64,000 nucleotides of DNA, taken from Azospirillaceae bacterium. Lineage in GTDB: Bacteria > Pseudomonadota > Alphaproteobacteria > Azospirillales > Azospirillaceae. The translations under genes and the position numbers were made by a program. The stretch spans positions 1-64,000 of the forward strand of contig DASQNC010000025.1 of assembly GCA_035645145.1 (NCBI GenBank), written 5' to 3'. How positions within the stretch are numbered: the stretch's first letter is position 1; each line of letters begins with the position of its first letter. Positions 1 to 64,000 of this stretch are shown piece after piece. The notes beneath the pieces were generated by a model, which saw only the letters and a list, made by a program, of their open reading frames with translations, was not told where the DNA came from and did not search any database.

Positions 1-253
1 GGCCCTCCGCAGACTGGGCTCGGGCCGCCAAGCCATCGAGCAGGAGTATCGGGCGGCACTGCGGCTCGCGGGCCAGCAGGGGGCGCCGGCGCTGGAACTG
101 CGGGCGGCAACCGGGCTGGCGCGTTGGCTGGCCGAGACGGGGCGCCACGAGGACGGGCGCAATGTCCTGCGGCCGGTCTACGACGGGTTCACCGAGGGAT
201 TTGAAACGCGCGACCTCGGGGAGGCCAGGGCATTGCTTGATGCACTCAGGTAA
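1..253 (+). CDS. C-terminal fragment of a cyclase/ATPase-type signalling protein (5' end outside the window)
   Basis: The reading frame is open from the left edge to a TAA at 251-253 and gives about 83 residues. The fragment is alpha-helical and TPR-like. It contains a block reading LELRAATGLARWL, followed by a glycine-rich turn, a VYDGFTEGFETRDL block and LLDALR at the very end. This ending is typical of large proteins that combine a class III adenylate/guanylate cyclase domain, an AAA/ATPase domain and C-terminal helical repeats. I infer the family from this tail only, and no catalytic domain is visible. The next gene is convergent, 73 bases away. Confidence 0.6.
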   Translation, partial: ALRRLGSGRQAIEQEYRAALRLAGQQGAPALELRAATGLARWLAETGRHEDGRNVLRPVYDGFTEGFETRDLGEARALLDALR

Positions 254-326
254 ACCTGCCGGTAACGCAGGTGCAACGATGCTGGCGGCCCCTTGGCGCT
301 CTCCCGGCATCCCGAGGTGAGACCGG

Positions 327-542
327 TCAGGGATCCTTCTGCCCGCCCCGGTGCGCGAGCCAGATGAACAGTCCCATCAGGACCAGCAGGCCGAGTGCGC
401 CCAAACCCAGGGCGACCGGGCCCTGCCCCATGTCCTGGCCGGCGATGGGCGCGGTCAGGCGGAACGCGGCCCAGCCCGCAAGTCCGATCAGGACCGTGAT
501 CGCCGCCAGCAGCAGGACAAGGATGCGCAGCGGCCCCGTCAT
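327..542 (-). CDS. Small two-helix membrane protein, coupled to the upstream dehydrogenase gene
   Basis: A 71-residue protein with two predicted membrane helices, at about residues 6-30 and 42-63, joined by a short polar loop and ending in a basic tail. Its ATG overlaps the TGA of the upstream dehydrogenase gene in an ATGA arrangement (539-542), so translation is probably coupled. The dehydrogenase itself ends in a hydrophobic segment, so the two products may sit together in the membrane; that is inference. I do not recognise a family. Confidence 0.65.
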   Translation of the reverse strand: MTGPLRILVLLLAAITVLIGLAGWAAFRLTAPIAGQDMGQGPVALGLGALGLLVLMGLFIWLAHRGGQKDP

Positions 543-1513
543 TTCCGCCGGATCCTTGCCGAGGCCACCGCCACGCCCAAGGCCGTCATGCCCAGCGCCG
601 TGGCCACCGCCGCCGGCTTGACCCAGCCCAAGCCCGCGTTCAGTCCGCCGGAGACCCCACGGCCCGACCACATCGGGTGGAACAGGGTCCCGTCGTGGAC
701 GGGACCGCGGGGGGCACGGGCGATGGCACCGCCGAACAGGCGCGGACCGATGCGCTCGACCAAGCCCGGAACCAGCGCGTGCGCCACCTTGGCCACACGG
801 GTCATGCCGCCCACCAGGACTTCGCGTCGGGGGTGCTCGGCGCAGCGGACGATGGCGGCGGCCACGTGTTCCGGCGTCAGTGCCGGCCCCTTGGGACGGA
901 GTTGGTGGCCCGTGTAGTTGGCGCCGTGGGCAATTCCGGGCGTATCGACGAACGAGGGGTATACGCCGCAGACGTGGACGTCCGGCCAATCCCGCAGTTC
1001 CTGCCGCAGGCTGTCGATGAAACCCCGCAGGCCGAATTTTGCGGCGGCATAGGCGGCCGCAAAGGGCGGGGCGGCGAAGGCGCCCAGCGAGACCGTGTTG
1101 ATCAGCACGCCATGGCGTTGGCGCTGCATGTGGGGCAATGCCACATAGGCCCCGTGCATGGGGCCCATCAGATCGGTCTCGATGACGCGGCGATGGGCCG
1201 CCATCGGGGTCTCCTCGAACCGGCCGACGGCTCCCACGCCGGCGTTGTTCACCCAGACGTCGATCCCGCCGAACCGCTCGACCGCGGTCCGGGCCAACCG
1301 GTTCATCTGGTGGAGGTCGGCCACGTCGGTTTCCACCGGGACCGCCTGCACGCCCTCCTGCCGGCACTCGCGGGCAACCTCTTCCAGGAGGTCGTCGCGG
1401 CGGGCGGCCAGGACGAGGTTGGCCCCTCGCGCCGCAAAGGCCCGGGCCGTCGCACGACCGATGCCGCTGGATGCGCCGGTGATGACGACTGTGGTCTGTT
1501 CAAGCTGTGGCAT
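539..1513 (-). CDS. Short-chain dehydrogenase/reductase with a C-terminal membrane segment
   Basis: A 324-residue classical SDR enzyme, an NAD(P)-dependent oxidoreductase. The Rossmann motif TGASSGIG lies at about residues 13-20, NNAGVG follows in the middle, and the YxxxK catalytic pair is in YAAAKFGLRGF. The protein is longer than the usual 250-residue SDR and ends in a hydrophobic helix followed by RIRRK, which suggests membrane anchoring. The chosen ATG has a GGAG five bases upstream; an upstream start would add 22 residues of poor quality. The substrate cannot be told. It forms a two-gene operon with the small membrane protein downstream. Confidence 0.88.
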   Translation of the reverse strand: MPQLEQTTVVITGASSGIGRATARAFAARGANLVLAARRDDLLEEVARECRQEGVQAVPVETDVADLHQMNRLARTAVERFGGIDVWVNNAGVGAVGRFEETPMAAHRRVIETDLMGPMHGAYVALPHMQRQRHGVLINTVSLGAFAAPPFAAAYAAAKFGLRGFIDSLRQELRDWPDVHVCGVYPSFVDTPGIAHGANYTGHQLRPKGPALTPEHVAAAIVRCAEHPRREVLVGGMTRVAKVAHALVPGLVERIGPRLFGGAIARAPRGPVHDGTLFHPMWSGRGVSGGLNAGLGWVKPAAVATALGMTALGVAVASARIRRK

Positions 1514-1605
1514 GGGCAGCTCCGGGCTTGCGGTGGCACCGTGCTGCAACAGCGTCAACGCCACACCCGTCCCGCCCACGATGCGCAGTCACCCCACGAT
1601 GCGCA

Positions 1606-2442
1606 TCACCGCTGTGCGGACGGGTCGAGGCAGACGGCCTCCATCCCCTCTTCCCGGAAGACCTCGGTGACACTCGCGTCGGAGGTGATGCGGAGGTGGA
1701 GTTTCTGGATCGGCGCGCAGCCGCCGGGATGGTAGCTGACGCCGGTCACCAGGAAGCTCCGGTTTCCGCGGTGGAGTTCGAGCGCGTCGCAGCCGCCGAA
1801 CATCACCCCGGCCTTCATGGACAGGACGCGCATGGCTTCGGCGGGCGTATCGATGCGGCGAACACGCGCCAAAAGGGATTGGCGGTCGTATTCCACCCTT
1901 ACCTGCCCCGATGCGTCGAGCAGCAGGTACACGTCCACGAACTGTCCGCCGTATCCCGGGAAGGCGCGGATCAACTCGTCGCGCACGTGGCCTTCGATGC
2001 GTTCGCGGACCGGGGTGCCGAACAGCGCGTCGAACGCGGCGCGATTGGCGTCGATCTGCTCGGGCGTCATGGGGGCCGGGTCGCCGCGCTCCTGCGCGGC
2101 CTCCGCGCCCGCGTCGTCGGGGGAGGCCTCCTCGACCGGGCGCGGTGCCAGCCCGTCCTCGGTCTCGGCCAGAACCAGCGTGCATGCGTATCCCTGGACG
2201 CGGCCCAGGAACTTCAGCACCGGCTCGCGGACCAGCGCGTGGCAGAAGCGGGCGTAGGGCGCCAGCGGCGAGCCCTCCGGCGGTTGGAGATGCTGTTCCA
2301 ACGGCGAATATTCGAGGCTGGCCTGACACGCCTTGCGGAAGGCCTCGGTCAGGTCCTCGGCCCACGCGGCGGTGGAGTACAGGATCAAGGCCGCCGCCAG
2401 CACCGCCATGCTCCGGCGGTGCCGCGGTTTCGACGTCATCAT
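1606..2442 (-). CDS. Secreted hypothetical protein
   Basis: A protein of about 278 residues with a clear signal peptide: a basic start (TSKPRHRR), a hydrophobic core to about residue 25, and a cleavage site after AWA. The mature part is rich in acidic residues around position 100-120, has several cysteines (in KACQ, RFCH, GYACT, FGGCD, PGGCA, AVCLD) that could form disulfides in the periplasm, and no recognised catalytic motif. It reads away from the aminotransferase gene, sharing a 200-base divergent region with it. Two adjacent ATG codons (2442 and 2439) are possible starts. I do not recognise the family. Confidence 0.65.
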   Translation of the reverse strand: MMTSKPRHRRSMAVLAAALILYSTAAWAEDLTEAFRKACQASLEYSPLEQHLQPPEGSPLAPYARFCHALVREPVLKFLGRVQGYACTLVLAETEDGLAPRPVEEASPDDAGAEAAQERGDPAPMTPEQIDANRAAFDALFGTPVRERIEGHVRDELIRAFPGYGGQFVDVYLLLDASGQVRVEYDRQSLLARVRRIDTPAEAMRVLSMKAGVMFGGCDALELHRGNRSFLVTGVSYHPGGCAPIQKLHLRITSDASVTEVFREEGMEAVCLDPSAQR

Positions 2443-2534
2443 GCGACGCTGGCCCATCTGCGCCGTTCCGGATCCTGTTCGTGTGGGGCAGCGATGCCGT
2501 GAAATCGTGTGGGCGTCAATCGTCCCATCGCATT

Positions 2535-2562
2535 CCGGGTAAACACCGGCAATGTTTCCCGG
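2535..2562. promoter_or_regulatory. Imperfect palindrome in the divergent promoter region
   Basis: CCGGGTAAACA at 2535-2545 faces TGTTTCCCGG at 2553-2562, an inverted repeat with one extra base and a 7-base centre. It lies in the 200-base region between the leftward secreted protein gene and the rightward aminotransferase gene, where an operator controlling the catabolic island would be expected. No regulator gene is next to it in the window, so the binding factor is unknown. Confidence 0.4.
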
Positions 2563-2642
2563 CGTCCGCGGTGGCACCAGGACCGCAATTGCGGCTTTGG
2601 CAGGCGCCGTCGCAAGATGTGCCGGGACCGGGAGGCCCGCCG

Positions 2643-3989
2643 ATGTCCAACGTCTTCCATCGCAGCGTGCGCGCCCGCTATCCGACCGCGGTGGCCGGAG
2701 ATGGCTGCTACCTGATCGACCGGGAGGGGCGCCGCTATCTCGATGCGTCCGGCGGTGCGGCCGTGTCCTGCCTCGGGCATTCCGAACGGCGGGTGCAGCA
2801 GGCGATCGCGGCGCAGGCATCGACGCTCGCCTATGCGCACACGTCCTTTTTCACCAATGGGCCGATGGAGGCCCTGGCCGACCGTCTGGTGGCCGGGGCA
2901 CCGCCCGGCATCGAGCGGGTTTATTTCGTGTCCGGCGGCTCGGAAGGGATGGAGGCCGCGCTGAAGATGGCCCGCCAGTACTTCCTGGAAGCCGGGCAGC
3001 CGGATCGCCACAGGATCATCGCCCGGCGGCAGAGCTATCACGGAAACACACTGGGGGTGCTGGCGGCCGGGGGCAACGCCATGCGGCGCGCTCCGTTCCA
3101 GCCGCTGCTGGTCGAAATGGCGCACGTGTCCCCCTGTTATGCCTACCGTGACAAGTCCCCATCGGAAACCGAGGAGGCGTACGCGGTGCGGTTGGCGGAG
3201 GAGCTGGATGCCGCGATCCGGGCGTTGGGACCCGGGACGGTGGCGGCCTTCGTGGCCGAAACCGTGGTGGGGGCGACGTTGGGCGCCGTGCCGCCGGTGC
3301 CCGGATACTTCAAGCGCGTGCGCGAGGTGTGCGACCGGCACGGCGTGCTGTTGATCCTGGACGAGGTGATGTGCGGCATGGGACGCACCGGCACCCTGCA
3401 TGCCTGCGAGCAGGACGGGGTGGCGCCGGACATCATGGTGGTGGCCAAGGGCCTGGGCGCGGGTTACCAGCCGATCGGCGCGGTCCTCGTCTCCGGCCGG
3501 GTCTACAAGGCGTTCGAGGACGGCTCGGGGGTCTTCCAGCACGGCCACACCTATATCGGGCATCCGGTGGCTTGTGCGGCCGCACTGGCGGTCCAGGACA
3601 TCCTCCAGGTGGACGGGCTGCTGGCGAACGTCGTGCACCAGGGGCGCGCACTGCGGAGCGCGCTGGAGGACAGGTTCGGCAACCATTGCCACGTGGGCGA
3701 CATCCGCGGCCGCGGCCTCTTCCTGGGATTGGAGCTGGTGCGGGACCGCGGCGCCAAAACGCCGTTCGATCCCGCCTTGAGGGTCCACGCCAGGATCAAG
3801 CAGGCGGCCATGGAGCTCGGCCTGCTGTGCTACCCGATGGGCGGCACCGTCGACGGCACGCACGGGGACCACATTCTCCTGGCTCCCCCCTTCATCCTGA
3901 CGCCATCCCATGTGGACGAGGTTGTCGACAAGCTGGGCCGCGCCATCGATGCGGTCGTCGCCGCATTGCCGACGGGGAGGGTGGCATGA
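2643..3989 (+). CDS. Class III pyridoxal-phosphate aminotransferase
   Basis: A 448-residue fold-type I aminotransferase of class III, the omega/beta-amino acid type. The cofactor-binding aspartate is in LLILDEVMCGMGRTG (Asp240) and the Schiff-base lysine is in MVVAKGLGAGYQPIG (Lys269). SGGSEGMEAALKMAR near residue 97 matches the phosphate-binding region of the family, and HGHTYIGHP follows the lysine as in relatives. The start at 2643 has a GGGAGG just upstream. Its stop overlaps the start of the BKACE gene by four bases and the TRAP transporter genes follow, so it probably acts on an imported amino compound. The exact amino donor cannot be read from the sequence. Confidence 0.9.
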   Translation: MSNVFHRSVRARYPTAVAGDGCYLIDREGRRYLDASGGAAVSCLGHSERRVQQAIAAQASTLAYAHTSFFTNGPMEALADRLVAGAPPGIERVYFVSGGSEGMEAALKMARQYFLEAGQPDRHRIIARRQSYHGNTLGVLAAGGNAMRRAPFQPLLVEMAHVSPCYAYRDKSPSETEEAYAVRLAEELDAAIRALGPGTVAAFVAETVVGATLGAVPPVPGYFKRVREVCDRHGVLLILDEVMCGMGRTGTLHACEQDGVAPDIMVVAKGLGAGYQPIGAVLVSGRVYKAFEDGSGVFQHGHTYIGHPVACAAALAVQDILQVDGLLANVVHQGRALRSALEDRFGNHCHVGDIRGRGLFLGLELVRDRGAKTPFDPALRVHARIKQAAMELGLLCYPMGGTVDGTHGDHILLAPPFILTPSHVDEVVDKLGRAIDAVVAALPTGRVA

Positions 3990-4858
3990 CCGGTGGTCCG
4001 GATGTCCCCCTGCCGGTTGCTGTTTGCGCCGCCCCCAATGGTGCGCGCCGGACCAAGACGGATCATCCGGCCCTTCCCATGACGCCTGCGGAGATCGCGC
4101 GGGATGCCGCCGCTTGCCTGGAAGCCGGGGCGTCCATGCTGCACATCCACGCGCGCGGTCCGGATGGCCGGCACACGCTGGACCCCGGCCTCTACGGCGA
4201 GGTGATCGCCGCCGTGCGGGCCGAGGTCGGCGACCGCATGGTGGTGCAGGCCACGACCGAGGCCGCCGGGATCTACGCACCGGCCCAGCAGATGGCGGCG
4301 ATCCGGGGCCTGTGCGCCGGTGCCCGGCCCCGGTCGCGTCCCGACAGCGTGTCGCTCGCCATCCGCGAACTCCTTCCCGCGGGGGACGATTCGGCGGTGG
4401 CGGCGTTCGGCACATGGATCGAATGGGTACACCGCGAGCGCATCCTGCCCCAGTACATCCTCTACGATGCCGAGGACGTGGGGCGATTCCTGGCATTGCA
4501 GGCCCGCGGGGTCATTCCGGATGACCGGCCGAGCGTGTTGTTCGTCCTCGGGCGTTACACGGCCGGGCAGCAAAGCGACCCCCGGGACCTTCTGCCCTTC
4601 CTCGCGGCGATGGGGGCCGGACATGATTCGGCCGGGAACTGGTTCCTGTGCGCCTTCGGAAAGCTGGAATCCGCCTGCTGCCTGACGGCCGCGGCATTGG
4701 GTGGACACGCCCGGATCGGATTTGAAAACAATACCTTGATGGCGGACGGCAACCGTGCACCCAATAACGCCGCACTGGTTGATCAACTCGTGCGCGCGCT
4801 TCCGGCCGTCGGCCGTACCCCGGCCGATGCGGCCATGGTGCGCGCGTTGCTGGGCTGA
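3986..4858 (+). CDS. Beta-keto acid cleavage enzyme (BKACE, DUF849 family)
   Basis: A 290-residue TIM-barrel zinc enzyme of the BKACE family. Known members condense a beta-keto acid with acetyl-CoA and release acetoacetate and a new CoA ester. The N-terminal CAAPNGARRTKTDHP block, the metal-binding HIHARGPDGRHTLD block near residue 53, and the C-terminal RIGFENN block with the catalytic acidic residue are all present. Its ATG overlaps the aminotransferase stop (ATGA), so the two are translationally coupled. The pairing suggests that the aminotransferase supplies the keto acid. Substrate specificity varies widely in this family and is not assigned here. Confidence 0.88.
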   Translation: MTGGPDVPLPVAVCAAPNGARRTKTDHPALPMTPAEIARDAAACLEAGASMLHIHARGPDGRHTLDPGLYGEVIAAVRAEVGDRMVVQATTEAAGIYAPAQQMAAIRGLCAGARPRSRPDSVSLAIRELLPAGDDSAVAAFGTWIEWVHRERILPQYILYDAEDVGRFLALQARGVIPDDRPSVLFVLGRYTAGQQSDPRDLLPFLAAMGAGHDSAGNWFLCAFGKLESACCLTAAALGGHARIGFENNTLMADGNRAPNNAALVDQLVRALPAVGRTPADAAMVRALLG

Positions 4859-4891
4859 ACAAAACCAAGAAATTTTCAGGAGGAAATACGG

Positions 4892-5875
4892 ATGTCTTTC
4901 CGGATTGCAGGCGGCTTCGCAACCATGGCCGCGCTGGCCCTGGCACTGACGGCGGGAGCCCCACAGGCGCAGGCCCAGCAGAAGTTCGTGACCGTCGGGA
5001 CCGGCGGCGTGACCGGCGTCTACTACGCCGCGGGCGGTGCGATCTGCCGCTTGGTCAACGCCGGTCGTCGCACCCACAACATCCGCTGCTCGGTCGAATC
5101 GACCGGCGGCTCCGTGTTCAACATCAACACGCTGAAGGCGGGCGAGTTGGACTTCGGCGTGGTCCAGTCCGACACCCAGTTCCACGCGGTCCAGGGCACC
5201 GGCCCGTTCCAGGAGGGCGGGAAGTTCGGGGATCTGCGTTCGGTCTTCTCGCTGCACGCCGAACCGCTGACCCTGGTGGCCCGTCGCGAGGCGAACATCA
5301 AGAGCGTGGCCGATCTCGCGGGCAAGCGCGTCAACATCGGAAATCCGGGCTCGGGCACCGTGTCGACGGTCCGCGTGACCCTGGACGCGCTGGGCATCAA
5401 CACGTCCTCGTTCGCGCTGACCGGCGAGCTGCGCCCGGACGAGCACGGGCCGGCGCTCTGCGACAACCGCATCGACGCCTTCTTCTATGCGGTCGGCCAT
5501 CCGTCGGCGAACATCCAGGATCCGACCACCGCGTGCGGCGCCCAGCTGGTGTCGGTCTCCGGCGCCGGCATCGACAAGCTGGTGCAGCAGTTCCCCTACT
5601 ACTCCAAGGCGACCATCCCGGCGAACATGTACCAGGGCAATCCGAACCCGACCGAGACGTTCGGTGTTCGCGCCACCCTGGTGTCGTCGGCGCGGGTGCC
5701 GGACGATGTGGTCTACAACGTGGTCAAGGCCGTCGGGGATGGCTTCGACGAGTTCAAGCGCTTGCATCCGGCGCTTGAGACGCTGACCCTGGAAGCCATG
5801 GTCCAGAACAGCAACATCGCGCCCATGCATCCGGGCGCGGAGAAGTACTTCCGTGAGCGCGGCCTGCTGAAGTAA
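4892..5875 (+). CDS. TAXI-family TRAP transporter, periplasmic substrate-binding protein
   Basis: A 327-residue secreted binding protein. A signal peptide ends near residue 29 (AQAQQ), and the mature start carries the [16 protein letters not shown] block that defines the TAXI subgroup of TRAP binding proteins. SVESTGGS and NIGNPGSGT are further family blocks. A strong AGGAGG at 4878-4883 precedes the ATG by eight bases. It is followed by a stable hairpin and then the permease gene. Known relatives take up glutamate or other organic acids; the ligand here is unknown, and the two enzyme genes upstream are the best hint. Confidence 0.92.
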
Positions 5876-5920
5876 CAGAGGCTCTTCCGCAGGAGCGATG
5901 GACTGAAGTAAATGCGGCAG

Positions 5921-5945
5921 GCGCCCCGGGTTCGTCCCGGGGCGC
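5921..5945 (+). other. Perfect hairpin between binding-protein and permease genes
   Basis: GCGCCCCGGG (5921-5930) and CCCGGGGCGC (5936-5945) form a perfect 10-bp stem with a 5-base loop. No run of T follows, so it is not a standard intrinsic terminator. Such hairpins after a binding-protein gene usually stabilise the upstream mRNA or reduce readthrough, so that more binding protein than permease is made; that role is inferred here. Confidence 0.7.
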
Positions 5946-5978
5946 TTCGCGTTGCGAGCAATCGAGGAAACCCGACCC

Positions 5979-8570
5979 ATGACTGGACCGGCCCAGCAGA
6001 CGGTGGACGACGGCGCCGCGCGCGCCCAGCAGATGGTGGTCGAAGCCGACACCGGCGCCCGGTCCCCGATGGGCCTGACGGGCAGGGTGATGGCGGCGGT
6101 GGCCTTGATCTGGTCGCTGTTCCAGCTCTGGTACGCCTCGCCGCTCCCGTTCGCGGTCAACGCATTCGTCTTCAACGACACCGAGGCGCGCGCCATCCAC
6201 CTGGCGCTGGCCCTGTTCCTGGCTTTCACCGCCTATCCCGCGTTCGCCAAGGCGCCGCGCGGGTACGTGCCTTGGTACGATTGGATCCTGGCCATCGCCG
6301 GGCTGGTGTGCGCCGGCTACCTGTTCGTCTTCTACCGCGACCTGGCGGCGCGCTCGGGCATTCCAACGCAATTGGACCTGACCGTCGGCGCCATTGGCCT
6401 TGTCGTGCTGCTGGAGGCGACGCGGCGGGCCCTCGGGCCGCCGCTGATGGTCGTCGGCCTGGTGTTCCTGGCCTACACCTTCCTCGGCCCCTACATGCCC
6501 GAGGTGATCCAGCACCGCGGCTCCTCGATCGGCCGCATGGTCCAGCACCAGTGGATCACCACGGAAGGCGTGTTCGGCGTCGCCGTCGGCGTGTCCACCA
6601 GCTTCGTCTTCCTGTTCGTGCTGTTCGGCTCGCTTTTGGAGAAGGCGGGCGCCGGCAACTACATGATGCAGGTGTCGTTCGCGCTGCTGGGCCACCTGCG
6701 CGGCGGGCCGGCCAAGGTGGCCGTGGTGTCGTCGGCGCTGAACGGCGTCATCTCCGGCTCGTCCATCTCCAACGTCGTCTCGGGTGGCATCTTCACCATC
6801 CCGATGATGAAGCGCACGGGGCTGGGCGGCGTGAAGGCCGGTGCCATCGAGGCCAGCTCGTCCATCAACGGGCAGATCATGCCGCCCGTGATGGGGGCCG
6901 CGGCCTTCCTGATGGTGGAGTACGTGGGCATCCCGTACTCCGAGATTATCCGCCACGCCTTCCTGCCCGCCGCCATCAGCTACGTGGCGCTTCTTTACAT
7001 CGTGCATCTGGAGGCGCTGAAGCTGGGGATGAAGGCGATCCCCAAGGCGCCGCGGCCGGTGCGCGACACGCTGTTGGGGTGGGCCACGGGGCTGACCTCG
7101 ATCATCGTGCTGTCCGGTGTCATCTACTACGGCATCGGATGGACCCGCGACGTGTTCGGCCCGGCCGCCACCTGGATCATCCTGACGACCTGCGCCGTGG
7201 GCTATGTTGGCCTGATCTGGTACGCGGCGCGGTTCCCGGACCTGGAACTGGACGACCCCAACGCACCCGTCCTGAACCTGCCCGAGACATGGCCGACGGT
7301 GCGCACGGGCATCCATTATCTGATCCCCATCGTGGTGCTGCTGTGGTGCCTGATGGTGGAGATGTACTCGCCCGGCCTGTCCGCCTTCTACGCCACGCTC
7401 AGCATGATCGGCATCCTGCTCACCCAGCGCCCGCTGATCGCGCTGTTCCGCGGCCAGCCGATCGGGCCGGCCGCGGTGCAGGGGTGGCTTGATCTGATGG
7501 ACGGGCTGATCCTCGGCGCCCGCAACATGATCGGTGTCGCCGTGGCGACCGGCACCGCCGGCATCATCGTGGGCACCGTCACGCTCACCGGCCTCGGCTT
7601 CATGATGACCGAGTTCGTGGAGATGATTTCCGGCGGGAACGTGTTCCTGATGCTCGTCTTCACGGCGGTCATCAGCCTTGTGCTCGGCATGGGCGTCCCC
7701 ACCACCGCCAACTACATCATCATCGCCACCCTGATGGCGCCGGTGATCGTCGAACTGGGCGCCCAGGGGGGAATGATCATCCCGCTGATCGCGGTCCACC
7801 TGTTCGTCTTCTATTTCGGCATCATGGCGGACATCACCCCGCCGGTCGGCCTGGCCGCCTATGCCGCCGCCGCGATCAGCCGGGCGGATCCCATCCAGAC
7901 CGGCTTGCAGGGCGCGTTCTACAGCCTGCGCACGGCATTGTTGCCGTTCCTGTTCATCTACAATCCCCAGCTCCTGCTGGTCGACGTCCATGGCTGGTTC
8001 GAGGCCGCGCTGGTCATTACCGGTGCGTTGGTGGCCATGTGCGCGTTCTCGGCGGCCACCCTCGGGTTCCTCTACATCCGGACGAAGGTCTGGGAGATCG
8101 TGGTCCTGCTGCTGGCCTCGTTCATACTGATGAACCCTCTGTTCTTCATGGACCTGGCCTACCCGCGCTGGCAGGAACTGCCGGCGGGCCGCCTCGGCGA
8201 GGTCATGGGGGATGTGCCGGACAAGGGCCGCGTGGCCGTCCGGGTGGAAGGGCTGTCGATCGAGGGCGAGGACGTGAACCGAACCCTCAGCCTGCGCCTG
8301 GGCCCGCCGGCGCCGGTGGAAGAGCGGTTGCAGGCCGCCGGGCTGCGGGTCATGCGGTCGGGGGACCAGTACCGCATCGTCCAGGTCCAGCTTGGCAGCC
8401 AGGCGAACAAGCTGGGGCTGGAGCAGGGCTGGACCATCGGCAGCGTCCTGGTCCCGAACCCGGAACGACCGTCCGAGTACTGGCTCTACATCCCGGCGGC
8501 GGCGCTGCTGGGCATGGTCGTGCTGGCGCAGCTTTCGCGGCGGCGCCGGCTGAGCCCCGCCCTGGCCTGA
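5979..8570 (+). CDS. TRAP transporter permease, fused small and large subunits
   Basis: An 863-residue inner-membrane protein of the 4TM/12TM fused TRAP permease type that partners TAXI binding proteins. Hydrophobic helices run through most of residues 25-720, including the family blocks GSSISNVVSGG, ASSSINGQIMPPVMGAAAF and LGMGVPTTANYI, and ADITPPVGLAAYAAAAI near residue 620. The last 140 residues form a non-membrane region resembling the DUF3394 extension, then one more helix. The ATG at 5979 follows CGAGGAAA. Energy would come from a sodium or proton gradient. It closes the catabolic island. Confidence 0.93.
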   Translation: MTGPAQQTVDDGAARAQQMVVEADTGARSPMGLTGRVMAAVALIWSLFQLWYASPLPFAVNAFVFNDTEARAIHLALALFLAFTAYPAFAKAPRGYVPWYDWILAIAGLVCAGYLFVFYRDLAARSGIPTQLDLTVGAIGLVVLLEATRRALGPPLMVVGLVFLAYTFLGPYMPEVIQHRGSSIGRMVQHQWITTEGVFGVAVGVSTSFVFLFVLFGSLLEKAGAGNYMMQVSFALLGHLRGGPAKVAVVSSALNGVISGSSISNVVSGGIFTIPMMKRTGLGGVKAGAIEASSSINGQIMPPVMGAAAFLMVEYVGIPYSEIIRHAFLPAAISYVALLYIVHLEALKLGMKAIPKAPRPVRDTLLGWATGLTSIIVLSGVIYYGIGWTRDVFGPAATWIILTTCAVGYVGLIWYAARFPDLELDDPNAPVLNLPETWPTVRTGIHYLIPIVVLLWCLMVEMYSPGLSAFYATLSMIGILLTQRPLIALFRGQPIGPAAVQGWLDLMDGLILGARNMIGVAVATGTAGIIVGTVTLTGLGFMMTEFVEMISGGNVFLMLVFTAVISLVLGMGVPTTANYIIIATLMAPVIVELGAQGGMIIPLIAVHLFVFYFGIMADITPPVGLAAYAAAAISRADPIQTGLQGAFYSLRTALLPFLFIYNPQLLLVDVHGWFEAALVITGALVAMCAFSAATLGFLYIRTKVWEIVVLLLASFILMNPLFFMDLAYPRWQELPAGRLGEVMGDVPDKGRVAVRVEGLSIEGEDVNRTLSLRLGPPAPVEERLQAAGLRVMRSGDQYRIVQVQLGSQANKLGLEQGWTIGSVLVPNPERPSEYWLYIPAAALLGMVVLAQLSRRRRLSPALA

Positions 8571-8579
8571 CCCGTGGTG

Positions 8580-8615
8580 TCGAGATGCGCCGCCCGGCCG
8601 GTCAGCGCATCTCGA
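8580..8615. terminator. Hairpin between convergent genes
   Basis: TCGAGATGCGC (8580-8590) pairs perfectly with GCGCATCTCGA (8605-8615), an 11-bp stem with a 14-base loop. The stop codon of the leftward M23-like gene falls in the loop. The position, between the ends of two convergent genes, suggests a bidirectional terminator, although T runs are lacking. Confidence 0.55.
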
Positions 8616-9624
8616 TCCGTCGGGTGGTTTCCACCACTGTGGAGTTGCCACGGGTCAATGTGAACTCGGCCATCCATGCGCCGGGCATCCAGCCCTCGGC
8701 CGGACGGCGGCGGCCCGCGAACAGGAACCGGACGGCCTGGTTGCGCTCGATGGCGTCCTCGGAATCCGCGAACACCGCGCCATCGGGGCGGCGGATGCGC
8801 AGGCGCGTGCGGTCGCCGGCCTGGACGCCGAACAGATCCACCCAGAACACCAGCGCGCCGGCATCCGGGGCGAGGCGCAGGTCGGCATAGGCGCCGCGCC
8901 GCGCGGCTTGTGGGTCCGCCCGGTCGAATGCGAAGCCGGCGGTGAGGACGCCGGTCGGCCGGTAGGCGAGGGACGCCAGGGTGGACGGCTCCCAGAGGCT
9001 GCGGGACGTGTCGCCGCAGACCGCCGTTTCGACGGGACCCGCCCAGGGATCGACGATCTTCCCGTTGTGGCGGACCTGCATTTCCACATGGGGGAACTCG
9101 GTGCTGCCGCTCATCCCCACGAGCCCCAGCGGGGTCCCCGCCGCCACCGGCTGGCCGGGACGGACGCGAATGCTGCCGCGCTTCAGGTGGCTGTATTGGG
9201 TTTCCCATCCGCCGCCATGGTCGATGATCACCCCGTTGCCCGCCTCGCGGCCCGGCGCCAGGCCCGCCTTGCCGGTGTCGGGCTCGCCGTCACGGACGCG
9301 ATGCACCGTCCCGGCGGCGGCGGCCACGACCGCGACACCCCGTTCCATGGCTGCGAGGTCCGGCAACCGAAAGTCTGCGCCGCGGTCGCCATCGTAACCC
9401 AGGTGTCCGCATGCCCAATCCCGCACGCCGGGTCCCGGGTCGAGGTCCACGTTGTTCTGAACGAAGCAGGTCTCGCCGATCCGGCAATCCAGCGGCAGGC
9501 GGAGGCGCGGTCCATCGCGTGTCGGGTCCGTCGGACCGGCGGCCCGGGGCGCGGCAGGGGCAAGGATCGCCAAAACCGCGGCAAGGGTGACGACGGAAGC
9601 GGTGGGGCCTGTGCGCTGGCGCAT
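8602..9624 (-). CDS. Secreted M23-like (LytM) protein with altered zinc ligands, probably non-catalytic
   Basis: A 340-residue protein with a signal peptide (cleavage near residue 29, PRAAG) and a LytM/M23 fold. The blocks VIIDHGGGWETQYSHL, RVRPGQPVAAGTPLGLVGMSG and NGKIVDPW are typical of M23 endopeptidases, which cut peptidoglycan cross-bridges. The usual first ligand motif H-x-G-x-D reads DRGAD here, and the usual H-x-H reads PHVEM, so two zinc-binding histidines appear to be Asp and Glu. An HLGYD motif slightly upstream might partly compensate. A C-terminal beta-rich region of about 120 residues is of unknown role. The start has AAGGA upstream. Confidence 0.8.
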   Translation of the reverse strand: MRQRTGPTASVVTLAAVLAILAPAAPRAAGPTDPTRDGPRLRLPLDCRIGETCFVQNNVDLDPGPGVRDWACGHLGYDGDRGADFRLPDLAAMERGVAVVAAAAGTVHRVRDGEPDTGKAGLAPGREAGNGVIIDHGGGWETQYSHLKRGSIRVRPGQPVAAGTPLGLVGMSGSTEFPHVEMQVRHNGKIVDPWAGPVETAVCGDTSRSLWEPSTLASLAYRPTGVLTAGFAFDRADPQAARRGAYADLRLAPDAGALVFWVDLFGVQAGDRTRLRIRRPDGAVFADSEDAIERNQAVRFLFAGRRRPAEGWMPGAWMAEFTLTRGNSTVVETTRRIEMR

Positions 9625-9701
9625 TTCCCGGTCCTTAAAGGTGAGCGGAACCGATGGCTTGGTGGTTGGGATCCATGCCGCCACCGTCGTGGAGAGCGTC
9701 G

Positions 9702-10538
9702 ATGAGGCGTATGGTGCGAAATCTTGTCCGTTCCTTGGCGTTCTGCCTGGCTTTGGTTCCGGTTCCGGGAATTGGTCAACAACCGCCCCGCCAAGCCGCG
9801 GACTATGCCGCCCTGGTGGAGGAGGTGCGGCAGCGGCCCGGACCCGAACGCGCGTTCGCCGCGCGCGTCGAACGGGACATCCTGCGCCTGACCAACGAGG
9901 AACGGCGGCGGCATGGCTTGTCGGACCTCGCATGGGACGACATGCTCGCCGACACCGCACGCGCGCATGCGCGGGACATGCTGCGCCGGCGCTACTTCGC
10001 CCATGGGACGCCCGAGGGGCTGAGCCCGCACGACCGGATCACCGGGGCCAACCGGAGCCTCGTCCTGGCCTCCACGGCCGAAAACCTGTACGGCGCGGAG
10101 GGACCCTGGCGGGAGGCGGTCTCCGACCTCGCCGTCGAGGCGGTCCAGGGATGGATGGACAGCCCCGGCCACCGGGCGAACATCCTCAAGCCGGATCTCA
10201 GCCATCTCGGCGTCGGGATGGCGCTGGACGGTGATCGGGTGAACATCGCGCAGAACTTCGCGGACGTCGCCGGCCGACTGGCCGTTCCGGTGCCGGTGCG
10301 GGTGCGCCGGGGCGAACGGATCCGGATCGTCCCCGGGGACATGCGCGAGGCGGCGGGAAGCCGGCCGGTCGGCTTCTCGTTCGTGCGGGACGCTCCGGAT
10401 GCGGCGCTTGCACGGCCGAGCCCTTTCGGCACCGTCCCCGTCGAGGTCGGTCCGGGTGCCTTCCGGATCGCCATCTATGTCCCCGACGGTCGGCGCCGTT
10501 TCAAGGTGTTGGCCGGCCCCTACCTTCTCGTCCAATGA
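9702..10538 (+). CDS. Secreted CAP-domain protein
   Basis: A 278-residue protein with an N-terminal signal peptide and a CAP/SCP domain (cysteine-rich secretory protein, antigen 5, PR-1 type) at about residues 50-185. Family signatures are TNEERRRHGLSDLAWD, HARDMLRRRYFAHGTPEG, STAENLY and GWMDSPGHRANIL. The last 90 residues form a separate beta-rich tail. CAP proteins in bacteria are exported and their biochemical role is mostly unknown. The start at 9702 has GGAGAG upstream. It diverges from the M23-like gene, with 77 bases between the starts. Confidence 0.85.
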   Translation: MRRMVRNLVRSLAFCLALVPVPGIGQQPPRQAADYAALVEEVRQRPGPERAFAARVERDILRLTNEERRRHGLSDLAWDDMLADTARAHARDMLRRRYFAHGTPEGLSPHDRITGANRSLVLASTAENLYGAEGPWREAVSDLAVEAVQGWMDSPGHRANILKPDLSHLGVGMALDGDRVNIAQNFADVAGRLAVPVPVRVRRGERIRIVPGDMREAAGSRPVGFSFVRDAPDAALARPSPFGTVPVEVGPGAFRIAIYVPDGRRRFKVLAGPYLLVQ

Positions 10539-10635
10539 CCGGATGTCCGGCCGGGCTCGCTTTCGCCGGAGCAGGGTCTATATTCGGCGCATAAATTCGA
10601 GCGTCATGTCCCGGGCGCCATCCACGGAGGAAGCC

Positions 10636-12126
10636 ATGCAGCTCAACGTCGCCGGCGTCATCGCAAAGCTGGGTCTGAAGGATCCGGACCTGCTGCGGCA
10701 CCAGGCCTTCGTCGACGGCCGCTGGGTCGATGCCGACAACGGCCGGGTCATGCCGATTTCGAATCCGGCGAACGGGGATGCCCTCGGCACCGTGCCCGAG
10801 ATGGGGGTCGCGGAAACCCGGCGTGCGATCGAGGCGGCCCAGGCGGCGTGGCCGGCTTGGCGGGCGAAGACGGCCAAGGAGCGCGGGGCCATCCTGCGCA
10901 AATGGTACGATCTGATGATGGCCAACGCCGAGGACCTGGCCCGCATCATGACGGCCGAGCAGGGCAAGCCGCTGGCCGAAGCGCGGGGCGAGGTCGCCTA
11001 CGCCGCCGCGTTCATCGATTGGTTCGCCGAAGAGGGCAAGCGGCTGTACGGCGACACCATTCCCTCGCCCTGGGCCGACAAGCGGCTGGTGGTGGTGAAG
11101 CAGCCCGTGGGCGTGTGCGCCGCCATCACCCCCTGGAATTTCCCGCTCGCCATGATCACCCGCAAGGCCGGCCCGGCGCTGGCGGCGGGGTGCCCGATGG
11201 TGATCAAGCCGGCCCCCAGCACGCCTTTCTCGGCACTCGCCCTTTGCGTGCTGGCCGAACGGGCGGGTGTGCCGGCGGGCATCCTGTCGGTGGTCACCGG
11301 CGACGCCGAGGCCATCGGCGGCGAGATGACCGCCAATCCCATCGTGCGCAAGCTGACCTTCACCGGCTCGACGCGCGTGGGCAAACTGCTGATGGCCCAG
11401 TCGGCCGGGACCATGAAGAAGGTGTCCTTCGAACTGGGTGGCAACGCGCCGTTCATCGTGTTCGACGATGCCGACCTGGATGCGGCCGTGGCGAACGCGA
11501 TGGTCTCCAAGTACCGCAACGCCGGCCAGACCTGCGTGTGCGCGAACCGCATCTATGTGCAGGACGGCATCTACGACCGCTTCGCCGAGGCGTTCGCCGC
11601 GGCGGCCGCGAAGCTGCAGGTGGGCGACGGTTTCGCCGACAGGACCCAGGTCGGTCCCCTCATCACCGACGCCGCCGTCGCCAAGGTGGAGGACCATCTG
11701 GCGGACGCCGTTTCCAAGGGCGCCCGTGTGATGACCGGCGGCAAGCGGCATGCGCTGGGCGGGCGGTTCTTCGAGCCGACCGTCCTCTATGGTGTGACCC
11801 CCGCCATGAAGGTCGCCCGCGAGGAGACGTTCGGTCCGTTGGCCCCGCTGTTCCGCTTCAAGGACGAGGCGGACGTGATCCGCATGGCCAACGACACCGA
11901 GTACGGGCTGGCCGCCTACTTCTTCACCCGCGACATCGCCCGCGCCTGGCGCGTGGCCGAAGCGCTGGAGTACGGCATGGTCGGCATCAACGACGGCCTG
12001 ATGTCGACCGAGGTGGCGCCGTTCGGCGGGATCAAGGAAAGCGGTCTCGGCCGCGAAGGCTCCAAGTACGGGATCGACGAGTATGTCGAGATCAAGTATC
12101 TGGCCTTCGGCGGCGTGAGGGGCTGA
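10636..12126 (+). CDS. gabD: NAD(P)-dependent succinate-semialdehyde dehydrogenase
   Basis: A 496-residue aldehyde dehydrogenase closest to the GabD group, which oxidises succinate semialdehyde to succinate. The catalytic glutamate lies in SFELGGNAPFIVFDDAD (Glu266) and the nucleophilic cysteine in NAGQTCVCANR (Cys300). The cofactor region TPWNFPLAMITRKAGPALAAGC and the ending GIKESGLGREGSKYGIDEY are typical of the family. A GGAGG at 10626-10630 precedes the ATG. Other semialdehydes, such as glutarate semialdehyde, are possible substrates, and it could serve the transporter/aminotransferase island upstream. Confidence 0.85.
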   Translation: MQLNVAGVIAKLGLKDPDLLRHQAFVDGRWVDADNGRVMPISNPANGDALGTVPEMGVAETRRAIEAAQAAWPAWRAKTAKERGAILRKWYDLMMANAEDLARIMTAEQGKPLAEARGEVAYAAAFIDWFAEEGKRLYGDTIPSPWADKRLVVVKQPVGVCAAITPWNFPLAMITRKAGPALAAGCPMVIKPAPSTPFSALALCVLAERAGVPAGILSVVTGDAEAIGGEMTANPIVRKLTFTGSTRVGKLLMAQSAGTMKKVSFELGGNAPFIVFDDADLDAAVANAMVSKYRNAGQTCVCANRIYVQDGIYDRFAEAFAAAAAKLQVGDGFADRTQVGPLITDAAVAKVEDHLADAVSKGARVMTGGKRHALGGRFFEPTVLYGVTPAMKVAREETFGPLAPLFRFKDEADVIRMANDTEYGLAAYFFTRDIARAWRVAEALEYGMVGINDGLMSTEVAPFGGIKESGLGREGSKYGIDEYVEIKYLAFGGVRG

Positions 12127-12140
12127 AGGCGACCCGATCC

Positions 12141-12166
12141 GGCCGGCGGCGGTCAACCCGCCGGCC
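12141..12166. other. Intergenic hairpin between gabD and gor
   Basis: GGCCGGCGG (12141-12149) pairs with CCGCCGGCC (12158-12166) around an 8-base loop, in the 76-base gap. There is no T run, so termination is uncertain. Confidence 0.4.
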
Positions 12167-12202
12167 CTCCCGTCCGAACTCAATCAACATCGGAGGCGCC
12201 CG

Positions 12203-13582
12203 GTGGCCGTCACCTACGACTACGATCTCTTCACCATCGGTGCCGGTTCCGGCGGGGTCGCGGCGTCGCGCCGGGCCGCCTCGTACGGGGCCAAGGTGGC
12301 CATCTGCGAAGGCAGCCGGGTGGGCGGGACCTGCGTCATCCGTGGTTGCGTGCCCAAGAAGCTCCTGATGTACGGGGCGCAGTTCCGCGACGCCTTCGAG
12401 GACAGCGTGAACTACGGTTGGGCGGGGAGCATGCCGTCGTTCGACTGGACGTGCCTGCTGACCAACAAGAACCGTGAGATCGACCGGCTGAACGGCATCT
12501 ACATCAACATGCTGGCGAATGCCGGCGTGGAGTTGTTGAACGGCTATGGCCGTTTGATCGATCGCCACACGGTGGAGGTGGACGGCCGCCGCTTCACCGC
12601 CCGGACCATCCTGATCGCCACCGGCGGTCGCCCGACCCTGCCGCCGTTCCCCGGGGCGGAGCATTGCATCACGTCGGACGAGCTGCTGGAGATCGAGACG
12701 CTGCCGAGGGAGATGGTCGTCATCGGCGGCGGGTACATCGCCGTCGAGTTCGCGTCCATCTTCAATGCCCTGGGTGTGAAGATCACCATGCTGGTCCGCG
12801 GCGAGGACCTTCTGACCGGCTTCGACGACGATGTGCGGGTCCATCTGTCCAAGGAATTGCGCAAGCGGGGCATCGAGATCCACACCCGTACGCAGGTCGC
12901 CGGCATCGAGGCCGGGGCCGGCGGTTTCACCGTCCGCACCCACATCGGGCAGGAATTTTCCTGCGGGCAGGTTCTCGCCGCCACCGGCCGCGCGCCCAAT
13001 ACGAAGGGATTGGGGCTGGAGGCGGTTGGCGTCGAGATGGACGCCGAGGGGGGTATCGTTGTCAACGACCGCTACCAGACATCGGTGTCCAACATCTACG
13101 CGATCGGCGATGTGACGAACCAGGTGGCGTTGACGCCCATCGCGATCGCCGAGGGCCGCGCCTTGGCGGAGACCCTGTTCAACGCCAATCGGGTCGAGAT
13201 CAGCTACGCCAACATCCCGACCGCCGTGTTCACCACGCCGCCGGTCGGGGCGGTCGGCTGCACCGAGGCCCAGGCCCGCGCACGGTTCGGCGAGGTCGAC
13301 ATCTACAAGGCCGAATTCCGGCCGATGAAGCACACGATATCGGGCCGGGACGAGCGCATCCTGATGAAGCTGGTCGTGGACAAGGCCAGCGATCGCGTCG
13401 TCGGCTGCCACATGGTCGGCGCCGATGCCCCGGAAATCATCCAGGCCATCGCGATCGCCGTGAACATGGGGGCGACCAAGGCCCAGTTCGACCGCACGAT
13501 CGCGCTCCATCCCACCTCCGCCGAGGAATTCGTCCTGATGCGCGAGCCGGTGAAGCGGCCGACGCCACAGGCCGCGGGCTAG
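12203..13582 (+). CDS. gor: Glutathione-disulfide reductase
   Basis: A 459-residue flavoprotein that reduces oxidised glutathione with NADPH in the cytoplasm. The FAD-binding GAGSGGVAASRRAA block is at the N-terminus, the redox-active pair is GTCVIRGCVPKK (Cys44/Cys49), the second dinucleotide-binding fold is VIGGGYIAVEFASI, and the interface histidine motif ALHPTSAEEF is near the C-terminus. Length and motifs fit glutathione reductase rather than dihydrolipoamide dehydrogenase (GTCLNxGCIPSK). It starts with GTG, preceded by CGGAGG at 12191-12196. The stop codon merges with a dispersed hairpin repeat. Confidence 0.93.
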   Translation: MAVTYDYDLFTIGAGSGGVAASRRAASYGAKVAICEGSRVGGTCVIRGCVPKKLLMYGAQFRDAFEDSVNYGWAGSMPSFDWTCLLTNKNREIDRLNGIYINMLANAGVELLNGYGRLIDRHTVEVDGRRFTARTILIATGGRPTLPPFPGAEHCITSDELLEIETLPREMVVIGGGYIAVEFASIFNALGVKITMLVRGEDLLTGFDDDVRVHLSKELRKRGIEIHTRTQVAGIEAGAGGFTVRTHIGQEFSCGQVLAATGRAPNTKGLGLEAVGVEMDAEGGIVVNDRYQTSVSNIYAIGDVTNQVALTPIAIAEGRALAETLFNANRVEISYANIPTAVFTTPPVGAVGCTEAQARARFGEVDIYKAEFRPMKHTISGRDERILMKLVVDKASDRVVGCHMVGADAPEIIQAIAIAVNMGATKAQFDRTIALHPTSAEEFVLMREPVKRPTPQAAG

Positions 13583-13640
13583 AGCAAATTGGCAGATAGA
13601 GCACGACCGCTTGATCCATGGGATGGAGCCGTGCTCTAGG
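13581..13640 (+). repeat. Dispersed hairpin repeat, copy A
   Basis: The segment begins with AGAGCAAATTGGCAGATAG and folds into a long hairpin: TAGAGCACG (13597-13605) pairs with CGTGCTCTA (13630-13638), and the inner part contains GATCCATGGGAT, itself nearly palindromic. The same order of blocks (GAGCAAATT, GCAGATAGRGC, GATCCATGGGA, GYGCYCTAGG) recurs on the other strand at 43491-43590. The arms differ between copies but keep pairing, which points to selection on the fold. Confidence 0.75.
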
Positions 13641-13762
13641 ATCCGCCCGGAAACGGGTGGCAAAAACCCGGTCGCGGGCGTATAGCCGTATACCCTTTGT
13701 CCCCGCGGCTTCGGCGATCTGGCCGAGCCGTGGCGGAGTGCGTGATCGGAGGAGACCCGGTG

Positions 13763-15148
13763 ATGGCGGAACGGTGGACCCCGGACAGCTGGCGTTCGAA
13801 GCCTGTTCGGCAGGTGCCGTCCTATGACGACGCGGCCAAGTTGGAGGCCGTCGAGGCGCGTCTGCGGAACTACCCGCCGCTGGTGTTCGCGGGCGAAGCG
13901 CGCCGTCTGAAGGCGGCGCTCGGCCGTGTCGCCGAGGGGCAGGGCTTCCTGCTGCAGGGCGGGGACTGCGCCGAGAGCTTTGCCGAGTTCCATCCGAACA
14001 ACATCCGCGACACGTTCCGCGTGCTGCTGCAGATGGCCGTTGTGCTGACGTTCGGCGCCGGCACCCCCGTGGTCAAGGTCGGGCGGATGGCGGGCCAGTT
14101 CGCCAAGCCCCGCTCGGCGGACACGGAAACCGTTGGCGACGCCACGCTGCCGACCTACCGCGGCGACATCATCAACGGCTTCGAATTCACGCCGGAGGCG
14201 CGCAAGCCCGATCCGGAACGGATGGAGCGGGCGTACAACCAGTCGGCGGCCACCCTCAACCTGCTGCGGGCCTTCGCGCAGGGCGGCTACGCCGACCTCC
14301 ACCAGGTGCACAAGTGGACGCTGGGCTTCGTCGAGCGTTCGCCCCAGGGGGCGCGCTACGAGGATCTTGCACAGCGGTTGGACGAGACGCTGGCCTTCAT
14401 GGCCGCGTGCGGCATCACCGCGGAAACCACGCCGCAGATCCGCGAGACCGAATTCTTCACCAGCCACGAGGCGCTGCTGCTGCCCTACGAGCAGGCGCTG
14501 ACCCGCGTCGACAGCACCTCGGGCGACTGGTACGACGTGTCGGGCCACATGCTGTGGATCGGGGACCGCACGCGCCAGCCCGACGGCGCGCATGTGGAGT
14601 TCCTGCGCGGGGTGAAGAACCCGCTGGGCCTCAAGGTTGGACCGACCACCGATCCGGACGAGCTGATCCGGCTGATCGACATCCTCAATCCCGCCAACGA
14701 GCCGGGCCGCCTGACGCTGATCGCACGCATGGGCGCCGACCAAGCGGCCGAAAAGCTTCCGCCGCTGGTCCGGCGGGTGAAGCGCGAGGGCCGCATGGTG
14801 GTCTGGAGCTGCGACCCGATGCACGGCAATACGGTGAAGTCGTCGTCGGGTTACAAGACCCGGCCGTTCGAGCGGGTGGTGCGCGAGGTCGAGCGTTTCT
14901 TCGCCGTCCATCAGGCCGAAGGGACCCATGCCGGCGGCGTGCACCTGGAACTGACGGGCCAGGACGTCACCGAGTGCACGGGCGGCGCCCACGCGATCAC
15001 GGACAGCACCTTGTCCGAGCGCTATCATACCCATTGCGATCCGCGGCTGAACGCAAACCAGGCGCTGGAACTGGCCTTCCTGGTGGCGGAGAACCTGAAA
15101 CGCGAACGGGCGGGCTTGGCGGCCCAGCACCGCGGCGCGGCGGAGTGA
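13763..15148 (+). CDS. Class II 3-deoxy-7-phosphoheptulonate (DAHP) synthase
   Basis: A 461-residue type II DAHP synthase, the first enzyme of the shikimate pathway, which condenses phosphoenolpyruvate and erythrose 4-phosphate. Family blocks are [10 protein letters not shown] at the N-terminus, [30 protein letters not shown], the metal-site regions MHGNT and [18 protein letters not shown], and the ending [18 protein letters not shown]. The chosen ATG has GGAGGAGA directly upstream; a longer start would add 22 unlikely residues. It sits two steps before a nicotinate phosphoribosyltransferase with a 10-base gap, so the two may be co-transcribed although the pathways differ. Confidence 0.95.
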
Positions 15149-15158
15149 GGTGGGGCCC

Positions 15159-16313
15159 ATGGGCAAGGCGCCGCCGAAATCACCGCTGATGGGGCTGACG
15201 TCGGACGCCGACATCGCGGCGTGGACGGACACCTATTTCCGGCGGACCAAGGCGACCGTCGCACGTTTCGGCGATGCCCGGGTGACCTATGCGGTGTTCA
15301 TGCGCCGCCCGGTGGTCTGCGCCCCGCGTCTGGCTGTGGAGTGGTTGCAGGCCGTGGCCAAGGCCCGCGGCACAACGTTCGATATCGAGGTCGTCCACCC
15401 GGAAGGCAGCTGGGTCGGGGCGGGCGAACCCATGCTCTATGTCACCGGGTCCTTCGTGCACCTGGTCGAACTGGAGACGATGCTGCTGATGCGCCTCGGC
15501 CCGGCCTGCGTTGCCGCGTCGAACGCGTTCCAGATGTGCGCGGACCTGCCCCGCGTGGCGTTCCTGGCAATGGATGCCCGCCATTGCGCGGGAACCGAAA
15601 TGGCCGAGATCATGGCCTATGCGGCCAGCGTCGGATCGGCGCGGGCGAAGCGCAAGGTGGGGGCGGTTGGCTTCGTCGGCAACGCGACCGACGCGACCGC
15701 CCATTATTTCGGGCAGGAGCGGGGGCAGGGCACGATGCCCCACGCCTTGATCGGTTACGCCGGCAGCACGGTGCGCGCCGCCGAGATGTTCCACGAGGCG
15801 TTTCCGGACCTGCCGCTGCTGACCGTATTGGTCGATTACTTCGGGCAGGAGGTGACCGACGGCCTCGCCGTCTGCCGCCGTTTCCCCGACCTGGCGAAGG
15901 CCGGCCGGCTCGCCATCCGCCTGGACACGCCCGGCGGCCGGTTCGTCGAGGGGCTGGACCCGCCGCGCTCCTATGCCGTGCTCGAACGCCACGCGCCGGC
16001 GTCGATCCGTGGCTACCGGGACGACAAGCAGTTGCAGTACCTGATCGGCCCGGGCGTGTCGGCGGCGGCCGTCTGGCATGTGCGCGACCAGTTGAATGCG
16101 GCCGGCTTCAACGAGGTGAAGATCGTCGCGTCGAGCGGCTTCAGTCCCGCCAAGTGCAAGCTGATGGCCGAAGCCCAGGCGCCGGTCGACATCATCGGCA
16201 CCGGCAGCTATCTGCCCGAACGCTGGAGCGAGACCTACGCCACCGCGGACATCATCGAGTACGACGGTGTCCCCCGGGTCAAGGTCGGCCGCGAATTCCT
16301 GTTCCGGAAGTAG
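15159..16313 (+). CDS. Nicotinate phosphoribosyltransferase-like protein
   Basis: A 384-residue protein of the nicotinate phosphoribosyltransferase family, which makes nicotinate mononucleotide for NAD salvage. Recognisable parts are DTYFRRTKATVARFG near the N-terminus, the FDARH-like MDARHCAGTEMAE block, GNATDATAHYFGQERGQGTMPHALIGYAG, and the substrate/phosphate region VKIVASSGFSP. It is shorter than the E. coli PncB type and fits the more compact subgroup. ATG at 15159 is preferred over a GTG nine bases upstream. The gene for NAD synthetase follows, 91 bases on, which supports a role in NAD synthesis. Confidence 0.85.
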   Translation: MGKAPPKSPLMGLTSDADIAAWTDTYFRRTKATVARFGDARVTYAVFMRRPVVCAPRLAVEWLQAVAKARGTTFDIEVVHPEGSWVGAGEPMLYVTGSFVHLVELETMLLMRLGPACVAASNAFQMCADLPRVAFLAMDARHCAGTEMAEIMAYAASVGSARAKRKVGAVGFVGNATDATAHYFGQERGQGTMPHALIGYAGSTVRAAEMFHEAFPDLPLLTVLVDYFGQEVTDGLAVCRRFPDLAKAGRLAIRLDTPGGRFVEGLDPPRSYAVLERHAPASIRGYRDDKQLQYLIGPGVSAAAVWHVRDQLNAAGFNEVKIVASSGFSPAKCKLMAEAQAPVDIIGTGSYLPERWSETYATADIIEYDGVPRVKVGREFLFRK

Positions 16314-16404
16314 GGCCTCGCCCGAGGACGAGGGTTCGTCTTTCCGGCCGGCGTTCCGGTTGGTAACGTGCGGTCCGCCGACCGAACGCGACCACCCGAG
16401 AGCC

Positions 16405-18099
16405 ATGCCCAACGACCTCCCGGCCGACCGACTGACCATCGCGCTTGCCCAGATCAACCCCACCGTGGGCGATGTGGCCGGCAACCTGGACCGGATCCGC
16501 AAGGCCCGTGCCGAGGCCGGGGTGGGGGGCGCCGATCTGGTGGTCTGCCCGGAACTGGTCGTCAGCGGTTACCCGCCCGAGGACCTGGTGCTGAAACCGG
16601 CCTTTCTGGAGGCGGTGGAGGCCGGGGTCGCGGCCCTGGCCGCGGAGACGGCGGGTGGCGGACCGGCCGTGATCGTGGGCGCCCCTTGGCGGAACAACGG
16701 CCGACTCTGCAACGCCGCCCTTCTGCTGGACGGTGGCCGCGTCGCCGCCCTGCGGTTCAAGCACGATCTGCCGAACTACGGCGTCTTCGACGAAAAGCGC
16801 GTGTTCGCTGCGGCTTCGCCGGCCGGTCCGGTGGTGTTCCGGGGTGTGCGCCTGGGTCTCATGATCTGCGAGGACATGTGGGCGCCGGACGTCTCGGAGA
16901 CGTTGGAGGAGAGCGGCGCGGAGATCCTGGTGGTCGCGAACGCCAGCCCGTTCGAAACCGGAAAGGTGGATCTGCGGCTCCAGCACGCGGTTGCCCGGGT
17001 CACCGAGACCGGGTTGCCGCTCATTTACGTGAACCAGATCGGCGGCCAGGACGAGCTGGTGTTCGATGGGGGCTCCTTCGTTCTGGCGGGCGACCGCTCG
17101 TTGATGGCGCGTGCCCCCGATTGGAGGGAAACCGTCCTCCTGACCCGATGGCGTCGGGTTGCCGACCCGCAGCGGCGCGACGGCCGCTGGGTCTGTGAGA
17201 CGGGCGACTTGCACGCACCGAGCGAGGAGGTGGCCGCGGTCTACCAGGCCCTGGTGCTCGGCTTGCGCGACTATGTGGGCAAGAACCGGTTTCCCGGCGT
17301 GATCCTCGGCCTGTCGGGCGGTGTGGACAGTGCGCTCGCCGCCGCGCTCGCGGTCGATGCGCTGGGCCCGGACCGCGTGCACACGGTCATGATGCCGTCG
17401 CCCTACACCAGCCGCGAAAGCCTCGAGGATGCCGCGGAAACCGCGCGCCTGCTCGGCTGCCGGTTGGATACCATTGGTATCGAGCCGGCCATGCGGGCGT
17501 TCGCCGACATGCTGGCACCGTCCTTCGCCGGTCGGGATCCCGACATCACCGAGGAGAACCTGCAGTCGCGCGCGCGCGGTGTTGCCCTGATGGCACTGTC
17601 CAACAAGTTCGGCGGCATGGTGCTGTCCACGGGCAACAAGTCGGAGATGAGCTGCGGCTACGCGACCCTGTACGGCGACATGTGCGGCGGTTTCGCGATC
17701 CTGAAGGACGTCTACAAGACGATGGTCTATGCGCTGTGCCACTGGCGCAATGGGACGCGGCCAGCGGGCGCGCTCGGGCCGTCCGGCCGAGTCCTGCCCG
17801 AACGTGTGCTCACCAAGGCGCCCACGGCCGAGTTGAAGCCGAACCAGACCGATCAGGATACGCTTCCCCCCTACGACCAGTTGGACGATATCCTGCACGG
17901 CCTGATCGAACGGGATCTGTCCCTGGACGAAATCGCCGGTCGCGGCCATTCCCCCGATGTGGTGGCACGTGTCTGGCGCATGTTGGATCGGGCCGAATAC
18001 AAGCGCCGGCAGGCTCCGCCGGGTGTGAAGATCACCCGTAGAAGCTTCGGGCGGGAGCGCAGGTATCCCATCACCAACGCATTCGCCCCCTATCTGTAG
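16405..18099 (+). CDS. nadE: Glutamine-dependent NAD(+) synthetase
   Basis: A 564-residue two-domain enzyme. The N-terminal nitrilase-type glutaminase domain (residues 1-260) has its Glu in VCPELVVSGYPPEDL, its Lys in RFKHDLPNYGVFDEKR and its Cys in GLMICEDMW. The C-terminal synthetase domain has the ATP-binding P-loop LGLSGGVDSALAAALAVDALG and the STGNKSEMSCGY block. It converts deamido-NAD to NAD using glutamine nitrogen. Together with the upstream phosphoribosyltransferase it forms an NAD salvage pair. The whole length fits bacterial two-domain NadE. Confidence 0.96.
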   Translation: MPNDLPADRLTIALAQINPTVGDVAGNLDRIRKARAEAGVGGADLVVCPELVVSGYPPEDLVLKPAFLEAVEAGVAALAAETAGGGPAVIVGAPWRNNGRLCNAALLLDGGRVAALRFKHDLPNYGVFDEKRVFAAASPAGPVVFRGVRLGLMICEDMWAPDVSETLEESGAEILVVANASPFETGKVDLRLQHAVARVTETGLPLIYVNQIGGQDELVFDGGSFVLAGDRSLMARAPDWRETVLLTRWRRVADPQRRDGRWVCETGDLHAPSEEVAAVYQALVLGLRDYVGKNRFPGVILGLSGGVDSALAAALAVDALGPDRVHTVMMPSPYTSRESLEDAAETARLLGCRLDTIGIEPAMRAFADMLAPSFAGRDPDITEENLQSRARGVALMALSNKFGGMVLSTGNKSEMSCGYATLYGDMCGGFAILKDVYKTMVYALCHWRNGTRPAGALGPSGRVLPERVLTKAPTAELKPNQTDQDTLPPYDQLDDILHGLIERDLSLDEIAGRGHSPDVVARVWRMLDRAEYKRRQAPPGVKITRRSFGRERRYPITNAFAPYL

Positions 18100-18254
18100 G
18101 TTCAGCCCGTTTACCGTACGATTGACTTCGAACGGAATTCTGGGACATTTGATATGCCCCGTTTGGGGTAGGGTGGAGGCGAGCCGCGCACCCCTTTCGG
18201 TAGGCGGTATGGACGAACCCGACTCCTGGTCACGCAGATAAGGTCCCCACGGGC

Positions 18255-19229
18255 ATGACAAGCGCGCCGGAAAGCGAAGTACAGGATGGTGAGGGGCTTG
18301 ACCCGTCGACCCATTTCCTGTTCGAAAACAAGGTCTTCAAAATTGCCGGCGCATATTTTTCGCTGACCAACATCACCAAGCAGCCCGTATTCAATGTCCC
18401 TTTGGGTGACATGCGAGGGGCCCTGTCGTTCGAAACGCTGTGCGCGAACTTCGGAATTCCCGACGACAGCCAGGACTTCGCGCTGCTTCGGGTTGTGGAG
18501 CGTAGCCTCGGATTCGTGAAGGTCATCCGCCCCGGCGAGTCGATCCCGCGCGAGCTGCTGGACGGCACGGCGTCCTGGTCGGTCAGCGACCGCCACCGAT
18601 TGATCGCCCGCGCGCGTCTGGCCATGCGCCTCATGGCCTGGATATCCGGGTCGACGAACGTCGGGGCCGAGGGGCTTGCGCTCGAGGATATGGTGGACAA
18701 TCCCGAGGTCAAAGCCAGGGTCCAGGCCGCCATCGACCAATTGGCGCAAAACATGGGCCTGCCGGTCGAACGCCGGCAGGAAGTCGTCGATAAGATCGAT
18801 GCGTACGGGCACGAGTTGGCCTACATCGAAGCCCTGCGCGAGCGATACGGCCAAGTGAAGGCGATTGTCGGTAATATACAGCTTGTCAAGAAGTTCTATC
18901 CAAAAGAGCGGTTGATGCTGGAAGAGCTCAACCAGATGATCAATCTCTTCAAGGAGCCCTTGACGGAGTTCGAAACCATCTTCCGCGACGTGGACGGGCA
19001 ATCCGTCGACATTGCCAAGCTGATGCGGAACTTCCAAGCGGCTGTGAACAGCGCTCGTCAAGGGCGCGACAGGCTGCACATCGGCCTGAGTGACTGGGAC
19101 GACGTGATCCGCCAGTGGGAGCATGTGCGACCGGCGCGGTCGACCGAGATCGAAGCCTTGCTGAAGCGCACATACCAGTTCCTGGCCCAGCGCTATATGA
19201 CGGGACGGGTCTGGTCGCGAATGAACTGA
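18255..19229 (+). CDS. Hypothetical cytoplasmic helical protein
   Basis: A 324-residue protein without signal peptide or membrane segment. The N-terminal third (to about 125) is mixed and contains [37 protein letters not shown] split over beta-like stretches; the rest is charged and helical with coiled-coil character around residues 145-290 (many Glu, Lys, Arg, Gln at regular spacing). I recognise no domain. A possible -35 (TTGACT, 18122-18127) lies about 130 bases upstream but no good -10 follows it. Codon use matches the neighbours, so it looks native. It lies between nadE and gltX on the same strand. Confidence 0.7.
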
Positions 19230-19308
19230 TGGGGCTTGCGGCCGGCGGCACAATGGGGTGGTTTACCCGCCCACGGTCCTGTTCCGTCCGCAACCACGAA
19301 GCCATCCG

Positions 19309-20664
19309 ATGCCCGTCGCCGTCCGTTTCGCGCCGTCGCCCACCGGGCGACTCCATGTCGGGAATATCCGTCCCGCCCTGATTAACTGGCTGTTCGCCCG
19401 CCGGAACGGCGGCACGTTCATGCTGCGGCTGGACGACACCGACCTCGAGCGCTCGCGGCCGGAATACGCGGACGCGATACTCGAAGACCTCCGGTGGTTG
19501 GGGTTGGACTGGGACCGGTTTGCCCGCGAGTCCGACCGGATGGACCGCTATGAGGAGGCCGCCGCCCGCCTGAAGGCGATGGGCCGTCTCTATCCGTGCT
19601 GGGAAACCGCCGAGGAATTGGATCTGAAACGCCGTACCCAGCTCGGCCGCGGCCTGCCACCGGTCTATGACCGGGCGGCCCTGCGCCTGAGCGAGGCGGA
19701 GAAGGCGGCCCTGCAGGCATCCGGGCGACCGCCGCACTGGCGCTTCCGCCTGGATCACGAGGCGGTCGAATGGGACGACCTGGTCCGCGGGCCGCAGCAT
19801 TTCGATGGGGTCGCGCTCAGTGATCCCGTCCTGTTCCGCGAGGACGGGCGTCCATTGTATACGTTGACCTCGGTTGTCGACGATATCGACTTCGCGATCA
19901 CGCATGTGATCCGCGGCGAGGACCACGTTGCCAACACCGCCGTCCAGATCCAGATCTTCCGCGCGCTCGGGGGGGATGTCCCGACCTTCGCCCATATGCC
20001 CCTTCTCACCGATGCGCAGGGGCAGGGGCTGTCCAAGCGTCTGGGCAGCCTCAGCGTCGCGTCGCTTCGCGAGGAGGGTGTGGAGCCGTTGGCACTGGCC
20101 GTCCTGCTGGCCAAGCTGGGCACATCGGACGCGATCGAGCCCCGGGAGTCGCTTGCTGTCCTGGCGGAGGAATTCGACCTGTCCAGGATTTCGCGCAACC
20201 CGCCCAAGTTCGATCCCGAGGAGTTGAAGCGCCTGAACGCCCGGGTCCTCCATATGCTTCCATTCGACGCGGTGGCCGGGCGCCTGCACGCATTGGGGCT
20301 GGAGGATGCGGATGCGCCGTTCTGGGAGGCTGTCCGCGGCAATCTGGAACGGCTGCCCGATGCCGTGGACTGGTGGCACGCCGTGCATGGCCCGATGACC
20401 CCGGTCCGCCCGGATCCCGCTTTCCTGCGGACGGCGGCGGTGCACCTGCCGCCCGAGCCCTGGGACGTCGGCACTTGGGGCGAATGGACCACGGCGGTCA
20501 AGGCCGCGACCGGTGCCAAGGGGCGTGCCCTGTTCCTCCCGCTGCGTCTGGCCTTGACCGGGCGGGAGCATGGCCCGGATCTCGCAACCCTGCTTCCCTT
20601 GATCGGACGGGAGCGCGCCGAGAAACGGTTGATTGGATCTGGTCCCCTGGGGAAAACGGAATAG
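19309..20664 (+). CDS. gltX: Glutamyl-tRNA synthetase
   Basis: A 451-residue class I aminoacyl-tRNA synthetase that charges tRNA with glutamate. The HIGH-type signature is [13 protein letters not shown] at the N-terminus, followed by [17 protein letters not shown]; the KMSKS-type motif is [11 protein letters not shown] near residue 240. Alphaproteobacteria often carry two gltX genes, one of which charges tRNA-Gln for later amidation. The RLDDTD form and the short anticodon-binding part fit the second type, but this cannot be settled here. It ends in a hairpin at 20682. Confidence 0.93.
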
Positions 20665-20681
20665 GTTTGTATTCGGACGCA

Positions 20682-20701
20682 CCTGCCGCTGCGGCGGCAG
20701 G
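20682..20701 (+). terminator. Hairpin after gltX
   Basis: CCTGCCGC (20682-20689) pairs with GCGGCAGG (20694-20701) around a TGCG loop, 17 bases after the gltX stop. There is no T run, so it is a weak or factor-dependent terminator at best. Confidence 0.5.
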
Positions 20702-20706
20702 CGCCC

Positions 20707-20748
20707 ATGTATTGTATACATTGTGGCGTTTGGTCCTCGAGCTATAGA
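20707..20748 (+). promoter_or_regulatory. Palindrome and candidate promoter before the NYN gene
   Basis: ATGTAT-TGT-ATACAT (20707-20721) is a perfect 6-bp inverted repeat in an unusually AT-rich island. It runs into TTGTGG (20721-20726), which with 16 bases spacing faces TATAGA (20743-20748), a plausible sigma-70 promoter. A repressor bound to the palindrome would cover the -35 region. The transcript would have a very short leader before the ATG at 20765. Confidence 0.45.
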
Positions 20749-20764
20749 TGGTGGAGCAATTTTG

Positions 20765-22114
20765 ATGGATTACCGATCCGCCGCGCAGGGCATGCCCAAT
20801 GCCGCGGTTTTCGTCGATGTCGAGAACATGGCCTTTGCTCAAAGCCCGGTCTCTTTCCAGGTCGACCGGCTGATGCAGCATATTCTGCGCGAGGCCAATC
20901 CCATCGTCCGGCGCGCCTATGCGGACTGGCGTTCGGTGGGGCCGCACGTCGACGCGTTCAACGAGCACGCCTTCGACCAATTGCAGGTGACACCGGCCAA
21001 CGGCCAAAAGAACGCCGCCGACATTCTGCTGAGCGTGGACGCGCTCGACATCGTCCTGACCTCTCCGCAGATCCAGCGTGTGTACCTTGTGTCGGGGGAC
21101 AGCGACTTCTGTCCATTGGTGCGCAGCCTGCGCCGGCGCGGCCGCGAGGTCGTTGGGATTTCCTGGAGCGGTGCACTGGGCGAACTGCTCCGCGCCCATT
21201 GCGACCGCATCGTCTTCTACGAGCATCTGGCCGGCATTCCGATGCGGGGCACCGCCGGCTTCGAGGCGCCGGCGCACCGGGCACCGGTTCAAGTCCGCAG
21301 ACCCGTCATTCGCCGTCCCATTGTGGAGGTTGATGCGGACGAACAGGTCGATCCCGTTCTCGAGCGGTTCGTGGACGAGGTCGGCGTGGTTGAGAACATG
21401 CCCGAGGAGGCCGCCCGCACGCGCCTTCTGCGCATGGATACCGGCACCGGCCTGCCCAGCGGCCCGGCCTTGCGCGCCTGGCTGTCCAGCCATCCCCGCA
21501 TCCGTGTGGACGTGGAGGGGGACGAAGCCTTCGTCACGGTGGTGCCGCCGGGTGAAACGGCCGATGCGCAAAGCGGGCCGGAGGCGGAATTGAACGCCGC
21601 CATCTCCGCCGAGAACCTCGTGTTCCTCGGGGCCAGGGTCCAGCGCGTCGTGCTCGACGCCCTGTTCGAGCTGCTCGCCGCGCGAACCGAGCCGTTCACC
21701 CGGTCCGAGGCGCTCCAGCATCTCCGCTACCGTTTGCGCGACCTGATGCCGGAGACGGACTTCGAGTTCGACTCCCTGAACAGCATTTTCCACATCTTTT
21801 ATCGCGCGCACGCCTTCCAGCGATTCGCCGGGATGGGGGTGCGCAATGCGCCACTCCTCTTGAAGCCCCAGTACAAGGACGCCCAGGCGTTCCGCGACCT
21901 GCACGACCGGTATCTGATCCAATTGGCCACCCGCCAGGGGCTGAGCTGGTCCGCCGAGGCATGGGCGGATGTGCTGCACGGGAACCGCGACCGTCTTGGT
22001 TTCGTCGAAGGCGTACTGGCGTCGTTGATGCCGGCCGGGTTCGGCGAGGGGGGCGGAGGCGACCAGCCCTACCCGTCGGCGGCGCAGGCCGGCTCCGGAG
22101 ACGGCCGGGACTGA
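20765..22114 (+). CDS. NYN-domain protein (LabA/PIN-like) with C-terminal helical region
   Basis: A 449-residue protein. Residues 12-150 form a NYN domain of the PIN nuclease superfamily: AAVFVDVENMAF carries the first acidic residue, KNAADILLSVDALDIVL the middle aspartates, and VYLVSGDSDFCPLVRSLRRRGREVVGI the last. These acidic residues fit a metal-dependent RNase site. The remaining 300 residues are mixed helical, with a block near 215-260 (RTRLLRMDTGTGLPSGPALRAWL) that resembles an OST-HTH/LOTUS-type module, although this is uncertain. The family suggests RNA binding or cleavage; the target is unknown. It is preceded by a palindrome and a candidate promoter. Confidence 0.8.
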   Translation: MDYRSAAQGMPNAAVFVDVENMAFAQSPVSFQVDRLMQHILREANPIVRRAYADWRSVGPHVDAFNEHAFDQLQVTPANGQKNAADILLSVDALDIVLTSPQIQRVYLVSGDSDFCPLVRSLRRRGREVVGISWSGALGELLRAHCDRIVFYEHLAGIPMRGTAGFEAPAHRAPVQVRRPVIRRPIVEVDADEQVDPVLERFVDEVGVVENMPEEAARTRLLRMDTGTGLPSGPALRAWLSSHPRIRVDVEGDEAFVTVVPPGETADAQSGPEAELNAAISAENLVFLGARVQRVVLDALFELLAARTEPFTRSEALQHLRYRLRDLMPETDFEFDSLNSIFHIFYRAHAFQRFAGMGVRNAPLLLKPQYKDAQAFRDLHDRYLIQLATRQGLSWSAEAWADVLHGNRDRLGFVEGVLASLMPAGFGEGGGGDQPYPSAAQAGSGDGRD

Positions 22115-22205
22115 GGGCTTGCGCGGTGGAATGCCGACGCATAACGTTCCCGCAGATCGGCCTTCGGAGACGTGTCCGATGCCCCGGACGACGGGATTGA
22201 GCGCT

Positions 22206-22256
22206 GCGCATGGCAACAGTGGACGCCGGTGGATCGTCCGCTGTTGCCGCATGCGC
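22206..22256 (+). other. Long hairpin in the cysS leader region
   Basis: The 14-base arms 22212-22225 and 22235-22248 pair along their full length, with one G-U wobble, around a 9-base loop. GCGCAT (22206-22211) and ATGCGC (22251-22256) extend the stem after a 2-base bulge. It lies 59 bases before the cysS start and 91 bases after the NYN stop. No T run follows. It could be a leader RNA fold or an mRNA 3' end. Confidence 0.65.
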
Positions 22257-22314
22257 TGACACGCCCGCCTCGTCCGTTCGCATTGCCTGATCGTCTGTCC
22301 CGGAGTGCCACCTC

Positions 22315-23709
22315 GTGCCGCTCGTTCTCTACAATACGCTGACCCGTGCCAAGGAGGCGTTCGCGCCCCTGGATCCCTCCCACGTGCGCATGTACGTGTG
22401 CGGACCGACGGTGTGGGATTGGGCGCACATCGGGAACGCCCGGCCGGTGGTGGTCTTCGACGTCCTTTACCGCCTGCTGCGGCAACTCCATGCGCACGGG
22501 CGGGTGACCTACGTTCGCAACATCACCGACATTGACGATAAGATCATCGACCGTTCGCGCGAGACCGGCGAACCCATCGACAGCATCACGGCCCGCACCG
22601 GGCAGGCCTATCAGGAGGATATGGCCGCACTGGGCGCATTGCCGCCCGACATCCAGCCGAGGGCGACGGCGCATATCCCGCACATGATTGCGATGATCGA
22701 GACGCTCATCGCAAAGGGCCATGCCTACGCCGCCGAGGGGCATGTGCTGTTCCACGTCCCGTCCATGCCCGACTACGGGCGCCTGTCGCGCCGGAACCGG
22801 GACGAGCAGATCGCGGGCGCGCGGGTGGACGTGGCCCCCTACAAGCGCGATCCGTCCGATTTCGTGCTGTGGAAGCCGAGCGACGATCAAACACCCGGGT
22901 GGAACAGTCCCTGGGGCCGTGGCCGCCCCGGCTGGCACATCGAGTGCTCGGCCATGGCCGAGGCGCATCTCGGGCAGGTTTTCGACATCCACGGCGGCGG
23001 GTTGGACCTGGTCTTTCCCCACCACGAGAACGAGATCGCGCAGAGCCGTTGCGCCCACGGCACGCCGGTCATGGCGCGCTACTGGCTGCACAACGGGTTC
23101 CTGACGGTCAACGGCGAGAAGATGTCCAAGTCCCTTGGCAACTTCTTCACCGTGCACGAGCTGCTGGACGAAGCGCCGGGCGAGGCGATCCGTCTGCTCC
23201 TGCTGCAATCCCACTACCGGCAGCCGGCCGACTTCTCGCGCGAGGCGCTCGCCCAGGCCAAGGCGACGCTGGACAAGTGGTACGGCGCCTTGCGTTCCGC
23301 CGGCTCCGCGACGCCGGGCGCCGGGGCCGAGGTGGAGGAGGTCCCCGCTCCGGTGCTGGCGGCCCTGGAGGACGATCTGAACACGCCGCTGGCGATCACG
23401 CACATGCACGAGTTGGCGGCGGCGCTGAACAAGGCGGGCGAGGCGGAGCGCCCGGCCGCGAAGGCCGCCCTGCTTGCGGCCGGGCGTGTCCTCGGATTCC
23501 TCGGCCAGGAGCCGGACGCATGGTTCCGGTGGGCGCCGAAAGGGGCCGACCAGCCCACGGCGGACGAAATCGAACGGCTGATCGCCGAGCGGCAGGCCGC
23601 CCGGAAGGCCAGGGATTTCGCCCGCGCGGACGAAATCCGCCAGGATCTGGTCGCGCGTGGCGTCGTGCTGGAAGACGGTCCCCAGGGGACGAGTTGGAAG
23701 CGGGTCTGA
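22315..23709 (+). CDS. cysS: Cysteinyl-tRNA synthetase
   Basis: A 464-residue class I synthetase that charges tRNA-Cys. It has [19 protein letters not shown] at the start (zinc-binding Cys and HIGH-type motif), [15 protein letters not shown], the zinc/active-site block [22 protein letters not shown] split over residues 220-240, and [10 protein letters not shown]. It starts with GTG at 22315. A long hairpin stands in its leader. The gene is convergent with a small membrane protein gene, separated by a short hairpin. Confidence 0.96.
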
Positions 23710-23715
23710 CCGGAT

Positions 23716-23737
23716 GGGCGGGGTGCTTATCCCGCCC
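23716..23737. terminator. Short hairpin between convergent genes
   Basis: GGGCGGG (23716-23722) pairs with CCCGCCC (23731-23737) in the 42-base gap between cysS and the leftward small membrane gene. It would serve both directions, but it lacks T runs. Confidence 0.45.
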
Positions 23738-23751
23738 GCCGATGTGACGGC

Positions 23752-23997
23752 TCAATCGTCCGTTCTGCTGGCCCTGTCGTCGTAGCCCGCCTTGTGGCTG
23801 TGGAACACAAGCGCGAGCAGGAGGCCCGCGAGCGCAAGCGTACCCAGAATGCCGAGGCCCAGCGCCAGAAAGCCGTGCAGGCTGATGCTCCCCCCGTCGG
23901 GGGCCGCGTCCGCGCCGAACAGCACCCGGCCGGCAATCACGATTGCGGCGGCCAAGGCGGCGGCGGCCAGAAGGATCATAAAGGCTCGTCCAGACAT
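23752..23997 (-). CDS. Small two-helix membrane protein
   Basis: An 81-residue protein with two membrane helices (about residues 5-24 and 40-65) and a polar acidic C-terminus (GYDDRASRTDD). A short extramembrane loop separates the helices. I recognise no family. The ATG at 23997 lies 126 bases from the divergent dioxygenase-like gene. Confidence 0.65.
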   Translation of the reverse strand: MSGRAFMILLAAAALAAAIVIAGRVLFGADAAPDGGSISLHGFLALGLGILGTLALAGLLLALVFHSHKAGYDDRASRTDD

Positions 23998-24123
23998 TCG
24001 CCTGATATGGAGCGGGTGCGAGCGCCAGGAAAGAGCCTTCGGCTCGCGGCTGGCCTCTGCGCCGGGCAATTCGGGCGACAGGTCAGCCGTCCGGTGTCGC
24101 TCCGCGTCGAGGGGGAGGGCGCC

Positions 24124-24648
24124 ATGCGGGTATGGACCTCGGATCCGGTGGGTTTTTCGGAACTCATGGCCGACGTCATGGGGGGCCGTGACCCGCTGCC
24201 GAAGACGATGGCCGTCCGTCTCAGGTCGCTGCTGAACCATCCGGCGATCGAGATGGCGCACCTGAACCAGCCGAAATCCGGCGGCTACGAACGCACATGC
24301 CTGTTCGCCTGCCCGGATGGCCGGTTTTCCGTCTGGGGGATCGTCTGGTCACCCCAATCCGCGACACCGATCCACAGTCACCACTGCTGGTGTGTCGTGG
24401 GGCTGGTCCAAGGACAAATCGTGGAAGTCGGCTACGAGCCCGTATCCGAATGCCAGGCCCGCCGCGTGTGGGAGCGGGTGTACAAGCCCGGCATGACGCA
24501 GGCCCTTTGCCCGGACCAGCCCAACATCCACCGCATGGAAAACCGGACCGGGGTGCCCGCCCTGTCCATCCACGTCTACGGCTTCGACCCGAGGCTGCGC
24601 CCGACCTCGATCGAGCGCTGCTTCCACGAGGCCGTGACCCGGCATTGA
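24124..24648 (+). CDS. Cysteine dioxygenase-like cupin
   Basis: A 174-residue cupin of the cysteine dioxygenase family, thiol dioxygenases that use non-haem iron to oxidise cysteine or 3-mercaptopropionate to the sulfinic acid. The three iron-binding histidines fit His84 and His86 in TPIHSHHCW and His136 in NIHRMEN; SIHVYGFDP closes the barrel as in relatives. A GGGGGAGGG block precedes the ATG at 24124. The substrate cannot be decided from sequence. Confidence 0.85.
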   Translation: MRVWTSDPVGFSELMADVMGGRDPLPKTMAVRLRSLLNHPAIEMAHLNQPKSGGYERTCLFACPDGRFSVWGIVWSPQSATPIHSHHCWCVVGLVQGQIVEVGYEPVSECQARRVWERVYKPGMTQALCPDQPNIHRMENRTGVPALSIHVYGFDPRLRPTSIERCFHEAVTRH

Positions 24649-24685
24649 TCGAACGTGGCCCCTTCCGAGCAGGGCCGATGCCCCT

Positions 24686-24874
24686 TCACATCAAGTCGTA
24701 GGGAGGGATCCGGCCGCGCCGGGCCTTGATCCGGTCCCGCCATGCCTCGACCTGCGGCCGGCGTTCCATGCCGCGGCCCGGCGGTTTGTCGAACCGACCT
24801 GCAACAAAGGGCGGGCCGTTGAGCGGATTCGTTTGAGTCGGCCGGGAGCGTCCGCCATTGTCGCGACCTCCCAT
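24686..24874 (-). CDS. Possible small basic protein, divergent from citramalate synthase
   Basis: A 62-residue frame starting GGRDNGGRSRP and ending in a charged stretch ERRPQVEAWRDRIKARRG and then RIPPYDLM. The second half has third-codon-position GC bias like true genes, and GGAAA stands upstream of its ATG. Against it, its start would be only 22 bases from the start of the divergent citramalate synthase gene, leaving no room for separate promoters. If it is not a gene, the 248-base gap here holds nothing else that I can identify. Confidence 0.3.
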   Translation of the reverse strand: MGGRDNGGRSRPTQTNPLNGPPFVAGRFDKPPGRGMERRPQVEAWRDRIKARRGRIPPYDLM

Positions 24875-24896
24875 GATGTTTCCGCGCTCCGCCCTC

Positions 24897-26510
24897 ATGA
24901 GCGATGCCATGGCCGATGATCGCCGCGTGCACCTGTATGACACCACCTTGCGCGACGGGGCGCAGACCCAGGGGGTCGATTTCTCGGTTGCCGACAAGAT
25001 CGCCATTGCGGAGGCCTTGGACCGGATCGGCATCGATTACGTCGAAGGCGGCTGGCCGGGGGCCAACCCCACCGACGACGCGTTCTTTGCGGATCCGCCG
25101 CCCTTAAGGAACGCGGTGCTCACCGCCTTCGGCATGACCCGGCGGACCGGGCGCAGTGCGGCCAACGATCCCGGCCTGTCCGCGGTCCTGGGATCGGGCG
25201 CCAACGCGGCCTGTCTGGTGGGTAAGACGTGGGATTTCCATGTCGACGTGGCGCTGGGTATTCCGCGCGACGAAAACCTGGACCTGATCGCCGACAGCAT
25301 CGCCGCCGCCCGTGCCCGCAAATCCGAAGCGCTGTTCGATGCCGAGCACTTCTTTGATGGGTGGAAGGCGAACCGGGACTATGCGCTGGCCTGCCTGCGC
25401 GCCGCGGAGGCCGCTGGGGCACGCTGGATCGTGCTGTGCGACACCAATGGCGGCACGTTGCCGGACGAGGTCGAGCGGATCGTCGCCGAGGTGGCGACGG
25501 TCATCCCGGGCGACCGCCTGGGCATCCATGCCCACGACGACACCGGCAATGCGGTTGCCAACAGCCTTGCCGCCGTGAGGGCCGGGGTCCGAATGGTGCA
25601 GGGGACTTTGAACGGCCTGGGTGAGCGGTGCGGGAACGCCAACCTGGTGACGCTGCTGCCCACGCTGATGCTGAAAATGGACTACAGGACCGGCGTGACG
25701 GAGGATGGCTTGCGCGGCCTCACGGCCCTGTCCCGGTCACTTGACGAGCGCTTGAACCGCCCGCCGAACCGGCATGCACCCTATGTGGGCGAGAGCGCCT
25801 TTGCCCATAAGGGCGGCCTGCACGTTTCGGCTGTGGAGAAGGATCCGTCGAGCTACGAGCACATCGACCCGCCCCGGGTCGGGAATTCACGGGTGATCGT
25901 GGTCTCCGACCAGGCCGGCCGGTCGAACCTGCTCGCCCGGCTGCGGGACGTCGGCATCGAGGTCGATCCCAAGGATCCCCGCATCGGCGATCTGGTCGAT
26001 CTGGTGAAGCGCCGCGAGTTCGAAGGCTATGCCTATGACGGGGCCGAGGCCAGCTTCGAACTGCTGGCCCGCAGGGCGCTGGGGCAGGTGCCGGAATATT
26101 TCCGGCTGGCTTCGTTCCGCGTCATCGACGAGCGGCGATGGAACGCCAGGGAGGAACTGGTCACCCTGTCGGAGGCGACGATCAAGGTGGACGTGCCGGC
26201 CGGCGGCGGGATGGAGCGCACCATGACCGTGGCCGAGGGAAACGGTCCGGTGAATGCGCTGGATACCGCGTTGCGCCAAGCGCTCGTCCCCGTCTACCCG
26301 ATCCTGGCCGGCATGCGCCTGGTGGACTACAAGGTTCGCATCCTGACGCCGAACGACGGCACCCGGGCGGTCACCCGCGTCATGATCGAAAGCGAAGATG
26401 GCGAACGGCACCGCTGGCGAACGGTGGGCATTTCCGCCAACGTCATTGACGCATCGTACAATGCGTTGCACGACAGCCTGACATGGCGCCTCTACCGCGC
26501 CGGAACCTGA
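24897..26510 (+). CDS. cimA: Citramalate synthase
   Basis: A 537-residue enzyme of the DRE-TIM metallolyase family, which joins pyruvate and acetyl-CoA to (R)-citramalate, an entry to isoleucine synthesis. The DRE-type signature is HLYDTTLRDGAQTQG, the metal-binding HxH is in GIHAHDDTGNAVANSLAAV, and GLGERCGNANL follows. The C-terminal regulatory domain (residues 400-537), as in LeuA/CimA, ends DSLTWRLYRAG. Length separates it from homocitrate synthase. ATG codons at 24897 and 24909 are both possible starts, and neither has a clear ribosome-binding site. It is followed by a tRNA methyltransferase gene after 12 bases. Confidence 0.92.
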   Translation: MSDAMADDRRVHLYDTTLRDGAQTQGVDFSVADKIAIAEALDRIGIDYVEGGWPGANPTDDAFFADPPPLRNAVLTAFGMTRRTGRSAANDPGLSAVLGSGANAACLVGKTWDFHVDVALGIPRDENLDLIADSIAAARARKSEALFDAEHFFDGWKANRDYALACLRAAEAAGARWIVLCDTNGGTLPDEVERIVAEVATVIPGDRLGIHAHDDTGNAVANSLAAVRAGVRMVQGTLNGLGERCGNANLVTLLPTLMLKMDYRTGVTEDGLRGLTALSRSLDERLNRPPNRHAPYVGESAFAHKGGLHVSAVEKDPSSYEHIDPPRVGNSRVIVVSDQAGRSNLLARLRDVGIEVDPKDPRIGDLVDLVKRREFEGYAYDGAEASFELLARRALGQVPEYFRLASFRVIDERRWNAREELVTLSEATIKVDVPAGGGMERTMTVAEGNGPVNALDTALRQALVPVYPILAGMRLVDYKVRILTPNDGTRAVTRVMIESEDGERHRWRTVGISANVIDASYNALHDSLTWRLYRAGT

Positions 26511-26522
26511 TTCTGCCGAGCT

Positions 26523-27275
26523 ATGAGCGACATTGAACTGGGCGGCCCCGCGGTGATCCTGGTGGAACCGCAGTTGGGCGAGAACATCGGCGCCGCTGCG
26601 CGCGCCATGCTGAACTGCGGGTTGACCGACCTGCGGCTGGTCAACCCGCGTGATGGTTGGCCCAATCCCAAGGCCGACGCCGCATCGTCGGGGGCCAGCA
26701 TCGTGATCGAGAACGCGCGGGTGTTCGACAGCACGGCGGCCGCCATTGCGGATCTGGAGAAGGTGTACGCCACGACCGCCCGCAAGCGCGACATGACGCA
26801 ACGGGTGGTGACCGCCCGCAAGGCCGCGGAGGAATTGCGCGCCCACCACGCGGTCGGCCGCTCGATCGGTATCCTGTTCGGGCCCGAACGGACCGGGCTT
26901 TTCAACGACGACCTGGCGCTCGCCGATACCCTGATCACAATCCCGCTCAATCCTGACTTCAGCTCGCTCAATTTGGGGCAGGGGGTGCTTGTCGTCGGAT
27001 ACGAATGGTGGATGACCGGCAATCGCACGCCCGACGAATACCTGCATACCGGGAACAGTCGTCCGTGCACCAAGGACGAGCTGCTGAACCTGTTCGAGCA
27101 TCTGGAGGCCGAGTTGGATGACTGCGGCTTCTTCTCAACCCCCGACAAGCGGCCGAGCATGGTGCGGAACATCCGGAACATGCTGCAGCGCGCCCACATG
27201 ACCGAACAGGAAGTCCGCACCTTCCACGGCATCATCGCGGGGCTGGCCGGACGCAAGAAGCCCTCGCGAAGCTGA
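26523..27275 (+). CDS. trmJ: SpoU-family tRNA methyltransferase, TrmJ-like
   Basis: A 250-residue SPOUT-class methyltransferase. TrmJ methylates the 2'-O of the ribose at position 32 in several tRNAs. The three SpoU motifs are visible: ENIGAAARAMLNCGL near the N-terminus, SIGILFGPERTGLFNDD in the middle, and IPLNPDFSSLNLGQGVLVVGYE with the knotted SAM site. The C-terminal extension ending with GRKKPSRS matches the TrmJ length. It follows cimA after 12 bases and is probably co-transcribed with it. Confidence 0.88.
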   Translation: MSDIELGGPAVILVEPQLGENIGAAARAMLNCGLTDLRLVNPRDGWPNPKADAASSGASIVIENARVFDSTAAAIADLEKVYATTARKRDMTQRVVTARKAAEELRAHHAVGRSIGILFGPERTGLFNDDLALADTLITIPLNPDFSSLNLGQGVLVVGYEWWMTGNRTPDEYLHTGNSRPCTKDELLNLFEHLEAELDDCGFFSTPDKRPSMVRNIRNMLQRAHMTEQEVRTFHGIIAGLAGRKKPSRS

Positions 27276-27305
27276 CGCGGGGCCGGGGAGGGGCAAAGGG
27301 GGACT

Positions 27306-27650
27306 TCAGGCCCGCCCGGCGCAGACCGTGCCCTCGAAAATCCGTGTGCCGGCACGAACGACCGCCATCTCCGCCAACGTCCTCTGCATTGCGATGTGGG
27401 CGGCAATGACAAAGGCCGCGCTGCCGTAGGTCGGCTGGTCGTCAAGGTACAGATGCAGGGGCGAGCCGTGCCGAGCCCGGAAGGCGATGCCAGTCACATC
27501 GGCACAGGTGTCGGCGGGAAGCGGATCGGTGCACCCGTCGAGCTTGGCGCAAAGGTCTTCCAAGGCGATCATGTCGGCGGCCGCGGGGTTGGCCTTGTAG
27601 CCCGCCACCGAGTCCCGGAAATCCCGGCGCAGGCTTGCGGGGGTGTTCAT
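27306..27650 (-). CDS. Small hypothetical protein
   Basis: A 114-residue soluble protein with no membrane segment or known motif. It has several cysteines (in EDLCAKLDGCTDPLPADTCADV and TVCAGRA). GAAGGA stands ten bases before the ATG, which supports the start. Convergent with trmJ, 30 bases apart. Function unknown. Confidence 0.6.
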   Translation of the reverse strand: MNTPASLRRDFRDSVAGYKANPAAADMIALEDLCAKLDGCTDPLPADTCADVTGIAFRARHGSPLHLYLDDQPTYGSAAFVIAAHIAMQRTLAEMAVVRAGTRIFEGTVCAGRA

Positions 27651-27852
27651 GGCGTTCGATCCTTCGAATGTCCGCCCCCAAGATGCCGAAACATGGTTAA
27701 TATTCGGTTTCGGTCCGGCGATCGGTCCAGGAATTCGGCCCGGGATCGGGACGTCCGATCTGCCGCGTTGGCTTTCGAAACCCGTGGCGCACCCGGGCCC
27801 GGGCGCATTGCACGAACATTCATCCTGGCTCCGGACGCTTAGGATGGCCCCA

Positions 27853-28839
27853 TCACCGGCCCGACGCGAGCCAGACCTCGATCGTGTTCGGCGCCGGTTT
27901 CCGCTCGGACCGGCGGAAATCCTGCACCCGCGCGCCAGGACCCGGTGCCCCTGGCACGACCTCGGCGACTTCGCGGGCGATGCCTTCATCGGCATCGAAA
28001 AAGTAACGGACCCGGGATTCACCGATCCGCATCCCGACTTCGCGGATATCGGGTACCGCGTGGCCCTGTGCTTCCAGCCGCCGGGCCAGGGTTCTGGCCC
28101 TTTCGGCCCCGCGCGCGTCCCCGGCCTCGTGGTGGATGAAGATCCGCTTCCTGTCCGAAATGACCGGCTGGTCCGGTGGTGGCGGGCGGACCATGGAAGG
28201 CCCGGTCGAGAAGGTCGGGGACGGAACCGTCCGGGTCGGGACCGTCTCGGCCGGAGGGGGGACGGGCAGCGATGGTGCCGCCGCGGATTCCGTGGGGCCT
28301 GGCGGCGTTGAGGGTGGTTCGGGTTCCGGCTCCATTGATGCGGGCGCCTCGCCCGCAGGGGCGGGAGCGCCTGGGTCCGGAGGCGGGGCGCGGCTTGGGG
28401 GAACCACCAGGGTTGCCGCCGTTTCGGGCAGCGGTGGCCCGGTGTCACCCCTCATCCAGATGATTGCGCCGGCCGCACCGGCGAGGAATGCCGCAACCGA
28501 CGCGGTGAACCAGAGTAGGAAGCGCCAAGTCGGCCCCTTTGCCTGCCGGTCGGCCAGTGGAGGTCCGCCTTCGTCCGTGCGCTTCGTCAGGGCCGTGGAG
28601 GGGCCGAAGCCCGGCTCGATCACAGGTTCCGAACGGGCGCGGGGTGTGGCGGGCAGGATGGGACCCGGTTCCTCGCGCACGGGTTCGGCCTCCGACTCCT
28701 CCGGAATGCCCGGGCCCATCACGACGATCCCATCGTTGCGGGACGCCGGAGGGCGGGGGCGGTTGCCGGGACCCCGCATCCGCGGGAGTTCCGTCGGGTT
28801 TTCGTCGTCGTTACTGTTGTTTCCTGCGTCGGGTGCCAT
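27853..28839 (-). CDS. Single-pass membrane protein with long proline-rich linker and C-terminal domain
   Basis: A 328-residue protein. Residues 1-104 are polar and disordered, with an acidic [13 protein letters not shown] stretch. One membrane helix lies at 105-129. A proline/alanine-rich linker covers 130-220, and a folded C-terminal domain covers 225-328 ([21 protein letters not shown], then [24 protein letters not shown]). The C-terminal pattern of strand, helix, strand and a final helix resembles LytR_C-type domains, which is a weak match. The layout is that of an envelope-spanning anchor protein. It diverges from rpsD. The start at 28839 is uncertain; a longer N-terminus is possible. 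Confidence 0.65.
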
Positions 28840-28898
28840 GGCGTCTTTGGAACCATGCCGTTCCGGGATCAAGGATCGGCCACCTGCCTGCGCTTCGT

Positions 28899-28928
28899 TT
28901 GACTTGGCGGGGCCGCTTGCCATATGGT
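28899..28928 (+). promoter_or_regulatory. Candidate sigma-70 promoter for rpsD
   Basis: TTGACT (28899-28904) and TATGGT (28923-28928) with 18 bases between them. The start of transcription would leave a leader of about 90 bases before rpsD. S4 represses its own mRNA in other bacteria; no such site was mapped here. Confidence 0.55.
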
Positions 28929-29024
28929 GCGCGCCTTCCCGAGAACGTGGGCGTGCCTTTCATAACGCCCCGCCCCCGGATCTATTCCGGTGGGACTATC
29001 GGGACAACATGCTGGAAGAACGAC

Positions 29025-29639
29025 ATGTCCAAGCGTCAAAGCTCGAAGTACAAGATTAACCGCCGCCTCGGCGTAAACCTGTGGGGCCGCGCCAAGAGCC
29101 CCATCAACCGCCGCGAGTACGGCCCCGGTCAGCATGGCCAGCGCCGCAAGAAGCCGTCGGACTACGGCCTGCAGCTGATGGCCAAGCAGAAGCTGAAGGG
29201 CTACTACGGCAACATCGGCGAGCGTCAGTTCCGCAAGCTCTACTTCGAAGCCGTCCGCCGCAAGGGCGACACCGGCGAGAACCTGATCGAGCTGCTGGAG
29301 CGGCGGCTGGACGCGGTCATCTACCGCATGAAGTTCGCCCCGACCCCGTTCGCGGCGCGCCAGATCGTCAGCCACGGCCATGTGATGGTTAACGGAAAGC
29401 GGGTCAACATCCCGTCCTACATGGTCAAGGACAACGACGTCATCGAAATCCGTCAGCGCGCCAAGGAGATGGCCCTCATCATCGAGGCCACCCAGTCCGG
29501 CGAGCGCGACGTGCCCGACTACCTGGATGTGGACGCCGCCGCCAAGAAGGGCCGCTTCGTGCGTGCCCCGAAGCTGGCCGACGTGCCGTACCCGGTCCAG
29601 ATGGAACCGAACCTGGTCACCGAATTCTATTCGCGCTGA
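29025..29639 (+). CDS. rpsD: 30S ribosomal protein S4
   Basis: A 204-residue primary rRNA-binding protein of the small subunit. The start [15 protein letters not shown], the block [17 protein letters not shown], the S4 RNA-binding domain ([35 protein letters not shown]) and the ending LVTEFYSR are typical of alphaproteobacterial S4. It stands alone rather than in the alpha operon, as is usual in this class. It has its own candidate promoter and a strong terminator. Confidence 0.98.
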
Positions 29640-29668
29640 TCCGGCCCCGAGGTTCGATGTTTTGGGAA

Positions 29669-29703
29669 GGCCGCGTCCCCTGGACGCGGCCTTTCTTTTT
29701 TTC
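29669..29703 (+). terminator. Intrinsic terminator after rpsD
   Basis: GGCCGCGTCC (29669-29678) pairs perfectly with GGACGCGGCC (29682-29691) around CCT, followed by a run of ten T with one C. This is a textbook rho-independent terminator. Confidence 0.93.
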
Positions 29704-29739
29704 CACGCGGGTTCCCATCCACATCCCGGCGATCCGGCC

Positions 29740-30450
29740 ATGACCGATTCCCACCACACGCATCACGAGGAGCATTTCACCGCGCCCGAGAGCGTCCGGG
29801 ACGTGGTGATCGGCATGGCCGACGGATTGACGGTTCCGTTTGCATTGGCGGCGGGCCTCGCCGGCATTGCCGAGGGGACCGGTATCGTCGTGACGGCCGG
29901 CTTGGCCGAGATCGCGGCGGGCGCCATCGCGATGGGGCTGGGGGGGTATCTGGCGGCCCGGTCCGAGGCCGAGCACTACGCATCCGAATACCGGCGCGAG
30001 ATGCGCGAGACCGTCGACGTGCCGGACGTTGAGCGTCGGGAGGTGGCGGCCGTCTTCCGTCGCTACGGCCTGCACGGCGACGCGCTGACCCAGGTCGTCG
30101 AGGCCATCGCGTCCGACCGCAAACGCTGGGTCGATTTCATGATGCGGTTCGAACTCGGCCTGAACGAGCCGGACCCGAAGCGGGCGCCCGTGAGTGCCGC
30201 CACCATTGGGACGTCCTATGTCGTGGGCGGCCTGATTCCGCTGGCTCCATACATGATGATGGCCCGGCTTTCGGACGCGCTCGTGGTATCCGTCCTGGTT
30301 ACCCTCGTGGCCTTGTTCGTGTTCGGCGCCATGAAGGGGCGGATGACCGGAATGTCCGCCCTGAAATCCGGCCTGCAAACACTGTTCGTCGGGGCCGCGG
30401 CCGCCGGCGCGGCCTATGGCATCGCTTCCTGGCTGGGACAAGGGGGATAG
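29740..30450 (+). CDS. VIT1/CCC1-family transporter
   Basis: A 236-residue membrane protein of the vacuolar iron transporter family, which moves iron or manganese. The family blocks DVVIGMADGLTVPFALAAGL, AAGAIAMGLGGYLAARSEAEHY and GGLIPLAPYMM are present, with about five membrane helices and a charged segment between residues 85 and 140 that binds metal in relatives. The N-terminus is histidine-rich (SHHTHHEEH), which fits metal handling. Probable role: manganese or iron export, or storage-related transport. Confidence 0.88.
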   Translation: MTDSHHTHHEEHFTAPESVRDVVIGMADGLTVPFALAAGLAGIAEGTGIVVTAGLAEIAAGAIAMGLGGYLAARSEAEHYASEYRREMRETVDVPDVERREVAAVFRRYGLHGDALTQVVEAIASDRKRWVDFMMRFELGLNEPDPKRAPVSAATIGTSYVVGGLIPLAPYMMMARLSDALVVSVLVTLVALFVFGAMKGRMTGMSALKSGLQTLFVGAAAAGAAYGIASWLGQGG

Positions 30451-30460
30451 GCGACGCAGA

Positions 30461-31996
30461 TCACGCGCCCTTGCCGGCCGCCGCTTCACCCGCCAGCAAT
30501 TCGCGGAGTTCGCGCTTCAGCACTTTGCCGTAATTGTTTTTGGGAAGGGCGTCGAGGAATCGGTATTCCCTGGGCCGCTTGAAGCGCGCGATGTGCGACA
30601 GGCAAAGCCGATCCAAATCCGCCGGGCCGGTGTGCGTGCCAGGCTTCAGCACGACGAAGGCGACCACGCTTTCGCCCCACTCCGCGTCCGGCCGACCAAC
30701 CACGGACGCCTCGACCACATCGGGGTGGGCCAGCAGCACTTCCTCCACCTCGCGCGGGTAGACGTTGCTTCCGCCGGTAATGATCACATCCTTCGACCGG
30801 TCCTTCAGTGTCAGGAACCCGTCGGAATCCAGGCATCCCACGTCGCCCGTATGCAGCCAGCCGCCGCGCAGTGTTCGCTCCGTGGCCTCCGCATCGTCCC
30901 AATAGCCCGCCATGACGACGTCGCCGCGCACCAGCACCTCCCCGGTCTCGCCGGGAGGCAGTGGAGCGCCGTCCGTATCCGCCACCCGGACCTCGCCCAC
31001 GGCGAAGGGCATTCCCACCGATCCCAGGCGCTCCTCGTAGCGCGGGTGGCTCCGGTCCGCATGCCAAGCCCTGCCAAGCGCCGTAATCGTCATGGGCGCC
31101 TCGCCCTGGCCGTAGATCTGCGCAAAGCGCGGACCGAACGCGCCCATCGCGCGTTTGAGGTCGGCCACGTACATCGGTCCGCCGCCGTACACGATCGTCT
31201 TCAGTCCCGCCGGGTCACCGGCGCCCGGCGCATCCACCAGCCGTCGAACCATGGTCGGTGCACAGAACATCGTGACGCCGCGATGCGACTGCCAAAGTGC
31301 GAACACCTCGTCCGGGTCGAAGCCTCCACTCTCGGGCACCACGTTGCAGGCGCGCGCCGCCACATGGGGGATCATGTAGATGCCGGACCCGTGCGACATG
31401 GGGGCGGCGTGCAGGATGCAGTCCCCGGGCGCAATGCCGTCCACGTCGATGAAATACCCCGCCAGCATGGTGAGGAGATTCCGGTGGGTCAGCATTGCCC
31501 CCTTGGGCCGGCCGGTCGTGCCCGAGGTGTAGAACAACCACGCCGGATCCATGGGCTCGACCGGGGCCATCGGTACGGGGTCGCCGTGGAACAGGCGCCG
31601 CCAGTCCGGCCGCTCGACCTCCACCACGGCTTCCAGCGTCTCCGGAGCGGCGGACAGAGCCTCCCGCAGGTCCGGTGTGACCAGGCAGATCCGTGCGCCG
31701 CTGTGGCGGAGGATGTAGGCAACCTCCGCCGCATGCAGCTTCGCGTTGATCGGGACCGCACACAGCCCGGCATGCCAGCACGCGAAAACCGCCTCGACAT
31801 AGGCCGGCGTATTGCACATCAGAATGCCGACACGGTCGCCTGGCGCCAGTGCGTACTCTTCGAACAGCCGGCCCGCGAGGGTGGCGGTGCGGGTGGACAG
31901 GGTTCGGTAATCCGCCACGACGCGGGAGCCCAGCGCCAAGGCCGGCCGGTCGGGATCGCTCCGCCCCGCACGGTGGAGGAGATGGGCGAGGTTCAT
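30461..31996 (-). CDS. AMP-forming acyl-CoA ligase
   Basis: A 511-residue adenylate-forming enzyme that activates a carboxylic acid to its CoA ester. The P-loop is FYTSGTTGRPKGAMLTHRN, the A5/A8 regions are YGQGEAPMTI and GGWLHTGDVGCLDSDGFL, and the catalytic lysine lies in PKNNYGKVLKREL near the C-terminus. Chain-length preference cannot be read. It reads toward the VIT1-type gene, with 10 bases between the two stops. The following gene on the same strand upstream is a RarD-like permease. Confidence 0.88.
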   Translation of the reverse strand: MNLAHLLHRAGRSDPDRPALALGSRVVADYRTLSTRTATLAGRLFEEYALAPGDRVGILMCNTPAYVEAVFACWHAGLCAVPINAKLHAAEVAYILRHSGARICLVTPDLREALSAAPETLEAVVEVERPDWRRLFHGDPVPMAPVEPMDPAWLFYTSGTTGRPKGAMLTHRNLLTMLAGYFIDVDGIAPGDCILHAAPMSHGSGIYMIPHVAARACNVVPESGGFDPDEVFALWQSHRGVTMFCAPTMVRRLVDAPGAGDPAGLKTIVYGGGPMYVADLKRAMGAFGPRFAQIYGQGEAPMTITALGRAWHADRSHPRYEERLGSVGMPFAVGEVRVADTDGAPLPPGETGEVLVRGDVVMAGYWDDAEATERTLRGGWLHTGDVGCLDSDGFLTLKDRSKDVIITGGSNVYPREVEEVLLAHPDVVEASVVGRPDAEWGESVVAFVVLKPGTHTGPADLDRLCLSHIARFKRPREYRFLDALPKNNYGKVLKRELRELLAGEAAAGKGA

Positions 31997-32054
31997 GCCC
32001 CGATTGGACGGAGGTCCTGGATGGGGGTCAAGGGTGTGATCGGGGGATCGGCTG

Positions 32055-32984
32055 TCATTCCGCGGCGGCGAGCGCGGCCTGGGTTCGCGCACGCTGCCGC
32101 TTCCAGGCATCGGCGCTGTAGACCGCAAGGCCGGACCAAATGCTGGCGAAGGCGATCCCGTGCCAGAGGGTGAACGGCTCGCCGTATACAATGGCGATCA
32201 GGAGCTGCAGCGTCGGGGCAAGATAGCCGAGAAGCCCGACAGTGGAAAAAGCGACATGCCGGGTCGCGTTCATGAACAGCATGAGCGGCACCACGGTCAC
32301 GACGCCGGCAGCCGCCAGCAAAAGGTCCTGGTCGAGACCGGCGGCACCCCAGGCGCCGCCGTCATTGCCATGGATCCACGCCAGGTAGGTCGCTGCCACA
32401 GGGGCCATCATCGTCGTTTCGACGAGGAGGCCGACCAGTGGATCGACGCCGGCCTTGGTCCGGATAAGGGCGTAGGTGCTCCAGGACAACGCGAGGAGGA
32501 AAGAGACGATCGGAACCGTTCCGGCGCCGATGGCGAGCACGGCCACGCCGCAGGCGGCCATGCCGACCGCGATCTGCTGCAGGAGACTCAGCCGTTCGCG
32601 GAGGAACAGCAGTGCCAGGACGACCATCACCAGCGGGCTGATGTAGTAGCCGAGGCTGACCTCCATGACCCGCTTGGCCCCGACTCCCCAGATGAAAAGG
32701 CCCCAGTTGAAGCTCACCAACAAGGTGCACAGAAGGTATGTGGGACCTCGGCCCCTTCCGCCCAGTGCCGCCCGCACGCCCCGCCAGCCCCCCTTCATCA
32801 CGAGCGACAGGGCAAGCAGAATGGGAACCGACCACAGCACGCGATGGGCCAGGATCTCGATCGCCGGCACATGGGAGAGCAGTTTGAAGTAGATGGGGGA
32901 CAAGCCCCAGACGAGGTTGGCGCCAAGCGCATAGGCCAAGCCGAGGCCAAACCGGCCGGACATCTGACGGGAGGGGCTGCTCAT
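32055..32984 (-). CDS. rarD: RarD-like EamA/DMT permease
   Basis: A 309-residue protein with about ten membrane helices, of the RarD group of drug/metabolite transporters. GLAYALGANLVWGLSPIYFKLL at the start, ILAHRVLWSVPILL, SFNWGLFIWGV and SLGYYISPL are the diagnostic RarD blocks. The transported compound is unknown, as it is for most RarD proteins. The ATG at 32984 is used; an internal Met at residue 8 is the alternative. Its leader contains two overlapping hairpins (33017-33059). Confidence 0.9.
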   Translation of the reverse strand: MSSPSRQMSGRFGLGLAYALGANLVWGLSPIYFKLLSHVPAIEILAHRVLWSVPILLALSLVMKGGWRGVRAALGGRGRGPTYLLCTLLVSFNWGLFIWGVGAKRVMEVSLGYYISPLVMVVLALLFLRERLSLLQQIAVGMAACGVAVLAIGAGTVPIVSFLLALSWSTYALIRTKAGVDPLVGLLVETTMMAPVAATYLAWIHGNDGGAWGAAGLDQDLLLAAAGVVTVVPLMLFMNATRHVAFSTVGLLGYLAPTLQLLIAIVYGEPFTLWHGIAFASIWSGLAVYSADAWKRQRARTQAALAAAE

Positions 32985-33016
32985 GTCCGCTGCTTAACAT
33001 TCCAGCGCAGCCCTGA

Positions 33017-33059
33017 TGCATGCCCTTCGGCGCAAGGCTGGCATGCACCGTCGCCGAAG
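33017..33059 (-). other. Two mutually interlocked inverted repeats in the rarD leader
   Basis: TGCATGCC (33017-33024) pairs with GGCATGCA (33040-33047), while CTTCGGCG (33025-33032) pairs with CGCCGAAG (33052-33059). The order is A, B, A', B', so the two 8-bp stems either form a pseudoknot or exclude each other. They lie 33-75 bases upstream of the rarD start on its transcript. Confidence 0.6.
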
Positions 33060-33074
33060 GCGGGGGAGCCGCCA

Positions 33075-33106
33075 AGAGAAAGGGCCGGAGCGGTCGGCTC
33101 CGGCCC
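33075..33106 (-). terminator. Terminator of the PRC-barrel gene
   Basis: GGGCCGGAGC (33082-33091) pairs with GCTCCGGCCC (33097-33106). On the minus strand it is followed by TTTCTCTT. The position, just beyond the PRC-barrel stop, fits an intrinsic terminator. Confidence 0.75.
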
Positions 33107-33126
33107 AGTTCCCTGTCCGGCCGACC

Positions 33127-33762
33127 TTAGCGGGTCGGGGTGGTGGCGCCCGCACCCGGGCTGCCGGCACCGGTGCTGCCCATGCCCGGGCCGGTCGTCG
33201 TGCCGGGGCTCGTCACCGGACCGGGGCCGGTCCCACCGGCGCCCGCGCCGTTCGCCGGCCGCTGGGCGGCCTGGTTGTCTTCCTCGTACTCGAACTCGGG
33301 CGCCTGGGTCAGCTGTTCCCGGTTCCGCATGATCGTGATACGGCCGTCGTCGGCCACCTGCAGCTCGTTCATCGGGACCGAAACCAGCTTGTCCCCGATG
33401 CCGAGGAACCCGCCGACCGACAGCACCGCGGCTTCGACCCGGCCGCTCTTCGGATCGACAATCAGGTCGTCGACGGTGCCGATGTTCGCGTTGTCCTGGC
33501 CATAGACGCGGGTGCCGATGAGGTCGTCGGCCCGCATGTGGCCCGGCACCGGCTTCGTTGCGTTTGCGTACTGGCCACCCGCCGACGTGCCCGTGGTGGT
33601 GGTGCCGGCCGTGGTGCCCGGAGTGGTGGGAGTGGTGGCCGGCTGGGATGCGGCCGGCGGCTGCTGACCCTGCCCGGCGGCCGGTGGCGTCTGTGAGAAG
33701 GCCGGCGCCACCAGCGCCGTGGAAGCGCAAAGCATGGCCAGCGTCAGAGCTGCGCGACGCAT
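33127..33762 (-). CDS. Secreted PRC-barrel domain protein
   Basis: A 211-residue exported protein. The signal peptide ends near residue 23 (APAFSQ). A proline/glutamine/threonine-rich segment covers 24-70, and a PRC-barrel beta domain covers about 78-150 (DLIGTRVYGQDNANIGTVDDLIVDP, AVLSVGGFLGIGDKLVSVPMNEL). The tail is low-complexity glycine/threonine/proline. GGAGGATATCT precedes the ATG directly. PRC-barrel proteins of this exported type are common in alphaproteobacteria; their ligand is unknown. Confidence 0.85.
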   Translation of the reverse strand: MRRAALTLAMLCASTALVAPAFSQTPPAAGQGQQPPAASQPATTPTTPGTTAGTTTTGTSAGGQYANATKPVPGHMRADDLIGTRVYGQDNANIGTVDDLIVDPKSGRVEAAVLSVGGFLGIGDKLVSVPMNELQVADDGRITIMRNREQLTQAPEFEYEEDNQAAQRPANGAGAGGTGPGPVTSPGTTTGPGMGSTGAGSPGAGATTPTR

Positions 33763-33913
33763 AGATATCCTCCGTTGTCTGTTGGTGCGCCCGGCAACCG
33801 TGCGTTGGGCGCGCGACCAGAGACTCAACGCCGTCCGCGGTAGCACGGTTCCGGTGCATCGGACGAATCGGTCGGGAAAGCGGTGGCTTTCCGGGCCGGA
33901 GGATCGCTCAAAC

Positions 33914-33951
33914 GCAAAAGGCCCCGGTGCCGAAACACCGGGGCCTTTTGC
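33914..33951. terminator. Strong bidirectional intrinsic terminator
   Basis: Arms of 16 bases (33914-33929 and 33936-33951, with core GGCCCCGGTG and CACCGGGGCC) flank a 6-base loop and are bordered by AAAA and TTTT. It lies between grxD and the PRC-barrel gene and ends the leftward purQL-bolA-grxD transcript. Confidence 0.92.
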
Positions 33952-33966
33952 GGAACCGGGCAGGTT

Positions 33967-34299
33967 TCAGGCGGCGAGGCTGACGCCCTTGTCCTGGAGG
34001 AGCTGGGTCAGTTCACCCGTTGCGTACATCTCGCGGATGATGTCGCAGCCGCCCACGAATTCGCCCTTCACGTAGAGCTGGGGGACCGTTGGCCAATTGG
34101 TGAATTCCTTGATGCCCTGGCGCAGGGCCGGATCCACGAGGACGTCCACACCCTTGAACTGGACACCCATGTGGTTCAGCACGTTGACGACGGCGGCCGA
34201 AAAGCCGCACTGCGGGAACGCGGGCGTGCCCTTCATGTAGAGAACGACATCGTTGGAGGCGATGTCGGTCCGAATGCGCTCGGCGACGGACTGGTCCAT
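33967..34299 (-). CDS. grxD: Monothiol glutaredoxin, Grx4 type
   Basis: A 110-residue glutaredoxin with the monothiol CGFS active site (in FPQCGFSAAVVN) and the glutathione-binding blocks WPTVPQLYVKGEFVGGCDI. Proteins of this type carry a bridging [2Fe-2S] cluster and act with BolA in iron-sulfur assembly and iron sensing. It follows bolA directly on the same strand, which fits the partnership. GAGGAAGGAA precedes the start. Confidence 0.95.
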   Translation of the reverse strand: MDQSVAERIRTDIASNDVVLYMKGTPAFPQCGFSAAVVNVLNHMGVQFKGVDVLVDPALRQGIKEFTNWPTVPQLYVKGEFVGGCDIIREMYATGELTQLLQDKGVSLAA

Positions 34300-34360
34300 A
34301 TGTTCCTTCCTCAAGCTTGCAGCCACGGCGGGCGCGGTCGATGGTTCATGCGTCGAGGGT

Positions 34361-34600
34361 TCAGCCGTCCCTGGGAACGGCGGTCTGCAGCGCCAGGGCA
34401 TGCAGCTCCCCACCCATGCGGCCTTGCAGCGCCTGATAGACCATCTGGTGCTGCTGCACCCGGCTCTTGCCCTTGAAGGCGGTGGATTCAACATAGGCGG
34501 CGTAGTGGTCGCCATCGCCGCGCAGATCTTCGATCCGCACCACCGCGTCGGGCAGCGCTTCCTTGATCAGGCGTTCGATTGACCCCGCATCCATCGCCAT
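34361..34600 (-). CDS. BolA-family protein
   Basis: A 79-residue BolA/IbaG-type protein with the class II KH-like fold. The blocks RLIKEALPDAVVRIEDLRGDGDHY and FKGKSRVQQHQMVYQAL are recognisable, including the invariant histidine in VQQHQMVY that ligates the shared cluster with glutaredoxin. It lies between purL and grxD, the usual alphaproteobacterial order. A second Met two codons in is an alternative start. Confidence 0.93.
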   Translation of the reverse strand: MAMDAGSIERLIKEALPDAVVRIEDLRGDGDHYAAYVESTAFKGKSRVQQHQMVYQALQGRMGGELHALALQTAVPRDG

Positions 34601-34617
34601 TGAATCCAACTCCCCCT

Positions 34618-36819
34618 TTAGATGAGCCCGCCGGACATCAAAGCCGGCAGATAGGCTTCGTGAACCTCGACGAGGTCGTCGATGGATATGGCCCCGAGCG
34701 CCGGGCCTGTCAACGAAGCGCCCGGTCCGGTTGTCCCGGTCGTGCCGATGCGCCGGACGGGAACCCCGGCCGCCTTCGCGCGGGCTTCCACCGCGGCGGC
34801 ATCGCCGGTAGCCACGACATAACGCCCCTGGTCCTCGCCGAACAGAAGGCCGGCATCGGCGGGCAGGTCCAGCGTGCAGCCCCTGCGCCCGGCCATGGCC
34901 ATCTCGGCCACCGCCACCAGCAGACCGCCGTCCGACACATCGTGGCAGGCCGTCACCAGCCCGGCGTCGATGAGTCCGCGGACGAGGTCGCCATTGCGGC
35001 GTTCCGCAGCCAGATCCACCGGCGGCGGCGGACCGGCCTCCTGCCCGTGAAGCTCCCGCAGATAGAGCGACTGGCCCAAATGGCCCTTGGTGTCGCCGAT
35101 CAGGAGGATGGCTTCGTCCTCCGCCCGGAACGCCACCCCGACGGCCTTGGCGACATCGGCCAGGAGACCGATGGCACCGATCGCGGGGGTGGGCAGGATG
35201 GCTTGGCCTTCCGTCTCGTTGTAGAGGCTGACATTGCCCGACACCACCGGGAAATCCAGCGCCCGGCAGGCTTCGGCCATGCCCATGATGCTGCCGGCGA
35301 ACTGGCCCATGATCCGCGGCTTTTCGGGATTGCCGAAGTTCATGTTGTCGGTGACGGCGAGCGGCAACGCCCCCACGGCGGTCAGGTTGCGCCACGCCTC
35401 GGCGACGGCCTGCTTGCCGCCCTCCACCGGGTCGGCCAGGCAGTAGCGCGGGGTCACGTCGCAGGTCATCGCCAATGCCTTGCGGGTGCCGTGAACGCGG
35501 ACGACGGCGGCATCGCCGCCCGGTCCCTGGGCCGTGTCGCCACCAACCGTGTCGTCGTACTGCTCCCACACCCACCGGCGCGAGCACAGGTCCGGCGTGG
35601 CCACGAGTTGCCGCAGGGCCTGGATCGGGGTTCCCGGCAGGGCGAACCGGACCGCATCGACCGGCGGTGGCGGCGGCGTCGGCTCCCACGGCCGCTCGTA
35701 GACCGGCGCGCGGGTGACCAGCGGGGCGATCGGCATGTCGGCTTCGACCCGGCCGTGGCGCTTGAGGACCAGGTTGCCGGTGTCGGTGAGGTGGCCGATG
35801 ACGGCGAAGTCCAGCTCCCACTTTTCGAAGACGGCGCGCGCCCGGTCCTCGGACCCGGGCTTCAGCACCATCAGCATGCGCTCCTGGCTTTCGGAGAGCA
35901 TGATTTCGTAAGCGGACATCCCGTCTTCGCGCTGCGGGACGCGGTCGAGATCAAGCTCGATGCCGAGGCCGCCCTTGCCCGCCATCTCGACGGACGAGGA
36001 GGTGAGGCCCGCCGCCCCCATGTCCTGGATCGCGACGATGGCGTCCGTCGCCATCAACTCCAGGCAGGCCTCGATCAGCAGCTTTTCGGTGAAGGGATCG
36101 CCGACCTGGACCGTCGGACGCTTCTCCTCGGCGTCGGCCGAGAACTCCGCCGACGCCATGGTGGCACCATGGATGCCGTCCCGCCCCGTCTTGGAACCCA
36201 CATAGACCACCGGGTTCCCGACGCCCGCGGCGGCCGAGTAGAAGATGCGGTCGGTCGGCGCAATGCCGACCGTCATCGCGTTCACCAGGCAGTTGCCGTT
36301 GTAGGCGGGATGGAAGTTCAGCTCGCCGCCGACCGTGGGCACGCCAACGCAGTTGCCGTAGCCGCCGATGCCCGCCACCACGCCCGCCAGCAGGTGCCGG
36401 GTCTTGGGATGGTCGGGGGCGCCGAAGCGCAGGGCGTTCAGGTTGGCGATCGGCCGCGCGCCCATGGTGAACACGTCGCGCAGGATGCCGCCGACGCCGG
36501 TGGCGGCCCCCTGGTACGGCTCGATGAAGCTCGGATGGTTGTGGCTTTCCATCTTGAAGATGGCCGCCATGCCGTCGCCGATGTCCACCACGCCCGCATT
36601 CTCGCCGGGACCGCAGATGACCTGCGGCCCTTCGGTGGGAAGCTTCTTGAGCCACACCTTGGACGACTTGTACGAGCAGTGCTCGGACCACATGACCGAG
36701 AAGATGCCGAGTTCCGTCAGGGTCGGCGTGCGGCCCATGATCTCAAGGCAGAGCGCCCATTCGGACTCGCTGAGGCCGTGTTCCTTTGCCAGGGCGGCGT
36801 CGACGCCGTTGCGCTTCAT
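34618..36819 (-). CDS. purL: Phosphoribosylformylglycinamidine synthase, large subunit
   Basis: A 733-residue small-type PurL that works with PurQ and PurS to convert FGAR to FGAM in purine synthesis, using ATP and glutamine-derived ammonia. [12 protein letters not shown], the [23 protein letters not shown] block, [12 protein letters not shown] and the C-terminal DVSDGGL motif are characteristic. Its ATG overlaps the purQ stop by four bases, so the two are translationally coupled. The length excludes the fused 1300-residue enterobacterial form. Confidence 0.97.
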
Positions 36820-37481
36820 GCCAGGGCCTCCACGAGGGATTTGAACAGACGGGCCCCGTCGGTCGAACCGTGGAGCGGCTCCACGGCACATTCGGGATGG
36901 GGCATCATGCCGAGTACGCGGCGGTTTTCGTCGAAGATGCCGGCGATATGGCGGGCGGATCCGTTCGGGCTTCCGCCCTCGTAGCGGAAGGCCACGCGAC
37001 CCTCGCCCTCCAACCGGTCGAGGGTCGCCTCGTCGGCGTTGTAATTTCCGTCCCCATGGGAGACCGGGAACGTCACGATTTCGCCCGGTGCGTAGCCGCG
37101 GGTGAACTCGCTGTTCGTGGCCTCGACACGCAGCCTGACCGGTTTGGAAATGTACTTGAGCGTGGCATTGCGCATCAACGCGCCGGGCAGCAGGCCCGAT
37201 TCCGTCAGGATCTGGAAGCCGTTGCAGATGCCCAGGACCCGAACGCCGCGCCCGGCGCGCGCGACCACTTCCCGCATGATGGGCGATCGGGCGGCCATGG
37301 CGCCGCAGCGAAGGTAATCGCCGTAGGAGAACCCGCCGGGCAGGACGATCAGGTCGACCTCCGGCAGTTCGGTGTCCCTGTGCCAGACCATGACCGGCGG
37401 GGTGCCCATGGCCTGGGCGAGTGCGACGGCCGTATCGCGGTCGCGGTTGGAACCGGGGAAGACGATGACGGCGGCTTTCAT
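36816..37481 (-). CDS. purQ: Phosphoribosylformylglycinamidine synthase, glutaminase subunit
   Basis: A 221-residue class I glutamine amidotransferase that supplies ammonia to PurL. The catalytic cysteine is in [13 protein letters not shown], and the His-Glu pair is in [24 protein letters not shown] is family-specific. The start [13 protein letters not shown] is preferred over an upstream Met that would add 13 atypical residues. In most relatives purS lies directly upstream; here purS is 6.2 kb away. Confidence 0.96.
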
Positions 37482-37523
37482 CTGCGCCTCGCAGGGCCGA
37501 ACAGGCCAATGGATTTCCAAGGG

Positions 37524-37545
37524 GACCGCCCTGGTCGGCGGTCCG
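37524..37545. other. Hairpin between the RND permease gene and purQ
   Basis: GGACCGCC (37524-37531) pairs with GGCGGTCC (37538-37545) around a 6-base loop in the 80-base gap. It probably separates the efflux operon transcript from purQ, although the minus strand lacks a T run. Confidence 0.5.
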
Positions 37546-37561
37546 CTCCGGCGGCCCCTAG

Positions 37562-40500
37562 TTAACCGCCTGAACCTCGCGGTGCAAGGCCGGGCGATTC
37601 CTGTTCGACCAATCCGGGCTGGGGCTTCCCCGCGGCCACGGCGTGGACCGGTTCCGCCGCACGGCGGGCGCCGCCCAGACGCCGTAGGACGACATAGAAG
37701 ACCGGCGTCAGGAACAGGCCGAGGAAGGTCACGCCCAGCATTCCGGCAAAGACCGCGGTTCCCAACGCCTGACGCATTTCCGCCCCGGGACCTTCGGCAA
37801 CGACCAGCGGCACCACGCCCAGGATGAATGCGAACGCCGTCATCAGGATCGGGCGCAGGCGCAGCCGGCAGGCTTCGACGATCGCCTCCACCAGCCGGTG
37901 CCCCTCGCGTTCAAGCTGGCGGGCGAACTCCACGATCAGGATGGCGTTCTTCGCCGCCAGCCCGACCAGCACGACAAGCCCCACCTGAACCAGGATGTTG
38001 TTGTCCATGCCCCGGCTCAGGATGCCGATGAAGGCGGACAACGCGCTCAGCGGCACGATCAGGATGATGGCCAGCGGCAGGATCCAGCTCTCGTATTGGG
38101 CCGCCAGGGCCAGGAAGACGAACAGGATCGAAAGTCCGAAGATGTAGACCGCGGTGTTGCCGGCCAGTTTCTGCTGAAGCGCCAGTTCGGTCCATTCGAA
38201 GGAAATCCCGGGTGGGAGCGTGTCCTTCGCAAGCCCCTCCATGATCGCCAGCGCTTGGTCCGAAGACACGCCGGGCGCGGCGGCCCCCTGGATCGGCACC
38301 GAGACGAACTGGTTGTAGCGTTGGATGAGTTCCGGCCCGGCGGTCTCCCGGAGCGTGACCAGTGTGCCCAGCGGCACCAACGCGCCTGTGGCGCTGCGGA
38401 CCCTGATCGCAGGAACGTCCTCCTGCTCCAGGCGGAAGCGCTGGTCCGCCTGCGCCCGCACCTGGTAAATGCGACCGAAGGCGTTGAAATCGTTCACGTA
38501 CGATGTGCCGAGATAAACCTGCAACGCTTCGAAGATATTGCCGATCGGCACGTTGAGCATCTGCGCCTTGACGCGGTCGATCTCCAGGAAGACCTGCGGA
38601 GAGTTGGCGCTGAAGGTGGTGAACACACCCTGCACGCCGGGCGTCTGGGCGGCACGGCCCATGATCTGGTACGCGGTTTCCAGGAGCGGCCGGACATCCT
38701 CGCCGGTGCGGTTCTGGAGTTGCAGCTTGAAACCGCCCTGGCTGCCGATGCCGGGAACGGCCGGCGGGGGGACGGCGATGACGAACGCCTCGGGGATCGA
38801 TTGCAGGCGGCCGAACAGTTCGCCGACGATTCCCTGCAGCGTCTGTCCGGCCTTCAACCGTTCCTCGAAGGGCTGGAAGCTGGCGAAGACGACCCCCGCG
38901 TTCGACGCGTTTGTGAAGGTCGCCCCGGAAAAACCCGCGAATCCAACCGCGTCGCGGACGCCCGGCGTCGCCAGCATGATGTCGGTCGCCTTGCGTACGA
39001 CCTCGTCCGTGCGGCCGAGCGATGCACCGTCCGGCAATTGCACCACGACAATGGCGTAGCCGCGGTCGAGCTGCGGGATGAAGCCGGTTGGGATCCGCCC
39101 GCCGAGATAGACCGTGGCCGCCCCCAGGCCGGCGTAGATCAGCAACATCAGGACCTTGCGGCGGGCGACGATGCCCACGGACCGGCCATAGCCCCGGCTC
39201 ATCCGGTCGAAGCCGCCGTTGAACACGCGGGCGAACGCACCACCGATCCGTGCGAGCGGGTTGCCGGGTTGGCGGCCGGGGGCATGCCGCTTCAGCAGGA
39301 TGGCGCCAAGTGCCGGCGACAGGGTCAGGGAATTGAAGGCCGACAGCACCGTCGCGACCGAGATGGTCAGGGCGAACTGGCGGTAGAACGCGCCGGTGAT
39401 GCCGGGAACGAACGCCGTGGGGACGAACACCGCGGACAGGACGACGGCGATGGCGATCACCGCGGTGCCGACCTCGTCCATGGTCCGGTGGGCGGCATCC
39501 CGCGACGACAGGCCGTTGGCCATGTTCCGCTCGATGTTCTCGACCACCACGATGGCGTCGTCGACGACGATGCCGATTGCCAGCACCAACCCGAACAGGG
39601 TCAGGACGTTCAAGGTGAAGCCGAAGGCGGACATGACGGCGAAGGTGCCGATGAGGGACACCGGGATCGCCAGGATGGGGATGAGGGACGCGCGCCAGGA
39701 TTGCAGGAAGACAAGCACGACGAGCGCCACCAACAGCACCGCCTCGAGCAGCGTCTTGTAGACCTCGTCGATGGATTGCTGGATGAACTCGGTCGGGTTG
39801 TAGACGATCCGGTAATCGAGGTCGGGCGGAAAGCCGGCCTTCAGCTCGTCCATCCGGGCCTTGACGCCCGCTGCCGCGTCCAGGGCATTGCTGCCCGGCC
39901 GTTGGAACAGCGCGATGCCGACCGCCGACTGTCCGTTCAGATAGCTGTTCGTGTTGTAGTCGCGCGCGCCCAGCTCGACCCGTGCGACATCCTGCAGGCG
40001 GACGATGCGGCCGTCGGCGGTGGAACGGACGATGACGTCGTGGAACTGCCGGGGATCGCTGAAGCGTCCCTGGGTGGTGACCGAGAGCTGGAACGGGGCG
40101 TCGGCGGGGGCCGGCTGCTGGCCAAGGGAGCCGCCGGTGACCTGGACGTTCTGTTCACGCAGGGCACGGACCACATCGCCGCCCGTCAGGCCCAGCGAGG
40201 CCAGCCGTTCGGGGTCCAGCCAGATGCGGATCGCGTATTCCCGGGCACCGAACACCTGGACGTCGCCGATTCCGTCCAGTCGGATCAACTGGTCGCGGAC
40301 GCGCGACAGGGCGTAGTTCGAAACGTAGAGGTCGTCGTACGTGCCGTTGGGGGAGAGCATGTGCACGACCATCATGAGGTCGGGCGAGCTCTTGCGGGCG
40401 TTGACGCCAAGGCGCCGCACCTCCTCGGGCAACCTGGGCTCGGCCGCGGCCACACGGTTCTGCACGAGCACCTGCGCCATATCCAGGTCGGTGCCCGGCT

Positions 40501-40789
40501 GGAACGTGATGGTCAGCGCCATCGACCCGTCGCCGGTGGAGTAGGAGGACATGTAGAGCATGCCCTCCACCCCATTGATCTCCTGCTCCAGCGGGGTCGC
40601 CACGGTGGCCGCCACCGTCTGGGCGTCGGCGCCGGGGTATGCCGCGCGGACCACGATCGTCGGCGGCGCAATCTCCGGATATTCGGTCACCGGCAGGCGC
40701 AGGTAGGCGAGCGCGCCGACGATCACCATGACGATGGACACCACCGCCGCGAAACGAGGCCGGACGATGAAGAAATGCGCGAGGCGCAT
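37562..40789 (-). CDS. RND efflux permease, HAE1 (AcrB/MexB) family
   Basis: A 1075-residue inner-membrane proton-driven drug efflux pump. [16 protein letters not shown] forms the first helix, the proton-relay aspartates are in [18 protein letters not shown], and [15 protein letters not shown] and GAKNA-like [18 protein letters not shown] mark the second half. The two large periplasmic loops are complete, so it is full length. It forms an operon with the membrane fusion protein gene upstream (28-base gap). No outer-membrane channel gene is nearby, so it must use one encoded elsewhere. Confidence 0.95.
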
Positions 40790-40817
40790 GGGCTTCGCCC
40801 TCCCGGGGCGGATCGGA

Positions 40818-41969
40818 TCAGCGCTGGGGTGGCAGTTGGGTCATCTGCGGGGCCACCGGCGCACCCGGGCGGATGCGCTGCAACCCATTGACCACGATCG
40901 TCTCATCGCCCTGGAGGCCGGTCCGGATGATGCGGTAGCCGAATTCCCTGGGGCCGGGGCGCACCACGCGCTGGCTGACCGCGCCGTCGGGTCCCACGAC
41001 ATAGACGAAGCGGCGGTCGAGGTCCGCGCCGATGGCCTCGTCGGGGACCAGAACGGCCCTGTACTCGGGCGTGGCCGGGATGTGGACCCGCCCGAACAGG
41101 CCCGGTGCCAGCAAACCGTCCGGATTGGCGAACCGGGCGCGCACACGCACGGTGCCGGTTTGCTGGTCAACCCGGTTGTCGACGAAATCCATGACCCCGA
41201 CCCGGTTTGCCTCTTGCTCATCCGACAACTGGAGGCGGACCTGTGTGCCGGTCCCGCTGGCGGCCGACGGCTGGCCGCTCGTCTGCGCAAGCCGCGCCAG
41301 CGCCAGGTAGGTCCGCTCGTCGATGTCGAAATAGAAGTAGATCGGATCCAGGCGGACGATCGTCGTCAGCAGGGTATCGTTGCCCTGGACCAGATTGCCT
41401 TCGGTGGTCAGGCGCCGGCCGATGCGTCCGGCGATGGGTGCCCGGACTTCCGTGAATTCCATGTTCAGGCGGGCCTGCCGGGCCGCGGCCTTCGTGGACT
41501 GTATTTCCGCCTGGGCGGCTTGGAATTGCTGGCGGCGTTCGTCCAGCGAACGCTCGGTTCCAGCACCGCTGCGCAGCAGGCGTTCCGCGCGCTCCAGTTC
41601 TGCCCGCGCGAAATCGAGCCGCGTCTGAGCGGCGACGACCGATGCTTCCGCTTGATCCAGGACGGCCTGATAAGGACGCTTGTCGATCGTGAACAGGAGG
41701 TCCCCATCCTTCACGAGACTGCCGTCCTGGAAGTGCACCGACGACAGATAGCCCGTGACCCGGGCCCGGACATTCACGGACTCAACGGCATCGAACCGGC
41801 CCGAGAACTCGGTCCATTCCACGAGGTCGCGGACGACCGGCTTCGCCACGGTGACCGGCGGCGGGCCGCCGGGCATCTGTGCGGTCGCGGACGCCATCGG
41901 CAGGAGCCATGCCGCGGCCAGAAGGGCGGCACTGCGGCACACCGTTGAAACCAGTCCAGGCCGGTTCAT
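40818..41969 (-). CDS. RND efflux membrane fusion protein
   Basis: A 383-residue periplasmic adaptor. A signal peptide ends near residue 31 (ATAQM). The lipoyl half-motifs RARVTGYLSSVHFQDGSLVKDGDLLF and MEFTEVRAPIAGRIGRRL flank a coiled-coil hairpin of about 70 residues, followed by a beta-barrel domain (FYFDIDERTYLALARL). No lipobox cysteine is present, unlike AcrA. The chosen ATG has GGGAG six bases upstream. It pairs with the permease downstream. Confidence 0.93.
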   Translation of the reverse strand: MNRPGLVSTVCRSAALLAAAWLLPMASATAQMPGGPPPVTVAKPVVRDLVEWTEFSGRFDAVESVNVRARVTGYLSSVHFQDGSLVKDGDLLFTIDKRPYQAVLDQAEASVVAAQTRLDFARAELERAERLLRSGAGTERSLDERRQQFQAAQAEIQSTKAAARQARLNMEFTEVRAPIAGRIGRRLTTEGNLVQGNDTLLTTIVRLDPIYFYFDIDERTYLALARLAQTSGQPSAASGTGTQVRLQLSDEQEANRVGVMDFVDNRVDQQTGTVRVRARFANPDGLLAPGLFGRVHIPATPEYRAVLVPDEAIGADLDRRFVYVVGPDGAVSQRVVRPGPREFGYRIIRTGLQGDETIVVNGLQRIRPGAPVAPQMTQLPPQR

Positions 41970-42077
41970 GAGGGCTCCCACCGGATACGCATCGGATTTC
42001 TGTAAAGTGGGGGTAGCCCAATGGCGGTGATGGTCGCAATGATCCGCGGGGGGAGCGGCTACCGGTGGCTGGTATGC

Positions 42078-42716
42078 TCACCCGACATGGCGGCGCCCCC
42101 GTGACGACAGATACAGGTGCCAGACCAGACGGGCGGCCATGGTGCGGTGGGGGCGCCAGGGTTCGGCGATGGCATCCAGTTCCTTCGGCCCCGGCCGTGC
42201 CGGCAGGTCGAGCATGGCCTGCACGCCAAGTTGCAGGCCCAGGTCCTGGGCCGGCCAGATGTCGGGCCGGTTGAGGGCGAACATCAGATAGACTTCGGCA
42301 CTCCAGCGCCCGATGCCACGCTGCCGCACGAGCATTTCCATCGCGGCTGCGTCGGGCAGGGTGGCCAGGACGTCGAGGTCCAGGCGTCCCGCGATGATTT
42401 CGGCCGCGAGCGCCCGGGCATAGGATCTCTTCTGCCGGGTGAAGCCGAACCCCTGCAGGGTGTCGTCGCCGAGCGACAGGAAGGGGGCGGGTTCTAGCGG
42501 ATCGCAGCATGCGGCAAGCCGCCGCCACATGGTTTCCGCGGTGTGGACGGAAACCTGCTGCTCCAGGATGATGCGCAGGAGTGTGCCGAAATCGGGCGGC
42601 CGCGCCGCCAACGGGGGCAGAGGGCCGCCGACCTCGATGGCGCGCCGGAACCTCGGTTCGACGGCGAACAGGGGGTGGTCGGGCGTCTGCGCCCCAACCC
42701 CGTCCGCCTCCGGCAC
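42078..42716 (-). CDS. DNA-3-methyladenine glycosylase, AlkA-like
   Basis: A 212-residue DNA repair glycosylase of the helix-hairpin-helix GPD superfamily that removes alkylated bases. RIILEQQVSVHTAETMWRRL begins the conserved core, the hairpin is MLVRQRGIGRWSAEVYLMFAL, and the catalytic aspartate is in WPAQDLGLQLG. It lacks the AlkA N-terminal beta domain, as shorter relatives do. The start is uncertain: a GTG at 42716 is used here, with a TTG at 42719 next to it and no clear ribosome-binding site. Confidence 0.87.
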   Translation of the reverse strand: MPEADGVGAQTPDHPLFAVEPRFRRAIEVGGPLPPLAARPPDFGTLLRIILEQQVSVHTAETMWRRLAACCDPLEPAPFLSLGDDTLQGFGFTRQKRSYARALAAEIIAGRLDLDVLATLPDAAAMEMLVRQRGIGRWSAEVYLMFALNRPDIWPAQDLGLQLGVQAMLDLPARPGPKELDAIAEPWRPHRTMAARLVWHLYLSSRGRRHVG

Positions 42717-42757
42717 CAAAGGCGCGATGCGACGGGGCGTGGGTTGCCGCCCCGTGC

Positions 42758-43477
42758 TCAGATCTCTTCCTCCCCGCCGAAATCACCACCGAAATCCGCG
42801 CCGGGATCGGGTCCGAAGTCGGCCGGGTCGGGCGCGAAACCGCCGCCCGTGTCCGGGGTGCCCTGGTTCGCCGCGGTGTCCGCATCGGCCGGCGGCTCGG
42901 CGGGGGTCCCCTGTGCCGCCTGGGCGTCGTTGCCGGAAAACATGCCGGCCAACGCATTGCCCAGCAGCACGCCACCCGCCACACCCATGGCGGTTTGCAG
43001 CGCGCCGGACATGAACCCGCTTCGGCCGCCGTAGCCGTAGGGCTGCGAGGGGTAGGACGCGGACGGAGAGTGGTGGGACGGATAGGGCGTGTGCGGCGAG
43101 GACACATGGGCCTGCGGCGCGCCGCGGTTCCAGAGCCCGCCCGACACGGGAACAGAACCGGCCCGTGGCGGATGGGCCGGCGCGGCGGGCTGATGCGGCT
43201 TGGCACCGAACAGGCCGCCGAGGAATCCGCCGGACGTGGCTTGGCGAGGGCGGCGGGCCAGTTCGGCCTCAAGTTCCTGTACGCGGGCGTTGAGGGCGTT
43301 CAGAGCCTGTTCCTGCACCAGGACGGCCTGCGCCATGTAGTAGGGCGCGGCCGGCTGGCGCTGGAGGTGCTGGCGGATGAGGTCATCGGCGTCCGCGTCG
43401 CGCGGCGGGCCCTGGCGTTCCGCATCCCCAAGTTTGCGGAACAACCCGTCGATGAGTTGGCGATCGTTCTGGTCCAT
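42758..43477 (-). CDS. DUF2076 family protein
   Basis: A 239-residue protein. Residues 1-80 form the DUF2076 helical region (DRQLIDGLFRKLGDAE, RQPAAPYYMAQAVLVQEQALNALNARVQELE). A proline/serine/tyrosine-rich linker follows with repeated SPHTPYPSHHSPSASYPS-like units. A glycine/alanine-rich hydrophobic stretch at about 155-180 may be a membrane-associated segment, and the tail is highly acidic with GxDFG repeats ending GGEEEI. Function is unknown. The ATG is preceded by GGGGGAG at the end of a dispersed hairpin repeat. Confidence 0.8.
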   Translation of the reverse strand: MDQNDRQLIDGLFRKLGDAERQGPPRDADADDLIRQHLQRQPAAPYYMAQAVLVQEQALNALNARVQELEAELARRPRQATSGGFLGGLFGAKPHQPAAPAHPPRAGSVPVSGGLWNRGAPQAHVSSPHTPYPSHHSPSASYPSQPYGYGGRSGFMSGALQTAMGVAGGVLLGNALAGMFSGNDAQAAQGTPAEPPADADTAANQGTPDTGGGFAPDPADFGPDPGADFGGDFGGEEEI

Positions 43478-43490
43478 CAGTCGCTCCCCC

Positions 43491-43590
43491 TAGGGCGCAG
43501 CTTGGTCCCATGGATCGAGCCGCGCCCTATCTGCTTGTTTGATAGAGAAAATTCCCCTCAGACGGTTCCGCCTGAGGGGAATTTGCTCCA
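43491..43590 (-). repeat. Dispersed hairpin repeat, copy B (two hairpins)
   Basis: Read on the minus strand it starts GAGCAAATTCCCC. The first hairpin pairs 43572-43584 (CTGAGGGGAATTT) with 43549-43561 (AAATTCCCCTCAG). The second pairs TAGGGCGC (43491-43498) with GCGCCCTA (43522-43529) around GATCCATGGGACC. Block order matches copy A at 13581-13640, which lacks the first hairpin. It lies between purS and the DUF2076 gene, at the edge of the block that splits the purine genes. Confidence 0.75.
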
Positions 43591-43660
43591 GGGCTCGTCC
43601 TGGATGTGGCGCCAGGCGTGGCATCCATCAACGGGGGCACCAACGGGGCGGATGCGCGGA

Positions 43661-43695
43661 GGTTCGGGGGTGCCGCGCATGCGGGTCCCCGAACC
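43661..43695 (-). terminator. Hairpin just downstream of purS
   Basis: GGTTCGGGG (43661-43669) pairs with CCCCGAACC (43687-43695), seven bases past the purS stop on the minus strand. There is no T run; it may end or protect the purC-purS message. Confidence 0.5.
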
Positions 43696-43701
43696 CGATG
43701 C

Positions 43702-43941
43702 TCAGCCGATTTCGACCGCGTAGTCCTCGATGACGGTGTTTGCCAGAAGCCGCCGGCACATTTCGTCCACCGCGGCGCGGGCCTTGGCCGGATCGGTTTC
43801 GGCCACCTCCAGCTCGATCACCTTGCCGGCGCGCACATCGCCGATCTGGTCGTAGCCGAGCCCGTGCAGCGCGTTCGCAATGGCCTTGCCCTGAGGGTCC
43901 AGGACGCCGCGTTTCAGGGTTACCGTCACCTTCGCTTTCAC
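43702..43941 (-). CDS. purS: Phosphoribosylformylglycinamidine synthase, PurS subunit
   Basis: A 79-residue PurS, the small protein that joins PurQ to PurL and helps to pass ammonia. KAKVTVTLKRGVLDPQGKAIANALHGLGYDQIGDVRAGK is spread over the first half and is diagnostic, as is CRRLLANTVIEDYAVEI at the end. It follows purC after 34 bases. The expected neighbour purQ is displaced 6.2 kb downstream. Confidence 0.96.
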   Translation of the reverse strand: MKAKVTVTLKRGVLDPQGKAIANALHGLGYDQIGDVRAGKVIELEVAETDPAKARAAVDEMCRRLLANTVIEDYAVEIG

Positions 43942-43975
43942 CGTGCCTGCTCCCTCTCGCCTTTCGGGCTTTCTG

Positions 43976-44740
43976 TTACTGGACCGCCTTCGGGCCCGGC
44001 ATGTCGCTCGGCCCGCCCTCGGGCAGGATGCCCAGCCGGCGCGCGACCTCCTGGTAGGCTTCCTCGACCTTGCCGAGGTCCTGCCGGAACCGGTCCTTGT
44101 CCAGCTTCTCGTTGGTTTTCACATCCCAGAGCCGGCAATTGTCCGGGCTGATCTCGTCGGCCAGGACGATCCGCATCTGGTCGTTCTCCCAGAGGCGGCC
44201 GTACTCGACCTTGAAGTCCACCAGCTTCAGGCCGACTCCGAGGAACAGGCCCGACAGGTAGTCGTTGATCCGCAACGTCATGTTGACCATGTCGTCGAGA
44301 TCCTGGGTGTCGGCCCAGCCGAAGGCCGTGATGTGCTCTTCCGTGACCATCGGGTCGCCCAGCTCGTCGGACTTGTAATAGTACTCGAGGATCGAGCGGG
44401 GCAGGGCGGTGCCCTCGTGGATTCCGAATCGCTTGGACAGCGAGCCGGCCGCGATGTTCCGGCAGACCACCTCCAGGGGGATGATCTCGACCTCGCGCAC
44501 GAGCTGCTCGCGCATGTTCAATCGGCGGACGAAGTGGGTCGGAATGCCGATCTCCGCCAGGCGCGTCATCAGGTATTCGGAGATGCGGTTGTTCAGCACC
44601 CCCTTTCCGGTGATCGTGCCCTTCTTCTGATTGTTGAACGCCGTGGCGTCATCCTTGAAGTACTGAACCAGAGTGCCAGGCTCCGGCCCTTCGAAAAGGA
44701 CCTTGGCCTTGCCCTCGTAGATCCGCCTGCGTCGTGTCAT
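43976..44740 (-). CDS. purC: Phosphoribosylaminoimidazole-succinocarboxamide (SAICAR) synthase
   Basis: A 254-residue SAICAR synthase, which joins CAIR and aspartate with ATP in purine synthesis. [64 protein letters not shown] and [14 protein letters not shown] are all family signatures. Its transcript appears to begin at a promoter near 44848-44820 and to carry a hairpin with a short T run before the start codon. Confidence 0.97.
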
Positions 44741-44761
44741 GGGTCGGCATCCAGGGGTGGC

Positions 44762-44848
44762 AAAAGGCCGGCCGCGCGGAAAGCGGGCCGGCCCGAGACG
44801 TGCGCGGGCGCACCCGCGGGATATAGCAACTGTGCACTCGCAACACAA
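44762..44848 (-). promoter_or_regulatory. Candidate purC promoter and leader hairpin
   Basis: On the minus strand TTGTGT (44848-44843) and TATATC (44825-44820) are 17 bases apart and form a good sigma-70 promoter. The leader then contains GGCCGGCC (44793-44786) pairing with GGCCGGCC (44773-44766), followed at once by TTTT (44765-44762), 21 bases before the purC ATG. This could be an attenuator, or else a terminator for the upstream NRDE gene. Confidence 0.5.
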
Positions 44849-44896
44849 TCGTGGGGGCGGCAGGTTGCCCCATCGTTTCGATGATCCCTCATTCCG

Positions 44897-45652
44897 TCAG
44901 GCAAGGTCGAGGTCCTTCCAGCCCGCCTGATCCGGGCGCCCGGGGCAGAAGCGCCAGACCGTCCGGGCGCCTTCGCGATCCATGGCCGGAAGCGCCAGCA
45001 GCGCGGAGCAGACGGTTCCGAAGCCCGTATCCGTCACCACGCACATCGCCCCGGTTGGTCCGGCATCCCCGTCCCAGATCCGGCTGCCGAGCAGGCCCTG
45101 CCAGGCATCCCATCGGCCGGCGTCCGGGTCCGGGGCGTCCGAACCCGCGAACAGGGGCCGGTAGAAGCGGATGCGCGGCGAGCGGTCGTCGTTCAGCTCG
45201 CGGGCGGTGATCATGGACACGCCTTCGGGCAGAACCTCGATCCGCACCCGTGCCCCTTCGGCCGGCACCGATAGGAAAAAGGCATCGCGGTTGTCCGCAA
45301 CCATCAGGTTGAACGGTCGCCACGCCCTCGGGTCGAGGTGCACCAGGGCCCGTGCCGCTGCCGCGGCATCCGCATGGTCGAGGGCGTCGAGCACCAGTTC
45401 GCCCCGCGAACGCTTGCCGGGCATCGTGCCCAGCGTGCCCTCGCGGTTCAGGACGCAGGCCACGACCCCGTCGTCGTTCACCGCCATCCAACTGCCGCCG
45501 GCAATCTCGTCCATGCCGCCGACGACGTGGGTACGGTCCGGCCAGTGGCGGGCGGGTGGCCGCCAGGGGCGGCCCAGCCGCTCGTCCCGGTTGGCTCCCA
45601 GGATCAAGGGCCAGGGGTGGCCCGAACGGCGTAGGACGACCACGCTGCACAT
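44897..45652 (-). CDS. NRDE-family (TANGO2-like) protein
   Basis: A 251-residue protein of the NRDE family, named for the ANRDE motif seen here as LILGANRDERLGRPW. The start CSVVVLRRSGHPW gives an N-terminal cysteine after Met removal, as in Ntn-type hydrolases. GGMDEIAGGSWMAVNDDGVVACVLNREG continues the family pattern. Eukaryotic TANGO2 is linked to haem and lipid handling; the bacterial role is unclear. The start at 45652 is chosen so that the cysteine is residue 2. Confidence 0.88.
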   Translation of the reverse strand: MCSVVVLRRSGHPWPLILGANRDERLGRPWRPPARHWPDRTHVVGGMDEIAGGSWMAVNDDGVVACVLNREGTLGTMPGKRSRGELVLDALDHADAAAAARALVHLDPRAWRPFNLMVADNRDAFFLSVPAEGARVRIEVLPEGVSMITARELNDDRSPRIRFYRPLFAGSDAPDPDAGRWDAWQGLLGSRIWDGDAGPTGAMCVVTDTGFGTVCSALLALPAMDREGARTVWRFCPGRPDQAGWKDLDLA

Positions 45653-45764
45653 GACGCTTTTACCCTCGACCACCCGCTATGGCAGCATCCAAGATGCGGG
45701 GCTATATGGGAATTGCCATGGCCGGCTGCGGGCCGAGACGCGCAAGGCTGACGGAGACATCGGC

Positions 45765-46085
45765 ATGACGACCTTCGACGAGCGCGAACAAGCTTTCGAA
45801 AACAAGTTCAAGCACGACGAGGAATTGCGGTTCAAGGTTTATACCCGGCGGGCCAAGCTGCTGGGGCTGTGGGCGGCGCACCAGATGGGCCTTTCCCAGG
45901 TGGAAGCCGACAGCTACGCCAGGCAAGTGGTCTCCGTCGACTTCGAGGAGGCCGGGCACGACGACATCGTGCGGAAGGTGCACGGGGACCTGTCCGCGAA
46001 GGGCGTCAACGTGTCCAAGCACAAAGTCGAGCGCGAGGCCGAGCGGCTGCTGTCCGAGGCCAAGACCCAGATCATGACGGCCTGA
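45765..46085 (+). CDS. DUF1476 protein, F1-ATPase inhibitory zeta subunit family
   Basis: A 106-residue helical protein starting TTFDEREQAFENKFKHDEELRFK. In Paracoccus the zeta protein of this family inserts its N-terminus into the F1-ATPase and blocks ATP hydrolysis. The conserved RRAKLLGLWAA block and DDIVRKVHGDL are present. The gene is found almost only in alphaproteobacteria and usually near purine genes, as here. It diverges from the NRDE gene and converges with purB. Confidence 0.93.
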   Translation: MTTFDEREQAFENKFKHDEELRFKVYTRRAKLLGLWAAHQMGLSQVEADSYARQVVSVDFEEAGHDDIVRKVHGDLSAKGVNVSKHKVEREAERLLSEAKTQIMTA

Positions 46086-46177
46086 CCCCAGGCGGGGCGC
46101 CAACCGCCCCGCCTGCGGCGACGGACGCGGCGCACCCGCGGTCAACCGGAGTGGCGCCCTGGCCGAACCCGCCCGGG

Positions 46178-47473
46178 TCAGGTCCCGAACACCCGTGCGA
46201 ACACCGTGTCCACGTGCTTGGTGTAGTAGGCGAGGTCGAACAGGGGGCGCAGCGCTTCGGGCGGAAGGTGGCGCGTCACCTCCGGGTCGGACTCCAGCCG
46301 CTCCAGGAATGTGCCGCCCTCGTGCCACACCGCCATGGCGTTGCGCTGGACCGCCGCATAGGCCCCCTCGCGGCTCATCCCGGCCTGGGTCAGGGCCAGC
46401 AACACCCGTTGCGAGAAGGGCAGGCCGCCCAGCGAGTCCAGGTTCCGCCGCATCCGGTCCGGATAGACCAGCAGCTTGTCGACCAGCCCGGTCAGACGCA
46501 CCAGCGCGAAATCCAGCGCGACGGTCGCATCGGGGGCGATCACCCGTTCCACCGAAGAGTGGCTGATGTCGCGCTCGTGCCAAAGGGCAACGTTTTCCAT
46601 GGCCGGGACCACCATGCCCCGCACCAGCCGCGCCAGACCGGTCAGGTTTTCCGACAGGACGGGGTTGCGCTTGTGCGGCATCGCCGAGGAGCCCTTCTGG
46701 CCCTTATGGAAGAACTCCTCCGCCTCGCGCACCTCCGACCGTTGCAGGTGGCGGACCTCGACGGCCAGGTTCTCGATGCACGAGGCGATGACCCCCAGCG
46801 CGGCGAAATAGGCGGCGTGCCGGTCGCGGGGGATGACCTGGGTGGACACCGGCTCGACGGCAAGGCCGAGCCGCTTCGCCACATGCTGTTCCACGAAGGG
46901 GTCGACCGAGGCGAAGGTGCCGACCGGACCGGAGATGGCGCAGGTGGCGATCTCCGCCCGGGCGGCCTCCAGGCGGGCACGGCAGCGCTTGAACGCCGCG
47001 TAGTGGCCGGCCAGCTTGAGGCCGAACGTCGTGGGCTCGGCGTGGATGCCGTGGCTGCGCCCGATGCACGGGGTGTGGCGGTATTCCTCCGCCCGCCGCG
47101 CCAGCGCGGCCAGCAGCCGGTCCAGATCCTCCAGCAGCAGGTCCGACGCCTGCGTGAGCTGGACGGCCAGGCAGGTGTCCAGCACGTCCGACGAGGTCAT
47201 GCCCTGGTGGACGAACCGGGCTTCCGGCCCGACATGCTCGGCCAGATTGGTGAGGAAGGCGATGACGTCGTGGCGGGTCTCCCGCTCGATCTCGTCGATG
47301 CGCGCCACGTCGAACCGGCCGCGCTCCAGCACCGCCTTGGCCACGCCGCGCGGGATCACGCCCAGCTCCTCCTGCGCTTCGCAGGCGTAGGCCTCGATCT
47401 CCATCCAGATCCGGTAGCGGTTCTCCGGTTCCCAGATGCGGGCCATTTCGGGGCGGCTGTAGCGCGGGATCAT
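46178..47473 (-). CDS. purB: Adenylosuccinate lyase
   Basis: A 431-residue enzyme of the fumarase/aspartase superfamily that acts twice in purine synthesis, splitting SAICAR and adenylosuccinate. The signature loop GSSAMPHKRNPVLSENL with the catalytic serine, the TSSDVLDTCLAVQL block, and GRSHGIHAEPTTFG with the active histidine are clear. The start has GAGGAA upstream. It heads the leftward purine region, although the zeta-family and NRDE genes intervene before purC. Confidence 0.97.
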   Translation of the reverse strand: MIPRYSRPEMARIWEPENRYRIWMEIEAYACEAQEELGVIPRGVAKAVLERGRFDVARIDEIERETRHDVIAFLTNLAEHVGPEARFVHQGMTSSDVLDTCLAVQLTQASDLLLEDLDRLLAALARRAEEYRHTPCIGRSHGIHAEPTTFGLKLAGHYAAFKRCRARLEAARAEIATCAISGPVGTFASVDPFVEQHVAKRLGLAVEPVSTQVIPRDRHAAYFAALGVIASCIENLAVEVRHLQRSEVREAEEFFHKGQKGSSAMPHKRNPVLSENLTGLARLVRGMVVPAMENVALWHERDISHSSVERVIAPDATVALDFALVRLTGLVDKLLVYPDRMRRNLDSLGGLPFSQRVLLALTQAGMSREGAYAAVQRNAMAVWHEGGTFLERLESDPEVTRHLPPEALRPLFDLAYYTKHVDTVFARVFGT

Positions 47474-47570
47474 GGTCGGCTTCCCGGTTCCTCTTGGGGC
47501 TGGCCGTCGCTTCTTAGCGGCCCGTGGCGGCGCTGACCAGCATCGACGCCGACACGTCAGCGGATGGGTG

Positions 47571-48290
47571 CTATGCCGCCGACCACCCGCAGGCCGCCAG
47601 CGCCGCGCGCATGTGCTCGGGCGGCGGGGCTTCCACCGTCACCGGCGGACGGGATGCGGCATAGGGGATCGTCACCGCCCGCGCATGCAGGTGCAGCGGC
47701 ACGCCGGCCGAACCGTCGCCGTACATCGTGTCGCCCAGGACCGGGTGGCCCAGTCCCGCGGCATGGACGCGGACTTGGTGGGTCCGGCCCGTCCGCGGTC
47801 GCAGCTCCAGCCAGGACATGCCGTTGCCGCGGCCCAGCACCCGCCAGTCGGTGACCGCCGGACGGCCGGACCGCGACAGGACCATCCGCCACCCGTCGCG
47901 GCCGGTTTCCTTCTCGATCGGCACATCCATGGTGCCGGCATCGGCGATCGGCCGTCCGGCAACCACCGCCCAGTAGACCTTGCCGATCTGCCCGTCTTCG
48001 AACAGCTTGCCGAGGCGGCTCATCGCCTTGTAGTGGCGGCCGAGAACGAGGCAGCCCGAGGTGTCGCGGTCGAGCCGGTGGGCCAGCGCCGGGGTGCGCT
48101 GGAAGCCGAAGCGCATCTCGTCCAGGTACGCTTCCACGTTCGGCCCCCCGCCTGGACCGCCGTGGGCGGCGAGGCCGGCCGGCTTGTCCAGGACGATCAG
48201 GTGGGCGTCCTGGTAGAGGATGCGGTCGATAAGGTCGATGTCCGCCGTGGGAGGCGGGGGCGGCGGGCGGTGTCCACGGGTCCCGGTCAT
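47571..48290 (-). CDS. RluA-family pseudouridine synthase
   Basis: A 239-residue RNA pseudouridine synthase. The catalytic aspartate is in LAHRLDRDTSGCLVLGR, and LELRPRTGRTHQVRVH and GHPVLGDTMYGDG are conserved family blocks. There is no S4 domain, as in RluA/TruC-like short forms. The target could be rRNA or tRNA. The start overlaps the stop of the thioesterase gene by four bases. Confidence 0.92.
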   Translation of the reverse strand: MTGTRGHRPPPPPPTADIDLIDRILYQDAHLIVLDKPAGLAAHGGPGGGPNVEAYLDEMRFGFQRTPALAHRLDRDTSGCLVLGRHYKAMSRLGKLFEDGQIGKVYWAVVAGRPIADAGTMDVPIEKETGRDGWRMVLSRSGRPAVTDWRVLGRGNGMSWLELRPRTGRTHQVRVHAAGLGHPVLGDTMYGDGSAGVPLHLHARAVTIPYAASRPPVTVEAPPPEHMRAALAACGWSAA

Positions 48291-48718
48291 GCGTCGTCCT
48301 TCCTGCGTTCGGTGCGTGCGAAGACCGCCGTCGCATGGGCGACCGGCCTGCCGTCGGCGGTCACGTCGCCGTTGGCGAAGACCAGGCGACCGCCCATGCG
48401 CGGCACGTCGACAGCCACCTCGACCCACGACCCGACCGGCGCGCCGCCGATATAGTCGATGTTCAGGCTGACGGTCAGCAGGAACATGTCCGCCCCCGCC
48501 TTGTGGATCGCCCCGCGGATCAACGCCATGTCGCACAGCGTGGCGATCATGCCGCCATGCATCACGCCCGCGATGTTGGACAGCGGCGGCGTGGCGCGCA
48601 CGCCCATCGCGTAGCCGCCGGGCCCCCGGCGTTCGAAATACGGGCCCGTCAGCTCAAGGAAACCGCTGGGCAGCGTGATCGGCACGAAGCCGGGCGGTGG
48701 GGCCGGATCCCCGGTCAC
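48287..48718 (-). CDS. PaaI-type hotdog thioesterase
   Basis: A 143-residue hotdog-fold protein of the PaaI group, which hydrolyses acyl-CoA esters. The core block is SNIAGVMHGGMIATLCDMAL, with the active HGG and the acidic residue in CD, then SLNIDYIGGAPVGSWVEVAVDVPRMGGRLVFANGDV. A GTG at 48718 is chosen because GGATGGCGGAC precedes it; an ATG at 48748 is possible. The coupling to the pseudouridine synthase gene is by an ATGA overlap. Confidence 0.85.
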   Translation of the reverse strand: MTGDPAPPPGFVPITLPSGFLELTGPYFERRGPGGYAMGVRATPPLSNIAGVMHGGMIATLCDMALIRGAIHKAGADMFLLTVSLNIDYIGGAPVGSWVEVAVDVPRMGGRLVFANGDVTADGRPVAHATAVFARTERRKDDA

Positions 48719-48755
48719 CGTCCGCCATCCCCGGCGATGCGGCGGCATACGGCCG

Positions 48756-50405
48756 TCATCGCAGGCCCACGATCCCGCCTTCGGCGTCGAGCCCAATGCG
48801 TTCGGCCTGCGGCAGCTTTGGCAGGCCGGGCATGGTCTGCACTTCGCCCATCAGGGCCACGACGAACCCGGCGCCGGCCGAAAGCCGCAGTTCGCGCAGG
48901 TGCGCCGTGTGGCCCGTCGGTGCGCCCAGGAGCGTCGGGTCCGTGGAGAAGCTGTACTGGGTCTTCGCGATGCAGACCGGCAGATGTCCGTACCCGGCCG
49001 CCTCCAGGTCCCTGGCCTGACGGCGGACGGTCGCCGGCACCGCGACACCGTCGGCGCGGTAGATGCTGCGGGCGATCGTCTCGATCTTTTGCAGGATCGG
49101 CATGTCGTCGGGGTAGAGCGGGGCGAAGCGCGCGGGATGCGCGTCCATCCGCGCCAGCACGGCGCGGGCGATGCCTTCGGCCCCCGCCCCGCCCTCGGCG
49201 AAGTGGCGGCCGACCTCGACCGGAACGCCGAGGCGTGCGCAGGCATCGCGGATGCACTCCAACTCGGCCGGGGTGTCGCCGGCGAAGTTGTTGATGGCGA
49301 CCACCACGGGCAGGCCGAAGGTTTGCAGGTTCTCGACATGGCGCAGCAGGTTGGGCAGGCCGCGTTCGAGCGCGTCCACATCCTCGCGGCCCAGGTCGGG
49401 AACCGCCACACCGCCGTTGAACTTCAGCGCACGGACGGTGGCGACGAGCACCGCGGCCGCCGGTTCGAGGCCGGACAGGCGGCATTTGATGTCGAAGAAC
49501 TTCTCCGCGCCCAGGTCCGCGCCGAACCCGGCCTCGGTCACCACATAGTCGGCCAGCGCCAGCGCCGCCTTGGTGGCGATCACCGACGAACAGCCGTGCG
49601 CGATGTTGGCAAAGGGGCCGCCGTGGACGAAGGCCGGCGTCCCCTCCAGGGTCTGCACCAGGTTCGGTTTCACCGCCTCCTTCAGGAGTGCGGCCATGGC
49701 ACCCACGGCGCGCAGGGACTCCGCGCGCACGGGCCGTTGGTCGGCCGTCCAGCCGACGACGATGCGGGCCAGGCGGGCCTGAAGGTCGTCCAGATCCTCG
49801 GCCAGGCAGAGGATCGCCATGATTTCGGACGCGGTGGTGATGTCGAACCCGGACTCCCGCGGCACACCGTTCGCCCGGCCGCCGAGGCCAATGGTGATGT
49901 TGCGGAGCGCGCGGTCGTTCATGTCCATGACGCGGCGCCACGTCACCCGGCGCGGGTCCAGCTCGCCCGCCGTGCCCTGGTGCAATGCGTTGTCCAGCAC
50001 CGCCGCCAGCAGGTTGTGGGCGCTGGTCACCGCATGGAAATCGCCGGTGAAGTGGAGGTCGATCTCCTCCTTCGGGGCGATCTGCGCCCGGCCGCCGCCC
50101 GTCGCACCTCCCTTCGCACCGAAGCTGGGGCCGAGCGACGGTTCGCGCAGGCAAATGGCGGTCCGCCGTCCTAACCGGCTGAGCGCGTCCGCCAGGCCGA
50201 CGGTCGTCGTGGTCTTGCCCTCGCCGGCCGGTGTCGGGTTGATGGCGGTCACCAGGATCAGCTTGCCGCGGGGCCGGCCGCGCAGGCCGGCCAGGAAGTC
50301 CGCGGAGATCTTGGCCTTCGTCCGTCCGTAGGGCTCGACCGCCTCGTCGGGAATGCCCAGGCGGGCGGCGATCTCGTGGATGGGGCGCAGGGCTTGGACG
50401 GGCAT
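48756..50405 (-). CDS. fhs: Formate-tetrahydrofolate ligase
   Basis: A 549-residue enzyme that makes 10-formyl-tetrahydrofolate from formate, THF and ATP for purine and methionyl-tRNA formylation. The ATP-binding loop is [16 protein letters not shown], and [30 protein letters not shown] and [14 protein letters not shown]-like [15 protein letters not shown] are family blocks. It links one-carbon supply to the nearby purine genes in function, although it is not in their operon. Confidence 0.96.
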
Positions 50406-50519
50406 GGCGGGGCCGTTCGCTGGGAGGGCGGATGCCGGGAGGGTTCGGCGCCGGAGAGGATAGCCGGCGGAGGGGATGCCGCGTTGTAAAGGGAATCGGG
50501 CCCGGCCGCGAGGTTCGGC

Positions 50520-51698
50520 TCAAACCACGTTCAATTCGACGATGCGCCGCCCCGCCGCCAGGCGGTCGTATCCGAAGACGGACAGGTCGAGCGTCCGGTA
50601 CGCCCCGTGCACGAGGAGTTCCGCGATGCCGCGGCCCACGGCCGGCGACTGCTGCAATCCGTGGCCGGAAAACCCGTTCGCGAACAGGAAGTTGGCGATT
50701 TCGGGATGGGGGCCGAGAATCGCGTTGTGGTCCACCGTGTTGTATTCGTAGTGCCCGGCCCAGGCGCCGGTGACCTTCACCGCCTCGAACGCCGGGACGC
50801 GGGTCGCGAGCGCCGGCCAGAGGATCTCCTCCCACAGGCCGTGATCGACCGTCAGGTCCGCATCCTCGGGATCGGCCGGCGGCGGAGCGCCGGCGATGAA
50901 CGCCGCCCCCTCCGGCCGGAACCACACGCCGGACGGGTCGATGACCAGCGGACAGCCGGGCAGGGGGACGCGGCAATCGAAGACGAAGACGCACCGCTTG
51001 CGCGCTTCCACCGGCAGCGGCACCCCGGCCATGGCGGCCACGCGCCTGGCGTGCGGCCCGGCCGCGTTGACCACCGCCCCGCACGCCAGGCGGCGGCCGT
51101 CGGACAGGCGCACGGCTTCAATACGGCCGCGCGACGCCGCCTCCAGGCCGGTCACCTCGGCCTCGATGTAGACGGCCCCCAGCGCCCGCGCCTTGCGCCG
51201 GAAGGCCTGCAACAGCCCGTACCCGTCGAACCAGCCCTCGTCGGCAAGCCCCAGCGAGGCGAGCGCCAGCCCCTCCGCCGACATCCACGGGAATCGGGCC
51301 GTCAGCGCGTCCGGGGACAGCAGTGCCACCGGCACGCCCTCCGCCACCTGGGTGGCGTGGTTCCGGCGCATCACGTCCTCGCCCCTGGGCGATGCCAGGA
51401 ACAGGTAGCCGGGGGTCCGCAGGCCGATGTCCGGGACGTCGCCCTCCACCGACAAGTGGGTTTGCAAGTCCCGCAGGAAGCCGATCCCGAAGCGGGACAT
51501 GGCGATGTTGGTCGGGGTGGAGAACTGTTGCCGGATGGAGCTGGCCGACAGGGCCGAGGACGCGGTCCGGTAGCTGGGGTCGCGCTCCACGACGGCGACC
51601 GCGCCCTTGAACGCGGGATCACACAGGAGGAAATACGCGATGGCGGAGCCGATCACCCCGCCGCCAACGATGACCACGTCCCAATGCCCGTCCCGCAC
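50520..51698 (-). CDS. FAD-dependent oxidoreductase (DAO family)
   Basis: A 392-residue flavoprotein of the D-amino acid oxidase/sarcosine oxidase fold. The FAD site is VVIVGGGVIGSAIAYFLL at the N-terminus, SASSIRQQFSTPTNIAMS and GYLFLASPRGED match the FOXRED1-like branch, and HNAILGPHPEIANFLFANGFSGHGLQQSPAVGRG near the end is the typical C-terminal FAD block. It starts with GTG. The amine substrate is unknown. Confidence 0.88.
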   Translation of the reverse strand: MRDGHWDVVIVGGGVIGSAIAYFLLCDPAFKGAVAVVERDPSYRTASSALSASSIRQQFSTPTNIAMSRFGIGFLRDLQTHLSVEGDVPDIGLRTPGYLFLASPRGEDVMRRNHATQVAEGVPVALLSPDALTARFPWMSAEGLALASLGLADEGWFDGYGLLQAFRRKARALGAVYIEAEVTGLEAASRGRIEAVRLSDGRRLACGAVVNAAGPHARRVAAMAGVPLPVEARKRCVFVFDCRVPLPGCPLVIDPSGVWFRPEGAAFIAGAPPPADPEDADLTVDHGLWEEILWPALATRVPAFEAVKVTGAWAGHYEYNTVDHNAILGPHPEIANFLFANGFSGHGLQQSPAVGRGIAELLVHGAYRTLDLSVFGYDRLAAGRRIVELNVV

Positions 51699-51790
51699 GT
51701 TCCGCCCCGTCGTTCAAGCCGCCACAGGTTCCGGGGAACCACGGTAGTCGGCCGGCCGGCCTCGACCAAGTGGCAAGCGACGGTGGCGGG

Positions 51791-52015
51791 TCAGTCCGAT
51801 CCGGTGGCGGTGGCGCTTCCCGTCGCCGGCCACCCGAGCCAGTTCGGGCGCAACTCGTTCAATCCGGTGATGATCCGTTCCTCGACGGTGTCGGCGGCCT
51901 TCGCCAGATTGTCGGCCGCGTTGTAGGCTTCGAGCCTCCACAACGTGAGCGACAGCTTCCGCAGCCGTTTGGCCAGGACGATATCGAGGGCGATGTTCGA
52001 GAGGGTTGTGGACAT
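51791..52015 (-). CDS. Small hypothetical helical protein
   Basis: A 74-residue protein of mostly amphipathic helix (LAKRLRKLSLTLWRLEAYNAADNL, then AADTVEERIITGLNEL) and a short glycine/threonine tail. A GTG at 52081 would give 96 residues. No ribosome-binding site decides the start. No family is recognised. Confidence 0.45.
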   Translation of the reverse strand: MSTTLSNIALDIVLAKRLRKLSLTLWRLEAYNAADNLAKAADTVEERIITGLNELRPNWLGWPATGSATATGSD

Positions 52016-52362
52016 GCGGCCGGACTGCGGGGGGTGGGCGCTGACGGAAGCATGCCGGACGGCCGGCCGTTCTTCAGTCACGCATCCGGCGACCGTTTGA
52101 TCGCGTATGCGATTGCGCGGACGGAGCGGGTGCCGGGGTCAGGGTGCCGCATATGGAAACTGGTGGTTGCCCTAACCGGTTCCGGGGCGGGCCGCGTGAC
52201 AACCGGGCTAAGTTCCACGGATCCCGTCACATACGTTTGCAACTAAGTCGCCCGTACCGTCTCGTCGTTGGAATGAGCGCCCCTGCCTTGTCCGGCCATG
52301 CCGGTCGGCAGGCTTGGACCCCGCCGATCGGTTTGATGGAGGAACGAAACCGCCGGCCGCGG
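52016..52362. other. 347-base stretch without an assignable gene
   Basis: I see no credible gene, tRNA or riboswitch. Short inverted repeats occur (for example TGCCGGTCGGCA near 52300), but none is long or well placed. It separates the small helical protein gene from radC and probably contains the promoters used by the former. Confidence 0.5.
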
Positions 52363-53058
52363 TCAGAGCAGCCCCTTCGCCTTGAAGCTGGTGTGCCGGC
52401 CCTTGCCGATGACGAGGTGGTCGTGGACCACCACGCCCAGGGTCGCGGCCGCCTTGGCGATTTCCTTGGTCAACTCGATGTCGGCGCGGCTCGGCTCCGG
52501 GTCGCCGCTGGGGTGGTTGTGGACCAGGATCAGCGCCGTGGCGCCCAGGTCGAGCGCGCGCTTGACCACTTCGCGGGGGTAGACCGGGGCGTGGTCCACG
52601 GTTCCGCGCTGCTGCACCTCGTCGGCAATGAGCTGATTCTTGCGGTCGAGGAACAGCAGGCGGAACTGTTCCACCGTCTCGTGGGCCATCGACCGCTCGC
52701 AGTATTCGAGCAGCCTTTGCCACGAGCTGAGCACCGGCCGGTTGTGCACTTCCTGCCAGTGCATCCGGCGGGACACAGCCGCGAGCGCGGCCAGCAGGAT
52801 GGTCGCCGCTTCGCCCAGGCCGCCGCGGCGGGCGAGTTCGGCCGGGCTCGCGTTGACCACGTTCCACAGGCTGCCGAATTCCTTCAGCAGCGCCTTGGCC
52901 ACCGGTTTGACGTCCCGGCGGGGGATGGCCGCGAACAGCACCAGTTCCAGGAGTTCGTAGTCCTGGAACGCGTCCGGGCCGGCGGTCAGGAACCGTTCCC
53001 GCAGGCGCTGGCGGTGGCCGACATAGTGGGGGACTGGCGCGTCCGCGTCGTTCTGCAT
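52363..53058 (-). CDS. radC: RadC/JAB-domain protein
   Basis: A 231-residue protein with an N-terminal helix-hairpin-helix-like region (DYELLELVLFAAIPRRDVK, RGGLGEAATILLAAL) and a C-terminal JAMM metal-protease-like domain with E-x(n)-HNHPSGDPEPSRADIELTKE. Originally linked to DNA repair, the family has no settled biochemical function. It follows map on the same strand after 34 bases, in the common alphaproteobacterial order sfsA-map-radC. Confidence 0.95.
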   Translation of the reverse strand: MQNDADAPVPHYVGHRQRLRERFLTAGPDAFQDYELLELVLFAAIPRRDVKPVAKALLKEFGSLWNVVNASPAELARRGGLGEAATILLAALAAVSRRMHWQEVHNRPVLSSWQRLLEYCERSMAHETVEQFRLLFLDRKNQLIADEVQQRGTVDHAPVYPREVVKRALDLGATALILVHNHPSGDPEPSRADIELTKEIAKAAATLGVVVHDHLVIGKGRHTSFKAKGLL

Positions 53059-53092
53059 GGCGTGACGATACAGGCCCGGCCGCCGCTTGTCG

Positions 53093-53899
53093 TCAGGCCG
53101 GTGCGTAGGGCGGGCGGGTGAGCCCGGCGGGCGACAGCGTGAAGATCTCGCAGCCGTCGGCCGTCACGCCGATGGTGTGCTCGAACTGGGCGGACAGGCT
53201 GCGGTCGCGGGTGACCGCCGTCCATCCGTCGTCCAGGACAACGACGCCGGGGGCGCCGGCATTGATCATCGGCTCGATGGTCAGGAACATGCCCTCCCGT
53301 AGCTCGACCCCCAGTCCCGGGCGGCCGAAATGCATGACCGAGGGCGGCTCGTGGAACCGGCGGCCGATGCCGTGCCCGCAGAAGTCGCGGACGACCGAGA
53401 AGCCGTGCGATTCCGCAAGGGACTGGATGGCCCACCCGACATCGCCCAGGGTGGCACCCGGCCGCACCGCCGAAATCCCCCGCATCATGGCGTCGTAGGT
53501 GACATCGACCAGCTTTCGCGCCGCCCGGCCCACCTGCCCGACCAGGTACATCCGGCTGCTGTCGCCGTACCAGCCGTCCAGAATCACCGTCACGTCGATG
53601 TTCACGATGTCGCCGTCGGCAAGCCGTTCGGCCCCGGGGATCCCATGGCAGACCACGTGGTTGCGCGAGATGCACGACGACTTGGTGTAGCCCTGGTAGC
53701 CCAGCGTGGCGGGGACGGCGCCATGGTCGCGCATGAACGCGTCGCACAGGCGGTCGAGTTCGTCCGTGGTGATCCCCGGCCGCACATGCGCGGTGATGAA
53801 GTCGAGCGTCGCCGCGGCGAGCCGGCCGGCCCGGCGCATGCCGGCGAACCCCTCGGGCCCGTGGATCGGGATGGGGGCCGCGCGTCGGGACCGGCTCAT
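53093..53899 (-). CDS. map: Type I methionine aminopeptidase
   Basis: A 268-residue metalloprotease that removes the initiator methionine from new proteins. Metal ligands lie in [21 protein letters not shown] (two Asp), [14 protein letters not shown] (His), LTIEPMIN (Glu) and [10 protein letters not shown] (Glu). GAGGTGG precedes the ATG, which overlaps the sfsA stop by four bases, so translation is coupled. Confidence 0.96.
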
Positions 53900-54642
53900 G
53901 CCGCCACCTCGGATCGGGTCGCGACCGGGGCGAGCACCTCCACCGCGTGGGCCAATTCGATCCCATCCACCGTCACGCGGCAGGCATGGCAATAGGCCTC
54001 GACCCCGGCCGCCAGCGCCGACGCAAGCGCCCGGTCGTAGGCCGGATCGATGTCGGCCGCGACCTGGAACCGGTGGCAGTCGTCCCGCTGCACAAGATAG
54101 AGCATCACCGCCCGGTGCCCCGCCCGCGCGACCGCTTCGAGTTCGCCCAGATGCTTGGCGCCCCGCTCGGTCCGGCAGTCCGGGAATTCGGCCAGAGGTT
54201 CCCGGCCGCGGCGCATGTGGACGTACTTCACCTCCACATAGGCCGGGGGGCGGTCGGACCCTTCGAGAAGCAGGTCGATGCGGGAATTCCGCCCGTAGGC
54301 CACTTCGCGCCGCACCCGCGCATACCCGGCGAGCGCCGGAATCGCGCCCGCGGCGATGGCTTCGGCGGCGATCCGGTTGGGATGGCCGGTGTTCACACCG
54401 ACGAGTGTCGGCCCCTGGGCGGAGTCGGCCTGGACGATCTCCAGCGTGTAGGCGAGTTTGCGGCCCGGGTTCGCGGCCGGCGACAGCCAGACCGGGGAAC
54501 CCGGCGCGTCCACGCCCGTCATCGCGCCGGAATTCGCGCAATGGGCGGTGACGACCGTGCCGTCGTCGAGGGCGACATCGGCCAGGAAGCGTTTGTAGCG
54601 GCGGACCAGACGGCCGGGGAGGAGGGGAGCGGGGAAGCGCAT
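53896..54642 (-). CDS. sfsA: SfsA-family protein
   Basis: A 248-residue protein of the sugar fermentation stimulation A family, a DNA-binding OB-fold plus nuclease-like domain of unclear role. [53 protein letters not shown] and [11 protein letters not shown] are the family blocks. In most relatives the last reads VEVKNVT, so the middle of this motif differs here. It shares a 144-base divergent region with the cinA-like gene. Confidence 0.94.
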
Positions 54643-54786
54643 GGGCGCGGAACCTAGTGCAAATTCCGGCCGGGCGGAACCGGCCCGCTGGACCTCCCCG
54701 GCACCGGCCGTCCGGCGATGCCGGAACAGGTACTCCCCTTTCGGCGAAATTGCCGCCCCCGGATCCGCATGCCATGTTCCGCCGCC

Positions 54787-55617
54787 ATGGAACAGCCCGC
54801 CGACAGATCCGAAGCCACCGCACCCCCCGCAGGGGCCCCCGCGGAGAACGCCCAGGCCGGGGCCGTGCAAGAGGTCACGGCCGCGGTCCTGATCATCGGG
54901 AATGAAATCCTGTCCGGCCGGACCAAGGACGCGAACCTCGGCTGGCTGGCCGAACGGCTTTACGCCCTGGGCATCCGTATGCGCGAGGCCCGCGTGGTGT
55001 CCGACGTCGAGGCCGACATCCTCGCGGCGGTCGATGCGCTGCGGCAGCGGTACGACTATGTGTTCACGACGGGCGGCATCGGCCCGACCCACGACGACAT
55101 CACCTCGGCCTGCATCGCCAAGGCCTTCGGCGTGCCGCTGGAACGCAACGCGGAGGCGGTGCGCCGGCTGGAGCGCCATTACGCGCCGGGGCAGTTGAAC
55201 GAGGCGCGGCTGCGCATGGCCGACATCCCGCGCGGCGCCACCCTGGTCGACAACCCCGTCAGCGGTGCGCCCGGCTTTCAAATCGGCAACGTCGTCGTCC
55301 TGGCGGGCGTGCCGGCGATCATGCAGGCCATGTTCGACGGGCTGAAAACCGGTCTGGTCGGGGGCGCGCCCCTGTTCGCCAAGACCGTCCGGTGCCTGGT
55401 GCCCGAAGGCATCCTGGCCGAGGGGCTGGGCCGGATCCAGGGACGGTACGCCCAGGTGGAGATCGGCAGCTATCCCTTCTTTCGAAACCAGCAGTTCGGC
55501 GTGAGCCTCGTCTTACGCAGCACGGACCCGGACGCGCTGGGCCGGGCGACCGCGGAGGTCGCGGAGCTCGTGACGCGGCTGGGTGGGGCCCCGGCGATCG
55601 AAGACGGCCAGGGTTGA
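54787..55617 (+). CDS. CinA N-terminal (molybdopterin-binding-like) domain protein
   Basis: A 276-residue protein of the competence/damage-inducible CinA family. It contains only the N-terminal MoCF-like domain: [48 protein letters not shown] and [15 protein letters not shown]. The C-terminal amidohydrolase (PncC) domain of full CinA is absent. In CinA the N-terminal part has ADP-ribose pyrophosphatase activity. The first 35 residues are a loose Pro/Ala/Glu-rich extension. Confidence 0.9.
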
Positions 55618-55669
55618 GGCCGGCAAGATTCGGTCGCGCGTGGTCCGACCGGGCCGCGCCCCGCCTCCG

Positions 55670-55837
55670 CTATTCCCCTGTCACCAGCCGGTAGAGCAGG
55701 CCGAGTCCCACGGCCAGGGCCAGCCAGACCGCAACGTACCTCAGCGCCGCTCCGCCAGGGATTCGGCTTAGGCGGGGTGCGACGAGAATCAATGCAACCA
55801 CAAGGGAGGCAAGGGCAGCGAATTCACGCGTATCCAT
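55670..55837 (-). CDS. Small membrane protein
   Basis: A 55-residue protein with two hydrophobic stretches (FAALASLVVALILVAP and YVAVWLALAVGLGLLYRL) and a short basic turn between them. Such short proteins occur beside tRNA genes and cinA in relatives, but no function is known. The ATG at 55837 is preferred to an upstream start that would add a non-hydrophobic leader. Confidence 0.5.
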   Translation of the reverse strand: MDTREFAALASLVVALILVAPRLSRIPGGAALRYVAVWLALAVGLGLLYRLVTGE

Positions 55838-55886
55838 GCCGGCAACATGGGGCTCGGACAAGATTGCGGCAAGGCGGCAGCTTCGC

Positions 55887-55915
55887 TTGCCCACCCGCCG
55901 GTCGATGGATAGGGT
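55887..55915 (+). promoter_or_regulatory. Candidate promoter for tRNA-Leu
   Basis: TTGCCC (55887-55892) and TAGGGT (55910-55915) are 17 bases apart, and transcription would start about 30 bases before the tRNA. Confidence 0.5.
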
Positions 55916-55951
55916 GTAATACGTCCGGTGGTGCATACCCCGGATCCGTGT

Positions 55952-56037
55952 GGGGACGTGGTGAAATTGGTAGACACAGCGGACTTAAAATCCGCCGGCG
56001 GCAGCCTCTACGGGTTCGAGTCCCGTCGTCCCTACCA
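55952..56037 (+). tRNA. tRNA-Leu (anticodon UAA)
   Basis: An 86-base tRNA. The acceptor arms are GGGGACG and CGTCCCT (first pair G-U). The anticodon stem GCGGA/TCCGC encloses the loop CTTAAAA with anticodon TAA. A long variable arm marks a class II tRNA, the T-arm is ACGGG TTCGAGT CCCGT, and CCA is encoded (56035-56037). Confidence 0.96.
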
Positions 56038-56127
56038 ACCTTTCTGCAAATCTTTCGAAGGTCTGCGCCGAGTCTGAGGCGGGCCACCGGCCGCGCCGGA
56101 CCGCAGTGACCCTTCTGCCATCGCCCC

Positions 56128-56925
56128 TCAGCAATGCTTCCAGACGGCCGGGCGCTTGCCGAGAAAGGCGTCGATGCCTTCGGCCGCATCCTCGGCCGCC
56201 ATGTTCGCCGCCATGACCTCGGCCGTGTAGGCGTACGCGCCGGCCAGGTCCATCTCGCGCTGGCGGTGGAACGCGGCCTTTCCGATGGCAACCGTGCGGG
56301 CGGATTTCGAAGCGATCCGGCCGGCGAGCGCCATCGTCTCCGCCTCCAGATCCACCGCCGGCACGCACCGGTTCACCAGACCGATCCGCACGGCGGTTCC
56401 GGCGTCGACCATGTCGCCGGTCAGCAGCATTTCCATGGACGCCTTCGCCCCCACGGCCCGGGTCAGGGCCACCATCGGGGTGGAGCAGAACAGGCCGATG
56501 TTGACGCCCGGTGTGGCGAAGCGCGCGTCGTCCGCGGCGACGGCGAGGTCGCAGGTCGCGACGAGCTGGCAGCCCGCCGCCGTGGCGACGCCGTGGACCT
56601 GGGCGATGACGGGCTGGCGCAGCCCGACGATGGTCTGCATCAGCATCGCGCATTGGCGGAACAGGTCCACCAGGGCGTCGCGGTCCCGGATGGATCGCAA
56701 CTCCTTGAGGTCGTGGCCGGACGAGAAGACCGGGCCCGCCCCGCGGAGGACGACCACGCGGATGGCGGGGTCCGCGCCGATCGCGTCGAGCTGTTCCTGA
56801 AGGGCCTGCATCAAGGCGCGCGACAGCGCGTTGCGCGCGTCGGGCCGGTTCAGCGTCAGGACCGCGACACCCCCCTCGTCCGCGCGCAGGACAGGATGGT
56901 CCAAAGGCTTCGGGGCTGCCGTCAT
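56128..56925 (-). CDS. Enoyl-CoA hydratase/isomerase family protein
   Basis: A 265-residue crotonase-fold protein. VAVLTLNRPDARNALSRAL, the oxyanion-hole block GAGPVFSSGHDLKEL, and QVHGVATAAGCQLVATCDLAVAADDARF with the family GxxxGxG region are present. The SSGHDL form resembles the ECHDC3/EchA-like branch; whether both catalytic glutamates of a true hydratase are kept is uncertain. GGAGG stands nine bases before the ATG at 56925. It diverges from a thioesterase gene, so the two may act in the same acyl-CoA pathway. Confidence 0.88.
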   Translation of the reverse strand: MTAAPKPLDHPVLRADEGGVAVLTLNRPDARNALSRALMQALQEQLDAIGADPAIRVVVLRGAGPVFSSGHDLKELRSIRDRDALVDLFRQCAMLMQTIVGLRQPVIAQVHGVATAAGCQLVATCDLAVAADDARFATPGVNIGLFCSTPMVALTRAVGAKASMEMLLTGDMVDAGTAVRIGLVNRCVPAVDLEAETMALAGRIASKSARTVAIGKAAFHRQREMDLAGAYAYTAEVMAANMAAEDAAEGIDAFLGKRPAVWKHC

Positions 56926-57102
56926 CGCATCGGTCCTCCGCATGTCGAGTCCGTCCCGGAGCCTACCGGGCCGGAACGGGCCGGGCCAGCGCCCGGAAGA
57001 GACCGTGCATCCCCGTTGTGGCACGGTATGAAAGTGGCACGGCGGTCCACGGCCGCCGGGCGAAGGACATCGGCGGAAAGCCGGACAAGGGGGAGGCGGG
57101 GC

Positions 57103-57534
57103 ATGGATGGGGCGAGGATCACGATCGAGGCGTTCGCCAGGATTTTGAACGACGGATTGCCCGGCGCGGCCGAATTGGGGATGGAGGCGCTGGAGCTGGG
57201 CCCCGGAACCGCCGTGCTGCGGCTTCCCTTCGATGCGCGCCTGATCCGGCCGGGGGGGACCGTGTCCGGCCCCTCGCTGTTCGCCCTGGCGGATTGCGCC
57301 CTCTACGGTGCGGTGCTGTCACTGGCCGGGCCGGTGGAACTGGCGGTCACCACGTCGATGACCATCAACTTCCTGCGCAAGCCGGCGCAGAGGCCCGTCA
57401 TCGGAAAGGCCCGGATCCTGAAGCACGGCAAGCGCCTGTCCTATGGCGAGGTCCTGCTGTTCTCGGAAGGGGAGGGCGATCCGGTCGCCCATGCGACGGG
57501 AACCTATTCCATCCCCGCGCCACCCGCGCCCTGA
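57103..57534 (+). CDS. Hotdog-fold thioesterase, PaaI family
   Basis: A 143-residue acyl-CoA thioesterase-like protein. The core is LIRPGGTVSGPSLFALADCALYGAVLSL, followed by VTTSMTINFLRKPAQRPVIGKARILKHGKRLSYGEV. The usual HGG motif appears as VSG, so the catalytic residue differs from standard PaaI. GGGGGAGGCGGGG precedes the start. It is divergent from the enoyl-CoA hydratase gene. Confidence 0.85.
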   Translation: MDGARITIEAFARILNDGLPGAAELGMEALELGPGTAVLRLPFDARLIRPGGTVSGPSLFALADCALYGAVLSLAGPVELAVTTSMTINFLRKPAQRPVIGKARILKHGKRLSYGEVLLFSEGEGDPVAHATGTYSIPAPPAP

Positions 57535-57573
57535 GAGGCCGCCGCAGGCCGTGCGTGGCACCGGGTTTGGCGT

Positions 57574-57613
57574 GTGGTATTGAGATACCGCAATGTTGGT
57601 ATCCTGGTACCAC
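57574..57613. promoter_or_regulatory. Nested palindrome upstream of the rplM promoter
   Basis: GTGGTA (57574-57579) pairs with TACCAC (57608-57613), and inside it GATACC (57584-57589) pairs with GGTATC (57598-57603). Alternatively GGTAT and ATACC pair locally. It lies 40 bases after the thioesterase stop and 37 bases before the rplM -35 box, and could be an operator or a cruciform. Confidence 0.45.
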
Positions 57614-57649
57614 AGCCCCGTTTTCCCTGTGTTTCCGCGCGTTTCCGGC

Positions 57650-57679
57650 TTGACGGGCGCACGGGAACGAACCTATCTA
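57650..57679 (+). promoter_or_regulatory. Candidate promoter for rplM-rpsI
   Basis: TTGACG (57650-57655) and TATCTA (57674-57679) are separated by 18 bases, about 55 bases before the rplM start once the +1 site is counted. Confidence 0.6.
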
Positions 57680-57738
57680 CCGCCTACTTCGGCACCGGGG
57701 CTTTCCCGGGCCGCCGGTTCCCGTTCGCAGGTCCAGAG

Positions 57739-58203
57739 ATGAAGACGTATCTTCTGAAGGCGGGCGAGATCGAGAAGAAGTGGTATGTGATCGACGCCGA
57801 AGGCGTCGTTCTCGGCCGTCTGGCTTCGATCGTCGCCAATATGCTCCGCGGCAAGCACAAGCCCACCTACACGCCGCATATGGACGATGGTGACAACATC
57901 ATCATCGTCAATGCCGAGAAGGTGAAGCTGACCGGCAACAAGCGGAAGGACGACATCTTCTACTGGCACACGGGCTACCCGGGCGGCATCAAGGGCCGCA
58001 GCAAGGGCGAGATCCTGGACGGCCGGTACCCGGAGCGGGTCGTCATCAAGGCGGTCGAGCGCATGGTCCCGCGCGGTCCGCTGGGTCGGAAGGTCATGGG
58101 GCACCTGAAGGTCTACAAGGGCGCGACGCACCCGCACGAGGCGCAGCAGCCGCAGGTGTTCGACATCGCCGCCCTGAACCCGAAGAACAAGAGGACCGCG
58201 TAA
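57739..58203 (+). CDS. rplM: 50S ribosomal protein L13
   Basis: A 154-residue large-subunit protein. [57 protein letters not shown], and [20 protein letters not shown] are diagnostic. It is followed by rpsI after one base, the conserved L13-S9 operon, and has a candidate promoter upstream. Confidence 0.98.
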
Positions 58204-58204
58204 T

Positions 58205-58690
58205 ATGACCGGTACGCAGACCCTGGCCGACCTGAAGTCGCTGACCCAGGCCGCCACGACGGCGCCGGTCACCGCCGAAGTGGTCGAGCCGAAGCTGGAC
58301 CAGTTCGGCCGCGCCTATGCCACCGGCAAGCGGAAGAACGCCGTTGCCCGCGTTTGGATCAAGCCCGGCAAGGGCGCGATCGTCGTGAACGGCAAGGAAA
58401 TCGCCACCTATTTCGCCCGCCCGGTGCTGCGCATGCTGATCGCGCAGCCGTTCCTGGTGGCCGACCGCTTGAACCAGTTCGACGTGCTGTGCACGGTGAC
58501 CGGTGGTGGTCTGTCGGGCCAGGCCGGTGCGGTGCGCCACGGCATCGCCCGTGCGCTGACCTTCTTCGAGCCGGGCCTGCGCCCGATCCTGAAGGCCGCC
58601 GGCATGCTGACCCGCGACGCCCGCGTCGTGGAGCGCAAGAAGTACGGCCGCCGCAAGGCCCGTCGTCGTCCGCAGTTCTCGAAGCGCTGA
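58205..58690 (+). CDS. rpsI: 30S ribosomal protein S9
   Basis: A 161-residue S9. The first 35 residues are a loose extension common in alphaproteobacteria; the core starts at [20 protein letters not shown] and includes [22 protein letters not shown] and the ending RRRPQFSKR, whose last residue reaches the ribosomal P site. It is followed by a strong terminator. Confidence 0.98.
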
Positions 58691-58730
58691 TCGGCAGTCG
58701 TCAGCGCGACGGACTTCGGTTCGAAAACAG

Positions 58731-58759
58731 GGGGCTGCCGGTTCCGGCAGCCCCTTTTT
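58731..58759 (+). terminator. Intrinsic terminator after rpsI
   Basis: GGGGCTGCC (58731-58739) pairs with GGCAGCCCC (58746-58754) around a small loop, followed by TTTTT. Confidence 0.92.
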
Positions 58760-58790
58760 CGTTTTCGATGTGGTCTTTCACGATGTGATG

Positions 58791-58925
58791 CCGGCATGCG
58801 AAGGTCCGACCTTCATGCCGGAGGGCGCGACCGCGCCCCGCGCCGACCGGCGCGCAAGCCAAGCCCCACCGGGGCGCCGGCGTTTGAGGAACACGAGCCG
58901 AGCGCATGGATCCCATGCGCTCGGC
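58791..58925 (+). promoter_or_regulatory. Strongly folded leader before argC
   Basis: Two near-perfect hairpins bracket the region. The first joins CCGGCAT (58791-58797) and GAAGGT (58800-58805) to ACCTTC-ATGCCGG (58809-58821) with a 2-base bulge. The second is a perfect 13-bp stem, 58897-58909 with 58913-58925, around ATC. GC-rich inverted repeats lie between them. The last stem ends 19 bases before the argC ATG, and the rpsI terminator lies upstream, so this is argC leader or its promoter region. Confidence 0.6.
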
Positions 58926-58944
58926 GGTATGAACGGGGGTATCC

Positions 58945-59988
58945 ATGGTCGACAAGGTTCGGATCGCCATCCTGGGCGCCAGCGGCTACACGGGCGCGGA
59001 ACTGCTTCGCCTGCTGTTGCGCCATCCGGCGGCCGACGTCCGAGCCCTGACGGCCGAGCGCCAGGCCGGCAAGACCATGGACGAGGTGTTCCCGCAATTC
59101 GGCGGTCTCGGCCTGCCGCGCCTGCGGAAGATCGAGGAGCTGGATTGGGCCGACTTCGACCTCGTCTTCTGCGCCCTGCCGCACGGCACCACGCAGGAGG
59201 TGATCTCCCGCCTGCCGCGCAGCCTGCGTGTTGTGGACCTGTCCGCCGACTTCCGGCTGTCGGACCTGGACACCTATGCCGAGTGGTACGGCCATGCGCA
59301 CAAGGCCCCCGACCTGCAGACCGAGGCCGTGTACGGCCTGACGGAAATCGCGCGGGAGAGCGTGCGCGGCGCCCGGCTCGTCGCCAACCCGGGCTGCTAT
59401 CCCACGCCCCCGCAGTTGTCGTTGATCCCGTTGCTGCTGGACGGGCTGGTCCAGGCGGACGACATCATCATCGATGCGAAGTCGGGCGTGACGGGTGCGG
59501 GCCGCGACGCCAAGCAGCAGAACCTGTATGCCGAGGTTGGCGAAGGCATCCATGCCTATGGGGTCGGTGGCCACCGGCATGCGCCGGAAATCGAGCAGGG
59601 GTTGGCGCTGGCGGCCGGCCGCTCGGTGTCGGTGAATTTCACCCCGCACCTGATGCCGATGAACCGGGGCATTCTGACGACGATCTACGTCAAGCTCACC
59701 CCCGGCGCGGATGTCGGCGCCCTGCGCCGTTCGCTGGAGGCGAAATACGCCCGCGAGCCGTTCGTGCGCGTGGTGCCGGAAGGTGTGGCTCCGGCGACGC
59801 GCCATGTGCGGGGAACCAACCACTGCCTGATCGGTCTTTTCCCGGACCGCCTCAAAGGCCGCGCCATCATCGTCTGCGCCATTGATAACCTGACCAAGGG
59901 CGCGTCCGGCCAGGCGGTGCAGAACATGAACGTGATGCTGGGCCTGGACGAAACCATGGGGCTGGACCAGTTGGCGCTGTTCCCCTGA
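58945..59988 (+). CDS. argC: N-acetyl-gamma-glutamyl-phosphate reductase
   Basis: A 347-residue NADPH-dependent reductase of arginine synthesis. The Rossmann start is VRIAILGASGYTGAELLRLL, the active cysteine lies in ANPGCYPTPPQLSL, and the catalytic histidine region is VNFTPHLMPMNRGI. KSGVTGAGRDAKQQNLYAEVGEG is split across the substrate site. It follows rplM-rpsI as in many alphaproteobacteria but is separated from them by a terminator and a folded leader. Confidence 0.97.
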   Translation: MVDKVRIAILGASGYTGAELLRLLLRHPAADVRALTAERQAGKTMDEVFPQFGGLGLPRLRKIEELDWADFDLVFCALPHGTTQEVISRLPRSLRVVDLSADFRLSDLDTYAEWYGHAHKAPDLQTEAVYGLTEIARESVRGARLVANPGCYPTPPQLSLIPLLLDGLVQADDIIIDAKSGVTGAGRDAKQQNLYAEVGEGIHAYGVGGHRHAPEIEQGLALAAGRSVSVNFTPHLMPMNRGILTTIYVKLTPGADVGALRRSLEAKYAREPFVRVVPEGVAPATRHVRGTNHCLIGLFPDRLKGRAIIVCAIDNLTKGASGQAVQNMNVMLGLDETMGLDQLALFP

Positions 59989-59998
59989 TCCCCGTTCG

Positions 59999-60028
59999 CA
60001 CGGCGGTGCCTGCCCGGGCACCGCCGTG
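59999..60028 (+). terminator. Hairpin after argC
   Basis: CACGGCGGTGCC (59999-60010) pairs perfectly with GGCACCGCCGTG (60017-60028), a 12-bp stem starting 11 bases after the argC stop, followed by TCCTTCATT. A probable terminator with a weak T run. Confidence 0.7.
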
Positions 60029-60035
60029 TCCTTCA

Positions 60036-60064
60036 TTGCCGACCTTCGACTTTCGGGGTATCCT
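60036..60064 (+). promoter_or_regulatory. Candidate promoter for the next gene
   Basis: TTGCCG (60036-60041) and TATCCT (60059-60064) are 17 bases apart, directly after the argC hairpin and 55 bases before the GTG start at 60120. Confidence 0.5.
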
Positions 60065-60119
60065 GACAATCGATAGTGAGTGCCACCCGTCCGAAGGTGG
60101 CTGCTGAAAGGCTTTGACG

Positions 60120-60770
60120 GTGACCAGTCTCGATCCGATCGGCAACGGCCCCTATTCGACGACCCCCAGCCCGCGGGTCAAAAAGGCGAAGGTGGAGACC
60201 GCGCAGGAGACCGCCAGCCGGTCCGCCGGTTCCGACGGGACGCTTGCGGCCAGCACCCTGAAGATCACCGGCGACACGCTGGACACGGGCAAGCTGCGCG
60301 AGACGCTGGGCAAGATCCTTGGCCAATTCCACAAGGGCGAGGCGCTGACCAGCGCCGTTGACAGCGCCATGGAGTCGCTCAAGGGCCTGCAGGAAAAGGT
60401 CAAGGGCGGCAAGGCCGTCGAATTCCGGATCGTCGGCCTGGACACGTCGTATGGGGCCGACGGGGCCTTCGGTGCGGCCGCCAGCATCCGTGGCTACGGC
60501 GTCGAGGTCGGGATCGTGCGGGACGGCCGGGTGGCCGCGACCGATGCCCAGGTTCTGGGCATCGATGGACGTGCCGCCGGTTTGAGCAAGGATGCCAAGG
60601 CCGAAGGCATCCGGTCCGGGCGTTACACGCTGACCGAGGATCTGTCCAAGTCCCGCAACAGTGTCTCGATCCCTGGGGCGGATATCGCGCTGGCGCGGCT
60701 CGAGATGATCCGGGACAACATGGACATGTACGGCCCCATGTCCAAGTCGAAACGGAACTGGTGGTCCTGA
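60120..60770 (+). CDS. Hypothetical protein
   Basis: A 216-residue soluble protein with no signal peptide. Residues 1-45 are Ser/Pro/Thr-rich and look disordered; 45-100 contain two charged helices (LRETLGKILGQFHKGEALTSAVDSAMES); 100-160 are strand-rich (VEFRIVGLDTSYGADGAFGAAASIRGYGVEVGIV); the tail ends MSKSKRNWWS. The glycine/alanine spacing in the strand region is unusual. GTG at 60120 follows GAAAGG. Function unknown. Confidence 0.65.
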   Translation: MTSLDPIGNGPYSTTPSPRVKKAKVETAQETASRSAGSDGTLAASTLKITGDTLDTGKLRETLGKILGQFHKGEALTSAVDSAMESLKGLQEKVKGGKAVEFRIVGLDTSYGADGAFGAAASIRGYGVEVGIVRDGRVAATDAQVLGIDGRAAGLSKDAKAEGIRSGRYTLTEDLSKSRNSVSIPGADIALARLEMIRDNMDMYGPMSKSKRNWWS

Positions 60771-60894
60771 CCGGGCCACCACCGGTTCCCGCGGCCCTGA
60801 CAGGGCCGGACGCGGTTTGACAAGCACCGCGCGGGCGCGGCACGCTCGGCGCTCCGCCGTCGAGAGATCGGATGTGCCACGGGAGGGGTGCGCC

Positions 60895-61413
60895 ATGGGA
60901 CCGTTGATCCTGCCGTTCGCCGGCAAGCATCCCAAGATCCATCCCAGCGCCTTCATCGCGCCCACCGCGACCATCATCGGGGACGTGGAAATCGGCCCCG
61001 ACACCGGCATCTGGTACGGCGTCGTCCTACGGGGCGACGTGAACGAGATCCGCATCGGCGCCCGCACGAACATCCAGGACGGCACCGTCGTCCACGTCTC
61101 GGCCAAGGGGCAGGGCACCTATATCGGCGACGAGATCACCGTGGGGCACATGGCGCTGCTGCACGCCTGCACGCTGGAAAGCGGCTGCTTCATCGGCATG
61201 AAAAGCTGCGTGATGGACGGCGCGCATGTGGAGCGCCACGCCATGGTCGCGGCCGGCGCACTGGTCACGCCCGGCAAACGGGTGCCCACGGGCAAGCTGT
61301 GGGCGGGCAGCCCGGCCCGCGAGACGCGCGACCTGACACCGGCCGAGATCGAGGGTTTCGACAAGTCGTGGGCCGGCTACGTCGAACTGGCCCGGACCTA
61401 CCGCACCGCGTGA
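60895..61413 (+). CDS. Gamma-carbonic anhydrase-like hexapeptide protein
   Basis: A 172-residue left-handed beta-helix protein of the gamma-carbonic anhydrase/YrdA group. Hexapeptide turns run through FIAPTATIIGDVEIGPDTGIWYGVVLRGDVNEIRIG and on to residue 130. The metal-binding histidines fit VVHVSAKG and TVGHMALLHACTLE. Whether it is catalytically active or a trafficking-type relative is unknown. GGGAGGGG precedes the start. Confidence 0.9.
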   Translation: MGPLILPFAGKHPKIHPSAFIAPTATIIGDVEIGPDTGIWYGVVLRGDVNEIRIGARTNIQDGTVVHVSAKGQGTYIGDEITVGHMALLHACTLESGCFIGMKSCVMDGAHVERHAMVAAGALVTPGKRVPTGKLWAGSPARETRDLTPAEIEGFDKSWAGYVELARTYRTA

Positions 61414-61453
61414 ACGGACGGACGCGGCGGGTCCGGGCGGGGTTCGGCGCGGA

Positions 61454-63538
61454 TCAGGAGCGGACCTTCACATAGCTGCCGGGCGCGTCCTCGATGGCCT
61501 TCAGCTTGCCGTCGCCGGGCACCCGCGCCTTGACCTTGCCGCCGCCCTGGCGCGCGACCCACTTCGCGTATTCCGGCCACCAGGATCCGGGGTGCTGGTC
61601 GGCGCCCTCCAGCCACGCTTCGGGCGTCTTCGGCAGCTTCTCGTTGACCCAGTAGCCGTACTTCTTGGATTGCGGCGGGTTGACGACGCCCGCGATGTGG
61701 CCCGACGCCGCCAGCACGAACGTGACGGGCCCGCCGTAGATCTGGGTGGCGGCATAGGTGGACCGCCAGGGCGCGATGTGGTCCTCCTTCGTGGACAGCA
61801 TGAAGGTGGGGACCGTGATCCGGCGCAGGTCGATGGGCACGCCCTTCAGACTGATCCCGCCCGGCTGCACCAGCAGGTTCTTCTGGTACATGTTGCGCAG
61901 GTAGAAGCTGTGCATGGCCGCCGGCATGCGGGTGGAATCGGCGTTCCAGTACAGCAGGTCGAAGGGGAACGGCTCCTTGCCCAGCAGGTAGTTGTTCACC
62001 ACGAACGACCAGATCAGGTCGTTGGCCCGCAGCATGTTGAACGTGTTCGCCATGTCCGCCCCGGCCAGGTAGCCCTGCTCGGCCATGCGCGCCTCGACGG
62101 CCTGCAACTGGTCCTCGTCGACGAAGACGCCCAGTTCGCCCGGCTCGCGGAAGTCGGTCATGGTGACGAGGTACATGGCGCTCTTCACCCGGTCGTCGCC
62201 GGTGGCCGCCATGTACGCGAGGGTGGAGGCCAGCAGCGTGCCGCCGATGCAGTAGCCGATGACGTTGGCCTCGCGCTCGCCGGTCGCCTGTTCCATGGCG
62301 TCCAGCGCGGCCAGCGCGCCGTCCTCCATGTAGCTGTCGAAGGTCGTGCCGGCGGCCAGCTTTTCGTCGGGATTCACCCACGAGATCACGAAGACCGTGT
62401 GGCCCTGGTCGGTCAGCCACTTCACCATCGAATTCTCGGGCCGCAGGTCCAGGATGTAGAACTTGTTGATCCACGGCGGGATGATCAGCAGCGGCCGGCG
62501 ATGCACCTCGTCCGTCGTCGGCGCGTACTGGATCAGCTGCATCAGGTCGTTCTGGTAGACCACCTTGCCCGGCGTGGCGGCGACGTTGCGGCCGACCTCG
62601 AACGCCTCGTAATCGGTCATGCTGATCGCCAGCCGGCCTTTGCCGCGCTCGAGATCGTCCAGCATGTTTTCCAGCCCGCGGACGAGGTTCTCGCCCCGCG
62701 TCTCAAGCGTCGTGCGCAGCACTTCGGGGTTGGTCATGACGAAGTTGCTGGGCGACATCGCGTCGATGAACTGGCGCGTGTAGAAGTCCAGCTTCCGCGC
62801 CGCCTTGTCGTCCTGGCCCTCGACGCTGCGGACGGTGGAGTGCATCCAACGGGCCGTCAGCAGGTAGGACTGCTTGATGTAGTCGAAGACGGCGTTCTCG
62901 TCCCAGGCGGCGTCGCGGAACCGCTTGTCCTCGCGCGCCGGCTTGACCACCGGTTCGGCGGCCTCGCCCATCAGTTTCTGGGCCGTGCGCTGCCACAGGG
63001 TCATATAGTCCTGCCACAGCGACATCTGCGCCTGGAACAGGCGGTTCGGGTCGGCCATCAGCCTTGTGGTCAGGTCCAGGAACGCGCGGCCGATGTTCAG
63101 CGGATCGGGGCCCGTCTTCGTGCTGTCCTGCGCTTGGCGCGTCAGGAATTCGGTGACCAGCCGCTGGCTGCGCTCGGCGATGCGGGCCATCGCCCGGGAC
63201 AGTTCGACGGGATCCTGGAGTTTCGCACCCGCGTCCTGGCCAGGGGCCTCCTGGCTCCGCGCTTCCTGCTGGCTCTGCGCCGCCTTCTCGCTGCGCGCTT
63301 CCTGCCGGCTCTGCGCCTCCTGCTGGCTGCGCTTTTCCTGCCGGCTCTGCGCTTCCTGCTGGCCCTGCGCTTCCTTCTGGCTGCGCTTTTCCTGCCGGCT
63401 CCGCGCTTCCTGCTGGCCCTGCGCTTCCTTCTGGCCCTGCGCTTCCTTCTGGCTCCGCGTTTCCTGGCGGGCCGCCTTCCGACGCTCCGCCTTCTGGCCG
63501 CTTGCCTCCCGGCTGCCCGCCATCTGGTCCGCCGCCAT
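61454..63538 (-). CDS. phaC: Class I polyhydroxyalkanoate synthase with repetitive N-terminal extension
   Basis: A 694-residue enzyme that polymerises (R)-3-hydroxyacyl-CoA into storage polyester on granules. The lipase-like box with the nucleophile is VIGYCIGGTLL (Cys430); the other triad residues fit Asp586 in STKEDHIAPW and His614 in ASGHIAGVVNPP. The domain from about residue 105 has normal length. Residues 24-95 are an extra segment made of 12 tandem six-residue units rich in Gln, Glu, Lys, Arg and Ser, so the protein is about 100 residues longer than usual. GGGGAGGA precedes the ATG. Confidence 0.95.
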   Translation of the reverse strand: MAADQMAGSREASGQKAERRKAARQETRSQKEAQGQKEAQGQQEARSRQEKRSQKEAQGQQEAQSRQEKRSQQEAQSRQEARSEKAAQSQQEARSQEAPGQDAGAKLQDPVELSRAMARIAERSQRLVTEFLTRQAQDSTKTGPDPLNIGRAFLDLTTRLMADPNRLFQAQMSLWQDYMTLWQRTAQKLMGEAAEPVVKPAREDKRFRDAAWDENAVFDYIKQSYLLTARWMHSTVRSVEGQDDKAARKLDFYTRQFIDAMSPSNFVMTNPEVLRTTLETRGENLVRGLENMLDDLERGKGRLAISMTDYEAFEVGRNVAATPGKVVYQNDLMQLIQYAPTTDEVHRRPLLIIPPWINKFYILDLRPENSMVKWLTDQGHTVFVISWVNPDEKLAAGTTFDSYMEDGALAALDAMEQATGEREANVIGYCIGGTLLASTLAYMAATGDDRVKSAMYLVTMTDFREPGELGVFVDEDQLQAVEARMAEQGYLAGADMANTFNMLRANDLIWSFVVNNYLLGKEPFPFDLLYWNADSTRMPAAMHSFYLRNMYQKNLLVQPGGISLKGVPIDLRRITVPTFMLSTKEDHIAPWRSTYAATQIYGGPVTFVLAASGHIAGVVNPPQSKKYGYWVNEKLPKTPEAWLEGADQHPGSWWPEYAKWVARQGGGKVKARVPGDGKLKAIEDAPGSYVKVRS
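63254..63469 (-). repeat. Tandem 18-bp repeats within phaC
   Basis: Twelve 18-bp units encode six-residue repeats of the form [QR]-[QK]-E-A/K-[QR]-[SG] (for example QKEAQG, RQEKRS, QQEAQS). Two adjacent 54-bp blocks, residues 36-53 and 54-71, are almost identical (one codon differs), which indicates recent duplication. Confidence 0.9.
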
Positions 63539-63731
63539 CGCACATCCTCCCCACGGATATTCTTATCCGCATCATATAAGGCGGACATCCGCGAGTCGCA
63601 GGGGGCCTGCGTCCACCGGTACGCTTGCCGGCCATGCATGATTCGGACAGGATCGCGCCCGGCCGGGGCCCGACCGTGCGCCCCGCCAAAGCCGACCCCG
63701 AACCGATCCGCTTCCAGGGTTCCGCCCCGAC

Positions 63732-64000
63732 ATGACCCGTCCCTCGACCCATCGCCCGCCGCGCGCGCGGCGCTCCGTTGCGGGGGCCGCCATCACTTGC
63801 CTTCGCCTGGGCGCACTGCTGGCCGTGGCCGCCTGTGGCGAGCTGCGCGTCGGCCAGTGGGCCGAGGGCACGCCACCCGCGGCCGAGGACGGCCAGCCGG
63901 GCGTGCCGCGGATCCGCCGGGCCATGGACGAGGACGCGGCCTATCCGAACCTCGCCTCGGTTCCGCCGCGCCCGGCGAACGCCCCGACCGGCACCGCGTT
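63732..64000 (+). CDS. Lipoprotein gene, 3' end outside the window
   Basis: The frame is open from ATG at 63732 to the right edge. It begins with a long basic N-region, a hydrophobic stretch GALLAVAAC that forms a lipobox with the cysteine at about residue 37, then a proline-rich mature start containing AYPNLASVPPRPANAP, a motif common in outer-membrane lipoproteins of this group. The 193-base region shared with phaC is AT-richer than its surroundings near 63555-63580. Downstream domains cannot be seen. Confidence 0.7.
   Translation, partial: MTRPSTHRPPRARRSVAGAAITCLRLGALLAVAACGELRVGQWAEGTPPAAEDGQPGVPRIRRAMDEDAAYPNLASVPPRPANAPTGTA

Follow-up and report, generated by a model that had tools for sequence, protein, structure and literature searches.

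A conserved aminotransferase, BKACE-family and TAXI-TRAP gene cluster with a possible role in beta-glutamate breakdown

Introduction

Among the closest described parallels to the locus reported here is lysine fermentation, where one pathway likewise employs Kce (structures 2y7d-2y7g), a BKACE-family zinc TIM barrel, and the class III beta-transaminase Kat. Kat shows that class III enzymes can transaminate a beta-amino compound, and the accessible text of its report places transamination after cleavage (PMC3149608), unlike the order proposed below. BKACE15 of Paracoccus denitrificans (8RIO, 8RIP, 9HNF) has the fold, zinc ligands and conserved tyrosine in common with the protein studied here; its base, Glu171, was shown by mutation to be important, and the E171L variant had lost activity, according to the available part of the source (PMC11961710). 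That members of PF05853 can depart from the canonical pattern is illustrated by BsfD, the flavophos enzyme (9ZSC), which is reported to have an active site unlike that of canonical BKACEs and a different product (PMC12871164, accessible text). On the transport side, VcGluP-VcGluQM (8S4J; PMC11574862) is a close counterpart: its binding site has matching residues, and its permease is likewise fused and carries a DUF3394 domain.

Gene Content of the Operon

The window (the whole stretch of DNA that was analysed) comprises 64,000 nucleotides of contig DASQNC010000025.1 from an Azospirillaceae bacterium, and four of its genes, all on the plus strand, occupy positions 2643-8570. A class III PLP aminotransferase of 448 aa (2643..3989, +) matches the PF00202 profile with 311 bits and belongs to the PRK07483 family, with 769 bits to NF005685 (curated cut-off 485) and at most 405 bits to every other model; its PLP lysine is presumably K269, judged by motif. 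A BKACE-family protein of 290 aa (3986..4858, +) scores 227.6 bits against PF05853 (cut-off 24.8), and its gene overlaps that of the aminotransferase by 4 bases, the ATG start lying inside an ATGA that also contains the aminotransferase stop. A TAXI-type solute-binding protein (4892..5875, +; TIGR02122, 328 bits against a cut-off of 84) and a fused TRAP permease with a C-terminal DUF3394 (“claw”) domain (5979..8570, +; TIGR02123, 702 bits against 321) follow, so that both proteins of a TAXI-TRAP transporter are present. The directional cluster, its 4-base overlap and the gene identities given in the initial annotation are thus borne out, with model scores above the cut-offs. By eye, the N-terminus of the binding protein resembles a signal peptide. 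A G+C stem-loop with an 11-bp stem (5920..5946, +) lies between the binding-protein and permease genes and might adjust the ratio of their products; the 103-base region that contains it gave a z of -1.59, and 15 of 200 shuffles folded equally well.

Conservation of the Gene Association

The BKACE clade was found in 38 of 241 alphaproteobacterial genomes and the aminotransferase, above its cut-off, in 70. Both occurred together in 34 of the 38 where 11 would be expected (hypergeometric p ~1e-17, uncorrected for phylogeny). The aminotransferase gene lay within 1.5 kb of the clade gene in 31 of the 38 genomes, with both on the same strand and at most 100 bases apart in 24, and a TAXI gene (E<=1e-75) was found within 6 kb in 21 of those 31. 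The initial annotation had made its reading depend on the three genes keeping company in other genomes, and this neighbourhood comparison showed that they do; the association of aminotransferase and BKACE, often with TAXI, is real and widely conserved across families. Counting against a joint pathway, 36 of the 70 aminotransferase genomes lack the BKACE clade, and at nine of 20 inspected loci the aminotransferase stands with TAXI and permease genes while no BKACE adjoins it.

A wider search yielded at least 571 confirmed matches, of which the best 80 were taken as named loci, so that this sample is not random; one (L115), in which the match ran across a stop, was left out, leaving 79. Gene calls in these neighbourhoods were simple ORF picks rather than the output of a gene finder, and some loci were misread. 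Family models were run on one representative per neighbour type, and the locus counts are tblastn matches to those representatives. Among the 41 aminotransferase-linked named loci (from the best 80 of at least 571 matches), 19 have no TAXI match nearby, and matches to a GltI-type binding protein lie near seven and to a GlnH-type near three, none of which has a TAXI match nearby as well. The representatives passed their models, the GltI-type protein of L050 with 384 bits against 375 (NF008063) and the GlnH-type protein of L112 with 399 against 303 (NF007029); L112 also has a C45-family hydrolase. Beside the aminotransferase-BKACE pair, proteins of these two types substitute for the TAXI, in keeping with a glutamate-type transport function. 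A search for viral relatives gave 18 pattern matches, none of them confirmed.

Ligand Type of the Transporter

The window's TAXI protein (P0003) matches VcGluP (8s4j) with 378 bits. In VcGluP, residues Y45, S75, Q93, H123 and E125 make direct or water-mediated contacts with the ligand, as the accessible text describes (PMC11574862), and all five are identical in 54 of 54 aminotransferase-linked TAXI proteins among the matches listed. The window protein has Y44, S74, Q92, H122, E124 and G155 in agreement with the VcGluP site, and differs at three of 13 compared positions (G39 for S40, T156 for D157 and A200 for M201). The position of VcGluP D157 is never Asp, being Q, T, A or S in all 54 linked proteins and Q or T in all 20 unlinked ones. 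The same 20 unlinked TAXI proteins, used as a control, have the VcGluP-type site residues unchanged; the residues therefore indicate a glutamate-type site and not beta-glutamate, and their use as proof of the latter fell to this control. VcGluP is reported to bind L-glutamate, L-glutamine and, weakly, D-glutamate and L-pyroglutamate, and the available text gives no shift with L-aspartate, 2-oxoglutarate, adipate or L-lysine (PMC11574862). By residue comparison, the window's TAXI protein is predicted to bind glutamate.

Active Site of the BKACE-Family Protein

The AlphaFold2 model of the BKACE-family protein (pLDDT 90.3, pTM 0.90) has its best structural match in Kce (2y7e; Z 33.1, rmsd 2.6 over 265 residues). 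The same fold is found in cis-epoxysuccinate hydrolase (5zmu, 5zmy; Z 31, 26% identity), which has a dicarboxylate substrate. That enzyme opens the epoxide by hydrolysis without CoA.

Residues were compared in 119 clade members, made up of the 79 named loci, 37 members drawn from the class and three from the window's family; 115 of the sequences are distinct, some organisms occur in both sets, 71 members are linked to the aminotransferase and 48 are not, and the window protein itself stands outside the sample. Among these 119 (which include the best 80 of at least 571 matches), H53, H55 and E247 are invariant, and we take them from Kce to be the zinc ligands; Arg243 is likewise conserved in the protein. 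The catalytic Glu (E171 of BKACE15, E143 of Kce) aligns with I158 of the window protein, a position that is Ile in 118 of the 119 and Leu in one, whereas it is Glu in all nine paralogues, Kce, 3no5 and BKACE15. The other Glu of the canonical pair has been replaced by Gln in 117 members, and N248, beside the zinc-binding Glu, is Asn in all 119 but Asp in nine of nine paralogues; we read that Asp as a defining BKACE feature. Two new invariant Glu residues appear in the clade. At the compared positions, the window protein has R21, E92, E128, Q156, I158 and N248. Its Y160, at the conserved tyrosine position as taken from the accessible text of PMC12871164, is Tyr in 116 of the 119, again with the best 80 of at least 571 included. 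The clade thus keeps the Tyr and has lost the Glu pair, whereas BsfD keeps the pair and has Phe. As a mark of canonical BKACEs the Tyr is of little use, since eight of nine paralogues, and 3no5, have Phe.

Glu14 of Kce, which touches the 5-amino group of its substrate according to the available text (PMC10470551), aligns with Arg21. With the best 80 of at least 571 matches again in the sample, Arg occupies this position in 71 of 71 aminotransferase-linked members and also in 32 of 48 unlinked ones, which makes it a trait of the clade and weakens it as a marker of linkage. Where a 3HCDH gene is the neighbour (13 members, same sample), the residue is Tyr in 12, and this group accounts for two label changes on a quick, long-branched tree, hence few independent events. 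By analogy with Kce, the C5 carboxylate of 3-oxoglutarate would occupy the place at Arg21. As the clade is without the Glu that matters as a base in BKACE15, acetyl-CoA cleavage is unproven for it; in so widespread a clade without the established catalytic base, a PF05853 annotation alone is insufficient to assign acetyl-CoA-dependent cleavage.

Proposed Pathway

Beside the observed gene association, site residues and substitutions, we infer a substrate, products and an order of steps. With glutamate-type transporters, a beta-amino acid resembling glutamate would suggest beta-glutamate (3-aminoglutarate), with 3-oxoglutarate as keto product. The reading we favour, at somewhat short of an even chance, is that the operon takes up and degrades a beta-amino dicarboxylate of this kind, most probably beta-glutamate. 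Import of the substrate would fall to the TAXI binding protein together with the fused permease; the class III aminotransferase would then transfer the substrate's amino group onto a keto acid, yielding 3-oxoglutarate, and the zinc-dependent BKACE-family enzyme would cleave the latter. With acetyl-CoA and a relocated base (E92 or E128), cleavage would give malonyl-CoA and acetoacetate; had the chemistry changed, the products could be acetoacetate plus CO2 or malonate plus acetate. The sequence of import, transamination to a beta-keto acid and action of the BKACE-family enzyme, as already outlined in the initial annotation, agrees with what the genes encode, with their operon arrangement and with the conserved association. 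The window's genome encodes a malonyl-CoA decarboxylase. Such a gene occurs in 28 of 38 BKACE genomes and in 27 of 36 aminotransferase genomes without BKACE, compared with 88 of 241 overall; being equally enriched without BKACE, it does not discriminate and was dropped as support.

Carriers among the best 80 of at least 571 confirmed matches include Ralstonia and Mesorhizobium, genera associated with soil or plants and not with marine habitats, which counts against beta-glutamate. The compound is prominent in Nitrosopumilus maritimus, the model marine ammonia-oxidising archaeon. There it reaches 730 mM as the most abundant identified metabolite, and in two ocean profiles it is higher in deep than in surface water, according to the accessible text (PMC8269262). 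KEGG is said to hold a single reaction for beta-glutamate (PMC12502400, available part), and a candidate enzyme, 3-methylaspartate ammonia lyase, is reported in the accessible text to be inactive on it (PMC7241714); titles and abstract openings among the open-licence papers listed gave no route of breakdown. A gene marker would permit a direct test of the fate of beta-glutamate at sea. That the locus is both the first gene set for bacterial beta-glutamate breakdown and a case of a BKACE-family base moved to E92 or E128, or of a new 3-oxoglutarate reaction such as decarboxylation or CoA-free hydrolysis, is conceivable but on balance unlikely.

Alternative Explanations

For the last step, a matter that overlaps with the alternatives on substrate, a doubtful but serious possibility is the one the initial annotation had written, namely a canonical BKACE that cleaves some unspecified beta-keto acid with acetyl-CoA by the standard mechanism. 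It is favoured by the PF05853 match, by the zinc ligands, by the conservation of Arg243 and Tyr160 and by the Z of 33 to the Kce fold, whereas the Ile, Gln and Asn replacements described above and the loss of BKACE15 activity in E171L (PMC11961710, accessible part) argue against it. As to substrate, it is rather unlikely that the same logic serves a different amine resembling glutamate, for instance beta-glutamine, a compound in N-acylated form or a 3-amino dicarboxylate of greater length. A GlnH-type binding protein and a C45-family hydrolase at L112 would agree with such an amine, and Arg21 would fit any anionic tail, but glutamate best fits the GltI-type and VcGluP-type relatives, and we know of no second natural beta-amino acid resembling glutamate that is comparably abundant. 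VcGluP is also reported to accept glutamine (PMC11574862, available text), again in favour of another amine. Degradation of N6-acetyl-beta-lysine is made less likely by the glutamate-type transporters and Arg21. The idea reportedly goes back to old Pseudomonas work.

The transporter could instead be an ordinary L-glutamate importer, with glutamate as nitrogen source or amino donor only and both enzymes acting on an internal compound. This is improbable to about the same degree as another amine, although linked and unlinked TAXI proteins share their site residues and the 19 TAXI-less loci among the 41 (best 80 of at least 571) agree with it. In 10 of those 19, GltI- or GlnH-type proteins stand beside the enzyme pair, and the aminotransferase retains a TAXI and permease neighbour in nine of 20 inspected loci without adjacent BKACE (in three of the 20, those of G246, G230 and G133, the genome has a clade member at another site). 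Both observations suggest that the aminotransferase acts on the compound that is imported. Very unlikely is a conversion of aspartate to oxaloacetate, used as beta-keto acid by the BKACE-like enzyme in the manner of ObcA. In its favour are the structural kinship with ObcA and Obc1 (Z 25-26) and the name of the GltI-type family, which refers to both glutamate and aspartate, but aspartate transaminases are mostly class I, and spending acetyl-CoA to destroy oxaloacetate would make poor catabolic sense. The missing VcGluP shift with L-aspartate (PMC11574862, accessible text) also speaks against it.

Least credible of all is a GABA pathway, with the aminotransferase as GABA transaminase, BKACE as incidental and gabD completing the route. 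About 2 kb downstream, gabD does encode an NADP succinate-semialdehyde dehydrogenase above its cut-off (NF008415, 840 bits against 828), beyond two genes, a minus-strand M23-type and a CAP/YkwD-type (weak model matches). The suggestion in the initial annotation that it might oxidise an aldehyde product found no support: gabD-like genes occur in four of 71 aminotransferase-BKACE loci (from the sample that includes the best 80 of at least 571), so that gabD is not a conserved member and was rejected as a pathway gene. The aminotransferase scores given above favour NF005685 over any other model, and the conserved link is that between aminotransferase and BKACE.

Organization and conservation of the operon

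In the window, four genes on the forward strand, each passing its curated family cut-off, encode a class III aminotransferase (AT, 2643-3989), a PF05853 (BKACE-family) protein (3986-4858), a TAXI binding protein (4892-5875) and a fused TRAP permease that carries a DUF3394 domain (5979-8570). The binding-protein gene has a Shine-Dalgarno-like AGGAGG ahead of it. The AT stop and PF05853 start overlap by 4 bases, and a G+C-rich stem-loop (5920-5946) lies between the binding-protein and permease genes. A second PF05853 gene of the same genome, on a different contig, encodes a distant paralogue.

The initial annotation read these genes as one directional cluster, in which the TAXI system imports an amino compound, the AT makes a beta-keto acid and the BKACE cleaves it with acetyl-CoA, a reading for which a lack of conserved association was named as fatal. 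The idea holds up on this point because the linkage is conserved across both an even draw of 241 alphaproteobacterial genomes and a set of high-scoring loci. Within the draw, 38 genomes carry a window-type BKACE (E<=1e-40) and 70 carry the AT (over its cut-off), with both genes present in 34 genomes vs 11 expected, kinship not being corrected for. In 31 of the 38, at most 1.5 kb separates AT and BKACE; these pairs are spread over 24 family codes by our own count, and 24/38 have the two genes on the same strand and no more than 100 bases apart. A TAXI relative (E<=1e-75) occurs within 6 kb of 21/31 pairs, and 32 of the 63 TAXI genes found at that threshold in the draw have an AT within 6 kb. 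Among 79 named loci, a non-random set of best-scoring matches (the best 80 of at least 571, one left out), 41 have an AT within 6.5 kb; neighbours of these include TAXI (22), GltI-type matches (7), GlnH-type matches (3) and an RpiR-type regulator (28), a gene not found upstream of the AT in the window. The order AT to BKACE on one strand is kept in 59 of 71 loci holding both genes.

The AT-BKACE-transporter unit is nonetheless patchy in distribution: in the window's own family, searched with 1.5-kb flanks, the AT adjoins the BKACE in only two other genomes, G058, where TAXI and permease genes accompany the pair, and G008, where a permease gene does. The suggestion that gabD could also belong to the pathway does not survive comparison, as gabD-like genes occur in just 4/71 loci with AT and BKACE and are not a conserved neighbour; in the window, two genes, one on the opposite strand, separate gabD from the permease.

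The imported ligand

The window TAXI protein scores 378 bits against the glutamate-binding VcGluP (8S4J) and 438 bits against another solved TAXI protein, 9oz4. Ligand contacts reported for VcGluP include Y45, S75, Q93, H123 and E125 (PMC11574862), all of which the window protein and 54/54 AT-linked TAXI proteins share unchanged, while the D157 position is replaced in 54/54. The predicted site is glutamate-like and nothing narrower, because 20/20 control TAXI relatives unlinked to an AT share those residues, with D157 likewise replaced. None of L-aspartate, 2-oxoglutarate, adipate and lysine shifted VcGluP itself (PMC11574862).

Other binding proteins agree with a glutamate-like ligand. For example, Ralstonia-type loci have a glutamate/aspartate binding protein directly after the BKACE (L050, NF008063 over cut-off), and Mesorhizobium locus L112 has a GlnH-type protein there (NF007029 over cut-off), after which come ABC genes and one for a C45-family hydrolase. 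One representative per type was run against family models; the 7 GltI-type and 3 GlnH-type loci, representing few lineages, have no TAXI gene near.

Eight loci (L052, L053, L074, L084, L107, L167, L172 and L175) have two to three TAXI binding-protein matches ahead of a single permease, which suggests several ligands for one permease. At L149, a carboxyltransferase-type (CT_A_B) gene (9536-10567) lies near AT, TAXI and permease genes; such genes occur in 5-oxoprolinases, and this one is another hint of glutamate chemistry.

Active site of the BKACE clade

An AlphaFold2 model of the PF05853 protein (pLDDT 90.3) matches Kce, a PF05853 comparison protein, with Z 33.1 and an rmsd of 2.6 over 265 residues; for cis-epoxysuccinate hydrolase, Z is 31.3 and the rmsd 2.2 over 256. 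Residues were tallied over 119 clade members, of which 71 are AT-linked and 48 are not (115 distinct sequences); every one has His53, His55, Glu247 and Arg243, and 116/119 have Tyr160. Changing the base E171 of BKACE15 to Leu abolished activity (PMC11961710), and the clade has Ile (118) or Leu (1) at that position. In addition, the Glu paired with this base is Gln in 117/119, the Asp following the Zn-binding Glu is Asn in 119/119, and Glu92 and Glu128 are invariant (119/119), where the paralogues, Kce and 3no5 have Gly/Ser and Ser/Thr, respectively. The canonical Glu, Glu and Asp are retained in 9/9 paralogues compared.

The alignment register was anchored by the Tyr two residues past the catalytic Glu position. 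Tyr173 of BKACE15, equivalent to Tyr145 of Kce, is stated for all BKACEs in PMC12871164; contrary to that statement, 8/9 paralogues and 3no5 have Phe at the anchoring position. The split between clade and paralogues has support of 99 in a quick tree in which long branches meet there. Judged by sequence, the clade comprises PF05853 proteins that fail a canonical-BKACE feature, since the catalytic Glu position is Ile or Leu in all 119, and the last enzyme of the unit is an unusual variant of its family. 'Non-active' BKACE groups are mentioned in the paper on the ASMC method (PMC12133276).

A candidate substrate

The substrate of Kce has its 5-amino group in contact with Glu14 (PMC10470551). The aligned residue is Arg21 in 71/71 AT-linked members, 32/48 unlinked members and thus 103/119 in all; at 12 of 13 members beside a 3-hydroxyacyl-CoA-dehydrogenase (3HCDH)-type gene, with no AT, it is Tyr. 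An Arg at this place would suit a C5 carboxylate, as in 3-oxoglutarate. If the AT, a class III transaminase, takes a glutamate-like beta-amino acid, its substrate would be beta-glutamate and its product 3-oxoglutarate, and we infer beta-glutamate as the leading candidate. The argument is limited by the TAXI site, which is not specific, by Arg21 being a clade trait, and by the new Glu residues, which may instead tie up the Arg residues.

The clade is absent from 36 of the 70 AT genomes of the draw. Among 20 AT loci where no BKACE adjoins the AT, three of the 20 being from genomes with a clade member elsewhere, 9 retain TAXI and permease beside the AT. Since 3-oxoglutarate loses CO2 spontaneously, the final enzyme is possibly dispensable, which fits the proposal without proving it. 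Malonyl-CoA decarboxylase, found in the window's genome and enriched in BKACE genomes and equally in AT genomes without BKACE, could use one predicted product.

Beta-glutamate is a methanogen osmolyte (PMC1224877), and in Nitrosopumilus maritimus it reaches 730 mM, more than any other identified metabolite (PMC8269262); one KEGG reaction is given for it (PMC12502400), and 3-methylaspartate ammonia lyases were inactive on it (PMC7241714). No breakdown route was found in the literature searched (titles and abstract openings, part of the results), and a search on the operon's family names in combination brought up only the flavophos and Kat papers. The unit is real, conserved and, it appears, both catabolic and uncharacterised.

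Other neighbourhoods of the clade

A BKACE subclade lies beside the 3HCDH-type dehydrogenase at 13 loci (L109, 4172-10810, and L057, L059, L063, L064, L093-L096, L106, L108, L113 and L116), with an IlvD-type dehydratase match in eight and a TctC-type binding-protein match in seven; this resembles a separate pathway that leads into the same unusual clade of enzymes. At L070, L091, L200 and L201 the clade member adjoins a 3-hydroxy-D-aspartate aldolase-like gene, scoring 467 bits, below the 690 cut-off, at L070, the sole locus run. Nitrile hydratase genes occur near a clade member at eight mostly gammaproteobacterial loci (L060, L062, L075, L078, L080, L082, L100 and L105), recognised by family models at L060 and by match to its alpha subunit at the other seven. 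Finally, in Nitrospirillum locus L110 (6071-10822), a histidine kinase and a sigma-54 response regulator precede the clade member; L046, L203 and L204 are grouped with this locus, and in L203, which has a matching regulator, genes for an ABC permease and for an SsuA-like binding protein lie farther on.
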